Below, in pieces: positions 1 to 64,000 of a stretch of DNA of 64,000 nucleotides. Position 1 is the first letter of the stretch, and each line of letters starts with the position of its first letter. This DNA comes from Streptomyces sp. NBC_01264 (GTDB taxonomy: Bacteria > Actinomycetota > Actinomycetes > Streptomycetales > Streptomycetaceae): the NCBI RefSeq assembly GCF_026340675.1, contig NZ_JAPEOX010000002.1:1302001-1366000 (forward strand), read 5' to 3'. The position numbers and the translations under genes are program-made. The notes under the pieces were generated by a model. It worked only from the letters and a program-made list of their open reading frames with translations, did no database searches and had not been told where the DNA came from.

Positions 1-461
1 CCTCGCTGGACGGCGAGCACGCGGAGGCCGAGCGGCGCTACCGCCGCGCGGCGGACGCTCTCGAAGAGGCCGGCTACGTACCGGTGGCGCTGACCATGCG
101 GGTGCAGGCGGCCCGCGAGTGCGCCCGCCGGGGCCGGGCGGACGAGGCGGCCCGCAGGATCGCGGAACTGCTCGCGCGGCGTGAGGAGATGGACGTCCGG
201 GGCCGGATCCTGTGCCTGTCCGCCGCCGTACTGGGCGCCGCGGCGCAGGGCCGCGCCGAGCCGGTGCGCGCCGAGGTGCTGCGCCTGCTCCGGGACCTCG
301 ACGACCCGTGCCTGCGGGGCGAGGTCTGCTTCGACCTGGCCCGGGCCCACCGCCTCCTGGGCGAGGGGACCGAGGCCCTGGCCATGGCCGGGCGGGCCGC
401 CGAGAGCTACGCGGCCGTCGGCGCGGTGAAACCGCTGGAGGCGGTACGGGCATGGATGTGA
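1..461 (+). CDS. C-terminal part of a TPR-like helical repeat protein
   Basis: The reading frame is open from the left edge (codons from base 3) to a TGA at 459-461, so the start lies outside the window. The visible ~152 residues are Ala/Arg/Glu-rich paired helices with TPR-like spacing (for example AERRYRRAADALEEAGY and GEGTEALAMAGRAAESYAAV). Such repeats usually scaffold protein-protein contacts, and no catalytic motif is visible. The end overlaps the start of the following protease gene by 10 bases, so the two are probably co-transcribed and translationally coupled. It could be the tail of a larger regulator of the STAND/TPR kind; the missing N-terminus prevents a decision. Confidence 0.6.
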   Translation, partial: SLDGEHAEAERRYRRAADALEEAGYVPVALTMRVQAARECARRGRADEAARRIAELLARREEMDVRGRILCLSAAVLGAAAQGRAEPVRAEVLRLLRDLDDPCLRGEVCFDLARAHRLLGEGTEALAMAGRAAESYAAVGAVKPLEAVRAWM

Positions 462-1330
462 GCGGTGCGCCCTGGCGGCGCGAGCGGCGGCCGCACGCGT
501 CGGGGATGCCCGCGTGGAGCATGCCGGCCGGCGGGGACCCCGGCGACGCCCTGCCGACGGCCCTGTTCGCGGGGATCGGCCCGCGCTGGGCGTGGGAGGG
601 CGCGACCGGAGAGGGCGTACGGGTCTGCGTGCTCGACAGCGGTGTCCAGGCCGGGCATCCGCTCGTCGGCACGGTCGAGCGGGCCTGGCAGGTGGTGACC
701 GCCGAGGGCCGGGCTCCGCGGGTGGAGGAGTGCGAGCCGCAGGACGGTGCCGGGCACGGCACCGCCTGCGCGGGGATCATCCGCTCCCTCGCGCCCGGGG
801 CTTCGCTCAGTTCGCTCAAGGTGCTCGGCGACGGAAGGGCGGGCAGCGCCTCCGCGCTGATCGCCGGGCTGGCCTTCGCGATCGAGGAGGGGTTCGATGT
901 CATCAGCATGAGCCTGTCGACGACCCGGGTCGAATTCCGCGACCGGCTGGCCGAGTTGTGCGACCGCGCCTACTTCCGGCGGACCGCGGTGGTGGCGGCG
1001 GCGCACAACCTGCCCATCGAGAGCTTTCCCTGGAACTTCGCCTCGGTGATCTCGGTCGCCAGCCACGCCGAGCCGGACGGCATGCGCTTCTACTACAACG
1101 CCGCTCCCCCGGTCGAGTTCCGTGCCCGGGGGGTGCGCGTACCGGTGGCGAGCCTGGGTGGCGGCACGGTCCGCAACACCGGGAACAGCTTCGCGGCGCC
1201 GCACATGGCCGGGATCGCGGCCCTCGTCCTGAGCAAGCATCCGTGGCTCACGCCGTTCCAGCTCAAGAGCGTCCTGTACCACTGCGCGGCGAACGTATCG
1301 GTCCGAGGAGAAGGAGGCAGAGAAGAATGA
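452..1330 (+). CDS. Subtilisin-like S8 family serine protease, no signal peptide
   Basis: A 292-aa peptidase S8 domain. The catalytic triad is visible in order: Asp62 in VLDSGV, His102 in GHGTACAG, and Ser246 in GNSFAAPHMAG, with oxyanion-hole Asn186 in AAAHN. The ATG at 452 is chosen because it overlaps the upstream stop and starts where homology begins; the longer open frame upstream is a shadow. There is no signal peptide or propeptide, so it should act in the cytoplasm, unlike secreted subtilisins. S8 proteases of this compact type are found in RiPP loci as leader peptidases. A precursor peptide and radical SAM enzyme lie about 7 kb away on the other strand, so processing of that peptide is a reasonable inference, not proven. 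Its stop overlaps the GAF gene (ATGA). Confidence 0.85.
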   Translation: MDVSGAPWRRERRPHASGMPAWSMPAGGDPGDALPTALFAGIGPRWAWEGATGEGVRVCVLDSGVQAGHPLVGTVERAWQVVTAEGRAPRVEECEPQDGAGHGTACAGIIRSLAPGASLSSLKVLGDGRAGSASALIAGLAFAIEEGFDVISMSLSTTRVEFRDRLAELCDRAYFRRTAVVAAAHNLPIESFPWNFASVISVASHAEPDGMRFYYNAAPPVEFRARGVRVPVASLGGGTVRNTGNSFAAPHMAGIAALVLSKHPWLTPFQLKSVLYHCAANVSVRGEGGREE

Positions 1331-1965
1331 AACCCTGGCCGCACGATCTGATGGCCACCGAACGCCGGCTCCTGCAGTCTGTCGTCACGGTGGCCCGGTA
1401 CATCTACGGGGCGGCCGCGTCCTCGGTCTTCATGGTGAGCCCCGACACCGGCGAGCTGATCTTCGCGGCGGTGGCGGGCGAGGGCGAACAGGGCCTGGTC
1501 GGCCGGCGCTTCGAGCCAGGCACCGGCATCGCCGGCTGGGTGGCGGCCAGCGGGCAGCCGCTGATCACGGACGACGTGGGCGCGACGGACCGGTTCGCCC
1601 GCGACGCCGCGGCCTCCACCGGGTACGTTCCCGCGAGCATCATGGCCGCCCCGCTCATCGCGGACGGGGAGTGCATCGGCGTGATCGAGGTACTGGACCG
1701 CCACGCCCACGCCGAGCACGCTCCCGGCCGGGAGCTCGACGACATCGAGCTGCTGGGTCTGCTCGCCACGCAGGCCGCCCTGAGCCTCGCGCTGCTGCGG
1801 CGCAGCGAGCAGGCCGCGAGCGGGGGGCCGCGCCTGGGAGAGCTGGTGGCCCGGCTGTCCGAGCACGCGGTCATGGACGCGTCCGACCCGTTGGCCGTCT
1901 CCCTGCTGAGCCTCTCGCTGGACCTGCTGGACCGCGGCGCGCACCCCGGTTCGAAGGTGGTCTGA
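1327..1965 (+). CDS. GAF-domain protein
   Basis: A 212-aa protein starting at the ATG of an ATGA overlap with the protease gene, preceded by a strong GGAG-type ribosome site. Residues ~15-160 form one GAF domain: the fold is recognised from the YIYGAAASSVFMV start, the GIAGWVAASGQPLITDDV segment and the APLIADGECIGVIEVLD strand pair. GAF domains bind small ligands or act as dimerising sensors. No kinase, phosphatase or DNA-binding output domain follows; the C-terminus is about 50 helical residues. It probably senses something for the TPR/S8 operon, but the ligand is unknown. Confidence 0.75.
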   Translation: MKPWPHDLMATERRLLQSVVTVARYIYGAAASSVFMVSPDTGELIFAAVAGEGEQGLVGRRFEPGTGIAGWVAASGQPLITDDVGATDRFARDAAASTGYVPASIMAAPLIADGECIGVIEVLDRHAHAEHAPGRELDDIELLGLLATQAALSLALLRRSEQAASGGPRLGELVARLSEHAVMDASDPLAVSLLSLSLDLLDRGAHPGSKVV

Positions 1966-2047
1966 CGGCCGAAGGAGACGGAACGCAGACGTACCGGCGA
2001 CGCACCGGAGACGCGCACGGAACGGGCCCCTCCTACCCTCCTGGCCT

Positions 2048-3328
2048 ATGGTCCACAGTGCCGAGGCCGAGGCTCCGTCGTTTCCCGAACTACTGCGCTT
2101 CAAGCGCGTCCAGGCCGGGCTCACCCAGCGGACGCTCGCCGACCTGTCGACGATCAGCCCGCGGACGATCCGCGCCCTGGAGTCGGGGCGGGTGAACGCG
2201 CGGATGCAGACCGTCCGGCTGCTCGCCGACGCCCTGGGCCTGGACGGCCTGGCGCGGGAGCTGTTCGTCACCGCGGGGCTGCGCGGCGGGGGGCCGGCTC
2301 CGGTCGGGGCCGAGCCCTGCCCGGCGGTGCCCCGGTCCGTCAACGCCCTCCTCGGACGGGACGTCGAGGTCCGGGCGATGGTGGGCGCCCTGGAGTCGGA
2401 CCACCGCCGGATGATCTCGCTCTCGGGGCTCGCCGGCGTGGGGAAGTCGCGGGTGGCGGTGGAGACGGCGGCCCGGCTGAGCTCCCGGCGCGGCTGGCCG
2501 GTCCTGTGGATCGGTCCGGGGACGGCCCCGGGCGGTCACGGCACGGCCTTCGGCCCCTTGCTGCGCTCCTTGCGCCTGCTCGTCGAATCGGGTGCGCAGG
2601 ACGTGTCCGCGGTCTGCCGGCTGATCGGCCGGCACGAGCTGCTGCTCGTGCTCGACGGGGTCGCGGACGCGCGGGACCCGGTCGGGGTGGAGGAGCTGCT
2701 GGCGTACTGCCCGGGCATCCGGGTGGTCAGTACGTCGCGGGCGCCGTGGAACGTGGCCGGGGTCCAGGCGACGGTGCTCGCGCCGCTGGACGTCCCCGGA
2801 CCGGAGGCGGAGGGGCCAGGGTCCCTGGACGTCCTCGGCGCCGTACCGTCAGTGCGGCTGCTCGTGGACCGGCTCTCGGAGGTCCGGCCGGGGTTCGTGC
2901 TCGGCCGGGCGGACGCGACGGCGGCGGTGCGGCTGTGCCGGACCCTGGACGGTCTGCCAGCCGCGCTGGAAGCGGCTGCGGCGGGGTGCGGGGTACTGAG
3001 CCTGCGCCGGCTCGCGGACATGCCGGCGGCCGAGTTGCTCGATCTCCCGGCGGCCGCCCGGCCCGTGGGTGCGCCCGGGACGATCGGCTGCCCGATCCGG
3101 TCGGGGGTCCAGCGGCTGGCCCCCTGGCCCCGTAAGCTCCTCGGCGAACTGGCCGGATTCGCGAAGGCGTTTACCGCCTGCGAGGCCGCCGAGGCGCTGG
3201 GCCTGCCGATGAACCAGGTAGTCGACGGACTGGGCGCGCTGACGGGCGGAGGGTTCGTCCGCGCCGCGCACGAGGAGGCGGAGACCCGCCTGCACCTGCC
3301 CAACCTGGTGCGGGCGGCCCTGGCCTGA
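2048..3328 (+). CDS. XRE-family regulator with STAND/NB-ARC-type ATPase domain
   Basis: A 426-aa protein. Residues ~12-68 are a helix-turn-helix of the XRE class (QAGLTQRTLADLSTISPRTI). A P-loop follows (GLAGVGKS, residues 127-134) and a Walker B strand (ELLLVLDGV, ~197-205), typical of AfsR-like STAND ATPases that switch on ligand or nucleotide binding. There is no TPR tail, so it is shorter than the usual multi-domain members. The ATG at 2048 has no clear Shine-Dalgarno sequence (upstream CCCTCCTGG is not one), so a leaderless start is possible. It is a candidate pathway-specific regulator for the neighbouring peptide locus. Confidence 0.8.
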   Translation: MVHSAEAEAPSFPELLRFKRVQAGLTQRTLADLSTISPRTIRALESGRVNARMQTVRLLADALGLDGLARELFVTAGLRGGGPAPVGAEPCPAVPRSVNALLGRDVEVRAMVGALESDHRRMISLSGLAGVGKSRVAVETAARLSSRRGWPVLWIGPGTAPGGHGTAFGPLLRSLRLLVESGAQDVSAVCRLIGRHELLLVLDGVADARDPVGVEELLAYCPGIRVVSTSRAPWNVAGVQATVLAPLDVPGPEAEGPGSLDVLGAVPSVRLLVDRLSEVRPGFVLGRADATAAVRLCRTLDGLPAALEAAAAGCGVLSLRRLADMPAAELLDLPAAARPVGAPGTIGCPIRSGVQRLAPWPRKLLGELAGFAKAFTACEAAEALGLPMNQVVDGLGALTGGGFVRAAHEEAETRLHLPNLVRAALA

Positions 3329-3343
3329 ACACCTGACTCCGGT

Positions 3344-5209
3344 TCAGCCCAGGTGCTCCGCGAGGAAGCGCTCCACGGCTGCGTAGTAGGCCTGCCGGTT
3401 GGCGGGCCGGGCAATTCCGTGGCCCTCGTCGGGGAACAGCAGGTACTCGTACGGGAGGTGCTTGGCCTCCAGCGCCGCGACGATCTGCTCGGCCTCCGCC
3501 CGGGGCACGCGGACGTCGTTGGCGCCCTGGACGATCAGGAGCGGGATGCGGATCTCGTCGACCCGGGACAGCGGAGAGCGCTCCCACAGCATGGCGCGTT
3601 CCGTTTCCGGGTCCCCCACCTGGGCGTGCATGAACGAGCGCAGTGCGGTGCGGTAGGGCGCCCCGGCCGCGAGCAGCGTCAGCAGGTTCGACGGACCGCA
3701 GAGGTCGATCGCGCACCTGAACACCTCCGGGGTGAAGGCGGCCCCGACCAGGGCGGCGTACCCCCCGTACGAGCAGCCCATGATCGCGATCCGGGCGGGG
3801 TCGATGCCGCCGCCCGCGACGAGGTGCGCGACCGCGTCGAGCAGGTCGGTCTGCATCGCGGCGCCCCACTGCTTTGCGCCCAGGTTGCGGAAGTGCTTGC
3901 CGTAGCCCGTCGAACCGCGGAAGTTGACCTGGACGCAGGCGTAGCCGCGATTGGCCAGGAGCTGCGCCTCCTCGTCGAAGGCGAAGGTGTGCCGGGCCCA
4001 GGGCCCGCCGTGCACGTTCACCACCGCGGGCAGGCCGGTGCGTTCGGCGCCGGGCGGCCAGGTGACGTAGCCGTGGACGGTGACCCCGTCGCGCGCGGAG
4101 AACGCGAAGGGCTCCATCCGGGCCAGCGTGTACGCCTCCAGCTCCCGCTGGTGGCTGAAGAGGTGGCGCAGCGTCCCGGCCGGCCGGTCGTAGACGTAGT
4201 AGAGGACGGGACCGGCTCCGGTCACCACCGAGACCGTCCACAGCCGGTCGGCCCGGTCGGTGCGGTCCACGTAGACCTCGCCGTCGACCGACAGGAGGGC
4301 GAGCTCGCCGTGGATCCGGCCGATGTCCTTGCCGAACTCCTCGTCGAGGAAGACCCGTTCGTCGCGGTCCTTGGCGAAGAGCACGGCTTGCGGCAGGCGG
4401 CTCACCGGGTCGAACTCGACCTGTTTGACGTCGTACACCGGGTCCTCGGCGAGCAGCGTGCGCCGTCCGGTCGCGAGGTCGACGGCGAACAGCCGGCCGG
4501 CGTTGGCGCCGATCGAGGAGAGCAGGTGGCAGGTGGCGCCGTCGCGGGAGAAACCGACGACGCGCGTCCCCATCGCGTCCTCGTACGGCACGTCCAGCCA
4601 GGGCGGGGCGCCGTCCGGTCCGCCCGGCGCCCCGGGTCCCTGCGGCGGGTCGAGGAACACGGACAGGCCGCCGTCGGGCTTCATCACCGTGCCGCCGCGC
4701 ACCCGCAGATCGGTGTCCACGAGCCAGCTGACGTAGCCGGGGTTCTCCGCGACCTTGGTGAGCCGGTCCGTCAGCAGATCCAGGGCGTAGACGTCGTGCA
4801 GCCCCGGCCGGTCCTTGTTCAGCCCGATCAGCAGGGTCGTCGGGTGCCACCGGTTGTGCGCCAGCACGCGGGCCTGGACGCCGTCGAAGGGCGTGGCGCA
4901 GCGCTCGCGGCCGGTGACCAGGTCGACGAGGTGGACCCGCCAGCTCTCGTCGCCGTCCCGGTCGCGCAGGTAGAAGAGCGTGCGGTCGTCGTGGCACAGC
5001 CCGTACGTGCGGATGCCGCGGCCCCGGTCGTGCGTGACGGGCCTCCCCTCCCCGGGCCGGTCCACCGGGGCCGTCCACACGTTCAGCACGCCGTCGTCCG
5101 GAGCCAGATGGAAGAGACGGGTGCCGTCCGGGGAGATCTCGGGGACGAGGTGGGTCGGGTTGCCGAACAGGACGGAGTGCGGGATCAGCGGTACGGCTCG
5201 CGTGGTCAC
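3344..5209 (-). CDS. S9 family (prolyl-oligopeptidase-like) serine peptidase
   Basis: A 621-aa protein: an N-terminal beta-propeller-like half (~residues 1-370, repeated DG/G-rich strands) and a C-terminal alpha/beta hydrolase. The nucleophile is in GCSYGGYA, the Asp in GANDVRVP and the His in DEGHGIARP. The GTG at 5209 is preferred because it overlaps the upstream FAD gene's stop as GTGA; the frame stays open far upstream by chance. S9 acylaminoacyl peptidases cleave short peptides, so in this operon (precursor, rSAM, PqqD-like, FAD enzyme) it may trim the modified peptide. No signal peptide is visible, consistent with cytosolic action. Confidence 0.85.
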   Translation of the reverse strand: MTTRAVPLIPHSVLFGNPTHLVPEISPDGTRLFHLAPDDGVLNVWTAPVDRPGEGRPVTHDRGRGIRTYGLCHDDRTLFYLRDRDGDESWRVHLVDLVTGRERCATPFDGVQARVLAHNRWHPTTLLIGLNKDRPGLHDVYALDLLTDRLTKVAENPGYVSWLVDTDLRVRGGTVMKPDGGLSVFLDPPQGPGAPGGPDGAPPWLDVPYEDAMGTRVVGFSRDGATCHLLSSIGANAGRLFAVDLATGRRTLLAEDPVYDVKQVEFDPVSRLPQAVLFAKDRDERVFLDEEFGKDIGRIHGELALLSVDGEVYVDRTDRADRLWTVSVVTGAGPVLYYVYDRPAGTLRHLFSHQRELEAYTLARMEPFAFSARDGVTVHGYVTWPPGAERTGLPAVVNVHGGPWARHTFAFDEEAQLLANRGYACVQVNFRGSTGYGKHFRNLGAKQWGAAMQTDLLDAVAHLVAGGGIDPARIAIMGCSYGGYAALVGAAFTPEVFRCAIDLCGPSNLLTLLAAGAPYRTALRSFMHAQVGDPETERAMLWERSPLSRVDEIRIPLLIVQGANDVRVPRAEAEQIVAALEAKHLPYEYLLFPDEGHGIARPANRQAYYAAVERFLAEHLG

Positions 5210-6747
5210 GGTTCCCTTCCCGGGGTGGGTGGTTGGACGCCGCGCTCCGAGAACCACCAGTCGCGGAGCCCGGGGAACTGCGCGACGGCCTCGTCGGTGT
5301 CGAGCGGCGGGGCCGCGGGGCGGCCGGCGGAGGGGGTCGGGAGAGCCGCACCGGAGGGGACCAGCGTCTGGGCGCGGAACAGCCGGGTCATCAGCACCGG
5401 GCTGCCGAGCACCGCGCGGGACACCCTGGCCCGCATCCGCTGCCCGGCGGCGGACAGGGGCGCTGCCGCGGGGCCCTGCACCGAGCCGTCCGCGGGGCCC
5501 TGCGTGAAGCCGTCCGCGGAGCCCTGCGTAGAGCCTTGAGCGGGACCCTGCGCGGGGCCGTCCGTGGAGCCCTGCGTAGAGTCCTGCGCGGGGCCTTCCG
5601 CCAGGCCGGAGCCCTCCGCGAGGGCCCGCGCCCGGTCCTGTTCGGTCGCCATCCGCCAGGACTCGGAGGCCGCCTCCGCCACCGCGGCCTGGACCGCGGG
5701 CAGCACCGAGGGCCGGGCGCCGCGCTCCCCCAGCTCCCGGTCCAGTCGCAGCGCGCCGAGCAGCGCGACGGACATCCCGTGCGAGTAGACGGGGTTCACC
5801 GCCGTCAGCGCGTCGCCGATGACCAGGAAGCCTTCGGGCAGGGGCAGCCGCTCGAAGTACCTCCGGCGGTTCGCGGTGGCGCGGAACGGCCGTACCGCGC
5901 CGAGGGGTTCGGCCGCCGCCAGCAGCTCCGCCGCGATCGGCGAGCGCAGCGAGCGCGCGCACTGTGTGAACCCCGGCTCGTCCGACGGCGGTCTGGCCGC
6001 GCGCGTGCCGGTCAGGGTGAAGATCCACCGGCCGTCCTCGATGGGGAACAGCGTGGCTCCGTACCCCGGACGGCCCCGCTCCGGCCGCGGGTGCACCATG
6101 ATCGCCGGGAGGTCGGCGGCGAGGGCGGGGGGTGCCCGGTAGATCCGGGTGGAGTACGCCAGCCCCGGGTCGACCACCTCCTCCTCGACAGCTGGTGCGC
6201 CGATCGCGGTCAGCCATCGCCCGGCCCGCGAACGCCGGCCCGTCGCGTCGACCACGAGCTCGGCGCCGAGCGTCTCGCGGGAGCCGTCCTCGTGCGCGAC
6301 CAGGACACCGGTGACGCGGGACGCGTCCCCGGCCAGTCCCAGGACCCGGGTGCGCTCCCGTACCGCGACCGCCCCGTCGGCCAGGGCCCGCTGCCGGATG
6401 ACGTGGTCCAGCAGCCAGCGGCTGCACGAGACCATGAAGGCCCCGGTCTCGTGGCGGCGGAACCAGCCGTCCGCGCTCAGGATCAGCGCGCCGTCCGGCA
6501 GCCCCCGGCGGTGCGCGCCCCGGGCCAGGAGCGCCTCCAGCGTTCCGGGGAGCACCGTGTCCAGCGCCTCGGCGCCGGCGGTCACCAGCACGTGGCTGTG
6601 GAACGCCTGCGGCAGCCCCGGCCGGACACCCGGTCCGGCCGGGTACCGGCCGCCCTCGACGACGGTGACCTCGTCGACGTGCCGGGAGAGCACCTTGGCC
6701 ACCAGCACCCCCGCGAAGCCTCCGCCGAGGACGACGGCCCGGGTCAT
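5206..6747 (-). CDS. FAD-dependent oxidoreductase (halogenase/monooxygenase-like fold)
   Basis: A 513-aa flavoprotein with an N-terminal dinucleotide-binding fold (VVLGGGFAG, residues ~5-13) and the second FAD motif GDALTAVNPVYSHGMS (~330). This order fits the geranylgeranyl reductase/flavin halogenase/monooxygenase superfamily. The WxWxIP signature of tryptophan halogenases is not visible, so I call only an oxidoreductase. Between the catalytic part and a C-terminal helical tail is a low-complexity insert of repeated Gln-Gly-Ser/Pro units encoded at about 5460-5620. It overlaps the PqqD-like gene upstream and the S9 peptidase downstream by 4 bases each, so it is a core part of the peptide operon. 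An oxidative tailoring role on the peptide is inferred. Confidence 0.75.
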   Translation of the reverse strand: MTRAVVLGGGFAGVLVAKVLSRHVDEVTVVEGGRYPAGPGVRPGLPQAFHSHVLVTAGAEALDTVLPGTLEALLARGAHRRGLPDGALILSADGWFRRHETGAFMVSCSRWLLDHVIRQRALADGAVAVRERTRVLGLAGDASRVTGVLVAHEDGSRETLGAELVVDATGRRSRAGRWLTAIGAPAVEEEVVDPGLAYSTRIYRAPPALAADLPAIMVHPRPERGRPGYGATLFPIEDGRWIFTLTGTRAARPPSDEPGFTQCARSLRSPIAAELLAAAEPLGAVRPFRATANRRRYFERLPLPEGFLVIGDALTAVNPVYSHGMSVALLGALRLDRELGERGARPSVLPAVQAAVAEAASESWRMATEQDRARALAEGSGLAEGPAQDSTQGSTDGPAQGPAQGSTQGSADGFTQGPADGSVQGPAAAPLSAAGQRMRARVSRAVLGSPVLMTRLFRAQTLVPSGAALPTPSAGRPAAPPLDTDEAVAQFPGLRDWWFSERGVQPPTPGREP

Positions 6748-7061
6748 GACCGCGCGGCCGGCTCGCTCCGTGTGGGCCGCGTTCCGGCTTCCGTCTCCTC
6801 GATGAGGTCGGCTTCGACCATGGAGCTGATGAAGGCGTCCACTTCCGCGCGGATGCGGGCCGTCATCACCGGGTTGTGCCCCGCGAACAGCAGGGAGAGG
6901 TTCCTGATGACCGTCTCCCGGTCCCCGTCGCTCTCCACGAGCGCCCAGATCTGGGCGGCCGTCGCGTTCAGGGTGCGGAAGTCGCCGGACTCGCTGTGGT
7001 AGAGCGAGATGCCGTCCCCGGTCTCCTGCCAGATCACCGCGTCACTGATGTGCAGGGACAT
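6744..7061 (-). CDS. PqqD-family peptide-recognition protein (RRE)
   Basis: A 105-aa protein with the PqqD winged-helix layout. It has an N-terminal strand pair (DAVIWQETGDGISLYH), the characteristic LNATAAQIWALVE helix at residues ~31-43, and a C-terminal helix ending LIEETEAG. PqqD-like domains bind the leader of RiPP precursors and present it to a radical SAM enzyme. It overlaps the end of the rSAM gene by 20 bases and the start of the FAD gene by 4, matching a discrete RiPP recognition element in an operon. The C-terminal ~15 residues are an extra Arg/Pro-rich tail. Confidence 0.85.
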   Translation of the reverse strand: MSLHISDAVIWQETGDGISLYHSESGDFRTLNATAAQIWALVESDGDRETVIRNLSLLFAGHNPVMTARIRAEVDAFISSMVEADLIEETEAGTRPTRSEPAARS

Positions 7062-8541
7062 CGCCCAGCCTCCTGTTCACCGGCATGATCGGAATCAGTT
7101 CGCCCACCTTGATCGCGGGCACGGGCGCCGGCGGGCGGACGTAGGTCTTCCACTGTTCGTGGGCCTCGTGCACCTCCCCGGTGGCGACCAGCCGCGGGAC
7201 GGTCATCTCGGGTCCGTCCAGAGCGAGTTCGGCGCGGGTCACCCCGGTCTCCTGCCACAGCTGCGTGGTGACTCCGTGCCGCAGGATCCGGCACAGGTGG
7301 CGGCTGTTGCGCCGCAGGTCCCCGGACTCCGACATGTGCGCGGCCCGGCAGCCACCGCCGCAGTTCGCCTTGATGTAGCACTTCTCGCAGTCGGCGTGGA
7401 ACTCCCCGCCGTACACGGTGCTCCGGCGCATCGAGGTGAGCACCGGACTGGCGAAGATCTCCGACAGCCGCTGCTTCCTGATGTTTCCAGCGAACTCCCC
7501 TTTGCCCGTGACGAGTTTGCACGGGTAGACGTCACCGAGGGAGTTGACGTAGATCTCGTGCCCGCCCATCCCGCAGTTGCCCTTGACCGAGCACGCGGTG
7601 ACCGGCCTGGGGCCGTCCGGCTTGAGCTTGCCGGCGACCGGCGAGGTCCAGACGAGCTGCTGCACGTCGAGGTGGTCCTGCCACCCGAAGTCGTAGGAGT
7701 CGTCCGCGCCCCGGCCCAGGTCGTTGTGGTTCATCAGCCGGACGCTGTGGATCTCGATCCCGTCGAGGAAGGAGGCGAAGTCCTCCAGCTCGTGGATGTT
7801 GTCCGAGGTGACGATGTGGTTGATGGCCGGCGCCACCCCGGCCTCATTGAGGAGCTGGATCGCCCGGTGGGTCTTGGCGAAGGCGCCCTTGCCGCGGGTG
7901 CGGTCGTGGGTCTCGGCCGTACCTCCGTCGAGGCTCACGGTGACGGCGTCGAAGAGCTCGGCGAACCGCCTGGCCTTCTCCTCGGTCCGGATCATCGTCG
8001 CGTTGGTGATGATGTTGACCTTGAGGCCGCTGTTCTTGGCGTGCTCGACGACCTGGAAGAGATCCTTGCGGAGCATCGGCTCGCCGCCGGTGAAGATGAT
8101 GGTCCCGGCGCCGAAGTCGGCGATCTGCGAGACCAGGTCCAGGGACTCGGCGGTGTCGAGCTCTCCCGGAAGGCACTTCTCCGAGGAGGCGTAGCAGTAG
8201 GGACAGCGCAGGTTGCAGCCGTCGGTGATGGCGTAGTACGCGACGCCCAGGGGCGGTTCGCCCAGCCTGACCTTGGGCTTGTTGCCGTTGAAGTACACGA
8301 TCCAGTTCAGGATGAGCTTGGCGAGGACGCGTTCCGTCGCATCGTCCTGCTCCAGCCCCGGCTGCTCCCCGCGGGCCCGGGCCGCCGCCAGTGTTTCGAG
8401 GACCCGGAACTCGTGTCCGGAGAGGACGCACCGGGCGGCCACCTCCGGGTTGACCACGAGGTGGTCCTCACCGTGCACGAAGTACGTCAAGTCGTTGGGC
8501 ACCTCGAACAACGACAGGTTCCGAACCAGGTTTCCGCGCAT
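7042..8541 (-). CDS. SPASM-domain radical SAM peptide maturase
   Basis: A 499-aa enzyme. The radical SAM cluster motif CxxxCxxC is at residues 109-116 (CNLRCPYC), followed by the GGEPMLR glycine motif. The C-terminal third is a Cys-rich SPASM/twitch region holding auxiliary Fe-S ligands (CSVKGNCGMGG, then CEKCYIKANCGGGC). The start ATG at 8541 is fixed by GAGGAGGC five bases upstream; the longer open frame is a shadow. About 100 residues precede the SAM barrel and could hold a partial recognition domain. SPASM maturases install C-C, C-S or C-N crosslinks in RiPPs. It lies 71 bases after the candidate precursor and overlaps the PqqD-like gene, so it most likely modifies that peptide. Confidence 0.9.
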   Translation of the reverse strand: MRGNLVRNLSLFEVPNDLTYFVHGEDHLVVNPEVAARCVLSGHEFRVLETLAAARARGEQPGLEQDDATERVLAKLILNWIVYFNGNKPKVRLGEPPLGVAYYAITDGCNLRCPYCYASSEKCLPGELDTAESLDLVSQIADFGAGTIIFTGGEPMLRKDLFQVVEHAKNSGLKVNIITNATMIRTEEKARRFAELFDAVTVSLDGGTAETHDRTRGKGAFAKTHRAIQLLNEAGVAPAINHIVTSDNIHELEDFASFLDGIEIHSVRLMNHNDLGRGADDSYDFGWQDHLDVQQLVWTSPVAGKLKPDGPRPVTACSVKGNCGMGGHEIYVNSLGDVYPCKLVTGKGEFAGNIRKQRLSEIFASPVLTSMRRSTVYGGEFHADCEKCYIKANCGGGCRAAHMSESGDLRRNSRHLCRILRHGVTTQLWQETGVTRAELALDGPEMTVPRLVATGEVHEAHEQWKTYVRPPAPVPAIKVGELIPIMPVNRRLGDVPAHQ

Positions 8542-8612
8542 CCCGCCTCCTCTCTGGACTGGCACAGGCGCGGCCCGACGCGAACGGCCGCCGGACCCCG
8601 CCTGTGGAACGG

Positions 8613-8879
8613 TCAGTTCTCGGCCTGGCCCGATCCCGACCAGAGGCCGCAGGCACACAGCATCGCGGCGTCGAAGCCCTCCTTCGTGGCCTCCGGGGAG
8701 GTCCAGTCCTGGGAGTGCGCCACCACGTCGGGCAGGATCGCCGCGAGGCGGGTCTTCGTCGAGATGAGGACCTTGGTCTCCTCGGGGGTCAGGCTGGCGT
8801 AGAACTCTTCGAGAGCGGGCGCCATCGTGCCGCCGATGACGCCGGCCGCACGCAGGGACTCCAGGGCGTTGAAGGACAT
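8613..8879 (-). CDS. Candidate RiPP precursor peptide with CAC-containing C-terminus
   Basis: An 88-aa ORF with ribosome site AGGTGG before the ATG at 8879. Residues 1-70 are an amphipathic, acidic, leader-like segment. The last ~16 residues include the only cysteines (Cys75, Cys77 in LCACGLW), Trp80 and a Gly/Ser-rich end (SGSGQAEN). It is the first gene of the rSAM/PqqD/FAD/S9 operon, the usual place for a substrate. I do not recognise a named family. Possible modifications are thioether (sactipeptide-like) bonds on the two Cys or a Trp-based crosslink. It might instead be a small structural protein, but position, size and Cys placement favour a precursor. Confidence 0.7.
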   Translation of the reverse strand: MSFNALESLRAAGVIGGTMAPALEEFYASLTPEETKVLISTKTRLAAILPDVVAHSQDWTSPEATKEGFDAAMLCACGLWSGSGQAEN

Positions 8880-8946
8880 GCTTCCACCTTTCGCTGTCGC
8901 GTTCGATCGGGGACGCAACCGAGACTGCGCGCGGCGGACCCGTGAA

Positions 8947-8969
8947 ACAACCCCACGAATGTGGGTTGT
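8947..8969. promoter_or_regulatory. Imperfect inverted repeat in the divergent regulatory region
   Basis: ACAACCCCAC, spacer GAAT, then GTGGGTTGT forms a near-perfect inverted repeat with one extra C in the left arm. It is 68 bases upstream of the precursor peptide start, in the 313-base divergent gap (8880-9192) between the RiPP operon and the SARP gene. The size fits an operator for a dimeric regulator such as the XRE protein at 2048. No other copy was found, so function is inferred. Confidence 0.4.
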
Positions 8970-9101
8970 GCCGAAGCCGCGAAGGGGACATACGCAGCGC
9001 GGGCGGGACGTCTCGCGGGAGTGCCCCGGGACGGCCGGAACGCGCCGCGCACGGGTGTTGACGATCTCCAGACCGTGCCTCACGCTCGTACCCACAGCCG
9101 T

Positions 9102-9130
9102 TGTGAAGCTCATGTGAAGCGAACGTGGAA
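9102..9130 (+). promoter_or_regulatory. Triple heptamer direct repeat upstream of the first SARP gene
   Basis: TGTGAAG (9102-9108), TGTGAAG (9113-9119) and CGTGGAA (9124-9130) repeat at exactly 11-base intervals, the spacing of SARP operators. The sequence differs from the (A/G)TCAG heptamers in front of the biosynthetic genes. It may therefore be bound by another SARP-type protein (for example the one at 38141) or by an AfsR-like regulator. It ends 62 bases before the SARP start codon at 9193. Confidence 0.5.
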
Positions 9131-9192
9131 ATCGGGATCAATGGAGCGCCCACCCGGCGGCCGGCGGCCCGTCGGAGGACCCGAGAGGTGCG

Positions 9193-9948
9193 ATGAACCC
9201 CACCGGCTTAGGCATCGTTCACATATCGCTGTTGCCAGGCTTCGTCTGCCGCACCGACCAACGGGTCACCGATCTCAGCGACATCCAGCAACGGCTCGTC
9301 GCGGCCCTGGTGCTCGGCGACCGTCCGCTCCGCCGCGTCGATCTGGCCGCCCGGCTGTGGCCCGACGCCCCGCCCGACCGGGCGGGTGCCCGGTTGAGAC
9401 AGACCCTGTGGCGGCTAAATCAGGCCACAGCCGGAGGCCTGTTGCGGGCCTCGCACACCACCATCACCCTCGCCGATCACGTCGAGGTGGACTACCGGGC
9501 GGCGGCCAGGCTGATCTCGGCGGTGTCCGGAGCGGTAGGGGCGGTCGGGGCCGGCGGGGACCGGCTGCCGCAGGCGTGGGGCGTACTGCGCCACCCGCTG
9601 CTGAACGACTGGGACGACGACTGGCTCGTACCGTTCCAGGAGAAGTGGAAGGTCCAGCGCGTCCAGACGCTGGAGCGCCTCGCCGAGAAGTTCCTCCAGC
9701 GCCACCAGCACACCGCGGTGCTCGAACTGGCCGACGCCGCGACCCAGGCCGACCCGCTGCGGGAGGGGCCCCGGCGGATCGCCGTGCAGTCGTGCCTCTT
9801 CGCCGGCGAGGTGGCCGACGCGCACCGCCGCTACCGCGGCTATCAGGAGCTGCTCTCCACGGAGTTGGGCGTAGCACCGAGCGACGCCATCCCGCAGCTC
9901 CTCAGGCAGGACCGCGAGCGCCAGCTCGCCCTGGCGGCGGAGTACTGA
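9193..9948 (+). CDS. SARP-family transcriptional activator (TTA codon)
   Basis: A 251-aa regulator. Residues ~10-90 form an OmpR-type winged helix (LAARLWPDAPPDRAGARLRQTLWRLN) and ~95-250 a bacterial transcriptional activation domain ending YRGYQELLSTELGVAPSDAIP, the usual SARP layout without an ATPase. The ATG at 9193 follows AGAGGTG. Codon 6 is TTA (9208-9210), a rare leucine codon in these genomes, so translation should depend on the bldA tRNA. It stands just upstream of the PKS operon and is a prime candidate to bind the (A/G)TCAG repeats found before four transcription units. Confidence 0.88.
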   Translation: MNPTGLGIVHISLLPGFVCRTDQRVTDLSDIQQRLVAALVLGDRPLRRVDLAARLWPDAPPDRAGARLRQTLWRLNQATAGGLLRASHTTITLADHVEVDYRAAARLISAVSGAVGAVGAGGDRLPQAWGVLRHPLLNDWDDDWLVPFQEKWKVQRVQTLERLAEKFLQRHQHTAVLELADAATQADPLREGPRRIAVQSCLFAGEVADAHRRYRGYQELLSTELGVAPSDAIPQLLRQDRERQLALAAEY

Positions 9949-10002
9949 CCGGGCTTCGCCGCACCACGTCCGGTACGACGCCACCCGGCCTCGCGTAGGC
10001 GC

Positions 10003-10089
10003 CGTCCACGGCGAGTAGCGGGTGGTGCGTGCCCTGTCCACCGATCCGTCCGCGGCGAGTAGCGGTGGCGCGTGCCCCGTCCGCCGATC
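10003..10089. repeat. Imperfect ~44-base tandem duplication
   Basis: Two copies of a GC-rich unit containing GGCGAGTAGCG, CGTGCCC, GTCC and CCGATC follow each other with a period of 44 bases (GCGAGT at 10011 and 10055). It lies in the 357-base gap between the SARP gene and the ACP gene and is non-coding. It looks like a local duplication in decaying sequence next to the transporter relic rather than a regulatory array. Confidence 0.6.
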
Positions 10090-10199
10090 AAAGCCCGCGG
10101 CCGAGGACGACGGCCTGCTCCGTAGTGGCGGCTGTGCCCAGCCGGTGCGCCACCACGAGCGCCGCGCACGTCGCCGGCTCCTCGTTCGAGCTCCGCCAT
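10088..10199 (-). pseudogene. Relic of an ABC-transporter ATPase C-terminus
   Basis: Read on the minus strand, about 35 codons up to a TGA at 10088-10090 translate to a segment with ALVVAHRLGTAATTEQAVVL. This matches the H-loop strand (VVAHRL-TA) and following VLDRG strand of ABC exporter nucleotide-binding domains. An in-frame stop lies just upstream, and no Walker A or signature motif exists nearby. It is the debris of a lost transporter at the left edge of the PKS cluster; the cluster now has an MFS exporter at 39387. Confidence 0.6.
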
Positions 10200-10240
10200 C
10201 AGCCCTCGGTCAGTGCAGCGTCAGGGTGCCCTGTTTGTAT
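10198..10240 (+). promoter_or_regulatory. SARP-type promoter of the ACP/PKS operon
   Basis: Heptamers ATCAGCC (10198), GTCAGTG (10209) and GTCAGGG (10220) start exactly 11 bases apart. The last ends eight bases before TTGTAT (10235-10240), a plausible -10 box. This is the geometry known for SARP-activated promoters, in which the direct repeats replace the -35 element. Transcription would start near 10247, about 60 bases before the ACP start. The same arrangement recurs at 21232, 23146 and 27190. Confidence 0.7.
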
Positions 10241-10305
10241 CGCCAGGCATACCGAATGTCGCCGGGCGGTACGTTTCGCCCCTCACCAGAGGCGGGTGGA
10301 CCGGC

Positions 10306-10617
10306 ATGCCGGAACCCTTGAGTGTCGACCTGCGGCTGCGGGAGCTGCCCCGGGCGGAATTGCACGATGCGCTGGAAGCCCTCGTCGTCACCCGGTTCAA
10401 GCGGGTGCTGCTGATGGACGACGACGAGGAGCTCGCTCTCGACAGCAGCTTCTTCGACCTGGGGCTGACCTCCCTGGGCCTCGCGGAGCTGCGCAAGGGC
10501 CTGGAAGGCCTCCTCGGTGTCGAGATCGACGCGACCGTGCTCTTCAACAAACCGACGATCGACGAGCTCGTGGGCCATCTCGGCGCGAAGCTCTCCGACC
10601 ACGTCAGGAAGGCGTGA
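10306..10617 (+). CDS. Free-standing acyl carrier protein
   Basis: A 103-aa carrier protein. The phosphopantetheine attachment Ser56 is in FFDLGLTSLGLAEL, a variant of the LGxDSL motif with Thr before the serine. Downstream is the typical GVEIDATVLFNKPTIDELVGHL helix III region. The ATG at 10306 follows GGTGGA; the longer open frame upstream is not needed. One base separates it from the PKS gene. It probably holds the starter acyl group or passes the chain between the acyl-AMP ligase, PKS and release enzymes. Confidence 0.85.
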   Translation: MPEPLSVDLRLRELPRAELHDALEALVVTRFKRVLLMDDDEELALDSSFFDLGLTSLGLAELRKGLEGLLGVEIDATVLFNKPTIDELVGHLGAKLSDHVRKA

Positions 10618-10618
10618 G

Positions 10619-13600
10619 ATGTCACGTGACTCCCAGGCTTCCCAGGACTCCCAGGACTCCCAGGGCTCCCAGGACTCCCAGGCCCCCGACGCACTCGAGG
10701 CCCCCGAGGCGATCGCCATCGTCGGCATCGGCCTGCGGTTCCCCGGCGGCTGCGATTCCGCCGACGACTTCGACGCCCTGCTGCGCGGCGGACGGTCCGG
10801 CATCCGGCCCCTCCCCGAGGACCGTTGGGACGCCGCCGCGTTCAAGCCCACATCGCCCGACGAGAAGGGCAAGATCCAGACCGAGGGCGGCGGCTTCCTC
10901 GATCGCATCGACCTCTTCGACGCGCCGTTCTTCAACATCTCGCCCAAGGAAGCCCAGTACATAGACCCGCAGCAGCGGCTGGTGCTGGAGACGGCCTGGC
11001 ACGCGCTGGAGCACGCGAACATCGATCCGACGCCCCTTCGCCGTGGCAACGGCGGCGTCTACATAGGGGCCAGCTCGATCGACTACGCGCTGGAGACCGA
11101 GTCGCTCCCCTACGAGGCGGTGGACGGCCATCTGGCCTCCGGCATCACCATGTTCCCGCTGAGCGGCAGGCTGTCGTACTTCCTGGGCTGGCGCGGTCCG
11201 AGCATCAGCGTCGACACGGCCTGTTCGTCCTCGCTGAGCGCCCTGCACATGGCGGTCCAGGGTCTGCGGAACGGCGAGTGCGACATCGCCCTGTCGGGCG
11301 GCGTGAACGCGCTGCACCATCCGCGCATCATGGTCATGTTCTCGCACGGTCAGATGCTGGCCCCGGACGGGCAGTGCAAGACCTTCGACGAGGACGCCGA
11401 CGGGTACGTCCGCGCCGAGGGCTGCGGAATCCTGGTGCTCAAGCGGCTCGGTGACGCCCGGCGCGACGGCGACCGGATCCTCGCCCTGGTGCGCGGTACG
11501 GCCATCGGACAGGACGGCGACAGCGCGGGGCTGACCGTACCGAACGGGCCCGCGCAGGAGCTGGTCATCCGGCGCGCGCTGACCGCGGCGGGGCTGGAGC
11601 CGCGCGACATCCAGTACGTGGAGGCGCACGGCACCGGGACTCCGATCGGCGACCCCATCGAACTCGGCGCCATCAACGACGTGTTCTGCGACTCGCACTC
11701 CGAGCAGGAGCCGCTCCTGGTCGGTTCCGCCAAGACGAACCTCGGGCACATGGAACCGGCGTCCGGGGTCGTCGGCGTGATCAAGACGGTGCTCCAGCTG
11801 CGGGCCGGGACGATCTACCCCCATCTGAACCTGCGCACGCCCTCCACCCGCATCCCCTGGGACACCTATCCGCTGTCGGTGCCCACCGAGTGCCGGGAGT
11901 GGCCGGGCGAGACCCGTCGGGCCGTGGTCAACAGCTTCGGCTTCGCCGGGACGATCGCCGTCACCGTGCTCGAACAGGCGCCCCCCGTCACCCGGCCCGA
12001 GCCCCGGCCCGAGTCCCGGCCGGAGCCGGCGGCGGACGACGCGAGCACCGCGTCCGCGCCCTCCGTGTTCACCCTCTCCGGCAAGAGCGCCGCGTCGCTG
12101 CGCCGCCAGATCGAGCGGTACCAGGAGTTCGTGGCGGGCGCCGGGGACGACGGCCACGACGTGGCGAGCCTGTGCCGGACGGCCAACACGGGCCGGGCGC
12201 ACTTCGGTCACCGGCTCGCCGGAGTCGTCCAGGACCGCGAAGGGCTCCTGAAACTGCTGGCGTCGGGCCTGGGCGACGAGGCCGGCGCCGCCGCGAAATC
12301 TCGCAAGACCGCCTTCCTCTTCAGCGGCCAGGGCGCGCAGTACGCGGGCATGGGCGCGGATCTGTACCGGCGCTTCCCCGTCTTCCGCGACGGTGTCGAC
12401 GCCTGTGACGCGCTGTTCGCCGCGCACCTCGACGTCTCCGTACGGGATTTGCTGACCGGAGAGGCGCCCGACGGCGAGCTCATCCACCGTACGCGGTACA
12501 CCCAGCCCGCACTCTTCACCCTGGAGTACGCGCTGGCCCGGCTGTGGATGTCGTGGGGCCTGAAGCCGAACGTCCTCATCGGGCACAGCATCGGCGAGGT
12601 GACCGCCGCGACCGTGGCCGGGCTGTTCACGCTGCCCGGAGCGGTCGAGCTCGTCGCCGCTCGCGCCCGCCTGATGCAGTCCGTCCGGGCCCGGGGCGGG
12701 ATGGCCGCGGTGAGCCGGCCCGTCGGGGAGATCGAGGGCCTGCTCGCGGACCGGCCCGGGCTGGCCGTGGCGGCCGTGAACGCGCCGGGCCAGTGCGTGA
12801 TCTCCGGGGACGTCGAGCAGCTGCGCGCCCTGAGCGAGGAGCTGACGGCATCCGGGACGCGGGTCGAGCAGCTCTCCGTTTCGCACGCCTTCCACTCGCC
12901 GCTGATGGCCGAGATGTTCGACGACTTCCGGGAGGCCATGGCGGACATCGAGTTCCACGAGCCGTCGATCCCGCTGATCTCCAACCTCACCGGCCGGGTC
13001 GCCAAGTTCACCGAACTCGCCACCCCCGACTACTGGGTGCGGCACATCGGCGAGCCGGTCCGGTTCATGGAGGGCATCCAGGCCGTCGAGAAGCGCGGCC
13101 GGCACCTCTTCGTCGAGATCGGCCCCTCCGCCGCCCTGACGGCCCTGGCCCGGCAGTGCGTGGCCGGCGACGGCCACCACTGGATCGCCAGCCAGCGGCG
13201 CAGCGGCAGCGGCGAGCTGGCCGTCCTGCGGGCGCTCGCCGAGGTCTACACCGCCGGCGCCCCGGTCGACTGGGCGGGTGTGCACGCCGGACAGGACCGG
13301 ACCGACCTGGTGGGGCTGCCCGGGTACGCCTTCGAGCGCAAGCGCTACTGGCTGCCCGCGGGCGGGCCCGTACAGAGCGTGCGGGGTTCCACCGCGCATC
13401 CGCTGCTCGGGCAGGAGGACGGAATCCAGGAGGGAGCCCACGACGGAAGCCGGGACGGAAACCAGGAGTCCGTCCTGGAGTTCACCGCCCGCTACGCCCC
13501 CGGCGCGCCCTCCTGGCTGGCCGACCACACCGGCTCGGACGGCGAGGTGGTCGTTCCCCCCGCCGCGTACGTGGAACTGCTGCTGGCGCTCCAGGACAGC

Positions 13601-16600
13601 GCGTACGGACACACCCGTGCGCCGGTCCGGGACCTGCGGCTGCACGAGCCCCTGCGGCCGGCCGAGGAGACCCCGAGCACGGTCCGTACCCGCATGCGGC
13701 CCCGGGCCGGCGGCGGCGCCGACGTCGAGGTCGTCAGCGGCCCCGCCGGCGAGGAGGTCCTGCACGCCACCGCCGTGCTCGGGCCGGCGTCCGGCCCGTA
13801 CCCCGCGGCCGGCCCGGAGGTGACCGCGCTCGTACCGCCGCCCGGCGCGGTGCGCGAGCGGGTCTCGGGAGCCGACGTCACCACCGACCTGGCGTCCGTG
13901 GGCCGGGCCTACGGGGAGGCGTTCCGGCTGCTCACGGAGGTCAGGCGGCACGAGGAGGGCGTGTACAGCGCCACCTTGGCCCTGCGCCGCTCCACCCCCG
14001 TCGAGCACCTGCCCGTCGAGGCGCTGGAGTGCGCGCTGCACGCCGCCGTGGCCCTGGACGACGAAGGGCCCTTCTTCTCGCCCGTACGGTTCGGATCCGT
14101 ACGCCTGCTGAAGAAGCCGCGCGGCGAGCGGCTCACGGTCCTCGCCCGGGTCACGGGCGCGGGGACCGGGGCCCGCACCGTCGACCTGCTGGTGCACGAC
14201 GAGCACGGCCCGGTCGCCGAACTGACCGGGGTCGAGTACCGGCCCTTGCCGGACCCCGGCCGTACGCCGTCGTTCGTCCACCGCCACGCCTGGGTGCGCC
14301 GCTCCGCCGCGAAGGCCACGGACCCGGCGGGCCGGCACGTACTGGCGCTCGGGCCCGACACCGGACAGCTGGCGGCGCACGCCGACGAGCGGGGCCTGCG
14401 CCTCACCGCGCTCGACGGCGCCACCGCGCTGGGCGCGGCGCTCGCGGATCCTTCGGTGACCGACGTCTGCTGGTTCTGGCGGCCCGTCGGCGAACCCGGT
14501 GCGCCGTTCGGCCACGCGCTGCTGCGCGCCGAGTGCGAGCGCAACTACCGGGAGCTGCTGGAGGTCGTGGCCGCCGTCAGCGGTGGCGATCCGGGCCGCG
14601 CAGTGCGCCTGTGGCTGGTCACCAGCCGTGCGCAATGGCTGCCCGGGGACCTGCCGGACGCCGGGCTGCGGCCCGCGGCCGCCACCCTGTGGGGTTTCGG
14701 GCACGTCCTGCTGAACGAGTACCCGCGCTCCCGGGCCACGCTCGTCGACCTGCCCGCGGACGGCGCACACGCCGCGCTGATCGAGGAGTTGCTGACTCCG
14801 GACGCCGGTGAGCACCAGGTCGCGCACCGCGGCGGTGAGCGCCACGTGCGAAGGCTGCTCGCCGGCCGGACCACGCCCGCCTGGCACGGCGACTTCGAGG
14901 TGCGCGCGGCCGAGCCCGGCAGCACGGCCGAGCCCCGCCCCGTACCAGCCGAGGCCGTCGCCCCCACCGAGGACCTCATCCAGGTACGGGTGCGGGCCGC
15001 GGCCCTGGGGCGGCGCGCCGACGGCGCTCCCTCGCCCGCGCTGGGCTCCGGCTGCGTCGGTACCGTCGTCGCCGCCGGACCGCTGGCGGGCGTCCCGGTC
15101 GGGACCGAGGTCGTCGTGGCGCACCACGGCACCCTGGGCCGCACCGTGACCGTGCCGGCCTCCTCGGCCGCCCCCGCCCCCGCGGGAATCGGACCGGCCG
15201 AGGCGGTCGCCTCCTGCACCGCGTACGCCACCGCCCGCCACGCACTGCACGGCCGGGCCGCGCTGACCCCCGGTGAGCGGGTCCTGGTGCACGGAGCGGA
15301 CCGGGCCACGGTGCGGGCGGCAGTGGCGTCGGCGGCCCGGGCCGGTGCCGAGGTCTTCGTCACCTCCGAGTCCGGGGAGGAGGAGCAACTGCGCGAGCTC
15401 GGCGCCCACCACGTGCTCGACGTGCACGATCCGGGTCCCGAGGCCGACATCCTGCTGCTCACGGAGGGGCACGGCATCGACATCCGGCTCGGCGCCCCGG
15501 ACGAGCCGGTACCGGCCGCGCTCAGTGGCTGCCTCGCCGCCCACGGCAGGACGGTGACGGCATCCGCCTGGCCCGGCGGGGCCGACCCGGAGGAGCTGGC
15601 CGCGATCGTACGGGCCCTGGAGAGCGGTGAACTGCCGCGGCTGCCCGTCGCGGTGTACGGCATCGACGAGTTGCCGGAGGCGGTGGCGGCGGCCGAGGAG
15701 GGCGCCCGCGGCCAGGTGGTCGTGGCCCTGCCCGAGGAGCCCGGGGAAACGCTCCCCGCCGGGGGCGCGGGCGTGCGGGGCGACCGCACCTACCTCGTCA
15801 CGGGCGGCCTGGGCGGGCTCGGACTGGAGAGCGCCCGAAAGCTCGTGGACCTGGGAGCCCGGCACCTGCTGCTGGTCAGCCGGGGTGGCAGCGCGACCCC
15901 GGAGGCCGCCGAGGTGCTCGCCGAGCTCTCCGGACGGGCCGCGATCACGGTGGAGCGGGCCGACGTGTCCGTACCCGCCGACATGGACCGGCTCCGGCAC
16001 CTGCTGCGGAGCGGTCCGATGCCGCTGGGCGGGATCGTCCACGCCGCGGGCGCCGCCGGGAAGTCCCTGATCGGCAATCTGACCTGGGAGGCGATCGACG
16101 CGCAGCTCCGGGCGCAGGCGTACGGCGGCTGGCTGCTGCACGAGCTGTCCGAGGGGTTCCCCGAGCTCGAGTTCTTCTTCGTCCACTCCTCGATCGCCTC
16201 GGTCCTGGGCGGCTCGACGCAGGCGCACTACGCGGCGGCCTTCGCCTTCCTCGACGGTCTGGTCGCCTGGCGCCGCGCACGGGGGCTCCCCGCGCTCTCG
16301 GTCAACTGGGGGGCGTGGAGCAGGGTCGGCATGTCCGCCCGGCTGGACGAGGGCCTCGGACGCGAACTGGAGCGCAGCGGCGTGCGGTTCTTCTCCCCGG
16401 CGCGGGCCCTGAGGCTGTTCGAGCGGATGCTCGCCCACCCCGAAGGCCCGTACGTGGCGGGCGAGTTCGACTGGAACGCGTACGTGGCGCCCAGCATGGT
16501 CGACAACGCCCTGTACGCCCGGCTCGTGGACGAGGACCGTGGGGCCGGCGGCTCCGGCTTCGACCTGGCGGCCCTGTTCGCCAAGCCGCAGGCGGAGCGC

Positions 16601-16864
16601 AGGGAAGCCGTCGACCGGGTGGTGCGCGAGCGCGTCGCGGCGGTGCTCCAGGCAGACGACTCCGACCAGATCGAGCCGGCCACCCCGTTCGTCGCGCTGG
16701 GACTCGACTCCCTGATGGCCCTGCAGCTCAAGACGGGCCTGGAGTCGGTCTTCCGGGTACCCCTGCCCGCCACGCTCACCTTCGACCATCCCTCACCCGG
16801 TGAGCTCACGGACTTCCTCGAAGCCCAGCTCACCGCCCTCCTCGCCCCGGAGAGTTGCCGATGA
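10619..16864 (+). CDS. One-module reducing type I polyketide synthase (KS-AT-DH-ER*-KR-ACP)
   Basis: A 2081-aa protein. KS: Cys202 in DTACSSS, then EAHGTGTPIGD and KTNLGHME, so the triad is complete. AT: GHSIGE (Ser ~656) and an AFHS motif (~758), indicating malonyl-CoA. DH from ~927: the first His motif has one extra residue (HTGSDGEVVVPP) and the usual second-motif Asp is Glu (LECALHA), so activity is uncertain. An ER-like region (~1457-1700) has lost the GGVG-type NADPH loop (HGADRATVRAA). KR: TGGLGGLG (~1725) with Ser and Tyr of the active site present, but the usual Asn is Phe (YAAAFAF). ACP: LGLDSL (Ser ~2031). No release domain is present. It probably acts iteratively to build the lipid chain of the azoxy product. 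The N-terminus carries a repeated Ser-Gln-Asp tract. Confidence 0.9.
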   Translation: MSRDSQASQDSQDSQGSQDSQAPDALEAPEAIAIVGIGLRFPGGCDSADDFDALLRGGRSGIRPLPEDRWDAAAFKPTSPDEKGKIQTEGGGFLDRIDLFDAPFFNISPKEAQYIDPQQRLVLETAWHALEHANIDPTPLRRGNGGVYIGASSIDYALETESLPYEAVDGHLASGITMFPLSGRLSYFLGWRGPSISVDTACSSSLSALHMAVQGLRNGECDIALSGGVNALHHPRIMVMFSHGQMLAPDGQCKTFDEDADGYVRAEGCGILVLKRLGDARRDGDRILALVRGTAIGQDGDSAGLTVPNGPAQELVIRRALTAAGLEPRDIQYVEAHGTGTPIGDPIELGAINDVFCDSHSEQEPLLVGSAKTNLGHMEPASGVVGVIKTVLQLRAGTIYPHLNLRTPSTRIPWDTYPLSVPTECREWPGETRRAVVNSFGFAGTIAVTVLEQAPPVTRPEPRPESRPEPAADDASTASAPSVFTLSGKSAASLRRQIERYQEFVAGAGDDGHDVASLCRTANTGRAHFGHRLAGVVQDREGLLKLLASGLGDEAGAAAKSRKTAFLFSGQGAQYAGMGADLYRRFPVFRDGVDACDALFAAHLDVSVRDLLTGEAPDGELIHRTRYTQPALFTLEYALARLWMSWGLKPNVLIGHSIGEVTAATVAGLFTLPGAVELVAARARLMQSVRARGGMAAVSRPVGEIEGLLADRPGLAVAAVNAPGQCVISGDVEQLRALSEELTASGTRVEQLSVSHAFHSPLMAEMFDDFREAMADIEFHEPSIPLISNLTGRVAKFTELATPDYWVRHIGEPVRFMEGIQAVEKRGRHLFVEIGPSAALTALARQCVAGDGHHWIASQRRSGSGELAVLRALAEVYTAGAPVDWAGVHAGQDRTDLVGLPGYAFERKRYWLPAGGPVQSVRGSTAHPLLGQEDGIQEGAHDGSRDGNQESVLEFTARYAPGAPSWLADHTGSDGEVVVPPAAYVELLLALQDSAYGHTRAPVRDLRLHEPLRPAEETPSTVRTRMRPRAGGGADVEVVSGPAGEEVLHATAVLGPASGPYPAAGPEVTALVPPPGAVRERVSGADVTTDLASVGRAYGEAFRLLTEVRRHEEGVYSATLALRRSTPVEHLPVEALECALHAAVALDDEGPFFSPVRFGSVRLLKKPRGERLTVLARVTGAGTGARTVDLLVHDEHGPVAELTGVEYRPLPDPGRTPSFVHRHAWVRRSAAKATDPAGRHVLALGPDTGQLAAHADERGLRLTALDGATALGAALADPSVTDVCWFWRPVGEPGAPFGHALLRAECERNYRELLEVVAAVSGGDPGRAVRLWLVTSRAQWLPGDLPDAGLRPAAATLWGFGHVLLNEYPRSRATLVDLPADGAHAALIEELLTPDAGEHQVAHRGGERHVRRLLAGRTTPAWHGDFEVRAAEPGSTAEPRPVPAEAVAPTEDLIQVRVRAAALGRRADGAPSPALGSGCVGTVVAAGPLAGVPVGTEVVVAHHGTLGRTVTVPASSAAPAPAGIGPAEAVASCTAYATARHALHGRAALTPGERVLVHGADRATVRAAVASAARAGAEVFVTSESGEEEQLRELGAHHVLDVHDPGPEADILLLTEGHGIDIRLGAPDEPVPAALSGCLAAHGRTVTASAWPGGADPEELAAIVRALESGELPRLPVAVYGIDELPEAVAAAEEGARGQVVVALPEEPGETLPAGGAGVRGDRTYLVTGGLGGLGLESARKLVDLGARHLLLVSRGGSATPEAAEVLAELSGRAAITVERADVSVPADMDRLRHLLRSGPMPLGGIVHAAGAAGKSLIGNLTWEAIDAQLRAQAYGGWLLHELSEGFPELEFFFVHSSIASVLGGSTQAHYAAAFAFLDGLVAWRRARGLPALSVNWGAWSRVGMSARLDEGLGRELERSGVRFFSPARALRLFERMLAHPEGPYVAGEFDWNAYVAPSMVDNALYARLVDEDRGAGGSGFDLAALFAKPQAERREAVDRVVRERVAAVLQADDSDQIEPATPFVALGLDSLMALQLKTGLESVFRVPLPATLTFDHPSPGELTDFLEAQLTALLAPESCR

Positions 16865-18492
16865 CCACGATCGAGACGGACTCCCTACGAGCCGAATGGA
16901 CGCTGACGTCCACGTCGGCGGTGCACGCCCGCGACCGCGGCGGGCACCCGGCGATCCTGTGCGAGGACCGCTCCGTCACCTACGCACGGCTGCACCGCGA
17001 CTCCGACCGCATCGCGCACGGCCTGCTCGACGCCGGAGCGGCGCGCGGCACCCGCGTCGCCTACCTGGGCCGCGAGTCCGAGTACTACTACATGACCGTG
17101 ATCGGCTGTGCCAAGGCCGGGGCGGTCCTGGTACCGGTGAACTGGCGGCTCACGGGCGGCGAGATCGACCACATCCTGCGCGACTCCGACGCCTCGGTGC
17201 TCTTCGTGGACGAGGAGTTCAGCGCCGTCGTCGACCGCCTGCGGCCCGAACTTCCGGGACTGCGGACCGTCGTACGGACCGATCTGCCCGGCGAGGACGA
17301 TCCGGGCGCCGGGCTGCGCGCCTGGTGGTCGCGGGCGCCGTACGCCGACCTCGACCCGGGCACCGGACCGGACGACGCGGTGGTGCAGATCTACACCAGC
17401 GGGACCACCGGCCGCCCCAAGGGCGCGGTCGTCCCGCACCGGGGCTTCTTCACCCTGCCGGCCGCCCAGCGCGCCGCCGGCGTCGACTGGATCGACTGGC
17501 ACCCCGAGGACGTCAGCCTCATCTCGCTGCCGGGCCTGGGCACCGCCGGGATCGGCTGGTTCATGCACGGTTTCAACGCCGGGCTGACGAACGTGGTGAT
17601 GCGCCTGTTCCTGGCGCAGGAGGCGGTCCGGCTGATCCGCGAGCACCGCGTGACCACCACCTTCGCCGCGCCCGCGATGCTCCAGATGATGCTGGACGAG
17701 CGGGGCGCCGACCGGGCCGCCTTCACCTCGTTCCGCAAGATCGCGTACGGCGGCGCGCCCATCACCGAGAGCCTGCTCGCGCGCTGCATCGACGTCTTCG
17801 GCTGCGAGTTCGCCCAGATCTACGCCAGTACGGAGACGGTCAGCGTGGCCGTGTGCCTGCCGCCCGAGGACCACCGGCCGGGCAGTGCGCTGCTGCGCTC
17901 CGCCGGCCGCGTCTGCCCGGGCAACGAACTGAAGATCATCGACACCGAGGGGCGGAGCCTGGGTCCGGGCGAGATCGGCCAGGTCTGCGTCAAGGCCCCG
18001 TCGAACATGCTCGGTTACTGGAACCTGCCCGACGCGACCCGCGAGACGCTCGTGGACGGCTGGCTGCTGATGGGCGACGCCGGCTACGTCGACGAGCAGG
18101 GCTATCTCTTCCTGTGCGACCGGATCAACGACACCATCATCGTGGCCGGGCAGAACATCTACCCGGCCGAGGTGGAGAAGGCGCTCGGCGAACACCCCGC
18201 GGTGGCCGACGCGGCCGTCGTCGGCCTGCCCCATCCGGACTGGGGCGAAGCGGTGCACGCCTGCGTGGTGCCCCGGGCCGGCACCACCCGCCCCACCCCC
18301 CGGGAACTGCTGCTGTTCCTGCGCGGCCGGCTCGCGGACTACAAGATCCCCACGGCGTTCCACTTCTCCGACGCCCTCGAGCGCAACCCGGCCGGCAAGG
18401 TGCTGCGCCGGGCTGTGCGCGAACGCCTCGGCGGCGGCGCCCAGCCCGCGCCCGCCGCCGCCCGACCAGGGACGGACACCCGACATGACTGA
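16861..18492 (+). CDS. Acyl-AMP ligase / acyl-CoA synthetase (ANL family)
   Basis: A 543-aa adenylate-forming enzyme. P-loop-like YTSGTTGRPKGA (~178-189), the YASTET motif, GDAGYVDEQGYLFLCDR and a final catalytic Lys in NPAGKVLRR. The ATG at 16861 overlaps the PKS stop as ATGA. It activates a carboxylic acid as the adenylate and transfers it to CoA or to a phosphopantetheinyl carrier. Position directly after the PKS suggests priming the free ACP at 10306 or the PKS with a fatty starter. The insertion typical of long-chain fatty acyl-AMP ligases cannot be confirmed by eye, so CoA-ligase activity remains possible. Confidence 0.85.
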   Translation: MTTIETDSLRAEWTLTSTSAVHARDRGGHPAILCEDRSVTYARLHRDSDRIAHGLLDAGAARGTRVAYLGRESEYYYMTVIGCAKAGAVLVPVNWRLTGGEIDHILRDSDASVLFVDEEFSAVVDRLRPELPGLRTVVRTDLPGEDDPGAGLRAWWSRAPYADLDPGTGPDDAVVQIYTSGTTGRPKGAVVPHRGFFTLPAAQRAAGVDWIDWHPEDVSLISLPGLGTAGIGWFMHGFNAGLTNVVMRLFLAQEAVRLIREHRVTTTFAAPAMLQMMLDERGADRAAFTSFRKIAYGGAPITESLLARCIDVFGCEFAQIYASTETVSVAVCLPPEDHRPGSALLRSAGRVCPGNELKIIDTEGRSLGPGEIGQVCVKAPSNMLGYWNLPDATRETLVDGWLLMGDAGYVDEQGYLFLCDRINDTIIVAGQNIYPAEVEKALGEHPAVADAAVVGLPHPDWGEAVHACVVPRAGTTRPTPRELLLFLRGRLADYKIPTAFHFSDALERNPAGKVLRRAVRERLGGGAQPAPAAARPGTDTRHD

Positions 18493-19570
18493 CCTACGCG
18501 CCGGCCCGCGGGCCGACCCGCGCACCGACCTACGCACCGACCTACGCGCCGACCTACGCGCCGACCTACGGGTGGGCATCCTGCTGCCCACCAGGGAACA
18601 GGCCATCACCGGCGGTTTCGCGGCCGCCCCCCTGCTGGACTTCGCCCGCCGTGCCGAGGACCTCGGCTTCGACTCCCTGTGGGCGGGCGACTCGCTCACC
18701 GCCCGCCCCCGGCTGGACCCCCTGATCATCCTGGCCGCGGCCGGCGCGGTCACCAGCCGGATCACCCTGGGCACGGCCGCCCTCACCGCCGCCCTGCGCC
18801 ACCCGCTGCTCGGCGCCCACATGGTCGCGAGCCTCGACCACGTAGGCGCCTCCCGGCTGATCCTGGGGCTGGGCGGAGGCTTCCCGCTGCCGGAGACGGA
18901 GGAGGAGTTCGGCGCGGTCGGCGCCGACTTCGCCACCCGCGTGGGGCGACTGGACGAGACGGCCGCGCTGTGGCGCCACGCCTGGAACAGCACCCGCGAC
19001 GGCGCCCCCGAGGACTTCGAGGGCCGGTACTGGCAGGCCCGGGGGCTGCACCGGCTGCCGCCCCCGTACCGGCCCGGCGGCCCGCCGCTGTGGCTGGCCG
19101 GCAGCGACACGCCGAAGGTGCTGCGCCGGGTGGCCCGCCACTACGACGGCTGGCTGCCCTTCGTGCCCTCCGCCGGGCAGTACGAGAAGGCCTGGCAGCA
19201 GATCGGCACGGAGCTGGAGGAGGCCGGCCGACCCGCCGGCGCGGTGACACCGGCCCTGTACGCCACCCTCACGGTCGATCCCGACCGGGAGGGCGCCCGC
19301 CGGGAGCTGGACCACTACCTGCGGCACTACTACGGCCGCTCCCTGGAGCAGATGGCGCCGCTCCAGGCCTACGGCTGGGGCGGCGCCGAGGAGTGCGCCG
19401 CCTGGCTGGCCGGCTACGTACGGGCCGGCGCCCGGCACCTGGTGCTGCGGATCGGCTCGTTCGACCCGCGGCCGCACCTGGAGGAGATCGCCGCGACGGT
19501 GCTGCCCGCGCTGCGCGCCCTCCTGAAGCCGGGCTCCGCCGCCTCCACGACCACCTCGCACCTCCAGTGA
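18485..19570 (+). CDS. LLM-class flavin-dependent oxidoreductase
   Basis: A 361-aa protein of the bacterial luciferase-like (F420 or FMN) family. Features are the TIM-barrel start VGILLPT, LGFDSLWAGDSL, SRITLGTAAL and the GLGGGFPLPETEEEF loop. It overlaps the ligase gene by 8 bases. Residues ~4-29 are an unusual run of Asp-Leu-Arg repeats with Ala or Thr spacers, encoded by a 12-base tandem unit at about 18492-18570; the barrel proper begins afterwards. LLM enzymes hydroxylate, reduce or dehydrogenate small substrates; an oxidation of the alkyl chain or amine is the likely role here. Confidence 0.8.
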   Translation: MTDLRAGPRADPRTDLRTDLRADLRADLRVGILLPTREQAITGGFAAAPLLDFARRAEDLGFDSLWAGDSLTARPRLDPLIILAAAGAVTSRITLGTAALTAALRHPLLGAHMVASLDHVGASRLILGLGGGFPLPETEEEFGAVGADFATRVGRLDETAALWRHAWNSTRDGAPEDFEGRYWQARGLHRLPPPYRPGGPPLWLAGSDTPKVLRRVARHYDGWLPFVPSAGQYEKAWQQIGTELEEAGRPAGAVTPALYATLTVDPDREGARRELDHYLRHYYGRSLEQMAPLQAYGWGGAEECAAWLAGYVRAGARHLVLRIGSFDPRPHLEEIAATVLPALRALLKPGSAASTTTSHLQ

Positions 19571-19638
19571 AGCCCGCCCCGGGCCGTCCGCCCGGCGCGT
19601 CGGCACGCATCGCCACACATCGCCCAGAGGGGAACACC

Positions 19639-20427
19639 GTGAACAACTCCATCGTCAGCAAAGTCTCCGCACCCGGCCAGTGGTTCCACCCCGCCGAGAC
19701 CTCGCCCGAAGCCCGGATCCGGCTCTTCCTCTTTCCCCACGCGGGCAGCGGGGCGATCATCTACCGGGACTGGGCGGATCTGCTGCCGCCCGACATCGCC
19801 GCCCAGGCAGTGACCCTGCCCGGCCGCCAGGAGCGCCGCGAGGAGACCGCGTACACGGCCTGGGAGCCGCTCCTCGACGGGCTGTACGAGGCCGTGCTCG
19901 CCGAGTGCGACGACCGCCCGTTCGGCTTCTTCGGGCACTGCCTCGGCGCCCAGCTGGCCTACCACCTCTCCGTACGGATGGAACGGGACGGGGTGCGCGG
20001 CCCGGTCCTGATCGGCATGTCCGGCTGGGCCCCCGAGGGCTTCTTCAACCCGACGAAGGAGCACATCGGCATGCCGGAGGAGGAACTGGTCGGCTGGATC
20101 AAGAAGCTGGGGTCCTTCCCCGCGGAGATCTACGACAACCCGGAGATGCTCCAGATGGTCATCCCGGCGCTCCGGGCCGACCTGTCGGTGGCGGCCCAGC
20201 GCGTCGACGAGGGAGCCCTCGTCCCCTGCCCGCTCGTCTCGTACGGAGGGAAGTCGGACCCGCTGATGGAGGAGGACGACGCCTTCGCCTCGTGGGTGCC
20301 GCGCGCCCCGCGGTACCTGGGGCACAGCGAGTACTCGGGCGGGCACTTCTTCATCGACAAGCACGCCCTGGCCGTGACCTCCGACTATTCCCGCCACCTC
20401 AACCGCCTTGCGGAGAAGGCCGGATGA
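19639..20427 (+). CDS. Type II thioesterase with Cys in place of the nucleophilic Ser
   Basis: A 262-aa alpha/beta hydrolase of the PKS/NRPS external thioesterase family (LFLFPHAGSG start, LPGRQERREE). The nucleophile elbow reads FFGHCLGAQ, so the usual Ser of GHSMG is Cys. The Asp (GGKSDPLM) and His (SGGHFFI) are present. The GTG at 19639 follows AGAGGGGAAC, and the gene is 68 bases after the LLM gene. Type II thioesterases clear aberrant acyl groups or release chains. A Cys nucleophile could make it slower or more of an acyl transferase. It is the last gene of the ACP/PKS operon. Confidence 0.82.
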   Translation: MNNSIVSKVSAPGQWFHPAETSPEARIRLFLFPHAGSGAIIYRDWADLLPPDIAAQAVTLPGRQERREETAYTAWEPLLDGLYEAVLAECDDRPFGFFGHCLGAQLAYHLSVRMERDGVRGPVLIGMSGWAPEGFFNPTKEHIGMPEEELVGWIKKLGSFPAEIYDNPEMLQMVIPALRADLSVAAQRVDEGALVPCPLVSYGGKSDPLMEEDDAFASWVPRAPRYLGHSEYSGGHFFIDKHALAVTSDYSRHLNRLAEKAG

Positions 20428-20446
20428 CCCCTCCGGCGGGCCCGTC

Positions 20447-20463
20447 CTTACCTGGGACGTAAT
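20447..20463. promoter_or_regulatory. TetR-type operator, copy 1 (CTTAC-N7-GTAAT)
   Basis: The 17-base sequence CTTACCTGGGACGTAAT is an inverted repeat (TTAC/GTAA) with a 7-base centre. It is 36 bases upstream of the TetR gene start. The same motif, including the central CT, occurs at 23097 and 39292, so it is the likely binding site of the TetR protein encoded at 20499, which would be autoregulated. Confidence 0.65.
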
Positions 20464-20498
20464 CGACGTACGGGTCCCGGTCTGAGAAGGTCGGAATC

Positions 20499-21227
20499 AT
20501 GACATCCGTTCCCGATGACCTGTCCCCGTCCGACCCGCAGAACGAGAACCGCGACGCGTCCGTCCGTCGGATGAAGGCGGAGGCGGTCCGCCGGCTGGCG
20601 GACCGCCAGTTCGTCGATCTGGACACCCGGGCGGTCGCCCTGGGCGCCGGCCTGGAGCCGGCGGAGGCGCAACGGCTCTTCCAGGACGAGGAGGCACTCC
20701 TGACCGCGCTGATCCTGGACGCCTACCACGGCATGGGAGAGAGCGCCGAGAACGCGGCGGAGGCGGCCGGGGCCGCCGGCGCCGGCCTGCTGGGCCGCTG
20801 GACCGCGATCTGGCAGGGCGTCCGGAGCTGGGCGCTGGCCAACCCCGAGGAGTACGTCCTGATCTGGGGCCGTCCCGTGCCCGGCTACAGCGCACCGCCG
20901 GAGACCATGGCCGCCGGCGCGCGTACCGTGCTGGCGCTCATCGGGCTCCTGCGCGAGGCGCAGAAGGACGGCGCGCTCATGGGTGGGCGCCCCGGCGAAC
21001 CGCCCCTGTCCGAGGGCATGGCGCGGAACGCGGAAGCGCTCGCGGCCGGACTCCTGGAAGGGCTTCCGCTGCCCGTCGTCGCCCGCATGCTCGTCGTGTG
21101 GACGCAGTTGCACGGCATGGTCGGCTTCGAGGTCAACGGCCACATCGCCGGTGTCGCGGCCGACCCGGCGGCGTTCTTCGACCACGCCGCCGCGGCGATG
21201 GGAGAGTTCGCCGGACTGCCCCGCTGA
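20499..21227 (+). CDS. TetR/AcrR-family transcriptional regulator
   Basis: A 242-aa protein. Residues ~22-75 form the N-terminal helix-turn-helix (RMKAEAVRRLADRQFV, then VALGAGLEPAEAQRLFQDEEALLTALI), followed by an all-helical ligand domain containing GRWTAIWQGVRSWALANPEEY, typical of a TetR C-terminal domain. A candidate operator is just upstream and two more copies precede the SnoaL/kinase gap and the MFS gene. This suggests it represses export and part of the pathway until the product or an intermediate binds. The exact ligand is unknown. Confidence 0.82.
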   Translation: MTSVPDDLSPSDPQNENRDASVRRMKAEAVRRLADRQFVDLDTRAVALGAGLEPAEAQRLFQDEEALLTALILDAYHGMGESAENAAEAAGAAGAGLLGRWTAIWQGVRSWALANPEEYVLIWGRPVPGYSAPPETMAAGARTVLALIGLLREAQKDGALMGGRPGEPPLSEGMARNAEALAAGLLEGLPLPVVARMLVVWTQLHGMVGFEVNGHIAGVAADPAAFFDHAAAAMGEFAGLPR

Positions 21228-21231
21228 CGAC

Positions 21232-21274
21232 GTCAGGCCTGCGTCAGTCACTCGTCAGGGCGTACGGGGATAGT
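21232..21274 (+). promoter_or_regulatory. SARP-type promoter of the P450 gene
   Basis: Heptamers GTCAGGC (21232), GTCAGTC (21243) and GTCAGGG (21254) begin at exact 11-base steps. Eight bases follow and then GATAGT (21269-21274) as -10. It is the clearest of the four such promoters. It begins five bases after the TetR stop codon and ends 38 bases before the P450 start. Confidence 0.75.
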
Positions 21275-21312
21275 CGGCGGAACAGGAGCCTTCCCGCCGA
21301 AGGAGACGAGTG

Positions 21313-22521
21313 ATGCTCGAATCAGCAGAGACGGTTCTGGACTGGCCGTTCCCGCGTACCAAGTCCGGTTGCCCGGCGGCCGTCCTCGCGGAACTGCGCG
21401 AGGAGCCGCCGAGCGTCGTGCGCATCCCGGCAGGAGCGTCGGAGTCCCGGCGCGCCTGGCTGATCACCAAGTACCCCGACGTCCGCCAGGCCCTGATGGA
21501 CCCCCGGCTAAGCGCGGACGAGACCCTGCCCGGCGCACCGGTCCGCATCCAGGTGGACCCGGCCCAGAAGCCCGGGTCCTTCCTGCGGATGGACGACCCG
21601 GAGCACGCCCGGCTGCGGGGGCTGATCGCCACCGAGTTCACCGCCCGCCGGGTCCGGGCGCTGCGCCCGGCGATCCAGCAGCTGATCGACGACCTGCTGG
21701 ACGAACTGGAGGCCCATCCGCAGCCGGCCGACCTCCAGGACATCTTCTCCAGGAAGCTGCCGACGCTGGTCATCGCGCGACTGCTCGGGGTGCCCGACGA
21801 GGACTCCCCCTACTTCGTGGAGAAGACCCGGCTCACGATCGGGCAGGGCGACCCGGCACGCTCGTACGCCGCGTACACCGAGATGTCGGAGTACCTGGGG
21901 GTCCTCGCCACCCGCAAGCTCGACGATCCGCAGGACGACCTGATGAGCAGGCTGGCCGTCGACCACCTCGGCCCCGGGCACATCACCCTCGACGAACTCG
22001 TCGGCATCGCCCGGCTGGTGCTGGTGGCCGGCCACGAGACGACCACCAATCAGATCGCCCTGAACATACTGAGCCTGCTGCTCGACGAGAAGCTCAAGGA
22101 GGAGGTGCTGGCCGACGACGGCGCGCTCATCGCGCAGTACGTCGAGGAGGCCATGCGGTACTGGTCGATCTCCCAGGACGCCATCGTCCGGCTCGCCGTC
22201 GAGGACTTCGAACTGGGCGGGGTGTCCATGAAGAAGGGTGACGCGGTGGTCATCTCCATCCCGGCGGGAAACCACGATCCGTCGGCCTTCCCGGATCCGC
22301 TCCGCATCGACCTGCGGCGCGACGCCGGCAAGCACATGCAGTGGGGCATCGGCCCGCACTACTGCCAGGGCGCCCCGCTGGCCCGGCTGGAGATGGAACT
22401 CGCCCTGCGCACGCTGTTCCGGCGCTTCCCGGGCCTCCGGCTCGACGCCGAGGACCCGGACAGCGTCTTCCGCACCGGGACCGTGTTCCACGGCGTCCGG
22501 CACCTGCCCGTCACCTGGTAG
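21313..22521 (+). CDS. Cytochrome P450
   Basis: A 402-aa class I bacterial P450. The I-helix oxygen-activation motif GHETTTN, the K-helix E-x-x-R equivalent near EEAMRYW, and the heme-ligand loop WGIGPHYCQGAPLARLE with the axial Cys are all visible; length is typical. The start ATG at 21313 follows GAAGGAGACGAGTG; a GTG three bases earlier is possible. It has its own SARP-type promoter and a strong terminator after it. A hydroxylation or desaturation on the alkyl chain is inferred. Redox partners are not encoded nearby. Confidence 0.92.
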   Translation: MLESAETVLDWPFPRTKSGCPAAVLAELREEPPSVVRIPAGASESRRAWLITKYPDVRQALMDPRLSADETLPGAPVRIQVDPAQKPGSFLRMDDPEHARLRGLIATEFTARRVRALRPAIQQLIDDLLDELEAHPQPADLQDIFSRKLPTLVIARLLGVPDEDSPYFVEKTRLTIGQGDPARSYAAYTEMSEYLGVLATRKLDDPQDDLMSRLAVDHLGPGHITLDELVGIARLVLVAGHETTTNQIALNILSLLLDEKLKEEVLADDGALIAQYVEEAMRYWSISQDAIVRLAVEDFELGGVSMKKGDAVVISIPAGNHDPSAFPDPLRIDLRRDAGKHMQWGIGPHYCQGAPLARLEMELALRTLFRRFPGLRLDAEDPDSVFRTGTVFHGVRHLPVTW

Positions 22522-22543
22522 GCGTCCGCGGCAGGGCAGCACG

Positions 22544-22583
22544 AAGGGGAAGGGCGCCTGCCGGGGCGCCCTTCCCCTTTTGT
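22544..22583 (+). terminator. Intrinsic terminator after the P450 gene
   Basis: A 15-base stem (AAGGGGAAGGGCGCC at 22544-22558) with a six-base loop pairs perfectly with 22565-22579 and is followed by TT. It separates the P450 from the convergent SnoaL-like gene and probably works in both directions. Confidence 0.85.
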
Positions 22584-22632
22584 CCGGCCGTTCGCGTCCG
22601 GCCGTCTCCGTCCGGCCGTGCCGCCGTCGGCC

Positions 22633-22995
22633 TCAGATCTCCTCGGGGAACTGGTGGTCGGTACGGATCCGGCCGTCCTTCGCGAAGGTCAGGTACTGGG
22701 TACCGCGGGCCGCGATGTCACCGCCGTCCTTCGGCACCATGTTCCAGGTGATCCGCGCGGCCTCGTGATTCACGGAATGGGCGTGCAGCCGGAAGGCGAA
22801 CCCCTTGGCGACGAAGTCGACGTACGCCTCGGTCACCGCCGCCTCGATCCCCTCGTGACCGCGGAATTCCTGTCCGGTATTGGCGTACAGGCCGTCCTCG
22901 GACCAGATCTCCGCCACCGCTTTCCGGCGGTTTTCGGCATCGGATTCGTTCCAGACGGCGAGATAGCGCTCCACAAGGCCTTCGGTCAAGCTCAT
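22633..22995 (-). CDS. SnoaL/NTF2-like small protein
   Basis: A 120-aa alpha+beta cone-barrel protein: helices LVERYLAVWNESDAENRRKAV, then EIWSEDGLYANTGQEFRGHEGIEAAV, and beta strands to DHQFPEEI. The ATG at 22995 is chosen because AGGAGG lies seven bases upstream; an ATG six bases earlier is too close to it. NTF2-like proteins include polyketide cyclases, hydrolases and binding proteins, and no catalytic residue can be assigned. It diverges from the kinase gene, with a TetR-type operator in the gap. Confidence 0.78.
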   Translation of the reverse strand: MSLTEGLVERYLAVWNESDAENRRKAVAEIWSEDGLYANTGQEFRGHEGIEAAVTEAYVDFVAKGFAFRLHAHSVNHEAARITWNMVPKDGGDIAARGTQYLTFAKDGRIRTDHQFPEEI

Positions 22996-23096
22996 GGTCA
23001 TTCCTCCTGAGAAAAGGGGTGCCGGTCACGGGGGTCCGGTGCCCTGTGCTCGGTGTGTGACGGGTCGAGCCTTCCACCGGCCGGGGTGGTGTGTCG

Positions 23097-23113
23097 ATTA
23101 CCTGCCGGGTAAT
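23097..23113. promoter_or_regulatory. TetR-type operator, copy 2 (ATTAC-N7-GTAAT)
   Basis: ATTACCTGCCGGGTAAT is a perfect inverted repeat (also readable as ATTACC-N5-GGTAAT) and matches the motif upstream of the TetR gene. It lies between the SnoaL-like gene and the SARP-type promoter of the kinase gene, 33 bases before the first heptamer. It may control the leftward SnoaL promoter, the rightward promoter, or both. Confidence 0.68.
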
Positions 23114-23145
23114 GCACGGGTGTGCGGAATGCGGGGAACGGCGGT

Positions 23146-23188
23146 GTCAGCCGCGCATCAGGCCCGGGTCAGGCACTACGGAGATGCT
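23146..23188 (+). promoter_or_regulatory. SARP-type promoter of the kinase/PrpD operon
   Basis: Heptamers GTCAGCC (23146), ATCAGGC (23157) and GTCAGGC (23168) begin 11 bases apart. After eight bases comes GATGCT (23183-23188) as -10. This is the same layout as at 21232 and 27190. The operon start codon is at 23269. Confidence 0.72.
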
Positions 23189-23268
23189 GGCCCGCGCGTG
23201 CGAATCCCGGCGCAGAGCCGTGCCCATCGTCATCCGACCGATGTCATCCGACCGATTGGAGTGAAGCC

Positions 23269-24243
23269 ATGGCGGACACCGCCGGGGCATATCCCGAGGA
23301 CTGTCTGGTCATCGCGAATCCGGCAGCCGGCACCGTCACCGAGGAACTGGTGCGGGAAGTGGCCGACCGGTGCGCACGCCACACCCGCGTCACCGTCACC
23401 CGCACCGAAGGACCCGGCGACGCCGAGCGGGCCGCCCGGGAGGCCGTCCGCACCCGGACCGGCGAGGGGACGCGGGTGGTCGTCGCCATCGGCGGCGACG
23501 GGACGGTGCTCGAGGTCGTGAACGGCCTGATGGACGGCGCCGGGCCCGGCGAGTACACCGCGCTGCTCGTGGTACCGGCCGGCACCGGCAACTCCGGCTA
23601 CCGCTCCCACTGGGGCACGCGCCCCTGGCAGGAAGCCGTCGACACCGGACTCGGCGCCCTTCCCTCGGCCCTGCGCCGGCTCGACCTGGCGCGGGTCAGG
23701 GAGCTCGACGCACTGGTGGTGCTCGGCGCCGGCGCCGGACTCACCGCCGAAGTGCTGCGCAGCGCCCGGGAGGTGACGCTGCGGGGCCGGGCCCGGCTCC
23801 AGGCGGGACTGGAACACGCCGCGTCCGTGTTCACCCCGTACCCCGGCCGGGTGGCCGTCGACGGGGCCGTCGTGCACAAGGGCGAGACGGTGCTGGTCAA
23901 CATAGGCGGCGGCCGGCACCGCGCCTGGCAGTACCTGGTGCTGCCGCATTCGGTGCTGGACGACGGGCTCCTGGACGTCTGTGTGGTCGGCGCCGGCACC
24001 GACCCCGTCGACGTGCCCCCGCTGCTGCTCACCGGGGAGCACGTCGACCGGACCGGCGTGGTCTACCGCACCGGCCGCAGCGTGGTCGTGGAGCGCACGG
24101 ACGGCCTGCCGCTGTGCTTCGAGCACGACGGCGAACTGGTGGCGTACGAAGGATCGCGGCTGACCGTCGACATCCTGCCCGGGGTGCTTCCGGTGCTGTG
24201 CGCACCCGTGCCCGGCCCCGCCCGGCCGGAGCGGACCCGATGA
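23269..24243 (+). CDS. Diacylglycerol-kinase-like small-molecule kinase (VlmJ-like)
   Basis: A 324-aa protein of the DAG-kinase/lipid-kinase family. It has an N-terminal ANPAAG strand, the GGDGTVLEVVNGL nucleotide motif (residues ~84-96), PAGTGNS, and a C-terminal beta-sandwich ending FEHDGELVAYEG. In valanimycin biosynthesis the homologous VlmJ phosphorylates the hydroxyl of valanimycin hydrate, preparing it for elimination. Here the gene overlaps a MmgE/PrpD gene by ATGA, reproducing the VlmJ/VlmK pair. I therefore infer O-phosphorylation of the serine-derived CH2OH of an azoxy intermediate rather than lipid phosphorylation. Confidence 0.85.
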   Translation: MADTAGAYPEDCLVIANPAAGTVTEELVREVADRCARHTRVTVTRTEGPGDAERAAREAVRTRTGEGTRVVVAIGGDGTVLEVVNGLMDGAGPGEYTALLVVPAGTGNSGYRSHWGTRPWQEAVDTGLGALPSALRRLDLARVRELDALVVLGAGAGLTAEVLRSAREVTLRGRARLQAGLEHAASVFTPYPGRVAVDGAVVHKGETVLVNIGGGRHRAWQYLVLPHSVLDDGLLDVCVVGAGTDPVDVPPLLLTGEHVDRTGVVYRTGRSVVVERTDGLPLCFEHDGELVAYEGSRLTVDILPGVLPVLCAPVPGPARPERTR

Positions 24244-25757
24244 CCGGGCGGCGCCCCGGGCCCGGCCCGGCCGGGGAAACCCCGCTCCCGCCGTCCCGGA
24301 CCGCCGAGCTGGCGGGCTGGGCCGCCGGACTGCGCCTGGAGGACCTCCCCACCCGGGTCGTCGGGCTCGCGCGCAGTCAGGTCCTGTCGCAGCTCGCCGC
24401 CATCCGCACCGGCCTCGGCCACCCGCTCGGGCGCCGGCTGGTGTCCGCCTTCGGGGAGCCGCTGCAGTCCGATCCGGCCCGGTCCGCGGCCGTCCTGGCG
24501 GGCCTCGGCTCCTGGCTCAACCTCGACGACACGGCGTACGCCGGGCACTTGTCGAACTCGACGGTCGCGACGCCCCTCGCCTACGTCCGCTCCGAGGGGC
24601 TCGACGGCGCCGCCTGCCTGACCGCCGTCGTGGCGGCCAACGAGTGCGCCGCCCGGGTCACCGCGGCGGCGACGCTCGGACCCTTTCGAGGCCAGACCGC
24701 CGCGCACACCAGTCTGATCGGCGGTGTGACCGGCAGACTGCACTGCACCGGAGCCGGAGCCGGCACCTGGACCCATGCGATCGGGCTGGCCATGACCATG
24801 CCGCCGTGGACCCTCCTGTACGGCTTCCTCAGCGGCGACGCCCGGGTCCTCACCGCCCTGACACCGGTGCGCGCGGCGATGGACGCGTGCGACGCGGCCG
24901 AGGCCGGACTGACCGCGGCCGCGGACGTGGTGGAGCACCCCGACGGCTTCCTGAGCAGGTTCGCGGTGGTGCCGCTCCCCCGGGCCGTGGACGAGGGGCT
25001 CGGCCGGCGCTGGCACACCGACACGCTCTCCTTCAAGGTCCGTCCCGGCGGACCGGGTGTGGACACCGCCGTGGACTGCGCCCTGGAACTGCGCCGGCGG
25101 TCACCGGGGGCCGGCTTCGCCGACGGGATCGAGGAGATCGTCGTGGAGACGTCGCGCTACACCACGTACGTCGCGCACCTGACCGACCGGCACGGAAACG
25201 GGCCGGACACCCCGCCGAGCATCCTGCCGCTCTCGGTGCCGTACGCCGTCGCCGTGGCGCTGCTCACCGGCGATCTGTCCGTGGCCGACTTCACGGCGCC
25301 CGCCACGCACGAGGCGCGGCGCTGGGAACTGTCCTCCCGGGTGCGGCTGGTGGAGGATCCCGGGATGACGGACGACCTGCTGGCGAGCGCCGCGCCGTTC
25401 GGAGCGGCGGTCCGGCAGGCGGGGCGGCCCGCCGTCGACTGGCTGGCCGCGTTCGCGGGGCGGGAGGCCGCCGAGCGGGCCGTACTGGGCGCCCCCGAGG
25501 ACACCTTCGAGCAGGCGACCAAGCACACCGGCTCCCGGCTCACCGTGCGCTGGGCGGACGGCCGCACGGCCACCGCGCGGCGCGACATCCCCATCGGGGC
25601 GGCGGGAGAGGAGACCCGGGCACTCCACTGGGAGCTGGTCAGGGAGAAGTTCCGCCGGGCCGGGGGTCCGGACGAGGCCGCCGACCTGTGCGCCCATCTG
25701 GAGGAGCTGTCCCCGGCGGAGCTCGCCAAGCTGACCGCGACGGCGCTCGGCGGCTGA
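24240..25757 (+). CDS. MmgE/PrpD-family dehydratase (VlmK-like)
   Basis: A 505-aa protein of the 2-methylcitrate dehydratase superfamily. It has an all-helical core starting ELAGWAAGLRLEDLPTRVV, the LNLDDTAYAGHLSNSTV segment where PrpD has its active-site acid and His, and a C-terminal alpha/beta lid. The ATG overlaps the kinase stop. In valanimycin, VlmK eliminates phosphate to create the acrylate double bond, and the linked kinase here makes the same two-step dehydration likely, giving a vinyl or dehydroalanine-like azoxy unit. Ordinary propionate metabolism is unlikely because no prpB or prpC is nearby. Confidence 0.85.
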   Translation: MTGRRPGPGPAGETPLPPSRTAELAGWAAGLRLEDLPTRVVGLARSQVLSQLAAIRTGLGHPLGRRLVSAFGEPLQSDPARSAAVLAGLGSWLNLDDTAYAGHLSNSTVATPLAYVRSEGLDGAACLTAVVAANECAARVTAAATLGPFRGQTAAHTSLIGGVTGRLHCTGAGAGTWTHAIGLAMTMPPWTLLYGFLSGDARVLTALTPVRAAMDACDAAEAGLTAAADVVEHPDGFLSRFAVVPLPRAVDEGLGRRWHTDTLSFKVRPGGPGVDTAVDCALELRRRSPGAGFADGIEEIVVETSRYTTYVAHLTDRHGNGPDTPPSILPLSVPYAVAVALLTGDLSVADFTAPATHEARRWELSSRVRLVEDPGMTDDLLASAAPFGAAVRQAGRPAVDWLAAFAGREAAERAVLGAPEDTFEQATKHTGSRLTVRWADGRTATARRDIPIGAAGEETRALHWELVREKFRRAGGPDEAADLCAHLEELSPAELAKLTATALGG

Positions 25758-25762
25758 GCCGG

Positions 25763-25820
25763 CGTACGCGAGGGGGGCGGCCCGGGCTTCGAAAAGCCCG
25801 GGCCGCCCCCCTCGCGTACG
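25763..25820. terminator. 27-bp perfect bidirectional terminator hairpin
   Basis: Bases 25763-25789 pair without a mismatch with 25794-25820 around a CGAA loop. It separates the rightward kinase/PrpD operon from the leftward VlmA-like/small-protein operon and should stop both. Confidence 0.88.
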
Positions 25821-25836
25821 TGCCTTCCGGCGCCCC

Positions 25837-26007
25837 TCAGACGCGCTGGGCCTGCTCCGCGGCCATCCGGACGTCCAGCTCGCGCACCACCTGGGCGGCG
25901 TTCCTGGCGATCTCCTCGTCGTCCGGGGCACCGATGATCTCCATCAGGAACGTGACGAGCGACTCCTGCAGGGCCTGGGTCTGCGACTTCCGTACTTCTT
26001 CGGACAT
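25837..26007 (-). CDS. 56-aa helical protein of unknown function downstream of the VlmA-like gene
   Basis: The ATG at 26007 has GAGGAG six bases upstream. The product is 56 residues, highly charged and predicted fully helical (QALQESLVTFLMEIIGAP, then a second helix EEIARNAAQVVRELDVRM). It has no Cys and no obvious leader/core division, so it does not look like a RiPP precursor. It is co-directional with the seryltransferase-like gene and separated by 91 bases of repeats. A small partner protein, for instance a subunit of the tRNA-dependent transferase, is possible. I do not recognise a family. Confidence 0.6.
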   Translation of the reverse strand: MSEEVRKSQTQALQESLVTFLMEIIGAPDDEEIARNAAQVVRELDVRMAAEQAQRV

Positions 26008-26034
26008 GACCGACTCCTCTACGGCGCGGCGTTG

Positions 26035-26090
26035 GACGGGTGTGGTGGGTGGTGGTGGACGGGTGTGGCGGACGGGTGTGGTGGACGCCT
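26035..26090. repeat. Degenerate tandem repeat of a GGACGGGTGTGG unit
   Basis: In the 91-base gap between the VlmA-like gene and the small ORF, GGACGGGTGTGGTGG-type units of ~15 bases recur about four times with variation. There is no coding sense. It could be a spacer that weakens expression of the downstream 56-aa protein, or simple slippage. Confidence 0.6.
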
Positions 26091-26098
26091 GTGTGCGC

Positions 26099-27097
26099 TC
26101 AGAACGCCTTGCAGGCGCGGAAGACATGGGCGAAGGCGGCCGGTGAGGCCGGCCCGTCGAAGGCCACGTACTCGGGGATCAGCTCCTCCGGAGCCCATTT
26201 CTCCTTGTAGGACAGCTGGGTCCGGGCCGGGTACAGGGCCTCCCCGTTCTCCCACAGGAAGTGCATCAGCCACTGGAACGCCGGACTGTGCCCCGGTACC
26301 TCGTGCGCCGGGTCCAGTCCGGTGAACGGGGTGAAGCCGAAGTGCAGCCAATCGACCCCCTCGGCCCGGAAGACGTCGATCGCCCGGGAGTTGATCGCCT
26401 CCATCAGCCCGGGCGAACCGCCGGGGATGCGCCGGCTCAGGTCGTGCATCCAGCCCGACCGGCTTCCGTAGACCGGCGAGTAGGAGATGTAGCCCACGGC
26501 GGCGCCGTCGATCGTGCCGAGGAAGAGCCGGCGGTGCTCCTGTGCCGGGCCGCCCAGCTCGCCCACCAGGAACTCCAGCGGACGGGCGTGCTCTCCCTTG
26601 GAACCCAGCCACGCCCGGTCGATGTCGTGCAGTGCCTCCTCCCACCGGCCGGAGTCCACCTCCTCCACCTCCAGGCCGTTGCGGAACGCCCTGGAGATCT
26701 TGTTGCGCAGCTGCATGAAGCGGGTGCCGCGCAGGGTGAAGGCGGGCAGGTGGACGGCCCACGAGGCGCCGATCTGGTTGACCGTGAAGCCCTGGCGCCG
26801 GTACGCCTCGGCGTCCTGCCGCTGCAACTGCACGCCCACCAGGCCCAGATCCTGCTCCCGGGCGAAGGCGGTGAAGCGTTCGAGCAGGGCCTCGTACGCC
26901 TCCGGGGTGGCGAACGGGCCGCCGAACTGCACCAGATGGCGCCCGGTCCGCCGGTAGACGACGAGGCCGTCCAGGCCGGGTGCGGTGAACACCTCGTTGC
27001 CCCGGTTGAGGGCCAGAAAGGAACTGGGGTTGTCGGACCGGGTGTGCCGCCGGACGGCATTCAGTACCGGATTTTCGAGAGCGGGGGAAGTGGTCAC
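26099..27097 (-). CDS. DUF2156 aminoacyl-tRNA-dependent transferase (VlmA-like seryltransferase)
   Basis: A 332-aa double-GNAT protein of the DUF2156/LPG-synthase C-terminal type, the fold of MprF lysyltransferases that use aminoacyl-tRNA. Visible hallmarks are VVYRRTGRHLVQFGGPFATPE, the basic FMQLRNKISRAFRNG stretch, AVGYISYSPVYG, and the RIPGGSPGLMEAINSRAIDV helix before LHFGFTPFTG. The GTG at 27097 is preferred (AAGGAG six bases upstream) over a TTG further out. In valanimycin, VlmA moves serine from seryl-tRNA to an alkyl-hydroxylamine. With a cluster SerRS at 36814 and an anticodon-less tRNA-Ser-like gene 186 bases away, this is very likely the enzyme that forms the O-seryl hydroxylamine. 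Confidence 0.82.
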   Translation of the reverse strand: MTTSPALENPVLNAVRRHTRSDNPSSFLALNRGNEVFTAPGLDGLVVYRRTGRHLVQFGGPFATPEAYEALLERFTAFAREQDLGLVGVQLQRQDAEAYRRQGFTVNQIGASWAVHLPAFTLRGTRFMQLRNKISRAFRNGLEVEEVDSGRWEEALHDIDRAWLGSKGEHARPLEFLVGELGGPAQEHRRLFLGTIDGAAVGYISYSPVYGSRSGWMHDLSRRIPGGSPGLMEAINSRAIDVFRAEGVDWLHFGFTPFTGLDPAHEVPGHSPAFQWLMHFLWENGEALYPARTQLSYKEKWAPEELIPEYVAFDGPASPAAFAHVFRACKAF

Positions 27098-27189
27098 GGT
27101 CTGCTCCTTGTCAGTACGAAGCAACTTGCCGGAAGTACATCAGCTGCAATGGCCCGGCGAAAGGGCAACGGGAGAGCGGCCGCCCAGCG

Positions 27190-27243
27190 GTCAGATCCGT
27201 ATCAGCGCCGTATAAGCGGGATATCAGGCGGGCCTGGCAATGT
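27190..27243 (+). promoter_or_regulatory. SARP-type promoter driving the tRNA-like RNA and ALDH operon
   Basis: Four heptamers, GTCAGAT (27190), ATCAGCG (27201), ATAAGCG (27212) and ATCAGGC (27223), start at exact 11-base steps. Eight bases later is CAATGT (27238-27243) as -10, predicting a start near 27250 and a leader of about 33 bases before the tRNA-like fold. It is the longest repeat array of the four matching promoters, so the RNA is expected to be co-induced with the biosynthetic genes. Confidence 0.72.
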
Positions 27244-27282
27244 AGTTGTTGTGAACGGCACGGGAAACCGGGCCGGGAACGA

Positions 27283-27369
27283 GGAGAGGTGCCCGGAGCG
27301 GTCTATCGGGGTCCGGCGTTCGCGCCGGTCTGGCTCAGGCCTCCGCAGGTTCAAATCCTGCCCTCTCCG
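27283..27369 (+). tRNA. tRNA-Ser-like RNA with no anticodon (UUCG-capped arm)
   Basis: A complete 87-base cloverleaf. Acceptor: GGAGAGG (27283-27289) pairs perfectly with CCTCTCC (27362-27368), with G73 at 27369 and CC but no A encoded. D arm: CCCG (27292-27295) with CGGG (27307-27310), loop containing the conserved GG. T arm: GCAGG-TTCAAAT-CCTGC (27345-27361). A 16-base variable region (27329-27344) can form GGC-TCAG-GCC, making it class II like tRNA-Ser. In place of a 5-bp stem and 7-base anticodon loop, CCGGCG (27313-27318) pairs with CGCCGG (27323-27328) around TTCG, so no anticodon exists. SerRS recognises G73, the acceptor stem and the long arm, not the anticodon, so charging with Ser is plausible while decoding is impossible. 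Its neighbours are the VlmA-like transferase and, in the downstream operon, a SerRS. Function is inferred; the fold is seen. Confidence 0.8.
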
Positions 27370-27371
27370 CC

Positions 27372-27400
27372 CTTCGTGAACGAATGCTTCGTGAACGAAT
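27372..27400 (+). repeat. Two 14-base direct repeats after the tRNA-like RNA
   Basis: CTTCGTGAACGAAT occurs at 27372-27385 and 27387-27400, each able to fold a small TTCG/CGAA hairpin. They lie between the 3' end of the tRNA-like fold and its terminator and may be trailer structures that guide 3' processing of the precursor RNA. Confidence 0.7.
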
Positions 27401-27403
27401 TGA

Positions 27404-27442
27404 GAACGGCCGGTCGCCCGGAAGGGCAGCCGGCCGTTCTTT
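27404..27442 (+). terminator. Intrinsic terminator of the tRNA-like transcript
   Basis: GAACGGCCGG (27404-27413) pairs perfectly with CCGGCCGTTC (27430-27439), with an inner GCCC-GGAA-GGGC hairpin, followed by TTT. It ends 142 bases before the ALDH start codon and should release a short RNA containing the tRNA-like fold, with read-through or another promoter feeding the operon. Confidence 0.85.
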
Positions 27443-27584
27443 CGTTGCGGGAAAGGCGGGAGAAAGGCGAGAGTCAGCCGCTCATCAGCGGTCGGTCAGG
27501 TGCGGCTGTAAGCATCGATGCGTTCCGTGCGGAGACTGCCGAGACTGCGGAGTCCGCGGAAACCGAATTCGGGGAGGCGTGAGG

Positions 27585-29183
27585 ATGCGCGACAAGCCAC
27601 TGCTCAGCTACGAGCTCTACATCGCCGGGAAGGACGTGGAGGGCGACGGCTGGGTGTACACGGTCAGCTCCCGGTCCCTGCTCGAGGACGTGTTCACCAG
27701 TGTCGGCCTGAAGCGGGACCTGGAGCGCGACCCGGCGTCCGAGGCCGCGCAGCACCCCTACGTCATCGGCCGCTGCGCCATCGCCTCTTCGGGCGCCATC
27801 GACCTGGCGACCGAGGCCGCGGCCGCCGCGGCGCCCGGCTGGGCCGCCGTGCCGCTGGAGCGGCGGATGCGGCTGGGCACCCGCTTCCGTGAGGAACTCC
27901 TGGCCCGGCAGGACGAGTTCGTCGACATGCTGGTGGCCGAGGGGCACCCCGTCAAACTCGCGCGGTGGGAGCTCAGCTGCCTGTTCCAGGTGTACAGCGA
28001 GGAGAGCCTGGGCTGGTACCGCGAACAGATGCACACCGAGTTCAGTCACGGCGACCGCCGGCTGATCGTGCGCCGCCGCCCGGACGGAGTCGTCGGTTTC
28101 CATCCGCCGCAGAACGCCCCGGCCCCGAGCGCCGCCCTGGCCGTACTGGCCCTGATGGCGGGCAACGCCGTCGTGGTCAGGGCGCCGCGCTCGATCGCGC
28201 TCAGCACGATGTGGCTGATGCGCGACGTGGTGGGGCCGCTGCTCGACGAACTCGGGGCGCCTCCGGGCGTGCTCAACGCCATCTGCGGCAATCCCAAGCA
28301 GACCCTGGACCGCTGGCTCGCCGATCCGCTGATCGACGACATCTTCTACATCGGCGGAAGCAAGGAGGGCCTGCTCTTCGAGCGGGACTGCGTCGCGGCC
28401 GGCAAGAAGCCCATTCTGGAGCTGGCGGGCAACGACACCATCGTGGTGTGGCGCGACGCCGACGTGGAGAAGGCGGCGCAGGCCCTCGCCGAGGCGTTCT
28501 ACGGCTCCGGCCAGATCTGCATGGTGCCCAACTGCGTCGTCGTCCATCCCGCGGTCGCGGACCGGCTGTTCGAGGAGGTACGGGCCCGGGTCGCCGAGGT
28601 CCGCCCCGGATACCCGCAGGACCCCGAGGTCCTGCTGTCCCCCGTACGCCGCAGCGAGCGGTTCTTCGGGCTGCTCAAGCAGGCCACGGACCGGGGCGCC
28701 GAGCTGGTGATCGGGGGCCTGCGCACGGAGTTGGACGGCACGCCGTCCCAGACCGGTGTCTTCCTCCAGCCGACCGTGGTGCGGGTGAACGGGCTGGCCG
28801 GGGCGCGCGCGTACGACGTGGTGGACCAGGAGACGTTCTTCCCGCTGCTGCCGATCGTGGTCGCCGAACCCGCCGACGACGACGAACTCCTCGACCGCTT
28901 CGTCGACTTCGTCAACAGCAACCGGTACGGCCTGCGCAACTCGCTGTGGGCCGGGTCGGACCGGGTGATCGACACGTTCGTCGGCCGGATCTCCAACGGC
29001 GGGCTGCTGAAGGTCAACGACTCGCACATCGGGTTCCTGCCCTACCTGCCGAGCCACGGCGGTACCGGTCTCACCGGCGGAGCCTTCGGGGAGGCGAACT
29101 ACCCGATGCTCAAGACCTCGCACCTCCAGGGCGTCAGCATCGCCCGCGGCATCAGTCCGCACGAAGCGGTCTTCGGCTCATGA
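27585..29183 (+). CDS. Aldehyde dehydrogenase superfamily protein, possible acyl-thioester reductase
   Basis: A 532-aa ALDH-fold protein. The catalytic Cys is in GSGQICMVPN and the general-base Glu in LELAGNDT; the NAD-binding part (VVVRAPRSIALSTMW, IFYIGGSKEG) precedes them. The ATG at 27585 follows GGGGAGG. In this cluster the PKS lacks a reductase domain, and an aminotransferase and N-hydroxylase follow, so reduction of the acyl thioester to the aldehyde (reverse of ALDH oxidation) is the attractive role. Oxidation of an aldehyde to acid cannot be excluded. It heads a run of closely packed genes to 38097. Confidence 0.82.
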   Translation: MRDKPLLSYELYIAGKDVEGDGWVYTVSSRSLLEDVFTSVGLKRDLERDPASEAAQHPYVIGRCAIASSGAIDLATEAAAAAAPGWAAVPLERRMRLGTRFREELLARQDEFVDMLVAEGHPVKLARWELSCLFQVYSEESLGWYREQMHTEFSHGDRRLIVRRRPDGVVGFHPPQNAPAPSAALAVLALMAGNAVVVRAPRSIALSTMWLMRDVVGPLLDELGAPPGVLNAICGNPKQTLDRWLADPLIDDIFYIGGSKEGLLFERDCVAAGKKPILELAGNDTIVVWRDADVEKAAQALAEAFYGSGQICMVPNCVVVHPAVADRLFEEVRARVAEVRPGYPQDPEVLLSPVRRSERFFGLLKQATDRGAELVIGGLRTELDGTPSQTGVFLQPTVVRVNGLAGARAYDVVDQETFFPLLPIVVAEPADDDELLDRFVDFVNSNRYGLRNSLWAGSDRVIDTFVGRISNGGLLKVNDSHIGFLPYLPSHGGTGLTGGAFGEANYPMLKTSHLQGVSIARGISPHEAVFGS

Positions 29184-29215
29184 CCGTCCCCGTACCCACA
29201 CCCCCAAGGACTGCC

Positions 29216-30355
29216 ATGCGTTCCCTCTCCACCGCACGAGAGCTCTGCGACCACTACCACCCCGGCCTGCTCAAGGCCCTGGGGGACATCCCGTACGCCC
29301 GGCGCGAGGTCCCCGGCAGCCCGGTGATCGACCTGTTCCGCGCCCACGACGGGGCCGGACTGCTGGTCCCGCGGGAGTACGGGGGCCACGGCGCGGACGC
29401 GCTCGACGCCATCCGGGTCCAGCGCGCCCTCGGCTCGCTCTCGCCCTCCGTGGCGGCCGCGGCGGCCATGCACCACTTCACCACCGCGACGCTGTACGCC
29501 CTCGCCGTCGATCCCGGCCGGCTCACCCCCGCCCAGCTGGAGGTGCTCTCCGGCATCGCGCCCGGGCGCCGGCTGATGGCGTCCGGCTGGGCCGAGGGAC
29601 GGACCCAGCAGAACATCCTCGTTCCGGCGGTGTCGGCGACCCCCACCGAGGGCGGCTACCTCCTCAACGGCACGAAGAAGCCGTGCAGCCTGTCCCGTTC
29701 CATGGACCTGCTGACCGCCAGCATCGCGGTGCCCGGTCCGGACGGCGCGCCCGAACTGGCCCTGGCGATGGTGAACCTGCCCGCGCGGGGGCTGTCCGTG
29801 CACCCGTTCTGGGGCAACGACGTCCTCGCCGGCGCCGAGAGCGACGAGGTCCGGCTGACCGACGTCTTCGTCCCTGAGGAACTGGTCGTCCGGACCACCG
29901 CCGAGGACCCCGGCAGGCTCGACGACCTGCAGACGGTCGCCTTCGTCTGGTTCGAGCTGCTGATCTCGGCCGCCTACGTCGGCGCGGCGAGCACGCTGGC
30001 CGAGCAGGTGGTGAGCCGGGAGCGGGGCACCGCCGGGGAACGCGCCGCCCTCGTCATCCGGGTCGACTCGGCCTTCGGCCTGCTGGAGGGCGCCGCCCGG
30101 GCGGTCCTCGCCGGGCTCGGCGGCGAGGAGGCCGTCGCCCAGGTACTGGTGGCCCGGTACACCGTGCAGGACCTCCTCGCCCAGGCCGTGGACCAGGCGG
30201 TGGAACTGCTCGGGGGCCTCGACTTCATCCGCTCCGGCGACCACGCCCGGCTGGCCACCGCCGTGCGCGCGCTCGCCTTCCACCCGCCCGGCCGCGGCGC
30301 GGCCGCCGAACCCCTGCTGGCCTGGTTCGCGGGCCACCCCCTGGAGCTGTCATGA
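29216..30355 (+). CDS. Acyl-CoA-dehydrogenase-fold amine N-hydroxylase (VlmH-like)
   Basis: A 379-aa flavin protein of the acyl-CoA dehydrogenase superfamily (LLVPREYGGHGADALDAIRV, ASGWAEGR, final helix AVELLGGLDFIRSGDHARLA). The ATG at 29216 has AAGGA upstream; an in-frame ATG at 29180 that overlaps the ALDH stop is an alternative start. Isobutylamine N-hydroxylase (VlmH) of valanimycin belongs to this superfamily and uses reduced flavin from a separate reductase. Such a reductase is encoded at 32706. Placed next to an amine-forming aminotransferase, it most likely makes the alkyl-hydroxylamine. The ACAD catalytic Glu is not evident, in line with a monooxygenase. Confidence 0.78.
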   Translation: MRSLSTARELCDHYHPGLLKALGDIPYARREVPGSPVIDLFRAHDGAGLLVPREYGGHGADALDAIRVQRALGSLSPSVAAAAAMHHFTTATLYALAVDPGRLTPAQLEVLSGIAPGRRLMASGWAEGRTQQNILVPAVSATPTEGGYLLNGTKKPCSLSRSMDLLTASIAVPGPDGAPELALAMVNLPARGLSVHPFWGNDVLAGAESDEVRLTDVFVPEELVVRTTAEDPGRLDDLQTVAFVWFELLISAAYVGAASTLAEQVVSRERGTAGERAALVIRVDSAFGLLEGAARAVLAGLGGEEAVAQVLVARYTVQDLLAQAVDQAVELLGGLDFIRSGDHARLATAVRALAFHPPGRGAAAEPLLAWFAGHPLELS

Positions 30356-31635
30356 CCACCACCCACCTGGTCCCCGGGACCCACACCGAGCAGCGGATAC
30401 TCGACCTGTACCGGGCCCATCTGAGCAAGGGCCGGGCCACCCTCGCGGAGCTCTTCGGCACCCACATGGAGGTGGCGTCGGAGGGGGCGTGGATCACCAC
30501 CAGCGACGGGGAGCGCTTCCTGAACGCCGGCGGGTACGGGGTCTTCATCATGGGCGCCCGGCACCCCGTCGTCATGGAGGCGGTCGAACGGCAGCTGCGG
30601 ACCCACCCCGTCGCCACCCGCATCCTGCTGGAACCGACCGTCGCACTGGCCGCCGAGGCCCTCGTCTCGGTGATGCCTCCGGGTCTGGACCGGGTGCACT
30701 TCGCCCTGTCGGGCGCCGAGGCCGTGGAGACCGGACTCAAGCTGGCGCGGGCCAACGGCCGCAAGCGTACGGTCTCGATGCACGGCGGCTACCACGGCAA
30801 GACCCTCGGAGCCCTCTCGGCCACCGCGAAGGAGGTCTACCAGCGGCCCTTCCGCCCGCTCCTCCCCGACGTCCGGCACCTCCCGTACGGGGACGCCGAC
30901 GCCCTGGAGGCGGAACTCGCCGCGCACCCCGGCGAGGTGTGCGTGATCCTGGAGCCCCTCCAGGGCGAGGGCGGCGTGATCATCCCGCCCAAGGGCTACC
31001 TCAAGCGGGTCGAGGAACTCGTACGCGAACACGACGGGTTCCTGATCCTCGACGAGGTGCAGTCCGGCTTCGGCCGCCTCGGCGAATGGTGGGGCGCCGA
31101 CATCGAGGGCGTGGTCCCCGACGTCCTGCTCGCGGGCAAGGCGCTCGGCGGCGGAGTGGTCCCGGTCTCGGCCGCCGTCGCGACCCGGGAGGCGTTCCGG
31201 CCCTTCGACAAGGACCCCTACGTCCACACCGCCACCTTCTCCGGACAGCCGCTGCTGATGGCCGCCGTCCAGGGCGCGATCCAGGCCGTACGGGACGGCC
31301 GGCTGGTCTCCCGCGCCGGTGACCTCGGGGCGGTACTGCTGCCCCGCATCGCCGAGATCGCCCGCCGCAACATTCCCGACCTGCTCGTCGACGTACGCGG
31401 TCAAGGGCTGCTCATCGGTGTCGAGCTCACCGAGGCCGGCCTGGCGGGCGAGCTGCTCATCGAGCTGTTCAACCACGGAGTGGTGGCGAACCACTCGATG
31501 AACGGCAGTTCGGTGGTGCGGTTCACACCTCCCGCGACCCTCACCGACCAGGAGGTCGACGTGCTCCTCGACTCCTTCGACAAAGCCACCCGCGCCCTGA
31601 TCAGCGGGTCGGCCACCCTGCCCGGAAGGCGGTAA
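30352..31635 (+). CDS. Class III PLP aminotransferase
   Basis: A 427-aa fold-type I aminotransferase with FALSGAEAVETGLKLAR, HGGYHGKTLGALS, the DEVQSGFGRLGEWWG stretch with the PLP Asp, and Lys in LLAGKALGGG. It overlaps the N-hydroxylase by ATGA. Class III enzymes aminate aldehydes and ketones. With the ALDH-type reductase it would convert the chain terminus to a primary amine, replacing the valine decarboxylase VlmD of valanimycin. Amine donor unknown. Confidence 0.9.
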   Translation: MTTTHLVPGTHTEQRILDLYRAHLSKGRATLAELFGTHMEVASEGAWITTSDGERFLNAGGYGVFIMGARHPVVMEAVERQLRTHPVATRILLEPTVALAAEALVSVMPPGLDRVHFALSGAEAVETGLKLARANGRKRTVSMHGGYHGKTLGALSATAKEVYQRPFRPLLPDVRHLPYGDADALEAELAAHPGEVCVILEPLQGEGGVIIPPKGYLKRVEELVREHDGFLILDEVQSGFGRLGEWWGADIEGVVPDVLLAGKALGGGVVPVSAAVATREAFRPFDKDPYVHTATFSGQPLLMAAVQGAIQAVRDGRLVSRAGDLGAVLLPRIAEIARRNIPDLLVDVRGQGLLIGVELTEAGLAGELLIELFNHGVVANHSMNGSSVVRFTPPATLTDQEVDVLLDSFDKATRALISGSATLPGRR

Positions 31636-31641
31636 GAGATC

Positions 31642-32133
31642 GTGCGGCACGTCGAACTGGAGGCCTGTGTGCGCTCCGAGAAGGCCCGGCACGTCTACGA
31701 CAACGTACTGCGCTGGGAGCGTTATCCCGAGCTCGCACCGCACGTGCAGTCGACCACGGTCCACGCGACCCACCCCGACCCGGAAGCCGGCTCCAGCTGG
31801 GAACTCCACTTCCGCAGCGGACTGCTGCGCTGGACCGAACGGGACCGGTTCCTCCCCGACCAGCTGGAGATCCAATTCGAGCAGACCGAAGGGGACTTCG
31901 ACGTCTTCTCCGGTACGTGGCGCCTGGAGCAGCGGGGCGATGACGTCGCGGTCCGCTTCTCGGCCGACTTCGACTTCGGCATCCCCAGCCTGGAAGGAAT
32001 CCTCGACCCCATCGCGGAGCGCGTGATCAGGGAGACGGTCGCCTGGGCCGTCACGGGGCTGTTCCCCCGGACCGACCTGGTCGGCGACACCGGTCTCGAC
32101 GACTCCGCCCCCGGCCTCCCGGCCACCGTCTGA
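31642..32133 (+). CDS. SRPBCC (START/cyclase-like) protein
   Basis: A 163-aa helix-grip protein. It opens with VELEACVRSEKARHVYDNVLRWERYPELAPHV, characteristic of polyketide cyclase/dehydrase-type SRPBCC proteins, and ends in a long helix ERVIRETVAWAVTGLF. The GTG start is six bases after the aminotransferase stop. These proteins have a hydrophobic cavity and often bind or cyclise acyl chains. Here it may carry a lipophilic azoxy intermediate. No catalytic residue can be named. Confidence 0.7.
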   Translation: MRHVELEACVRSEKARHVYDNVLRWERYPELAPHVQSTTVHATHPDPEAGSSWELHFRSGLLRWTERDRFLPDQLEIQFEQTEGDFDVFSGTWRLEQRGDDVAVRFSADFDFGIPSLEGILDPIAERVIRETVAWAVTGLFPRTDLVGDTGLDDSAPGLPATV

Positions 32134-32187
32134 TTCCCGCCCGCCACCCCGGCGGGGCCCCTCAGCAGGATCCGCAGGAGACGACCC

Positions 32188-32709
32188 ATGGACCAGGCCA
32201 ACCCCTTCGAAACCCCCAGGACCTTCAGCCTCCACCGCGCCGAGTATCTGGTCGGGCTGGCCGTGTCCACCGGGCTGATCATCGCTCACTTCGGGGAGAT
32301 CCGGTGGCTGCCGGCCATCGCGCTGTTCCTCTACATCGACCTCATCGGCTACCTGCCCGGCGCCATCGCGTTCCGGCGCAGCGGCGGCCGGCCCATCTCC
32401 AAGACGTACTACGTGCTCTACAACGTGATGCACAGCCTGATCACCCAGGGCGCGGTCGCCGCGCTGTGGTGCTGGCTGGTGAAGCCCGAATGGGCCCTGC
32501 TCGTGCTGCCGTTCCACCTCTTCGGCGACCGGGGGCTGTTCGGCAACTTCATGAAGTCGTTCGCGCTGCCCTTCGAACCGGTCCCGCAGAAGGGCTACCT
32601 GCGGCTGCTGGACGATCTCGGGCTCGCCCACCCCAAGCCCGTCGGGCACACCACCGAGCCCGCCCCCGTCGGCCACGTGGCCGCGCGGTCGGCCGGAGCG
32701 GCCCGATGA
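32188..32709 (+). CDS. Small integral membrane protein of the azoxy operon
   Basis: A 173-aa protein with about four hydrophobic segments (LVGLAVSTGLIIAHF, WLPAIALFLYIDLIGYLPGAIAF, the LYNVMHSLITQGAVAALWCWL region and ALLVLPFHLFGDRGLFGNF) and several His/Asp residues near the membrane faces. The ATG at 32188 follows GGAGACGACCC. Membrane proteins of unknown function recur in azoxy clusters, as I recall for VlmO of valanimycin, but I cannot confirm homology by eye. It overlaps the flavin reductase gene by 4 bases. Involvement in N-N bond formation is speculative. Confidence 0.65.
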   Translation: MDQANPFETPRTFSLHRAEYLVGLAVSTGLIIAHFGEIRWLPAIALFLYIDLIGYLPGAIAFRRSGGRPISKTYYVLYNVMHSLITQGAVAALWCWLVKPEWALLVLPFHLFGDRGLFGNFMKSFALPFEPVPQKGYLRLLDDLGLAHPKPVGHTTEPAPVGHVAARSAGAAR

Positions 32710-33254
32710 GGTCCGCGGCGAAGGCGCCCGCCCGGCTGCTGATCGACCAGCTGGCCGCGCCGGTGGCGGTGCTCACCGTGCGCCACCAGGGGCGTACGCA
32801 CGGCACGACGGTCAGCACCCTGACCCGGGTCTCGCACCGCCCGCTGCTCCTCGGGGCGGCGCTGCGGGCCGGGTCGGTGCTGTCCCGGCTGGCCTCCGCC
32901 GAAGGCCGGTTCGCCGTCAACGTGCTCGGGGCGTCCCAGAGTTCCGTCGCCCGCTGGTTCGCCTCCAGCGCCCGCCCGGACGGGGTCGAGCAGTTCGCCG
33001 CCGTCGACTGGCACCCCGACCCGTACACCGCGGCGCCCCTGCTCGACGGCGCGCTCGCGCACTACGCCTGCCGGCTCTCCGCCCGTCACGTCGTCGGCGA
33101 CCACGAGGTGCTGCTCGGACACGTCGTCCGGGTCGACAGCGGCGCCGGTGACCCGCTGCTGAGCTACGGGGGCGGACTCTTCGCCGGCGCGCTGCACCCG
33201 CGGACCCCACCGGGCGGCGGACACCGACCCCACATCGAGGAGGAAGCGGGATGA
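32706..33254 (+). CDS. Flavin reductase, FMN-binding split-barrel (VlmR-like)
   Basis: A 182-aa NAD(P)H:flavin oxidoreductase. Features are APVAVLTVRHQGRTHGTTVSTLTRVS, FAVNVLGASQ and the GDHEVLLGHV motif with the conserved Gly-Asp-His. The ATG overlaps the membrane protein stop (ATGA). It should supply reduced flavin to the acyl-CoA-dehydrogenase-type N-hydroxylase at 29216, as VlmR does for VlmH. Confidence 0.85.
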   Translation: MRSAAKAPARLLIDQLAAPVAVLTVRHQGRTHGTTVSTLTRVSHRPLLLGAALRAGSVLSRLASAEGRFAVNVLGASQSSVARWFASSARPDGVEQFAAVDWHPDPYTAAPLLDGALAHYACRLSARHVVGDHEVLLGHVVRVDSGAGDPLLSYGGGLFAGALHPRTPPGGGHRPHIEEEAG

Positions 33255-34276
33255 CCGACACCACACGCGACCGGACGGCCGGCGCGGGCGCGGACCGGGT
33301 CACGGCCCCCGAGGCCGACTGGGACACCGCGCCGGGCCTGCTCGACGGCGCCATGAAGCTCACGCTCGGGCCCGAGGACTGCGACCTGGCTTACTGGATC
33401 ACCTCGGTCGCCCAGGGCACGCTGCGCGACCGGGGGGTGACCGGACACCACGAGGACGCCGGTGTGCCGGAGCTGCTGACCCGGCCGGGTCCGCTGAACG
33501 AGGCGCTGACCCTGGAGTTCGGCTTCCGCAGCGTCGCCGAGGAGATCGCCACCCGGCTGCTCGGGCACTACGTGGCCCGCGCGCCCGGCATCCCCGAGAT
33601 GGAGTTCTACGCCACCCAGATGATCGACGAGGCCCGGCACTCCCGGGTGTTCCGCAATCACCTGGTGGAGCTCGGCAGGCCGGCCGCGACCCTGCTGCGG
33701 GACATCGACGAGATGGCGGCCGACTACCGGCGCCGGGTACTGCGGCCGGTCGAGGAGTTCACGCTCGAAGTCATCCGGGACGAGGGGGACTTCCTCGGCG
33801 GTGTCGCGGTGTTCGCCATCGTCATCGAAGGGGTCCTGGCCCCCGCGGCCGAACTCAGCGAGCGCAAGTGGACCCCCCTCTCCCCCGCCACCGGGGAGAT
33901 CTCCCGCGGGACGGCCATCGACGAGATCCGCCATCTGACCGTCGCGAGCACCATCCTGCGCGACCGACTGCGGGAGCACCCCGAGGAGCGGCAGCGGGTG
34001 CTGGACGTCATCGGGCGGGGCGTCCGGCTGTGGGACGAGATCCCCGACCGCGAATTCGTCATCCACCGCGAGGAACTGTTCCAGGAGGGCATGGAGGAGC
34101 ACGCCGACCTCATCGGGGACCACGAGATCTGGCCCGGCGTACGGATGCTCGACACCACAGCCGAGCAGCGCTACGCCATGGCGGAGCGCTGGACCGACGA
34201 GATGGCCGAGACGCGCATGGCCTACATGGAACTGCCCGTCGACGTGCTGACCGGCGGTCCGGGGCGGTCGGCATGA
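33251..34276 (+). CDS. VlmB-like ferritin-type diiron protein
   Basis: A 341-aa helical protein with two E-x-x-H ligand motifs typical of carboxylate-bridged diiron sites: Glu127/His130 in IDEARH and Glu225/His228 in IDEIRH. Additional acids are at Glu97/98 (VAEE) and Glu193 (VIEG). This matches the VlmB-like family of azoxy clusters, thought to act in oxidation of an N-N intermediate to the azoxy group. ATGA overlaps on both sides place it firmly in the operon. The diiron assignment is from motifs; the exact reaction is inferred. Confidence 0.78.
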   Translation: MTDTTRDRTAGAGADRVTAPEADWDTAPGLLDGAMKLTLGPEDCDLAYWITSVAQGTLRDRGVTGHHEDAGVPELLTRPGPLNEALTLEFGFRSVAEEIATRLLGHYVARAPGIPEMEFYATQMIDEARHSRVFRNHLVELGRPAATLLRDIDEMAADYRRRVLRPVEEFTLEVIRDEGDFLGGVAVFAIVIEGVLAPAAELSERKWTPLSPATGEISRGTAIDEIRHLTVASTILRDRLREHPEERQRVLDVIGRGVRLWDEIPDREFVIHREELFQEGMEEHADLIGDHEIWPGVRMLDTTAEQRYAMAERWTDEMAETRMAYMELPVDVLTGGPGRSA

Positions 34277-35283
34277 CAGCGGGCGCACCGGCCGCGGTGA
34301 TCTGCGGCATCGGCGGGTACGTACCGCCCGGTGTGGTCACCAACCAGGACCTGACCAGCCGTCTGGACACCACCGACGAGTGGATCCGCAGCCGGACGGG
34401 CATCGCGGCCCGGCACGTGATCGCGCCCGGCACCGCCACCTCCGACCTCGCGGTCGAGGCGGGTGGGCTGGCCCTGGTCTCGGCGGGCGGCGAGCCCCCG
34501 GACGCGGTGGTGCTCGCCACCACCACGCCGGACCGGCCCTGCCCGGCCACCGCACCCGACGTGGCCGCCAGGCTGGGGCTCGACGGTGCGGCGGCGTTCG
34601 ACGTCGCCGCCGTGTGCTCGGGATTCCTGTACGGCCTCGCCACGGCCTCCGGACTGATCGCGTCGGGGACCGCGCGCAGGGTCCTGCTGATCGGCGCCGA
34701 CGCCTTCACCACCATCGTGGACCCGGCCGACCGCGGGACCGCGGTCATCTTCGCCGACGGCGCGGGAGCCGTGGTGCTGCGCTCCGGTGACGCCACCGAG
34801 CCGGGGGCCGTCGGTCCGCTGGTCCTGGGCAGCGACGGCCGGCTGAGCGACCTGATCGAGGTCCCGGCGGGCGGCTCGCGCCAGCGGTCCTCCGGCCGTC
34901 CGCCCGCTCCGGGCGAGGAGTACTTCCGGATGCGGGGGCGCGAGACGTACCGGCACGCCGTGGAGCGGATGAGCGCCGCCTCACGCACGGCCCTGGCGTC
35001 GGCGGGCTGGGAGATCGGCGACGTCGACCGGTTCGCCGCCCACCAGGCCAACGGCCGCATCCTCACGGCGGTGGCCGAGGAGCTCGGTGTGCCGGCGGAG
35101 CGCTCCCTGTCCAACATCGAGCGGGTCGGCAACACCGGCGCCGCCTCGATCCCCCTGCTACTGGCCCAGTGCACGGCCGACGGCTCCCTCTCAGGGGGCC
35201 ACCGGCTCCTCATGACCGCCTTCGGCGGAGGTCTCGCCTGGGGCGCCGCCGCCCTGGTCTGGCCGGACGTCAAGGCAGCCTGA
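34273..35283 (+). CDS. KASIII-type 3-oxoacyl-ACP synthase
   Basis: A 336-aa FabH-family enzyme: catalytic Cys in AAVCSGFLYG, His in FAAHQANGRIL and Asn in ERVGNTGAAS. The DTTDEWIRSRTGIAARH N-terminal signature is complete. It starts a three-gene set (KASIII, ACP, KASII) inside the azoxy operon. It could start a chain from an acyl-CoA, or condense malonyl-ACP onto the serine-derived carboxyl, as would be needed for elaiomycin-like products; the choice is speculative. Confidence 0.9.
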   Translation: MTAGAPAAVICGIGGYVPPGVVTNQDLTSRLDTTDEWIRSRTGIAARHVIAPGTATSDLAVEAGGLALVSAGGEPPDAVVLATTTPDRPCPATAPDVAARLGLDGAAAFDVAAVCSGFLYGLATASGLIASGTARRVLLIGADAFTTIVDPADRGTAVIFADGAGAVVLRSGDATEPGAVGPLVLGSDGRLSDLIEVPAGGSRQRSSGRPPAPGEEYFRMRGRETYRHAVERMSAASRTALASAGWEIGDVDRFAAHQANGRILTAVAEELGVPAERSLSNIERVGNTGAASIPLLLAQCTADGSLSGGHRLLMTAFGGGLAWGAAALVWPDVKAA

Positions 35284-35333
35284 CCGACACCGCCCCGGCT
35301 CACCACGGATCGACACGACTCAAGGAGACCGCA

Positions 35334-35573
35334 ATGCCGAACATGTTCGAGACCCTCAAGGAAATCCTGGTCAGCAAGTTGAAGGTGGAGGCCGGGCAGG
35401 TCACGCCCGAAGCCACCCGGGAGGAGGTCGAACTGGACTCACTGGCAGTGGTCGAACTCTCGCTGCTGCTGGAGAAGGAGCTCGGCGTGAACGTCAGCGA
35501 CGACGAGCTGCTGGACCTGGACACCATCGGCGACATGGCGCTGCTCGTGGAGCAGCGGATGTCGACGGTCTGA
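35334..35573 (+). CDS. Acyl carrier protein (type II)
   Basis: A 79-aa ACP with attachment Ser in VELDSLAVVELSL and acidic helix II. AAGGAG precedes the ATG at 35334. It ends one base into the KASII gene (TGATG overlap). It is distinct from the FAS ACP by context and is expected to serve the neighbouring KASIII and KASII. Confidence 0.9.
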   Translation: MPNMFETLKEILVSKLKVEAGQVTPEATREEVELDSLAVVELSLLLEKELGVNVSDDELLDLDTIGDMALLVEQRMSTV

Positions 35574-36793
35574 TGCCCGCCACCGACACCGCGGTCACCG
35601 GCCTGGGTCTGGTCACGCCCGGCGGCGTCGGGACGGAGCCGACCTGGGAGGCCGTCCTGGCGGGGCGGGCCACTACGGCCCTCGACCCCGTGCTCGACGG
35701 CCACCCGGTCCGGCTCTCGTGCCGCGTCCCCGGATTCGATCCGGACGCGCTGCTCGGGGGCCGGCGGGCGCTGCGCCTCGACCGGTTCGTGCAGTTCGCG
35801 CTGGTGGCCGCCGGGGAGGCGGTGGCCGACGCCGGACTGGACCCGGCGACCTGGGACGGTGCCCGGGTCGGCGTCGTACTCGGCTGCGCGGACGGCGGGC
35901 CGGGCACCGTCGAGAAGGAGCACCGGACGCTGCTGGAGCAGGGCCCGCGGCGGGTGTCCCCGCTGCTGCTGCCCATGCAGCTGCCGAACATGCTGGCGGG
36001 GCAGGCCGCCATCGAGTTCGGTGCCCGCGGCCCCAACCTGGTGGTGGCCACCGCCTGCGCCTCGGGTGCCACCGCGATCGGTACGGCCCGCGACCTGCTG
36101 GCGATGGACCGGTGCGACATCGTGCTGGCGGGCGGCAGCGAGGCCATGATCACGCCTTTGGTCATGGCCGGCTTCGCGAGCATGGGGGCCCTGTCGCGGC
36201 GCGAGGACGACCCGGCGACCGCGTCGCGCCCCTTCGACGCCGGGCGGGACGGGTTCGTCGCCGGTGAGGGAGCGGGGGTCCTGGTCCTCGAGCGGGCGGC
36301 CGACGCCCGTGCCCGCGGCGCCCGGATCCGGGCGCGCATCGCGGGCTACGGAGCCAGCGCGGACGCCCACCACATGACCAGCCCGGACCCGCGGGGCCGC
36401 GCCGTCGAGGCCGCCGTACGGGCCGCGCTCGCCGATGCGGGCGCCGCCCCCGGTGACGTCGCGCACGTCAACGCACACGGTACGTCGACTCCGTTGAACG
36501 ACCTGATGGAGGGGCAGATGCTCGCCCGGGTGTTCGCGGGTCGCCCGCTCGTCACCTCCACGAAGGGGGTGACGGGCCATCTGCTGGGGGCCGCCGGAGC
36601 GGTGGAGGCGGCGCTGGGCGTACTCAGCGTGGAGAGGTCGGTGGTTCCGCCCACGGCCTCGCTGGGGGAACTCGATCCGCGGCTCGACCTCGAGGTGGCC
36701 ACCTCGGCCACCGGTGCGCGCATCGACCTGGCCCTGAGCAATTCCTTCGGATTCGGTGGCCAGAACGCGGTCCTGGCCATCGCCGCCGCCTGA
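35573..36793 (+). CDS. KASII-type 3-oxoacyl-ACP synthase
   Basis: A 406-aa FabF-like enzyme with Cys in TACASGATAIG, His in NAHGTSTPLND and His in KGVTGHLLGAAG, so it is catalytically competent. It overlaps the ACP stop. It has no partner chain-length factor, so it is FAS-like rather than aromatic type II PKS. With KASIII and ACP it makes a dedicated elongation set beside the type I PKS. Confidence 0.9.
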   Translation: MPATDTAVTGLGLVTPGGVGTEPTWEAVLAGRATTALDPVLDGHPVRLSCRVPGFDPDALLGGRRALRLDRFVQFALVAAGEAVADAGLDPATWDGARVGVVLGCADGGPGTVEKEHRTLLEQGPRRVSPLLLPMQLPNMLAGQAAIEFGARGPNLVVATACASGATAIGTARDLLAMDRCDIVLAGGSEAMITPLVMAGFASMGALSRREDDPATASRPFDAGRDGFVAGEGAGVLVLERAADARARGARIRARIAGYGASADAHHMTSPDPRGRAVEAAVRAALADAGAAPGDVAHVNAHGTSTPLNDLMEGQMLARVFAGRPLVTSTKGVTGHLLGAAGAVEAALGVLSVERSVVPPTASLGELDPRLDLEVATSATGARIDLALSNSFGFGGQNAVLAIAAA

Positions 36794-36813
36794 CCCGACG
36801 ACAGGGGACTCCC

Positions 36814-38097
36814 GTGCACGACGTACGAGAACTGATCGAGCGGGACGGGCCGACGACGGCGGCGCTCACCCGCCGCGGCTACGAGTTGCGGGTCGCGCCG
36901 CTCCGGGAGGCGCAGCAGCGCCGTACCCGGGCCGCCGACCGGGTGACCCGGCTGCGGGCCGAGCTGAACCGGGCCTCCCGGTCCGCCCGCTCCTCCGGCG
37001 GACCGTCCGATGCCGCGCGCGACGCGGCCAGGGAACTGCGCGGCGCGGTCCGGCAGGCCGAGGAGGCGCTCTCGGCGGCCGGACGCGAACTGCGCGACCT
37101 GCTGCTCACCGTCCCCAACGTGCCGTACGACGACGTGCCGGACGGAGCCACCGGGGACGACGCGGTGGAGGTGCGCCGGGGCGGGCCGCCGCCCGTGCCG
37201 GCCGATCCGCAGCGCCATCACGCCGGGATCGGCGAGGCCCTGGGGATCCTGGACGCCGCCGCGGCCGGCCGGCTGTCGGGGGCCCGGTTCAGCGTCGCCC
37301 GCGGCGCCGGAGCCCGGCTGGAACGGGCGCTGGCCGACTTCTTCCTGGACCTGCACACGCGGAGCCAGGGATACACGGAGTACTCGGTGCCCTATCTGGT
37401 CAGCCGGGAGACCATGACGGGCACGGGGCAACTGCCGAAGTTCGAGGACGATCTCTTCGCCACCTCGGTCGGGGGCCGGGAGCTGATGCTCATTCCGACC
37501 GGCGAGGTGCCGCTGACCAACCTCTTCGCCCGGCAGACGCTCGACGCGGCGGGACTGCCGCTCGCCGTCACGGCCCGCACCCCCTGCTTCCGCGCCGAGG
37601 CGGGCTCGTACGGCCGTGACACCCGGGGGATCCTGCGGCTGCACCAGTTCGAGAAGGTGGAGCTGGTCAGGATCTGCCGCCCGGAGGACTCCCGTGCCGA
37701 GCTGGAGGTCCTGCTCGGGCACGCCGAGGAATGCCTGCGGAGGCTGGAGCTCTCCTACCGGGTCGTGCTGCTGCCCGCCGGCGACCTCGGGTTCTCCGCG
37801 CGCATGACCTACGACATGGAGGTGTGGCTGCCGGGCTCGGACGCCTACCGGGAGATCTCCTCGGTCTCCGACTGCGGCACCTTCCAGGCGCGCCGGGCCG
37901 GGATCCGCGTGCGCACGCGCGACGGCGTCAAGACGCCCGCCGCCACCCTCAACGGCTCGGCCCTGCCGATCGGCCGTACGGTCGCGGCGCTGCTGGAGCA
38001 GGGGTTGCGCGAGGACGGTTCGGTGGAGCTCCCGGCCGCGCTCGTGCCGTACGCCGGGTTCCGCCGCGTGCTGCCCGACGGCGGTACGGCACCGTGA
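36814..38097 (+). CDS. Cluster seryl-tRNA synthetase (VlmL-like)
   Basis: A 427-aa class II synthetase. Residues ~25-105 form the antiparallel coiled-coil arm that grips the long variable arm of tRNA-Ser. The catalytic part has motif 2 (CFRAEAGSYGRDTRGI) and motif 3 (NGSALPIGRTVAALLEQ). The GTG start follows AGGGGAC. Placement at the end of the azoxy operon makes it a dedicated copy, like VlmL of valanimycin. It would supply Ser-tRNA to the DUF2156 transferase, possibly on the anticodon-less RNA at 27283. The coiled-coil arm is Arg-rich and could be tuned to that RNA. Confidence 0.92.
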   Translation: MHDVRELIERDGPTTAALTRRGYELRVAPLREAQQRRTRAADRVTRLRAELNRASRSARSSGGPSDAARDAARELRGAVRQAEEALSAAGRELRDLLLTVPNVPYDDVPDGATGDDAVEVRRGGPPPVPADPQRHHAGIGEALGILDAAAAGRLSGARFSVARGAGARLERALADFFLDLHTRSQGYTEYSVPYLVSRETMTGTGQLPKFEDDLFATSVGGRELMLIPTGEVPLTNLFARQTLDAAGLPLAVTARTPCFRAEAGSYGRDTRGILRLHQFEKVELVRICRPEDSRAELEVLLGHAEECLRRLELSYRVVLLPAGDLGFSARMTYDMEVWLPGSDAYREISSVSDCGTFQARRAGIRVRTRDGVKTPAATLNGSALPIGRTVAALLEQGLREDGSVELPAALVPYAGFRRVLPDGGTAP

Positions 38098-38133
38098 GCG
38101 GCCGTGGACTACACCCGTCCGTCGCCGCTCACG
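38093..38133. terminator. Inverted repeat between the SerRS operon and the SARP gene
   Basis: CGTGAGCGGC (38093-38102) pairs perfectly with GCCGCTCACG (38124-38133) across a 21-base loop. It starts at the SerRS stop codon and ends just after the convergent SARP gene's stop side, so it can terminate both transcripts. Confidence 0.65.
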
Positions 38134-38140
38134 ATGCCGG

Positions 38141-38917
38141 TCAGGAGACCGGGAAGGGCTGACGCAGCGACGGGTCCTGGTTGAGGATGTTCCTGAAGCG
38201 CTGCCGGAGCTGGACCGACGGCTCCATGCCCAGTTCCTCCACCAGCCGGCTGCGCGCCTTGTTGTACGCCTCGACCGCCTCCGCCTGCCGTCCGCAGCGG
38301 TAGAGGGCCAGCATCAGCATCTCGGTGATCCGCTCCCGCCACGGGTGGACGGTACTCATCCGCTTGAGTTCCCCTATGACGTGGAACGGGTCCTCGCATC
38401 CGATTCCGAGCCAGAGCTTGTCCTCCAGCGCCGTCATGTATTCCTCGTCGAGCTGGAGGGCCACGCTCTGGCACATCGGCCCGGCGGGCACGTCCTGGAG
38501 GGGCGAGCCGCGCCACAGCCCCAGCGCCTCTTCCAGTAATCCGTAGGCCCGCCGGGGATCGTCGGCGACGACCCGACGGGATTCCGCGATCCGTCCGCGG
38601 AAGACGTTCATGTCGAGGTGATCGGCCGCGACCTCCAGGGTGTACCCGGAGGCCCTTGTGGCCAGGTGGGCGGGTGGGGCGGTCGATCCCGCCATCTTCT
38701 GGAGCGTCCCGCGCAGCCGGTAGATGTGGGCCTGCAGAGAGTTGTTCGCCGTCGGCGGCGGACTTTCCCCCCACAGCTCCGTGTAGAGCTGCTCGGCGGG
38801 CACCGGCCGGCCACCGCTCACCAACAGGGCCGCGAGAAGCGTCCGCTGTCTTGCCCCTGGAATGCTGTGGAATTGACCGTCCAGCTGATAACCGACCGCG
38901 CCGAGTATTCGGAACAT
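38141..38917 (-). CDS. SARP-family regulator with BTAD domain (TTA codon)
   Basis: A 258-aa activator: winged helix at residues ~1-95 (FRILGAVGYQLDG, QRTLLAALLVSGGRPV, NNSLQAHIYRLRGTLQ) and BTAD at ~100-250 ending YNKARSRLVEELGMEPS. The ATG at 38917 is used; a GTG one codon earlier is possible. Codon 127 is TTA (38537-38539), as in the other SARP, so translation should depend on bldA. It sits convergent to the azoxy operon and divergent from the MFS gene, and is the second candidate reader of the (A/G)TCAG heptamers. Confidence 0.88.
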   Translation of the reverse strand: MFRILGAVGYQLDGQFHSIPGARQRTLLAALLVSGGRPVPAEQLYTELWGESPPPTANNSLQAHIYRLRGTLQKMAGSTAPPAHLATRASGYTLEVAADHLDMNVFRGRIAESRRVVADDPRRAYGLLEEALGLWRGSPLQDVPAGPMCQSVALQLDEEYMTALEDKLWLGIGCEDPFHVIGELKRMSTVHPWRERITEMLMLALYRCGRQAEAVEAYNKARSRLVEELGMEPSVQLRQRFRNILNQDPSLRQPFPVS

Positions 38918-39386
38918 CACCGGTTCGATTCTCCTTACGCGTGCTCTGCGTTGGCATATCCTCGGCGGGCCAGCAACCCGTGGGGAGGGTGGCCCGTGTC
39001 ACAGATGGTTGCGCCATACAGTTGGGGGATTCGCACTCGATTTCAAGATTGCCATGGAACGTCCGCGCCGAGGCGGGGCATTTACAACCGGCCGATGCTT
39101 CTCCGCCAATGGAATGATCAAATCCGCAGCATTTTCGACCGATTCGTCACCATCTCCACGCCTGATCGACCGTACGCATGTACGCCCTTCGGCCTGCGCT
39201 TCGACGGAGTACCCCTACAGCGAGAGGCCAGTGGCAATACCGCGACGGGAACACACCCAAAGGCGGTGCCGCGTTTTGGCCTGATCTCTTCATTACCTCC
39301 GACGTAATTGACGGAACTGCAGGAGAGGCAGAAGCTGTTTGCCCGGTTGTAAATTCCGGATGAGCAAGCCGAACTGGAGTCCTGGG
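38918..39386. other. 470-base divergent intergenic region
   Basis: This gap between the SARP gene and the MFS exporter is less GC-rich than its surroundings. It contains the TetR-type operator at 39292 and room for two promoters, but no convincing ORF and no heptamer array of the kind found at 21232. Several AT-richer stretches (for example around 39105-39145) may hold start sites for the leftward SARP transcript. Confidence 0.6.
39292..39308. promoter_or_regulatory. TetR-type operator, copy 3, upstream of the MFS gene
   Basis: ATTACCTCCGACGTAAT matches the operators at 20447 and 23097 in both half-sites, the seven-base centre and the central CT. It lies 79 bases before the exporter start codon, consistent with repression of export by the TetR protein encoded at 20499. 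Confidence 0.7.
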
Positions 39387-40844
39387 ATGACGTCAGAAGC
39401 AACTCCTCGCACCGACACCAGGAGCGGTGGCAAAACAGCAGGCGGCGACGGACCGTCCTGGGGCGCATTGGTCGTCGTCATGGTGGGCACCTTCATGACC
39501 GTCCTCGACTACTTCATCGCCAACGTGGCCATCCCCGCCATCCAGAGTGACCTCGAGGCCAGTGCCGCACAGGCGCAGCTGGTCATCGTCGGATACGGCG
39601 TGGCCTTCACGGCCGGTCTGATCACGGGTGGCCGGATCGGGGACCTCTTCGGCCGCCGGCGGATGTTCGCCCTCGGCCTCCTGCTCTTCGCGGTCGCCTC
39701 CGCGGCCTGCGGCCTGGCGCCCAACGCCGACCTGCTCGTCGTGGCCCGGGTGGTCCAGGGCGCCGCGGCCTCACTGATGGTGCCCCAGGTCCTCGGCATC
39801 ATCGGCACGGTCTACACCGGCCCGAGCCGCGCCGCCGCCTTCAACGTCTACGGCATGGTGGTCGGCCTCGCCGGGGTCTTCGGGCAGGTGATCGGCGGCG
39901 TACTGATCACCGTCGACATCGGCGGCCTCGACTGGCGGAGCATCTTCCTGATCAACGTGCCGGTCAGCCTGGTGGCGTTCCTGTTCGTCTTCCGTACGGT
40001 CCCCGAGTCGCGCAACGCCGACGGCACCCGCCTCGACCTGCCCGGCGCGGTCCTGGTGACCGCCGCTCTGGCCCTGCTGGTGACCGCCCTCGTCGAGGGA
40101 CGCGAACAGGGCTGGCCCGCGTGGAGCTGGGTGTCCCTGCTCCTGGCGGTCGTCCTGTCCGTCGCGGCCGTCTCCCACCTGCGCAAGCGCGAAAGGGAGG
40201 GACGCGGCCCGCTGATCTCGCTCGCGCTCTTCCGCAGCCGCGTCTTCTCCGTCGGGCTCGCCGCCACCGTCACCTACTTCCTCGCGATGGGCTCCTTCTT
40301 CTTCCTCCTCGCGCTCTATCTCCAGCAGGGCCGTGGACTGTCCCCGCTGGAGTCCGGACTGCTCTTCCTCGCCCTGGGCGCGGGCTACTTCGGCTCCTCG
40401 CTGATGTCCGGCCGACTGGCCGGCCGGCTGGGGCGGAGCCTGGTGGTCTCGGGGCCGCTGACCCTCGCCGCCGGATACGTGCTGACGGGTGTCGCGGTGA
40501 CCCTGAACGGCACCGACGGCAGCATCCTGTGGCTCGTCCCCTCCCTGCTGATCGCGGGCATGGGCATGGGGATGACCACCGGTCCGCTCACCGGGCTGGT
40601 GCTGTCCGGTTCCGCCCCCGAGCACGCGGCCTCCTCCTCCGGAGCGGTCAACACGGCGCAGGAGGGCGGCGCCGCGATCGGCGTGGCCGTCGCCGGCACG
40701 GTGTTCTTCCCCGCACTCGGCGGAGCCGCCGTGGCGGCCGACTACCCGCACGCCTTCACCCTCTCGCTGATCCCGCTCGTCGTCTTCTGTTGCGCCGCGG
40801 CCTTCATGATCCGCATGATTCCGGCCGCCGCCGACGCGGACTGA
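39387..40844 (+). CDS. MFS drug exporter, DHA2 (14-TM) family
   Basis: A 485-aa membrane transporter. It has a first helix with TFMTVLDYFIANVAIPAI (the LDxxIxNVAxP motif of EmrB/QacA proteins), a GRIGDLFGRRRMF loop, and about 14 hydrophobic segments. The ATG at 39387 has GGAG at the right distance (39376-39379); earlier in-frame starts lack one. With the TetR operator upstream, it is the likely self-resistance and export pump of the azoxy cluster. Confidence 0.88.
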   Translation: MTSEATPRTDTRSGGKTAGGDGPSWGALVVVMVGTFMTVLDYFIANVAIPAIQSDLEASAAQAQLVIVGYGVAFTAGLITGGRIGDLFGRRRMFALGLLLFAVASAACGLAPNADLLVVARVVQGAAASLMVPQVLGIIGTVYTGPSRAAAFNVYGMVVGLAGVFGQVIGGVLITVDIGGLDWRSIFLINVPVSLVAFLFVFRTVPESRNADGTRLDLPGAVLVTAALALLVTALVEGREQGWPAWSWVSLLLAVVLSVAAVSHLRKREREGRGPLISLALFRSRVFSVGLAATVTYFLAMGSFFFLLALYLQQGRGLSPLESGLLFLALGAGYFGSSLMSGRLAGRLGRSLVVSGPLTLAAGYVLTGVAVTLNGTDGSILWLVPSLLIAGMGMGMTTGPLTGLVLSGSAPEHAASSSGAVNTAQEGGAAIGVAVAGTVFFPALGGAAVAADYPHAFTLSLIPLVVFCCAAAFMIRMIPAAADAD

Positions 40845-40932
40845 GACACCGGGCACCCCACCGGGCCGGGCGCCCCGTGCACCGCGTCCACTAGCCGGCA
40901 CGAACGAGTCATGAACGAAGGGGCCGATCTCC

Positions 40933-41787
40933 ATGCCGTACGTCACCACGGAAGACGGCACGAACCTGTACGTCACCGACTGGGGTTCGGGTCGCCCGGT
41001 CGTCCTGCTGGGCACCGGGGTGATGAGCTCACGGGTGTGGGAGTTCCAGGCCTCGTACCTGGCCGAGCGGGGCCTGCGCTGCGTCAGCTACGACCGGCGG
41101 GGCTGCGGCCGCTCCGACTGGCCGTGGTCCGGGTACGACTACGACACCCTGGCCGGTGATCTGGCCGCGGTGCTGGACGCTCTGGACCTGCGCGAAGTGG
41201 CCCTGGTGGGCTGCGGCGTGGGCGCCGGGGAGGCGGTGCGCCACCTCTCCCGGTACGGTGCGGACCGCATCGACAGGCTCGTACTGATCAGCCCGACCAC
41301 GCCGTTCATCATGCGGACGGACGACAACCCGGACGGCGTCGACGTGGCCGCGCTCGACGCGATGGCGGCGACGATCGACGCCGACCGGCCGCGCTGGGCG
41401 GCCGGTCTGGCGGCGCCGTTCTTCGCAGGACCCGGCGCGGGACCCGGCACGGGCCCCGGGGCCGCCCCCGAGGACCTCCCCGTCTCTCCCGAACTGGCCC
41501 GCTGGATGGCGGACCTGGCCCTGGACAGCTCACCGCGGGCCACGCAGGAGATCTACCGGACCCTGTTCACCACCGACCAGCGCACGGAGACCGCCGAGGT
41601 CGCCGTTCCCACCCTCGTCATCCACGGGGAGGCCGACCTGGCGGCGCCGGTCGAGCTGTGCGGAGCGCGGACCGCGGGCCTCATAGCGAACAGCTCGTTC
41701 ATCCGCTACGAGGGCGCGGCCCACGGCCTGTTCGCCACTCACGCCGACCGGCTCAACAAGGACATCCTGTCCTTCCTGTCCGGCTGA
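40933..41787 (+). CDS. Alpha/beta hydrolase lacking the nucleophilic Ser
   Basis: A 284-aa protein of the non-heme haloperoxidase/esterase type (TEDGTNLYVTDWGSG, CVSYDRRGCGRSDWP). The nucleophile elbow reads LVGCGVGAGE, so the expected Ser of G-x-S-x-G is Gly. The Asp (HGEADLAAP) and His (GAAHGLFATH) remain. It may be a non-hydrolytic binding or isomerising protein, or use the Cys one residue earlier. The Gly/Pro-rich run near residue 165 is an insertion. Its last 49 bases overlap the convergent XRE gene. Confidence 0.75.
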   Translation: MPYVTTEDGTNLYVTDWGSGRPVVLLGTGVMSSRVWEFQASYLAERGLRCVSYDRRGCGRSDWPWSGYDYDTLAGDLAAVLDALDLREVALVGCGVGAGEAVRHLSRYGADRIDRLVLISPTTPFIMRTDDNPDGVDVAALDAMAATIDADRPRWAAGLAAPFFAGPGAGPGTGPGAAPEDLPVSPELARWMADLALDSSPRATQEIYRTLFTTDQRTETAEVAVPTLVIHGEADLAAPVELCGARTAGLIANSSFIRYEGAAHGLFATHADRLNKDILSFLSG

Positions 41788-42578
41788 CGCTCCGCGGCCG
41801 CCCGGAAGGCGGCGGCCGTGTGCGCGTCCGCCGGGTGCATCGTCTCCAGGGACAGTTCGGCCACCGTGATGTCGGTGGCCGCACCGAAGGTGGTGATCGT
41901 GCTGAAGAGCTTCAGCTCCGTGCCGAGCGCGCGGATCCGGATCGACGCGACGATGGTGTCCGAGAGCTCCTGGCAGTCCTTCGCCGTGCGCCGGCCGTAT
42001 CTCGTCACCTCCTCGTACAGCTCGCGCAGGCTCTCCCGCCCCGAGTACACCGACTGGCGGTAGAGCCGCCCGAGCAGATGGCTGCGCCACTCCTCGACGT
42101 TCACGACCTGACGGGCCAGCCCCTCGGGGTGCAGGCAGACCCGCATGACGTTGACCGGAGGGACGAGCAGGTCGGGCGAGACTTCCGCCAGCAGCAGTTC
42201 GGCGCCGAGGTTCATCGCGACGATGTCCTCGTCGGCGTCGACGGCGAGTGCCGGGTAGGGGGCGTGGGCGGTGATCAGCCGGTCGACCGCTTCCCGCACC
42301 ACCTTCAGCCTTGGGGCCTCGAGGGGGGTCTCCTGGTAGAGCGGGGAGTATCCGGCCGACACCAGCAGGGTGTTGCGCTGCCGGAGCGGGATCTCCAGGC
42401 CGTCCGCCAGCCTGTGGAGCAGTGACCGGCTGGGCCGGGACCGCCCGGTTTCGACGAAACTGAGATGACGTGCCGAGGTCTCGACCTGAAGGGCGAGCTC
42501 ATGCTGACTGATCTTCCTTCGTCGGCGCCACTCACGTAAGAGGGAGCCAACTCCGCCTTCTGTAATGGGCAATGTCAT
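41739..42578 (-). CDS. XRE-family regulator with MmyB-like ligand domain
   Basis: A 279-aa protein: an N-terminal HTH at ~10-65 (RRRRKISQHELALQVETSARHLSFVETGRSRPS) and a C-terminal PAS-like MmyB domain (DIVAMNLGAELLL, VEEWRSHLLGRLYRQ). MmyB-type regulators often bind fatty or acyl ligands. The ATG at 42578 is where homology begins. The 3' end is antisense to the hydrolase gene's tail, so transcription of one may dampen the other. Probable local regulator at the right cluster edge. Confidence 0.82.
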   Translation of the reverse strand: MTLPITEGGVGSLLREWRRRRKISQHELALQVETSARHLSFVETGRSRPSRSLLHRLADGLEIPLRQRNTLLVSAGYSPLYQETPLEAPRLKVVREAVDRLITAHAPYPALAVDADEDIVAMNLGAELLLAEVSPDLLVPPVNVMRVCLHPEGLARQVVNVEEWRSHLLGRLYRQSVYSGRESLRELYEEVTRYGRRTAKDCQELSDTIVASIRIRALGTELKLFSTITTFGAATDITVAELSLETMHPADAHTAAAFRAAAERQPDRKDRMSLLSRSA

Positions 42579-42836
42579 GCTGGGAGCATAACGGGCCAGG
42601 ATCCGCGCGGGCTGACGCGCGCGCCACGATCCCGTCAGCACCAGCCCCCGCCCGGGGTGATGACATGCCTGCGACGCCCTTCTCGCGATAGCCCAGAACC
42701 GGCCGACCTGCGCGCCGAACCGACCGCCGTTCGCCTGGTGTACGCACCGGCGTCACGTCAGGCTCCCTTACCGGGCCCCCGGACGCGCTGTGCTGGGGTA
42801 CTCAGCCACCCCTCAACCACGGAGGTCGTTCGCGCC

Positions 42837-44903
42837 ATGGCAGAACTGAATCGTCGGCGTTTCCTGCAGCTCGCGGGCGGAACCACGGCCCTGACGATGC
42901 TGGGCGAGAGCATCGCCCGTGCCGCCGCGATCCCCGCGCAGGGGACCACCGGCTCCATCGCGGACGTCGAGCACATCGTGGTGCTCATGCAGGAGAACCG
43001 TTCCTTCGACCACTACTTCGGCGCGATGCGCGGTGTCCGCGGCTTCGGCGACCCGCGCCCGGTGACCCTGCCCAGCGGCAAGTCCGTCTTCCACCAGTCC
43101 GACGGCACGAAGGAGACGCTCCCCTTCCGGCCGCCGTCCGAGGACCTCGGCATGGAGTTCCTCCAAGGTCTCAACCACGACTGGGCGGGCGGACAGAGCG
43201 CCTTCAACAAGGGTAAGTACGACAACTGGGTGCCCGCCAAGACGCCGACCACCATGGCGCACCTGACGCGCGACGACATCCCGTTCCACTACGCCCTCGC
43301 GGACGCCTTCACCATCTGCGACGCCTACCACTGCTCGTTCATCGGCTCCACCGACCCCAACCGCTACTACCTCTGGTCGGGCCACACCGGCAACGACGGC
43401 AAAGGCGGCGGCCCGGTCCTCAACAACGCCGAAGCCGGGTACGGCTGGACCACCTACCCGGAGCGCCTGGAGGCGGCCGGAGTCTCCTGGAAGGTCTACC
43501 AGGACATCGGCGACGGCCTCGACGCCGCCAGCTCCTGGGGCTGGATCGACGACGCGTACCGCGGCAACTACGGCGACAACTCGCTGCTGTACTTCAACAA
43601 CTACCGGGGCGCCCAGCCCGGCAGCGCCCTGTACGAGAAGGCCCGTACGGGCACCGACGCCGCGGCGGGCGAGGGCTACTTCGACAAGCTGCGCGCGGAC
43701 GTCGTGGGCGGCAACCTCCCGCAGATCTCCTGGATAGCCGCACCCGAAGCCTTCAGCGAGCACTCCAACTGGCCCTCCAAATACGGCGCCTGGTACATCT
43801 CCCAGGTCCTGGACGCCCTCACCGCCGACCCCGACGTGTGGGCGAAGACGGCCCTCTTCATCACCTACGACGAGAACGACGGCTTCTTCGACCACATCGT
43901 CCCGCCGTACGCCCCCGCCAGTGCGGCGCAGGGCCTGTCGACCACGCCCACCGCCCTGGACGTGTTCCCCGGCAAGGCCGGTTACGTGGCCGGACCCTAC
44001 GGCCTGGGCCCGCGCGTGCCGATGCTCGTCGTCTCCCCCTGGAGCACCGGCGGCTACGCCTGCTCCGAGACCTTCGACCACACCTCGGTCATCCGCTTCA
44101 TGGAGCAGCGCTTCGGCGTCCACGAGCCCAACATCTCGCCCTGGCGCCGTGCCGTCTGCGGCGACCTCACCTCCGCCTTCGACTTCGGCCGCAAGGACAC
44201 CTCCCCGGCCCCGCTGCCCGACACCGACGGCTGGTTCCCACCGGACCGCGAGCGCCACCCCGACTTCCGGGCCACCCCGCCGGCCCAGGGGGTCATGCCG
44301 CGCCAGGAGAAGGGTCTGCGCCGCACGCGCGCGCTCAAGTACGCCCCGTACGTGGACGGCGCCGCGCTCGTCTCCGACGGCAGGTTCCGGCTGACGTTCA
44401 GCGGTGGCCCGGAGCTGGGCGCGCAGTTCTACGTCACCTCCGGCAACCGCACCGACGCCCCCTGGACCTACACCACCGAGGCCGGCAAGTCGATCGCGGA
44501 CACCTGGAACACCGCCTATTCGGCCGGGTCCACCGATCTGACCGTGCACGGCCCCAACGGCTTCCTGCGCGGCTTCCGCAACCCCGGCACCACCCCCGGC
44601 CCCGAGGTCACCGCCCGCCACGACGCCGCGACGGGGAACCTGGACCTCACCCTCACCAACGCGGGCGCCACCACCGCCACCCTGACCCTCACCAACGCCT
44701 ACGGCGGCGGCCCCAAGCGCCTCAAGGTCGCCAAGGGCGCCACCGTCCGGCACACGGTCTCTCTGAAGAACACCCGCCGCTGGTACGACGTGACGGTCAC
44801 CGCGGCCGGCACTCCGGGCTTCCTGCGCCGCTTCGCGGGCACGGTGGAGACCGGCCGGGCGGGCCTGTCCGACCCGGCGATCCTGACAGAGCACTCCTCC
44901 TGA
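42837..44903 (+). CDS. Tat-exported phosphocholine-type phospholipase C
   Basis: A 688-aa secreted enzyme. A twin-arginine signal (NRRRFLQLAGG) starts at residue ~5. Catalytic-domain hallmarks of the phospholipase C/acid phosphatase family follow (VVLMQENRSFDHYFG, STDPNRYYLWSGH, TYDENDGFFDHIVPP), and two C-terminal beta domains (DUF756 type) with RLTFSGGPELGAQFYV and NLDLTLTNAG. GGAGG precedes the ATG at 42837. It hydrolyses phospholipids outside the cell; expected to be phosphate-regulated, though I did not identify a PHO box. Not part of the azoxy pathway. Confidence 0.92.
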   Translation: MAELNRRRFLQLAGGTTALTMLGESIARAAAIPAQGTTGSIADVEHIVVLMQENRSFDHYFGAMRGVRGFGDPRPVTLPSGKSVFHQSDGTKETLPFRPPSEDLGMEFLQGLNHDWAGGQSAFNKGKYDNWVPAKTPTTMAHLTRDDIPFHYALADAFTICDAYHCSFIGSTDPNRYYLWSGHTGNDGKGGGPVLNNAEAGYGWTTYPERLEAAGVSWKVYQDIGDGLDAASSWGWIDDAYRGNYGDNSLLYFNNYRGAQPGSALYEKARTGTDAAAGEGYFDKLRADVVGGNLPQISWIAAPEAFSEHSNWPSKYGAWYISQVLDALTADPDVWAKTALFITYDENDGFFDHIVPPYAPASAAQGLSTTPTALDVFPGKAGYVAGPYGLGPRVPMLVVSPWSTGGYACSETFDHTSVIRFMEQRFGVHEPNISPWRRAVCGDLTSAFDFGRKDTSPAPLPDTDGWFPPDRERHPDFRATPPAQGVMPRQEKGLRRTRALKYAPYVDGAALVSDGRFRLTFSGGPELGAQFYVTSGNRTDAPWTYTTEAGKSIADTWNTAYSAGSTDLTVHGPNGFLRGFRNPGTTPGPEVTARHDAATGNLDLTLTNAGATTATLTLTNAYGGGPKRLKVAKGATVRHTVSLKNTRRWYDVTVTAAGTPGFLRRFAGTVETGRAGLSDPAILTEHSS

Positions 44904-44920
44904 CGGCACCCGTCCCGCGC

Positions 44921-44963
44921 AGTGCCCGCGGGGCCGCCTCCCCAGGCGGCCCCGCGGGCACTT
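44921..44963 (+). terminator. Intrinsic terminator after the phospholipase gene
   Basis: A perfect 19-base stem (44921-44939 with 44944-44962) around a CCCC loop, followed by T. It begins 18 bases past the stop codon. Confidence 0.85.
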
Positions 44964-45096
44964 CGCCCTGTGGCGGCGATCGGCCGAACTCGACGACCCG
45001 TCCGGCACCACCCGCCCGGTTGACCGCCGCGAGCCCGGCGGGCTGATGAAATGCCCTCTACGGCAGAGGGCGGCGGGTGGCGGGCGGAGGAGGCAC

Positions 45097-46290
45097 GTGT
45101 CGGAACAGCGCGGACCGGGCGCACCGGAGGCGCGGCTGCGCTCCATGGAGGAGGCCCTGGAGCAGATCGGCACCTCCCCCGACGAGCGGCAGACCTGCCG
45201 GGAGCTGGCCGCGTTCCTGCTCCGCACCCTGTCCGACACCGCGGCCGTGGACCTGATCCGCCCCGGCGCCCGCGTCGAACGCGTGGCGGCGGCCGGTGCG
45301 ACGGACCTCCTGGAAGGTTCCGCCGTCGAAAGCGCCCCGCTGGTCCGGGCCCTGGACCGCGACCATCACCTGGAGACCTGGGCCACGGGCTCCGGGGCCG
45401 CCCGAACCTACGCCGCCTCGGTACCCGTGACCGCCCGGGGCGAGCTGTACGGCAGGCTCCTGACCGTCCGCACGCGGGCGGAGTACGGGGACCACGAGCT
45501 GGCGACCCTGCACTTCGCGGCGCGCCTGGCCGCCATCCACCTCGGTCACGCCCGGCGCCTCGCGGCGACCGAGAAGACCGCGCTGGACCTGCAGCGCGCC
45601 CTGGTCGCGGAACCCGGCCGGCCCCACCCCAACCTGGAGATCGCCAGCCGCTACCTGCCCGTCGGGGACCGCGCCCTGGTCGGCGGCGACTGGTTCGAGA
45701 CGATCCGCCTGCACTTCGGCCGCACCCTCCTCGCCGTCGGGGACGTGATGGGGCACGGCCTGGAGGCCGCGGTCGACATGAACGCGTACCGCTCCGTGCT
45801 GCGCGAGGTCGCCTCCACCGATCTCGCCCCGCACCGGGTACTGCGCCAGCTCGACTCCATGTCCGCGTCGGACGACACCCGCAGGCCCGCGACCTGCCTG
45901 CTCGTGCGCATCGATCCGGCCCGGGGCATGGCCCTCTACTCCAGCGCGGGGCACCTGCCGCCCGCCCTCTTCACCGGCGACGGCACGGGCGAACTCCTGG
46001 ACGTACCGGTCGGCCCACCGCTGGGCACCGGCCTCGGCGGCTACGAGGCCCTCGCCCGGCCGCTCACCCCCGACCAGACCCTGCTCCTCTACACGGACGG
46101 CCTGGTGGAACGGCGCAGCGAGGACATCGACACCTCCCTCGCCCGGCTCGCCGCCCTGCGCCTGGGCTCCCGTACGAGCCTGACGGAGGTGGTGGACGCG
46201 GTCTGCGCCGGCCTGGACGCCCAACACGCCGAGGACGACGTGGCCGTACTGGCCGCACGCCTGCGCCCCCGGCTCAGGGACCCGGAGTGA
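45097..46290 (+). CDS. GAF-PP2C (RsbU/SpoIIE-type) serine phosphatase
   Basis: A 397-aa protein: a GAF-like sensor at ~25-160 and a PPM/SpoIIE phosphatase domain at ~185-390 (YLPVGDRALVGGDWFE, GDVMGHGLEAAVDM, LLYTDGLVERR, EDDVAVLAARL), with the metal-binding Asp residues present. GGAGGAGGC precedes the GTG at 45097. Such enzymes dephosphorylate anti-sigma-factor antagonists in stress pathways. No kinase or antagonist lies beside it. Confidence 0.88.
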   Translation: MSEQRGPGAPEARLRSMEEALEQIGTSPDERQTCRELAAFLLRTLSDTAAVDLIRPGARVERVAAAGATDLLEGSAVESAPLVRALDRDHHLETWATGSGAARTYAASVPVTARGELYGRLLTVRTRAEYGDHELATLHFAARLAAIHLGHARRLAATEKTALDLQRALVAEPGRPHPNLEIASRYLPVGDRALVGGDWFETIRLHFGRTLLAVGDVMGHGLEAAVDMNAYRSVLREVASTDLAPHRVLRQLDSMSASDDTRRPATCLLVRIDPARGMALYSSAGHLPPALFTGDGTGELLDVPVGPPLGTGLGGYEALARPLTPDQTLLLYTDGLVERRSEDIDTSLARLAALRLGSRTSLTEVVDAVCAGLDAQHAEDDVAVLAARLRPRLRDPE

Positions 46291-46389
46291 GGGCTCCCCG
46301 GGTTCCGCTCGGGAGCACACGGCCCCGAACACACGAAAGGCCGCCTTCCCATTTCTGAGAAGACGACCTCCGACTCGCACGAAGCGAAG

Positions 46390-46463
<74 letters not shown>

Positions 46464-46581
46464 ATGTGCGTCTGATCTGGGGTTTCCCCCGTCTCGGCGG
46501 CACATGCAGAACATTACCCCACACCGGGGGGTGTCCATGCACCGGTTATCGGCGAGAAGGGGATGAAGCGAGGATGGAAGG

Positions 46582-47094
46582 GTGAACACACGGGATCGGG
46601 ACGACGAGGGGCGGGCGCGCAGCGCACGGCCCAGGGACGGGCTGGGCCGGCCGCTGCCCTACGGGGCGCAGGGGGTGGAGCGGCAGCCCGAGGGAGTGGT
46701 GCGCACGCCCGGGGAGACGGTGGCGCAGGCGCAGCTCCTGCTGGACGCCGGGATGCCCTTCCACGCGCACGAGGTGTTCGAGGACGCCTGGAAGTCCGGG
46801 CCCGGGGCCGAGGCGCCGCTGTGGCGGGCGCTGGCGCAGCTGGCGGTCGGCCTGACGCACTCCGCGCGCGGCAACGCGGTCGGCGGGGCCCGGCTGCTGC
46901 GCCGCGGAGCCCTTGCCCTGGCCGGGCCGGTCGCAGCAGCCGGGGCCGCCCCCGAGGCCGGGCCCCCGTACGGCATGGACATCCCGGGACTGGTCCGGTG
47001 GGCCCAGGAGCTGGCGGCTCGGGTGGAGGCCGGCGCGGCCGTAGACGCGGCGGCCGAGGCCCCGCACCTCACGGGCGGCCCCGGCCCAGCCTGA
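46582..47094 (+). CDS. DUF309 family protein
   Basis: A 170-aa protein with the DUF309 hallmark FHAHEVFEDAWK (residues ~60-71) followed by WRALAQLAVGLTHSARGN. A GTG start after GGAAGG. DUF309 proteins are small helical proteins with a metal-like HxxxE/W motif and unknown function. The N-terminal ~35 residues and C-terminus are disordered and Ala/Gly-rich. Confidence 0.82.
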   Translation: MNTRDRDDEGRARSARPRDGLGRPLPYGAQGVERQPEGVVRTPGETVAQAQLLLDAGMPFHAHEVFEDAWKSGPGAEAPLWRALAQLAVGLTHSARGNAVGGARLLRRGALALAGPVAAAGAAPEAGPPYGMDIPGLVRWAQELAARVEAGAAVDAAAEAPHLTGGPGPA

Positions 47095-47150
47095 GCGCGG
47101 GGCGGCGCAGCGGACTCCCCAGGTTGTCGCCGTCCGGCGCCCGGCCGGGG

Positions 47151-47540
47151 CTACGCCGGCTGGAGGAGGTCCCAGCGGTTGCCGTAGAGGTCCTGGAAGA
47201 CGGCGACCGAGCCGTACGGCTCGTGCCGCGGCTCCTCCAGGAAGCGGACGCCCTCCGCGGTCATCCGGGCGTGGTCGGCGGCGAAGTCGTCCGTGTAGAG
47301 GAAGAAGCCGACGCGGCCGCCCGTCTGGTCGCCCACGCGGGAGCGCTGGGCCTCGTCCTTGGCGCGGGCCAGCAGCAGTGCCGATTCCTTGGCGCCCGGC
47401 GGGCGCACCACGACCCAGCGGGAGCCGTCCGGGCGCGGGGTGTCCTCGGCGAGGTCGAAGCCGAGCGCGCGGGTGTAGAAGTCGATGGCCTCGTCGTAGT
47501 CGTGGACCACGAGGGCGGTGAGGGCGAGGTGGGAGGACAT
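47151..47540 (-). CDS. VOC/glyoxalase family protein
   Basis: A 129-aa single vicinal-oxygen-chelate protein with paired beta-alpha-beta-beta-beta units (LVVHDYDEAIDFYTRALGF, then VGFFLYTDDFAADHARM, FQDLYGNRWDLLQPA). Metal ligands of the His/Glu type are partly visible. Substrate unknown. It is 4 bases from the lutC stop but probably a separate housekeeping gene. Confidence 0.85.
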   Translation of the reverse strand: MSSHLALTALVVHDYDEAIDFYTRALGFDLAEDTPRPDGSRWVVVRPPGAKESALLLARAKDEAQRSRVGDQTGGRVGFFLYTDDFAADHARMTAEGVRFLEEPRHEPYGSVAVFQDLYGNRWDLLQPA

Positions 47541-47544
47541 GCCC

Positions 47545-48177
47545 TCATTGTGCGCCGAGGAGGACCACGTCCAGGATGCGGGGGCCGTGCACCCCCTCCA
47601 CCCGGTCCAGCTCGATGTCGCTGGTGGCGGAGGGGCCCGAGATCCAGGTCAGTGGGCGGGTGGGGTCCAGCAGCGGTAGTGCGCGGGGGACGGAGTCCAC
47701 CACCTGGCCGGGGACGCGGACCACGCAGACGTGGTGGTCCGGGATCAGGGTGATCCGGCGCCGTCCCTGCCCGGGTCCGCCGTCGAGGACGATCGTGCCG
47801 GTCTCGGCGATCGCCAGGGCGCAGCCGGTCACCACGCTGTCCACGGCGTCCAGTTGGTACGGGGTGGAGGCCGCGCGGTCGTGGATCCGGGTCGCGTCGA
47901 CGGCCGCCATCCAGTGCGGAGGCAGCCCGGGCGGTACCAGGACCGACTCGGAGCCCCGCTCGGCGAGGAGCCGCACCAGCAGCATGGCAATGCCGTCCTC
48001 GTCGACCCGGTGGACCTTCGCCCGGTACTCCGCGAGGTTCGCGGCGAGCAGGTCCACGTTCTCGGCCGGGGTGCGGACGCCGTGGACCTCGAGGTAGTCC
48101 CGGGGGATCCCGGTGTCCGGGCGCGGCTCCGGCAGGGCCCGGCGGATGCGGGCCAGGATCTGCTCCCTGGCGCTCAT
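47545..48177 (-). CDS. lutC: LutC-like lactate utilisation protein (LUD domain)
   Basis: A 210-aa LUD-domain protein (QILARIRRALPEP start, AETGTIVLDGG, PDHHVCVVRVPGQVVDSVP). Last gene of a three-gene lutABC operon for L-lactate oxidation to pyruvate; starts inside the lutB stop (ATGA at 48174-48177). Confidence 0.9.
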   Translation of the reverse strand: MSAREQILARIRRALPEPRPDTGIPRDYLEVHGVRTPAENVDLLAANLAEYRAKVHRVDEDGIAMLLVRLLAERGSESVLVPPGLPPHWMAAVDATRIHDRAASTPYQLDAVDSVVTGCALAIAETGTIVLDGGPGQGRRRITLIPDHHVCVVRVPGQVVDSVPRALPLLDPTRPLTWISGPSATSDIELDRVEGVHGPRILDVVLLGAQ

Positions 48178-49661
48178 GGGCGTGCCTCCTTCTCGCGCGC
48201 CGCCCACCAGTCGCGGAACGAGCGCTCCGGGAGCTCCGGCAGCTCCCTGCTGTCCGTCCAGGCCCGCCCCGGCCCCGGCAGCCGGCCCGGTCGCAGCCGG
48301 CGGGCGCGGGCCAGCAGCCGCTCTCCCGCGCGCAGCGCCCCCGGGCGGTCGAGGAGGAGCCGGGCGGCCCGCATCGCGGCCCGTTCGGCGGTGTGGCCGT
48401 GGGCGGGGCGGATGCGGACCCGGATGCCCTCGCGGGTCACCGGGCCGCCCTGGACCACCCGTTCGCGCAGGTGGAGCAGGACTTCGGGGATGTCGATGGC
48501 GACCGGGCAGACCTCGTAGCAGGCCCCGCACAGGGTGGAGGCGTAGGGCAGGGTGGCGTCGATCTCGCTCCCGGTGCCCCGGAGCTGGGGGCTGAGGATG
48601 GCGCCGATCGGGCCGGGGTAGACGGAGCCGTAGGCGTGGCCGCCGGCGCGCTCGTACACCGGGCAGACGTTGAGGCAGGCCGAGCAGCGGATGCAGCGCA
48701 GGGCCTGGCGGCCCACCTCGTCGGCGAGGGTGTCGGTGCGGCCGTTGTCGAGCAGGACGAGGTGGAAGGCGGAGGGGCCGTCGCCGTCCGCCGCGTTCGA
48801 CGGACCCAGCCCGGTCCACATGGTCGTGTACGGGTTCATCCGCTCGGCCGTCGAGGAGCGGGGCAGGGTCTGGAGGAAGATCTCCAGGTCGCGGAAGGTC
48901 GGGATCACCTTCTCGATGCCGACCACCGAGATCAGGGTCTCGGGCAGGGTCAGGCACATCCGGCCGTTGCCCTCGGACTCGAAGACGACCAGGGTGCCGG
49001 TCTCGGCCACCATGAAGTTGGCTCCGGACAAGGCGACTTTGGCCCGCAGGAACTTCTCGCGCAGGTGCAGCCGGGCGGCTTCGGCGAGCTCGCGCGGGTC
49101 GTCGCCCAGTCCCTCGGGGGCCGGACGGCCCCAACCGCCCATCTCCGCGGCGAAGATCTCGCGGATCTCGCCGCGGTTGCGGTGGATGGCCGGGACCAGG
49201 ATGTGGGAGGGCCGGTCGTGGCCGAGCTGGACGATGAGCTCGGCGAGGTCGGTCTCGTACGCGGCGATCCCGGCCGCCTCCAGGGCCTCGTTGAGGCCGA
49301 TCTCCTGGGTGGCCATGGACTTGACCTTGACGACTTCCCGCTCCCCGGTGGCCCGGACCAGGTCCGTCACGATGCGGTTGGCCTCGTCGGCGTCGGCCGC
49401 CCAGTGGACGGTGCCGCCCGCGGCGGTGACGGCGGCCTCCAGCTGGAGCAGGTAGCGGTCGAGGTGCGCCAGGGTGTGGTCCTTGACCGCCTTGCCGGCC
49501 GCGCGCAGCCGGTCCCAGTCCTCCAGTTCGGCGACGGCCCGGGCCCGCTTGTCGCGGATCGTGTGCGTGGCGTGGCGGAGGTTGGCCCGCAGCACCTCGT
49601 CCCGTACGGCTTCGCGGGCCGCGTCGGGGAAGGCCGGCATGCCGAGGTACGTGCCCGTCAT
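48174..49661 (-). CDS. lutB: LutB-like iron-sulfur lactate oxidation subunit
   Basis: A 495-aa protein: an N-terminal LUD domain (VKVKSMATQEIGLNEALE, GANFMVAETGTLVVFE) and a C-terminal ferredoxin part with CIRCSACLNVCPVY and CGACYEVCPV clusters. Overlaps lutA and lutC by 4 bases each. Part of the LutABC complex that oxidises L-lactate. Confidence 0.92.
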   Translation of the reverse strand: MTGTYLGMPAFPDAAREAVRDEVLRANLRHATHTIRDKRARAVAELEDWDRLRAAGKAVKDHTLAHLDRYLLQLEAAVTAAGGTVHWAADADEANRIVTDLVRATGEREVVKVKSMATQEIGLNEALEAAGIAAYETDLAELIVQLGHDRPSHILVPAIHRNRGEIREIFAAEMGGWGRPAPEGLGDDPRELAEAARLHLREKFLRAKVALSGANFMVAETGTLVVFESEGNGRMCLTLPETLISVVGIEKVIPTFRDLEIFLQTLPRSSTAERMNPYTTMWTGLGPSNAADGDGPSAFHLVLLDNGRTDTLADEVGRQALRCIRCSACLNVCPVYERAGGHAYGSVYPGPIGAILSPQLRGTGSEIDATLPYASTLCGACYEVCPVAIDIPEVLLHLRERVVQGGPVTREGIRVRIRPAHGHTAERAAMRAARLLLDRPGALRAGERLLARARRLRPGRLPGPGRAWTDSRELPELPERSFRDWWAAREKEARP

Positions 49662-50413
49662 ACGAGTGGTTCCTCCTCCGTCGCGGCCAGGATCTCGGCG
49701 AGGTGCAGGGCCCGCAGCGGGGCGGCCCGGCGGCGCAGGATGCCGTCGAGGTGGGCGAGGCAGGAGTTGTCGGCCCCGCACAGCACCTCGGCGCCGGTGG
49801 ACAGCGCGTGGGCGGTCTTGTCGGTGCCCATCACGGCCGATACGTCGGGGTTCTTGACGGCGAAGGTCCCGCCGAAGCCGCAGCACTCCTCGGCGCCGGG
49901 CAGTTCGCGCAGCTCCAGACCGCGTACGGCGGCCAGCAGCCGCCGGGGCCGGTCCCCCAGCCCGAGGCCCCGCAGGCCGTGGCAGGACGGGTGGTAGGTG
50001 ACGGTGTGCGGGAAGTACGCGCCGACGTCCGTCACCCCGAGGACGTCGACCAGGAACTCCGTGAGCTCGTACACGCGCGGTACGAGGTCCTCGGCCAGCG
50101 CGGCCAGGGCGGGCCCCCGGCCCTCGGCCTCGGCCGCGCGCCCGATCCGGGGGTAGTGGGCGCGGACCATGGCGGCGCAGGAACCGGACGGGGTGACCAC
50201 GTACGGGTACCCGGCGAAGGCCTCGGCGGTACGCCGGACCAGTGGTTCGGCCTCGCGCCGGTAGCCGGTGTTGTACTGCGGCTGCCCGCAGCAGCTCTGC
50301 GCGGCGGGGAAGTCCACGGTGACCCCGAGCCGCTCCAGGAGGCGGACCACGGCGATGCCGGTGCGCGGGTAGAGCGCGTCGTTGACGCAGGTGACGAACA
50401 GGGCGGCGCGCAT
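49658..50413 (-). CDS. lutA: LutA-like (Fe-S)-binding lactate oxidation subunit
   Basis: A 251-aa protein with two CCG-type cysteine motifs (QSCCGQPQYNTGY and EECCGFGGTFAVKNP) plus HPSCHGLRGLG, as in glycolate oxidase iron-sulfur subunits. The ATG at 50413 is used; a GTG three codons earlier is possible. First gene of lutABC, divergent from cobF. Confidence 0.92.
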   Translation of the reverse strand: MRAALFVTCVNDALYPRTGIAVVRLLERLGVTVDFPAAQSCCGQPQYNTGYRREAEPLVRRTAEAFAGYPYVVTPSGSCAAMVRAHYPRIGRAAEAEGRGPALAALAEDLVPRVYELTEFLVDVLGVTDVGAYFPHTVTYHPSCHGLRGLGLGDRPRRLLAAVRGLELRELPGAEECCGFGGTFAVKNPDVSAVMGTDKTAHALSTGAEVLCGADNSCLAHLDGILRRRAAPLRALHLAEILAATEEEPLV

Positions 50414-50431
50414 GATGGGCACAATAGCCCG

Positions 50432-51184
50432 GTGAAGAAGTTCTCAGTGATCGGCATAGGCGCGGGCGACCCGGACCATCTGACCCTCCAGGCGGTCAGG
50501 GCGATCGGCGCGGCGGACGCATTCCTCATCCTGGAGAAGGGCGAGGAGAAGGCGGATCTGACCGGGCTGCGGCGCGCGATGCTCGACGCGCACGCCCGCC
50601 CGGGACACCGGCTGGTGGAGGGCCGCGATCCCGACCGGGACCGGACCCCCTCCGACTACACCCCGACGGTGGACGGCTGGCGCAGCGCGCGGGCCGAGCT
50701 CTTCGAGCGGTTCATCGCCGAGGACCTCGCGGAGGGCGAGACGGGCGCGTTCCTGGTGTGGGGCGATCCCTCGCTCTACGACTCCACGCTCGCGATCCTC
50801 GACGAGGTGCTGGAGAAGGGCCGGGTCGCCTTCGAGCACGAGGTGGTGCCGGGCATCAGCAGCATCTCCTCGCTGCTGGCCCGCCACCGCACCACCCTGA
50901 ACCGGGTGGGCCGCCCGGTCCAGATCACCACCGGGCGCCGGCTCGCGGAGGGCTGGCCGGAGGGTGTGGACGACGTGGTGGTGATGCTGGACGCCCGGCA
51001 CGCCTTCACCGCCCACCTCGACCAGGACCTGTACATCTACTGGGGCGCGTACGTCGGCACGCCCGACGAGATCCTGGTCTCGGGGAAGCTGGCGGAGGTC
51101 GCCGGCCGGATCGAGGAGCTGCGTACCGAGGCCCGTGCCCGCAAGGGCTGGATCATGGACACGTACCTGCTCCGGCGCGACTGA
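50432..51184 (+). CDS. cobF: Precorrin-6A synthase (deacetylating)
   Basis: A 250-aa SAM-dependent tetrapyrrole methylase: VIGIGAGDPDHLTLQAV at the N-terminus, WGDPSLYDSTLAIL, and VPGISSISSLLARH. This arrangement fits CobF, which methylates C1 and removes the acetyl group in aerobic cobalamin synthesis. The GTG at 50432 follows the lutA start region by about 20 bases. A lone cob gene here links to the cobalamin riboswitch 6 kb away only thematically. Confidence 0.88.
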   Translation: MKKFSVIGIGAGDPDHLTLQAVRAIGAADAFLILEKGEEKADLTGLRRAMLDAHARPGHRLVEGRDPDRDRTPSDYTPTVDGWRSARAELFERFIAEDLAEGETGAFLVWGDPSLYDSTLAILDEVLEKGRVAFEHEVVPGISSISSLLARHRTTLNRVGRPVQITTGRRLAEGWPEGVDDVVVMLDARHAFTAHLDQDLYIYWGAYVGTPDEILVSGKLAEVAGRIEELRTEARARKGWIMDTYLLRRD

Positions 51185-51224
51185 GGCCGCACGCCTCGGC
51201 GCGGGTGGGCCTCGCGGGCAGGCC

Positions 51225-52460
51225 TCAGCGCAGGTAGGCGGGCAGGACCTCGGCGAGCCGCTCGTACTCCTCGGCCCGGTTGTAGATCTGCCCGCTCACC
51301 CGGATGCCGCCGCCGCCCGGCCAGGGCCAGATGAGCACCCGGATCCGCTGCTCGGCCGCGATCCGCTCGCGCAGTTCGGCGGAGGCCGCCGGGGATTCGG
51401 CCACCCCCGGCGGCAGGCGGAGCGTGCGCAGGGCGAGGCCCTGGGTGTGCGGGAGCGGGACGATTCCCCGGATCCCGGCGAGCAGGGCCGCGCCGTAGGC
51501 GGCCATCGCGCTGTTGTGGGCCCGCACCTTGGCCGCGTCGAGCTCCTCCAGCAGGTCGAGCCCCTCGGGGGCGGCGAGCCAGCCGGTGTAGTCGAAGGTG
51601 GCGCGGTTCTCCACGGAGCGCGGGTAGCCGTGGTGGTCCTCCCAGGAGCGCACCGGCGGGCGGATCCGGTCGCGGTGCCGCGGGGCGACGGACAGGATCG
51701 CCGTCCCGGACGGGGCGTAGGCCCATTTGTGGAGGTTGCCGAACCAGAAGTCGGCGCCCCCGCCCAGCGGGTCCGGGATCATGCCGGGCGCGTGGGCGCC
51801 GTCCACGATGGTGATGACGCCCCGCTCGGCGAGTTCGGCGAGCAGCCGGGGCGAGGCGATGAGCCGGGCGGTGGCCGAGCTGATGTGGTCGAGCACGGCG
51901 ACCCGGGTCCGCGGGGTGACCCCGGCCAGCACGGCTTCCCGTACGGCGTCCTCGTCGGGGAGGTCGGTGCCCAGGGCCACGGTGGTGAGCGGGGCGCGCC
52001 GGGCGGCGGCCGCGACGGCGGTGCCGTAGCCGTGGTCGGTGACCAGGATCTCGTCGCCGGCGGCGAACTCCACCGCGTCGAGGGCCACGTTGGCGGCCTC
52101 GGTGGCGTTGGACACGAAGGCGAGCCCGTCCGGATCGGCGCCGAGCCGGGCGGCGATCCGGGACCGGGCCTCGACGAGCCGGCCGGAGACGCCGATGAAG
52201 AAGGCGTCGGGGTCGGCGTGCACCTCGGCGCGCAGGGCGGCCTGTGCTTCCTGGACGGGGACGGGCACCGCGCCGAACGATCCGTGGTTGAGGTGGGAGA
52301 CCTCGCCGGAGAGCCGGAACAGTTCGCGGCCGCCCGGGAATTCGGCGGGGCGGTGTACGGACCCGCCGTGTGAGGCGGCCCCGGCCCGTCCGGTGGCGTC
52401 GGCGGGGCCGGCGCCGCCGGTGCGGTCGGTGCGGTCGGTCGGCTCGGCGGGCTGGGTCAC
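51225..52460 (-). CDS. Class V aminotransferase (isopenicillin-N-epimerase-like)
   Basis: A 411-aa PLP enzyme of the class V/IPN-epimerase group: LNHGSFGAVP, SNATEAANVAL, DGAHAPGMIP with the PLP Asp, and Lys in GNLHKWAYAPSG. The GTG at 52460 is chosen for GGAGGTCC upstream; an ATG 14 codons earlier is possible but lacks a site. Substrate unknown (epimerase, desulfurase or lyase). Confidence 0.85.
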   Translation of the reverse strand: MTQPAEPTDRTDRTGGAGPADATGRAGAASHGGSVHRPAEFPGGRELFRLSGEVSHLNHGSFGAVPVPVQEAQAALRAEVHADPDAFFIGVSGRLVEARSRIAARLGADPDGLAFVSNATEAANVALDAVEFAAGDEILVTDHGYGTAVAAAARRAPLTTVALGTDLPDEDAVREAVLAGVTPRTRVAVLDHISSATARLIASPRLLAELAERGVITIVDGAHAPGMIPDPLGGGADFWFGNLHKWAYAPSGTAILSVAPRHRDRIRPPVRSWEDHHGYPRSVENRATFDYTGWLAAPEGLDLLEELDAAKVRAHNSAMAAYGAALLAGIRGIVPLPHTQGLALRTLRLPPGVAESPAASAELRERIAAEQRIRVLIWPWPGGGGIRVSGQIYNRAEEYERLAEVLPAYLR

Positions 52461-52574
52461 GGGGGACCTCCGTGGGTGCGGCGCGGCTGTCGAACCGATC
52501 ATGCCCCGCCGCCCGCCCGGAGGGACAGCTCCCCCCGGCCGTCGCGGCCGCCGGGCCCCCGGGCTCCCGGGCTC

Positions 52575-53207
52575 TCAGGCCGCCGGCGGGCGCACGGTCT
52601 GGCGGAGCGTGGGCCCCGCGCTCAGGTCCGCGAGCCAGTCGTCCAGGTCGGCCACGGCGGGCGGGCCCAGGAGGGCCGGGTCCACCGTGGTGCGGAGCTG
52701 GTGGGGAACCCCCGAGGCGAGCAGGAGGCGCAGGCTGCGCTCGGCGGAGGCCGCCGCGTGGCCGATGCCGGTGACCCGTTCGTAGCGGGTGGGCGGCGCC
52801 TTGACGTCGAAGCCGACCCAGTCCAGCAGGCCCGCGTCCAGCAGCCGGGCCAGCCGACGGGGGAAGGCTCCCCCGGTGTGGAGCCCGACCTCCAGGCCGA
52901 GCGCGCGGGCCTCCCGTACGGCTCGGGGCAGGCCGCGCTGGAGCAGCGGTTCCCCGCCCGAGAAGACGATCCCGTCGAGCAGCCCGGTGCGGCGGGCGAG
53001 GTGGCCGAGCACCTCGTCCCAGGAGACGGCCGCCGGGGCGCGGGCGGGCAGCAGGCCGGGGTTGTGGCAGTAGCCGCACCGCCAGGGGCAGCCCTGGCAG
53101 AAGACGGTGGTGACCAGCCGGCCGGGCCAGTCGCAGGTGGACAGCCGGGACCAGCCGCCGATGCGGATGACCTCGTCCGGCGGGACGGCGGCCGCCCCGG
53201 GGCTCAC
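52575..53207 (-). CDS. nrdG: Anaerobic ribonucleotide reductase activase (NrdG)
   Basis: A 210-aa radical SAM enzyme. The motif C-PWR-C-GY-C (in FCQGCPWRCGYCHN) and GIVFSGGEPLLQ are visible; NrdG generates the glycyl radical on NrdD. The GTG overlaps the nrdD stop (GTGTGA). Its substrate protein is now encoded by a split gene, so the activase may be idle. Confidence 0.88.
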   Translation of the reverse strand: MSPGAAAVPPDEVIRIGGWSRLSTCDWPGRLVTTVFCQGCPWRCGYCHNPGLLPARAPAAVSWDEVLGHLARRTGLLDGIVFSGGEPLLQRGLPRAVREARALGLEVGLHTGGAFPRRLARLLDAGLLDWVGFDVKAPPTRYERVTGIGHAAASAERSLRLLLASGVPHQLRTTVDPALLGPPAVADLDDWLADLSAGPTLRQTVRPPAA

Positions 53208-54544
53208 ACCGCCGCCTTGAAGTGGACGCGCTCGGCGTGCTCGCCCTTCTTGCCGATGTTGAAGGAGGACACCGGGCGGTGGTAGCCCATGACCCGGGTC
53301 CAGACCTCGCACACGGCCCCGCAGGTGGGGCAGTGGGGCTGCTCCCCCGCCAGGTAGCCGTGGTCCGCGCAGATGGAGAAGGTCGGGGTCACCGTCAGGT
53401 ACGGGAGCCGGAAGGTCTCCAGCGAGCGCCGGACCAGCTTGCGGCAGGCCTCCGCCGTCGGGATCCGCTCGGGGGTGTACAGGTGCAGGACGGTGCCGCC
53501 GGTGTACTTGCCCTGCAGCTCGTCCTGGCGCTCCAGCGCCTCGAAGGGGTCGTCGGTCCAGCCGACGGGCAGCTGCGAGGAGTTGGTGTAGTACGGGTTG
53601 GCGTCGGTGCCGGCCTGGAGGATGCCGGGGAAGCGGGCCCGGTCCTCCTTGGCGAAGCGGTACGTCGTGCCCTCGGCGGGGGTGGCCTCCAGGTTGTAGA
53701 GGTGGCCGGTGGTCTCCTGGAAGTCGACCATCCGGGCCCGGACCCGGTCCAGGAGGCGGACCGCGAGGGCGTGGCCCTCGGGGGTGGTGATGTCGTGGGC
53801 GTCCGCGCTGAAGTTGCGGATCATCTCGTTGACGCCGTTGACCCCGATGGTGGAGAAATGGTTGCGCAGGGTGCCCAAGTACCGCTTGGTGTAGGGGAAG
53901 AGACCGCCGTCGATCAGGTCCTGAACGGTGATCCGCTTGAGTTCGAGGCTGTCCTTGGCGAGCTCGCACAGCCGGTCCACCTCGGCCAGCAGCCCTTCCT
54001 CGTCACCCGCGTGAACATGGCCGAGGCGGGCGCAGTTGAGGGTGACGACGCCCAGCGAGCCGGTCTGCTCGGCGCTGCCGAAGAGGCCGTTGCCGCGCTT
54101 GAGCAGCTCGGTCAGGTCGAGCTGGAGCCGGCAGCACATGGAGCGGATCATGTTCGGTTCGAGCTCGGAGTTGATGAAGTTCTGGAAGTACGGGAGCCCG
54201 TACTTGGCGGTCATCGCGAAGAGCCGCTCGGCGTTCTCGCTCTCCCAGGCGAAGTCCTTGGTGATGTTGTAGGTCGGGATGGGGAAGGTGAACACCCGGC
54301 CGGTGGCGTCCCCCTCCGTCATCACCTCGATGTACGCCCGGTTGATCATGTCCATCTCGGCCTGGAGCTCGCCGTAGGTGAAACCGGTCTCCTCCCCCGC
54401 GACCACCGGGACCTGCTCGCGCAGGTCCTCGGGGCAGATCCAGTCGAAGGTGAGGTTGGTGAAGGGGGTCTGGGTGCCCCAGCGCGAGGGCACGTTGAGG
54501 TTGTGCACGAGTTCCTGGACGCACTGCCTAATGGGACGTATCGG

Positions 54545-54730
54545 GTCGTAGAGACTTGATGTTGTAGCCGCCAGCAGGTGAGCACTTCCGATGCCGGAGC
54601 CGTTCGAGTTCTGTGGTCAGACCGTGCCCCTGCTGGTCGGCCGGGAGGCCATGACCGCTGATGGGATGGCGTGCCCGCCCACGGGCGTGAGCACTGGATC
54701 CATTAGGCCGCGTGCCGTGCCTTCCGCAGG
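54545..54730 (+). ncRNA. Putative IS110 bridge RNA
   Basis: Four guide segments appear in the order known for IS621. Left target guide GCACTTCC (54582-54589) resembles the target GCACTGCC (7 of 8). Right target guide GGTCAG (54615-54620) is the complement of CTGACC at the target. Left donor guide ATGGGATG (54661-54668) is identical to the right end (56012-56019). Right donor guide CCATTAGG (54700/54701-54708) is complementary to the left end CCTAATGG. The target loop is closed by CCAGCAG (54571-54577) with CTGCTGG (54630-54636), and the donor loop has the apical stem GCCCG/CGGGC (54673-54686). Exact RNA ends are estimates. Confidence 0.7.
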
Positions 54731-54773
54731 CTGCTGTGCAACTGAACGAACGGATACGAGCGGGAGAGAACTG

Positions 54774-56000
54774 TTGCTGCTGATCGGTGACGACTGGGCC
54801 GAAGACCATCACGATGTCGAGGTCCAGGACGGGACGGGCCGCAAGCTGGCCGTCGCGACCCTGCCCGAGGGGGTGGAGGGCATCGCGAAACTGCACGCGC
54901 TCATCGCGAAGTACGGTGGCGCGGATGTGGACTCCGCCGAGGTGGTGGTGGGGATCGAGACCGATCGCGGCCCGTGGGTGCAGGCCCTGATCGCCTCCGG
55001 CTACCAGGTGTTCGCGATCAACCCGAGGCAGGTCAACCGGTTCAAGGAACGCTACGGAACCTCCGGCGCCAAGAGCGATAAAGGCGATGCGCACGCGCTG
55101 GCAGACATGGTCCGTATCGACCGTGACCAGTTGCGGCCCGTCGCTGGAGACAGCGAGCAGGCCCAGGCCGTGAAGGTCGTCGCCCGTGCCCACCAGACAC
55201 TGATCTGGGAACGCACCCGCACCTTCCAGCGGCTGCGCAATACGCTGCGCGAGTACTTCCCCGCGGCCCTGGACGCCTACGCCGACTTGGCGCTGACCAG
55301 CACGGACGCACTGGAGCTGCTGATCAAGGCGCCCACGCCCGCCACCGCGGCGAAGCTGACGCGCCCCCAGATCACCGCGGTCCTGACCCGCCACCGCCGG
55401 CACAACCGGCCCCAGAAAGCCGCCACGATCCAGACCGCGCTGCGAGAAGAACACCTCGGTCTGCCCGAACCGGTGACCGCCGCCTACGCGGCCGCCGCGA
55501 CAGCCCACGCGCGCCTGCTGATCAGTCTGAACGAGCAGATAGCCGAGCTCGAAAGGCAGGTGAAGGCACATTTTCTTGAGCACCCGGACGCTGAGATCTA
55601 CCTCTCGATGCCCGGCATCGCGGAGATCACCGGCGCCCGGGTGCTCGCCGAGTTCGGGGACGACCCCACCCGCTACGACAACGCGAAGGCCCGCAAGAAC
55701 TACGCCGGGACCAGCCCTATCACCCGGGCCTCCGGCAAGAGCCACACCGTCCAGGCCCGCTACGTCCGCAACAACCGCCTCGCCTCGGCCCTGCAACTCC
55801 AGGCGTTCTCCGCGCTGAACACCTCACCCGGCGCCCGCCGCTACTACGACAAGCAGCGCGCCCGCGACGCCGGCTACAACCCTGCCCTCCGCCAGGTCGG
55901 AAACCGCCTCGTCGGCATCCTCCACGGATGCCTCAAAACCCGCACCCACTACGACGAAGCAACCGCCTGGTCACACCACGCCCAGCTCTATCCCTCTTGA
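54774..56000 (+). CDS. IS110-family DEDD transposase/recombinase
   Basis: A 408-aa recombinase. N-terminal RuvC-like DEDD domain (IGDDWAEDHHDVEV, VVGIETDRGPWVQAL, KSDKGDAHALADM) and C-terminal Transposase_20 domain with the catalytic Ser region (YAGTSPITRASGKS, RNNRLASALQLQAFSAL). The TTG at 54774 is preferred (GGGAGAG upstream); the frame is open further upstream through the bridge-RNA region but with no homology. It should still be active as no lesion is visible. Confidence 0.9.
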   Translation: MLLIGDDWAEDHHDVEVQDGTGRKLAVATLPEGVEGIAKLHALIAKYGGADVDSAEVVVGIETDRGPWVQALIASGYQVFAINPRQVNRFKERYGTSGAKSDKGDAHALADMVRIDRDQLRPVAGDSEQAQAVKVVARAHQTLIWERTRTFQRLRNTLREYFPAALDAYADLALTSTDALELLIKAPTPATAAKLTRPQITAVLTRHRRHNRPQKAATIQTALREEHLGLPEPVTAAYAAAATAHARLLISLNEQIAELERQVKAHFLEHPDAEIYLSMPGIAEITGARVLAEFGDDPTRYDNAKARKNYAGTSPITRASGKSHTVQARYVRNNRLASALQLQAFSALNTSPGARRYYDKQRARDAGYNPALRQVGNRLVGILHGCLKTRTHYDEATAWSHHAQLYPS

Positions 56001-56531
56001 CATGAAACGGCATGGGATGTCTGACCTGGTCGTACGTCAGCGCGTCGAGGCGGACGTAGGGGGCGAGGCAGGTGTCGAACGAGGAGAAGGCCTGGGCGCC
56101 CGCCCATTCGTTCTGCAGGGTGCCGAGGAAATTCACGATCTGCCCGACGGCCGAGGACAGGTGCCGGGGAGGTACGGAGTCGATCTGTCCGGGGACTCCG
56201 TTGAAGCCCTCGGTCAGCAGGGTGCGCAGGGACCAGCCGGCGCAGTAGCCGGAGAGCATGTCCAGGTCGTGGATGTGGAAGTCGCCCTCGCGGTGGGCGC
56301 GGGCCACGGCGTCGGGGTAGACCTGTTCCAGCCAGTAGTTGGCGGTGATCTTGCCGGCGGCGTTGAGGATGAGGCCGCCGAGCGAATAGCCCTGGTTGGC
56401 GTTGGCGTTCACCCGCCAGTCCCGGCGGTCCAGGTATTCGGTCACGGTCTCTACGGCGTCGACGACAGCAGTCACGGCGGCCCTCCCACGAGGCTCGGCA
56501 CGGAAGATTGGCGGGCCGTCCGAAGGCCCGT

Positions 56532-56643
56532 GCCGGCAGGTGTCGGACTCGTCCGCCTGGGCGGATTCACCGTTGCGGGGCAGTCCCGGATTCCCACCGG
56601 GTTCCCTGTTGCCTCGGTCGGGGAGAGGCCCCGCCGAACCGGC
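56532..56643 (-). promoter_or_regulatory. Cobalamin riboswitch in the nrdD leader
   Basis: On the minus strand the classic B12 aptamer is present: P1 GCCGG/CCGGC (56639-56643 with 56532-56536), a GAGGCAACAGGGAA start, GGTGGGAATCCGGGACTGC, CCCGCAACGGTGA, and the 3' B12 box GTCCGACACCTGCC. An expression platform follows (GGGCC/GGCCC hairpin and an outer GGCACGG/CCGTGCC pair, about 56490-56531). It lies 57 bases before the nrdD start. It should turn off a B12-independent reductase when cobalamin is plentiful, as known for nrdABS in Streptomyces. Confidence 0.88.
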
Positions 56644-56650
56644 AGAGTCA

Positions 56651-56699
56651 ACACTACATATAGATGTGAGCCCGGGTAGCCACCACTACATATGGGGTG
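56651..56699. promoter_or_regulatory. Paired NrdR boxes
   Basis: Two copies of the NrdR palindrome centred on CACTACATAT (56652-56661 and 56684-56693) are spaced 32 bases, about three helical turns, as usual for NrdR operators. They sit directly upstream of the riboswitch, so initiation of nrdD would be repressed by NrdR and elongation or translation by B12. Confidence 0.8.
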
Positions 56700-56760
56700 A
56701 CGAAGGTCCCAGAGCAAGGGACTTCGGGCCCTGCCAGCTCACGCCGGAGCCTCCGCGGGC

Positions 56761-58476
56761 TCAGCTCCGGCCGCTGGTGGCGGCGTAGTACTGGAGGTCC
56801 TGGACCTCCACCGTGCGGTCCACCCGGTAGGGCAGCTCCACCCGGGCCCCGGTCCTGCCGTCCCGCACCACGGCCGCCGAGCCGGTGCCCGGAGCCAGGG
56901 GCAGCAGCCGGGAGTGCACCCCGGCCGGGGCCTCGTGCGCGTCCCCGGCCGCTCCCACGGACGTACGGATGCGCGCGGGCGCGGTCAGGAAGCTCAGCAC
57001 CTCCACCGTGTCCCGGGCCGCGGCGCTGCCGCCCCGCAGCGACATCACGAGGGACTGGCCGCCGCTCGGGTCGGCGGCGGCGAACTGGGTGCGCGAGCTC
57101 AGGTACAGCGTGTCGCGGACGACCCTCGGCCAGCCGCCCGTCTTGAACCGCGTGAGGTAGTAGGAGGAAAGGTCCAGGTAGGCATGGCCGTTGTGCAGGG
57201 AGGGCGCGAACTGGCTGCCCTCGCTGTAGTCGTTCCAGGTGGTGAGCTGGACCCAGTCCGCCCCGTCCTCGATGGCCCGGTTCCATGTGGCGCGCAGGGT
57301 GGCGGTGTTGCCGGCCTCGTCGTAGATGCCCTGATTGGGCCGGGCGTCCTGGACCGATACGGGCTGCATCCAGATCTTGCCCGCGGCGTGGGCGCGCCGG
57401 ACGTCGCGCGTGGAGCCCTCCTGGCCGACGTAACTGCGGCTGCCCCACTCGGAGAATCCGTAGCTGATGGGCTCGAACGCGCCGCTGTGCGCACCGAAGT
57501 CGAGGAGGAGCGGGACGAAGGCGGTACGGATGCCGTGCCGGGACTTCAGCACCTCCATCATCCGGGTCCACCAGGCGGCGCTCTTCTCCTCCGCCTTGAA
57601 CGGCGAGACGACCAGCCGGCCGTCGGGCAGCCGGTGGGCGGCCGGGGCCTTGCCGAGGTCCGCGAGGAGGTCGGCGAGCACCGCCGGGTCGTCGGTGCCC
57701 AGGGAGGTCATGTCCGGCATCAGCATGACCTTGAAGGCCGGATCCACCGAACGGGCGGCTTCCATCAGGAGCTTGCAGCGCTCCAGGTTCTTCCCGGTCA
57801 GGGAGAGCAGGTCGAGGGTGAACCCGTCGAGGCCGGCGGCGCGGGCCGTGCGGACCTCCTGCTGGAGGTTGGCGAGCTCCCAGTTCCCCGCCTTGGGCGG
57901 GACGGGCAGCGGCCGGTCGCGCAGCAGGCCGCCGTAGCGCTCGTGCTTGCCGTTCTCGCCGTCCGGCTTCAGATAGTTGCGGGTGTAGTAGTCGGCGTCG
58001 GCGCTCGCGTTGTCCAGGGAGAGCGGGTACGGGGTGAAGTAGTGGGCGAAGACCAGCTTCTTGCCGGCGGCGCCGGAGCGCAGGGCGGCCGGCTGAGGCA
58101 TGTCGAAGGGCAGCGGGCCGGAGGGGCGGACTCCGTCGCCCGTACCGGGCCCCGGGTCCTCGGGGTCCGGGGACGGACCGGCCGGGCTCTGCGGGGCGGT
58201 GGCGCCCGGGCCGCCGGCGGTGGGGCCGGTCACGGGCGGCGCGGAGCCGTCGCCGGGGGTCACGGGCAGGGTGGCGACCGGGCCGGGCAGCGGGCGGACC
58301 TGCGCGCCGGCGACGGTACGGGTGTCCCAGGCGATCCCCGCCGCGGCGCTCACGCCCACGAGGAGGAAGGCCGACAGGAAGAAACCCAGAAGGGGTCTTC
58401 GGCTCCGGAGACCCGCACGGCGCCGGTGCGCCGCCCGCCTCGCGCCCCGCCCTGTCCGACGCCGATCCGCACTCAT
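56761..58476 (-). CDS. GH71-like secreted or membrane-anchored glycoside hydrolase
   Basis: A 571-aa protein. A membrane segment (LLGFFLSAFLLVGVSAAAGIAW) follows a basic N-terminus, then a Pro/Gly linker (~60-130), then a barrel with KLVFAHYFTPYPLSLDN, GLDGFTLDLLSL, FKVMLMPDMTSLG and WVQLTTWNDYSEGSQFAP, features of GH71 alpha-1,3-glucanases. The last ~130 residues are a beta domain. The ATG at 58476 follows GGGGAGGGG. It may act on fungal or capsular alpha-glucan. Confidence 0.82.
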   Translation of the reverse strand: MSADRRRTGRGARRAAHRRRAGLRSRRPLLGFFLSAFLLVGVSAAAGIAWDTRTVAGAQVRPLPGPVATLPVTPGDGSAPPVTGPTAGGPGATAPQSPAGPSPDPEDPGPGTGDGVRPSGPLPFDMPQPAALRSGAAGKKLVFAHYFTPYPLSLDNASADADYYTRNYLKPDGENGKHERYGGLLRDRPLPVPPKAGNWELANLQQEVRTARAAGLDGFTLDLLSLTGKNLERCKLLMEAARSVDPAFKVMLMPDMTSLGTDDPAVLADLLADLGKAPAAHRLPDGRLVVSPFKAEEKSAAWWTRMMEVLKSRHGIRTAFVPLLLDFGAHSGAFEPISYGFSEWGSRSYVGQEGSTRDVRRAHAAGKIWMQPVSVQDARPNQGIYDEAGNTATLRATWNRAIEDGADWVQLTTWNDYSEGSQFAPSLHNGHAYLDLSSYYLTRFKTGGWPRVVRDTLYLSSRTQFAAADPSGGQSLVMSLRGGSAAARDTVEVLSFLTAPARIRTSVGAAGDAHEAPAGVHSRLLPLAPGTGSAAVVRDGRTGARVELPYRVDRTVEVQDLQYYAATSGRS

Positions 58477-58760
58477 CCTGGCCCCTCCCCCGAACGTGCC
58501 CGGGCATCGGGCCGCACCGCAGCAGTACAGCGGATTCCGGGCTCCCGGACAACCATGGCCGGAACCGGGTGGACAGGGCGCCCCTCGCGCAGGGGTGGAC
58601 AAAGGGATGTGACCTGTACAACTCATGTGATCATCGGGCGCCACGGGCCTTTCACCGGAATAGGGAATTCCCCTGGCCTTTCCCGAAATCTGGCGCATAA
58701 TCGTCTTCATGCGGCTCGAAACAACCCTCTTGCCGCAGGTCACGCATGCAGGGGGGCATC

Positions 58761-59219
58761 GTGCCGATGAGGGATTCCAGAGGAGCCGGAACGTTCCCGG
58801 CGACCTCCGCGGAGCTGTCCCGTCTTTTCACCGCAGTGCGCCGGGGCAAGGTGGTGACCGTCACCGGTCGGTTCCGTGAGCCCCGGAGCCAGTTGGTGCG
58901 GGAGATCGGGCAACGGCTCTCTTCCAATTTCTACGACGGCGTGGCCGTGGTGTCCATGGAACGGCGGTTCGGAGTCCGCGACCTGACCGCCGCGCTGGGC
59001 TGCGTACCGGGCATGCCGTTCCTGCCGTACGGGACGTCGAACGCGGCCTCGTGGCTGGCGGAGCGCGACATGCTGCTCGTCCTCGACGGCTGCGAGCACC
59101 TCGCCTCCGAGGCCCTGGACTGGCTGCGCGAGCTGCTCGCCGTGGCTCCCGGGCTGCGGATCCTGGCCGCTGGGCGCGACCCGCTGGCCTTCTCACCGGA
59201 TCAGGTGCACCGGCTCTGA
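58761..59219 (+). CDS. Short STAND-ATPase-like protein with degenerate P-loop
   Basis: About 152 aa related to the nucleotide-binding region of AfsR/LuxR-type regulators. Walker B is clear (MLLVLDGCEHLASEALDWL, then LRILAAGRDPL), but the Walker A position reads VTVTGRFREPRSQ, without the Gly-Lys-Thr/Ser. There is no DNA-binding or TPR part, so it is either a truncated relic or a free-standing decoy. Start uncertain (58746, 58761 GTG, or 58767); GGGGGG lies just before 58761. Confidence 0.6.
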   Translation: MPMRDSRGAGTFPATSAELSRLFTAVRRGKVVTVTGRFREPRSQLVREIGQRLSSNFYDGVAVVSMERRFGVRDLTAALGCVPGMPFLPYGTSNAASWLAERDMLLVLDGCEHLASEALDWLRELLAVAPGLRILAAGRDPLAFSPDQVHRL

Positions 59220-59246
59220 CCGACGCCTCCTGACCGGACGCGCAAA

Positions 59247-59288
59247 CGGGTCCGCCCCGGCCGGCAGCTGCCGGCCGGGGCGGACCCG
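59247..59288. terminator. Perfect 42-base palindromic terminator
   Basis: Bases 59247-59267 are the exact complement of 59268-59288. Located between the convergent STAND-like gene and the isocitrate dehydrogenase gene; serves both. Confidence 0.85.
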
Positions 59289-59335
59289 TGCGAACGGTGG
59301 ACCTCAGTCCTGAGGGAACTCAGTCCGGAGGGAAC

Positions 59336-61609
<2,274 letters not shown>

Positions 61610-61772
61610 TCAAGATATCTCGTGATCGGGCCGGTCTGGACAGCCCCCCGGCGCAAGGTCGGACGAGACGCGCGTCACGCGGGGCGCCGCGGACGCCCGG
61701 AACGCCGAAGCGCCACCATCGGCTGTTTCCAGCCAGGGGCGGCGCTCGGGCACTACGGGTTCACGGACCCGC

Positions 61773-62126
61773 TCAGGCGTGGACGGCCTTGGGGCTCGCG
61801 CCGTACTGGTTCGGGCCCGGGGTGCCCTCGGTGGCCATCAGGACGATGGCCCAGATCCAGCCGACGAGGGGGATGAAGCCGACCAGGATCCACCAACCGG
61901 ACTTGTCCTGGTCGTGGAGGCGGCGGACGCTCACCCCGAGCGTGGGGAGGAAGAGGCCGAGCGCGAAGAGCGAGTACAGCAGCGGGTAGGTGCTGAGCGA
62001 GAAGTCCACGATCATGAGCACGATCAGCAGCGCCGCGTAGATCAGCGTGTACATCCAGTACTCCTGGCGCCGGGCGCGACCGTTGAAGTCGACGTAACGC
62101 TTGACCACATCGGTGAAGTAGTGCAT
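61773..62126 (-). CDS. DUF805 membrane protein
   Basis: A 117-aa protein with YFTDVVKRYVDFNGRARRQEYWMY and LHDQDKSGWWILVGFIPLVGWIWAIVL, typical of DUF805, with four hydrophobic segments. Function unknown; common in actinomycetes. The ATG at 62126 starts the conserved domain. Confidence 0.88.
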   Translation of the reverse strand: MHYFTDVVKRYVDFNGRARRQEYWMYTLIYAALLIVLMIVDFSLSTYPLLYSLFALGLFLPTLGVSVRRLHDQDKSGWWILVGFIPLVGWIWAIVLMATEGTPGPNQYGASPKAVHA

Positions 62127-62397
62127 GGGTCCCCCCAGAGGACGACGTTCCGGCCCACCCGGACGGAGCAAGCCGGGGCAGAATTTATGCCCCGCTTACG
62201 TCGCGGTCAAGCCATTTGGCGAGGCACCAAAAGGGTTACCTTTCGCCGCTCGACGACTCAAACACACCGGTACCGGGCGCAACTTGGGACCCCCTGCCCC
62301 CAGGCGCTCACCGCCCGTGACGAAATGACCTGACGGAAGTCTTACGGCGGGGCGTGGGAGCCCCCCGCCGGCCCCGGCGGTCCGTAACGTCCCGGTC

Positions 62398-63402
62398 ATG
62401 CGCGTACTCGTCACCGGCGGATCCGGGTTCATCGGCTCCCACATCGTTACCACTCTGCGTCTCCACGGCCACGACCCGCTCGTCCTGGACCTCGTTCCCC
62501 CGGCGGACGGCGGCGCGTTCGTGCGGGCCGACGTCCGCGATCCAGAGGCCGTCGCCGAGGCCCTGCGCGGGGTGGACTCCGTCTGCCACCAGGCCGCGAT
62601 GGTCGGCCTCGGCAAGGACTTCGCGGACGCCCCGGCGTACGTCTCCCACAACGACCTCGGCACGGCGGTGCTGCTCGCCGCCATGGCGGACGGCGGGGTC
62701 CGGAACCTGGTGCTCGCCGGCTCGATGGTGGTCTACGGGGAGGGCCGCTACGAGTGCCCGCGCCACGGGGTGGTCCGCCCGGGCCCGCGCCGCGCCGCCG
62801 ACCTGGCGGCCGGCCGCTTCGAACCGCACTGCCCCGTCTGCGACGCGGAGCTGACGCCGGGGCTGGTGGCCGAGGACGCGCCGACGGATCCGCGCAACGT
62901 GTACGCGACCACGAAGCTGGCCCAGGAACACCTGGCGGCCTCCTGGGCGCGCTGCGTGGACGGCCGCGCGGTGTCGCTGCGCTACCACAACGTGTACGGC
63001 CCGGGTATGCCGCGCGACACCCCGTACGCGGGTGTGGCCTCCTTCTTCCGCTCCTCGCTGGCGCGGGGCGAGGCACCGCAGGTGTACGAGGACGGCGGCC
63101 AGCGGCGGGACTTCGTCCACGTCACGGACGTCGCGGAGGCCAACTTCCTGGCTCTGGAGGCCTCGACGCCGCCCGGCGCGTGCACCGCCTACAACACCGG
63201 CAGCGGAACCCCGCACACGGTCGGCGAGATGGCCACCGCCCTGGCCACGGCCCACGGCGGCCCCGCTCCCGTGGTCACCGGAGCCTTCCGCCTGGGCGAC
63301 GTCCGCCACATCACGGCCGACTCCCACCGCCTGCGCACGGACCTGGGCTGGCGCCCGGAAGTCGACTTCGCCGAGGGCATGACGGACTTCGCCCACGCCT
63401 GA
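62398..63402 (+). CDS. NAD-dependent epimerase/dehydratase (extended SDR)
   Basis: A 334-aa sugar-nucleotide-type SDR: TGGSGFIGSH Rossmann motif, YxxxK in VYATTKLAQEH, and GDVRHITADSHRLRTDLGW at the C-terminus. An unusual Cys-containing insertion (YECPRHG, then HCPVCDAEL, residues ~118-155) could bind zinc. Substrate unknown; possibly cell-surface sugar metabolism. Confidence 0.88.
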   Translation: MRVLVTGGSGFIGSHIVTTLRLHGHDPLVLDLVPPADGGAFVRADVRDPEAVAEALRGVDSVCHQAAMVGLGKDFADAPAYVSHNDLGTAVLLAAMADGGVRNLVLAGSMVVYGEGRYECPRHGVVRPGPRRAADLAAGRFEPHCPVCDAELTPGLVAEDAPTDPRNVYATTKLAQEHLAASWARCVDGRAVSLRYHNVYGPGMPRDTPYAGVASFFRSSLARGEAPQVYEDGGQRRDFVHVTDVAEANFLALEASTPPGACTAYNTGSGTPHTVGEMATALATAHGGPAPVVTGAFRLGDVRHITADSHRLRTDLGWRPEVDFAEGMTDFAHA

Positions 63403-63593
63403 CCCGGGCCGGGCCCAGGCGGCCGCCGGCAAATCCGGCCCGCCTGGCCCCGCCCGGCCCATGGGCCCGCACCTCCAAGGCGGCCGCCGGCCAAATCCAG
63501 CCCCGCCGGCGATTGAGGCGCGGGGGTCCGGGGGCTGGCCCCCGGCAACGGCGCCGCACCCGTCCGCGGCGGGGACCACCATCCAGCCCCGGC

Positions 63594-64000
63594 TCAGACC
63601 GGCAGCGGCAAGGTCACCTCGAACCGGCATCCTCCGGGAACGTTCCACACCGCCGCCCGCCCCTCGTGCGCCTCCACGATGCCCCGTACGATCGCCAGCC
63701 CCAGCCCGGCCCCCGCCGGCGGCGCCGGCACCGACGCCACCCCCGTCACCCCCGCCGGAGGCGTCCGCGCCTGCGTGCCCCGCCACCCCGTGTCGAAGAC
63801 CCGCGGCAGGTCCTCCGCCGGGATCCCGCCGCAGCCGTCCGTCACGGAGACGACCACCGCTCCCCCGTCGGCCCGCACCGAGGCCGCGATCGCCACGGTG
63901 CCGTCCGCCGGCGTGTGCCGGATCGCGTTGATCAGCAGGTTGGCCAGGACCCGCGTCATCTCCTTGCCGTCCACCTCCACCGGCACCCGGTCCACCGCTC
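63594..64000 (-). CDS. C-terminal part of a sensor histidine kinase
   Basis: The frame runs off the right edge. The visible ~135 residues are the HATPase domain: N box (LANLLINAIRHTP), G1 (VTDGCGGIPAEDLPRVFD), G2 (GAGLGLAIVRGIVEAHEG). A Gly/Pro-rich loop between them (TPPAGVTGVASVPAPP) is longer than usual. The DHp and sensor parts are outside the window. Confidence 0.85.
   Translation of the reverse strand, partial: AVDRVPVEVDGKEMTRVLANLLINAIRHTPADGTVAIAASVRADGGAVVVSVTDGCGGIPAEDLPRVFDTGWRGTQARTPPAGVTGVASVPAPPAGAGLGLAIVRGIVEAHEGRAAVWNVPGGCRFEVTLPLPV

Follow-up and report, generated by a model that had tools for sequence, protein, structure and literature searches.

A tRNA(Ser)-like RNA family lacking the anticodon loop accompanies VlmA-type azoxy clusters and is probably a dedicated serine carrier

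The window, that is the whole stretch of 64,000 nucleotides of Streptomyces sp. NBC_01264 analysed here, holds relatives of VlmA, VlmB, VlmH, VlmO, VlmR, VlmJ, VlmK and a seryl-tRNA synthetase (SerRS) (Table 1), which bears out the azoxy-type setting proposed in the initial annotation and makes the locus resemble the valanimycin VlmA/VlmL pathway. The VlmA-type gene is divergent from the RNA gene described below, and the sequence relatives of its product in the PDB are MprF and aminoacyl-phosphatidylglycerol synthases, placing it in the MprF/LPG-synthase family. The window contains two BTAD-type (SARP-like) regulators. The cluster SerRS is 38% identical to the housekeeping SerRS. Of the 37 long cluster-type SerRS found, nine were aligned, and these resemble one another much more closely in the core than in the N-terminal tRNA-binding arm; the window enzyme and that of locus L004 match at 239/316 positions in the core and at 53/108 in the arm. 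The window VlmH, VlmR, VlmB and VlmO proteins are 45-66% identical to those of L007 (NZ_CP108116.1, 9018-27265), a plasmid-borne cluster that looks like a valanimycin cluster, with genes for a pyridoxal-dependent decarboxylase, acetolactate synthase, ketol-acid reductoisomerase, SerRS and VlmA/B/H/J/K/O/R relatives; the RNA gene is present there twice in tandem, at 26400 and 26529. Two further structured RNAs matched elsewhere in the window, both on the minus strand: a cobalamin riboswitch at 56518-56658 (66.7 bits) and Ms_AS-4, an Actinobacteria sRNA family, at 55607-55688 (57.7 bits).

Table 1. Features of the cluster region; positions are counted from the first nucleotide of the window.
Feature	Positions	Strand	Basis or remark
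SARP-type triple TCAG repeat upstream of large ORF at 10517	10199-10224	+	
SARP-type triple TCAG repeat before P450 gene	21233-21258	+	
VlmJ-type kinase (PF00781/PF19279)	23122-24243	+	domains, homology; true start probably downstream of 23172
SARP-type triple TCAG repeat, probably before vlmJ-type gene	23147-23172	+	
VlmK-type MmgE/PrpD dehydratase	24309-25751	+	extent of tblastn match
VlmA-type aminoacyl transferase (PF09924, DUF2156)	26099-27124	-	PF09924 E 4.5e-66; start probably GTG 27097
Predicted SARP-type operator: TCAG at 27191, 27202 and 27224, degenerate TAAG at 27213, 11-bp phase	27191-27227	+	
Predicted -10 element CAATGT	27238-27243	+	distance from last repeat equals family consensus
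Anticodon-less class II tRNA(Ser)-like RNA, 87 nt, G73	27283-27369	+	sequence, ARAGORN, folding, RF00005, R1 82.0 bits
Anticodon-position hairpin CCGGCG-UUCG-CGCCGG, 6 bp plus tetraloop, replacing the 7-nt anticodon loop	27313-27328	+	sequence, fold
Aldehyde dehydrogenase, first gene of the biosynthetic operon	27384-29183	+	true start probably downstream of operator 27474-27499
Strong inverted repeat GAACGGCCGG..CCGGCCGTTC followed by TTTC, probable transcript end	27404-27439	+	sequence, fold
SARP-type triple TCAG repeat before aldehyde dehydrogenase operon	27474-27499	+	
VlmH-type flavin-dependent N-hydroxylase	29216-30355	+	homology; relatives annotated acyl-CoA dehydrogenase family
VlmO-type protein	32188-32709	+	relatives in clusters; named by position and after PMC9379638
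VlmR-type flavin reductase	32706-33254	+	homology
VlmB-type ferritin-like protein	33251-34276	+	homology; relatives annotated VlmB-like
Cluster SerRS, VlmL-type	36814-38097	+	TIGR00414 385 bits, cut-off 302
SARP-type regulator (BTAD + Trans_reg_C), candidate activator of RNA and cluster	38141-38920	-	domains

The sequence between the vlmA-type and aldehyde dehydrogenase genes confirmed what had been described there, a class II cloverleaf with perfect arms, a long variable region and G73, with a 6-bp hairpin closed by UUCG in the position of the anticodon arm. The 7-bp acceptor stem (GGAGAGG/CCUCUCC) is followed by U8 and a D stem of CCCG/CGGG, the T arm reads GCAGG-UUCAAAU-CCUGC, and the encoded 3' end has no CCA. 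The acceptor, D, T and long variable arms are those of a canonical tRNA-Ser cloverleaf and the serine identity elements G73, G1-C72 and G2-C71 are all in place, but a serine anticodon in a 7-nt loop was not found. ARAGORN accordingly reported a tRNA-??? with a two-letter 'anticodon'. Covariance models, proposed earlier as a check, gave a divided outcome: the Rfam tRNA model RF00005 scored 28.6 bits (E 3e-4 in a 251-base query), so that the standard Rfam threshold, a gathering score of 29, just misses the gene, whereas the family model R1 described below recognised it with 82.0 bits. At its gathering score RF00005 gave no match to the RNA copies in L003, L004 and L007 either. Simple scans for terminators and sigma-70 promoters flagged nothing around the RNA gene, the inverted repeat of Table 1 included. 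The genome has four canonical tRNA-Ser genes (GCU, UGA, GGA and CGA), all with G51-C63. A candidate second copy in the same genome, a 37-base match of 86%, turned out to be no tRNA-like gene. The single-sequence fold was moderately unusual (z -2.86; 2 of 200 shuffles were equally stable); folding of one sequence is weak evidence against chance by itself, and the strong part of that evidence is comparative.

VlmA loci were gathered by tblastn in plasmids and by a scan of genome contigs, and the window together with 89 of them (9 of the 41 plasmid records and the best 80 of the 147 genome-contig loci) made up 90 sources. A strict motif, which fixes the acceptor and T-arm letters, found 103 RNA copies, 89 of them distinct, in 70 of the 90 sources, with one to four copies per source and several in tandem. 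The covariance model R1 was built from 47 of the motif-found copies and is hence not fully independent of the motif; it added one source, L059, which is cut off at a contig end, so that for 71 of 90 sources the fetched stretch holds the RNA near a gene for the VlmA-type (DUF2156) transferase. Over the 89 fetched loci R1 gave 105 matches, the lowest at 76.8 bits (family range 77-104), and the class II tRNA-Ser and tRNA-Tyr genes of the window's own genome scored only 40-46.5 bits. ARAGORN, which has no knowledge of the motif, predicted tRNA-like genes, some few of them ordinary tRNAs, for 54 of the 90 sources.

Across the family the acceptor, D and T arms are nearly fixed, an invariance that for the acceptor and T-arm letters is partly by construction because the motif sets them. 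G73, G1-C72 and G2-C71 occurred in 47/47 representatives, where these letters are also set by the motif, and in the 21 model-found copies that were read. Most change lies in the anticodon stem and the variable arm, so that the stem looks selected for pairing while the loop letters are free. The 47 representatives contained 30 double-change cells against 8.4 +/- 2.5 in shuffles, none of 500 shuffles reaching 30, and 97.6% of cells paired (94.7% in shuffles). Changes on both sides were seen in seven pairs, with four of the five anticodon-stem pairs and two of the three variable-arm pairs involved, and the signal was lost when the partner strand was slid. The comparison across related clusters, which the initial annotation had proposed as a check, thus showed a conserved fold with compensatory changes. 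Decay of a tRNA gene that stayed beside the cluster by chance would fit the absent normal anticodon and the score below the Rfam threshold; the covariation already contradicts it, and conserved operator, leader and helices, together with multi-copy maintenance across genera, make such a pseudogene very improbable.

Loop lengths were read from minimum-energy folds. The predicted loop was 3-5 nt long in 98 of 106 distinct copies, most commonly GCAA (12) or UUCG (9), and 7 nt long in 3 of 106, one of them with a serine triplet. Control folds of the four canonical tRNA-Ser gave the 7-nt loop in three and misread SerGGA with a 3-nt loop, so the lengths carry some error. Compared with canonical class II tRNA-Ser, the RNA family shares the cloverleaf, long variable arm, G1-C72, G2-C71, G73, G18G19 and T loop; it differs in being mostly without a 7-nt anticodon loop and in having A51-U63 instead of G51-C63. 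We also considered an odd serine tRNA or suppressor that would read a rare or reassigned codon in the cluster genes. ARAGORN can indeed place triplets in many copies, but those it names stand for 16 different amino acids (selenocysteine counted) and 30 predictions name none; with the rarity of the 7-nt loop and the four canonical tRNA-Ser genes of the window's own genome, a role in translation is extremely improbable.

The RNA gene is preceded by repeats of the type bound by SARP regulators. TCAG repeats in 11-bp phase stood before 67 of the 72 first copies for which 100 nt or more of upstream sequence was available, against an average of 0.075 in letter shuffles, and control periods of 9, 10 and 12 gave 0, 2 and 0 of 72. 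Five sites in the window carry such repeats, each lying, as judged by position, ahead of cluster genes or the RNA, with 9 matches against 1.26 expected (none of 100 shuffles reached 9); a looser pattern with two mismatches showed no enrichment there (57 against 82 expected). Locus L007, which is valanimycin-type and 33 kb long, has the phased repeats only before vlmJ, vlmH and the RNA, and in L003, L004 and L005 they stand before other genes too. VlmI sites, consisting of three heptamer repeats, are reported upstream of vlmJ and vlmA-vlmH (PMC10972967). Sharing its operator with the biosynthetic promoters, the RNA gene appears to be part of the pathway regulon. Four loci of a deep VlmA branch (L183, L184, L217 and L221) have CTCAG in place of GTCAG in the repeats ahead of the RNA, which looks like a joint change of the SARP and its sites.

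The RNA is associated with VlmA-type genes, in line with the initial annotation, which had paired it with the DUF2156 transferase. Among 392 genomes of the genus, R1 found the RNA in 49 of the 80 genomes that have VlmA (E<=1e-30) and in 2 of the 312 that do not. Both exceptions carry a 37-38% identical VlmA relative near the RNA; counting these distant relatives gives 51/82 against 0/310, but they were found only via their RNA, having been sought in these two genomes alone, so that 49/80 and 2/312 are the fair figures. The 51 RNA-positive genomes are 54 matches minus 3 canonical tRNAs; weak R1 matches in G047, G105 and G184 (55-59 bits) were canonical tRNA-Ser(UGA) and had been dropped before counting.

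A tree of 130 VlmA proteins was labelled for RNA presence, with neighbourhoods from 8 of the 51 RNA-positive and all 31 RNA-negative genus genomes (32 loci), the remaining positive rows coming from plasmid records and the genome-contig scan. On one side of the tree 29 of 30 rows were RNA-negative and one was unlabelled; on the other side 93 of the 99 labelled rows were positive and six negative, with one more unlabelled. RNA presence changed 5 times on the tree, against about 31 times when shuffled. In the negative clade VlmJ, VlmK, SerRS and SARP relatives were present in 0 of 29 loci (tblastn E<=1e-10, fetched stretch), and among the 93 positive rows they were present in 34, 31, 41 and 60, respectively. 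Two clusters of the negative clade were inspected and look azodyrecin-like, with an Ady1-type (PF04072) leucine-carboxyl-methyltransferase-type enzyme, a fatty-acyl-type reductase and an aminotransferase. Azodyrecin (Ady) clusters share VlmA, VlmH and VlmO relatives with the window; the azodyrecin-looking ones differ in belonging to the clade in which none of the 29 labelled loci has the RNA, SerRS, VlmJ, VlmK or SARP. For azodyrecin, alanyl-tRNA from the cellular pool is proposed as the donor, as a proposal only (PMC9379638). The confinement of the RNA to the other clade thus indicates that a serine-type tRNA body goes with serine-type clusters.

Within the positive clade six VlmA rows from five genomes, some of them drafts, had no RNA found in the genome (L041; L062; L078, identical to L214; L190; and L193). 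L190 and L193 have VlmJ, VlmK and SARP relatives, so a serine-type pathway can apparently run without the RNA, and these clusters may use ordinary tRNA-Ser. A SerRS gene, in some cases only a partial one, was present in the fetched stretch in 36 of the 71 sources with linked RNA and in none of the other 35. The pairing of the RNA with a cluster SerRS that had been proposed for the window is therefore not a requirement, and in many strains the housekeeping SerRS probably charges the RNA.

Copies of the RNA are also dispersed. Of 17 actinobacterial genomes without a linked copy, 14 carry the RNA elsewhere in the genome. Seven genus genomes that were fully scored had 12, 8, 10, 10, 13, 8 and 6 copies, and the maximum was 15 in one genome (G401), a number that includes equal-score pairs near both chromosome ends, probably terminal-repeat duplicates. 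Many of the unlinked copies inspected sit in unrelated intergenic places, and a neighbour family common to all was not found among those fetched. One unlinked-copy site is syntenic between genomes, and a related gene neighbourhood holds a dispersed copy in L138, L143, L145 and L149, so that a number of the unlinked copies may be of early origin and have been passed on at the same site. The operator repeats precede 17 of 18 fetched dispersed copies, the upstream regions match those of linked copies, and the repeated unit is operator, leader and RNA only. This unit, the lack of a common neighbour family, the covarying helices and, in the genus sample, the restriction of the RNA to genomes with a VlmA relative all speak against a mobile or integration-site remnant, in which a tRNA-derived element would spread with its promoter and have no role in the pathway; the copy number and the scattered sites would suit such an element, which we nevertheless hold to be quite improbable.

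Members of the family occur in Kitasatospora, Actinacidiphila, Micromonospora, Salinispora, Microbispora, Actinokineospora, Parafrankia and others, as seen in VlmA-anchored loci or their genomes. A phylum sample of 396 genomes showed no member outside the genus: 213 genomes passed R1 at E<=1e-6, only two (G000 and G734) scored above 70 bits, and the next 10 matches by E-value (58.7-64.5 bits) were canonical tRNA-Ser on checking. Two plasmid records (L010 and L011), covered as plasmids alone, yielded no RNA.

These sequence-level statements on the RNA family are firm, and they support the reading of the initial annotation that the RNA is a dedicated carrier, for which expression, charging and transfer are what we infer. 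The RNA is likely such a serine carrier, predicted to be charged by SerRS, to hand its serine to the VlmA-type transferase and to be of no use to the ribosome. The pathway SARP would switch the RNA on together with the biosynthetic genes, the ends of the transcript would be matured, and CCA would be added, as it is not encoded. SerRS, in its cluster copy where present and otherwise the housekeeping enzyme, would then charge the RNA through the long variable arm, G73 and G1-C72/G2-C71; the anticodon would not be needed under the known rules of serine identity, which is anticodon-independent and involves G73, G1-C72 and G2-C71 (PMC9976931). By analogy with valanimycin, where VlmA makes O-seryl-isobutylhydroxylamine using seryl-tRNA (PMC12945691) and VlmL is a SerRS paralog serving the seryl-tRNA step (PMC2922099), VlmA would move serine from the RNA to the hydroxylamine made by VlmH/VlmR, towards the azoxy bond. 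The missing anticodon would bar decoding, the T-stem pair A51-U63 could make for weaker EF-Tu binding, and dispersed copies would raise the RNA supply in trans.

Instead of donating an amino acid, the RNA could serve as a regulatory decoy that binds SerRS or VlmA or signals the serine supply. Its copies have promoter-like regions of their own and can be dispersed, and a Bacillus cereus pseudo-tRNA acting inside a regulatory RNA is known (PMC3399842). A decoy would not have to be tied to serine-type VlmA, but the distribution of the RNA does follow that clade, and the parts used in charging (acceptor, G73, T and variable arms) are conserved while the anticodon loop drifts, so that we consider a decoy rather improbable. 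The B. cereus tRNA-Other is likewise a tRNA-like RNA outside translation; it differs in that it is thought to sit within larger regulatory RNAs (PMC3399842), whereas our family follows a biosynthetic clade and keeps its serine-charging parts.

That a tRNA is set aside for non-ribosomal transfer is already known, and the non-proteinogenic tRNA-Gly of Staphylococcus aureus, which serve cell-wall bridges and keep an anticodon, resemble the carrier RNA in this respect. The weak EF-Tu pair A51-U63 is common to both (PMC4052509) and was present in 47/47 representatives (column pair 92-105; U63 is fixed by the search motif, A51 is free). The S. aureus tRNAs differ in being glycine isoacceptors with A49-U65 and with G18G19 replaced (PMC4052509). 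In our family G49-C65 and G18G19 were each kept in 47/47 representatives, the anticodon loop is lost and the gene is apparently in the pathway regulon; since G18G19 and the G-C pair at 49-65 are retained, unlike in S. aureus, the EF-Tu argument is partial. We think it likely that the tRNA has here turned into a cofactor of the pathway: a family of seryl-carrier RNAs that cannot decode, are switched on by the SARP, reach up to 15 copies per genome and act in trans as the RNA counterpart of a 'carrier protein', with antibiotic synthesis insulated from the ribosome by the missing anticodon and a weakened EF-Tu stem.

What would be new is a tRNA without an anticodon loop that belongs to a biosynthetic regulon. 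The literature searched, which left out most subscription papers, held no report of a tRNA gene in azoxy or other biosynthetic clusters, and no dedicated RNA is described there for the valanimycin pathway, in which this locus differs from it. A 2014 review (PMC4052509) described it as unknown by what means valanimycin biosynthesis draws Ser-tRNA away from translation, and the RNA would be a concrete answer: the pathway would make its own serine carrier, whose inability to decode would explain how antibiotic making is kept separate from protein making. It would be an example of a tRNA released from the genetic code, whose natural variants could reveal the parts that SerRS and VlmA need. In practical terms, the RNA may serve as a marker for serine-type azoxy clusters, and heterologous expression of the protein genes alone may omit something that is required, especially with unlinked RNA copies.

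The family also adds to the content of biosynthetic clusters an RNA gene that tRNA finders leave unassigned or give shifting anticodons. The gene table used here omits RNA genes, and RefSeq locus-tag numbers skip at the RNA copies in L003, L005, L006, L007, L008 and L009, with two skipped in L007, which suggests that the annotation pipeline may list them as tRNAs. At the left end of L006, L008 and L009, beside linear-plasmid azoxy clusters, a class I tRNA-ligase-like protein adjoins an NRPS, with serS further along, possibly marking another aminoacyl-tRNA-dependent step.
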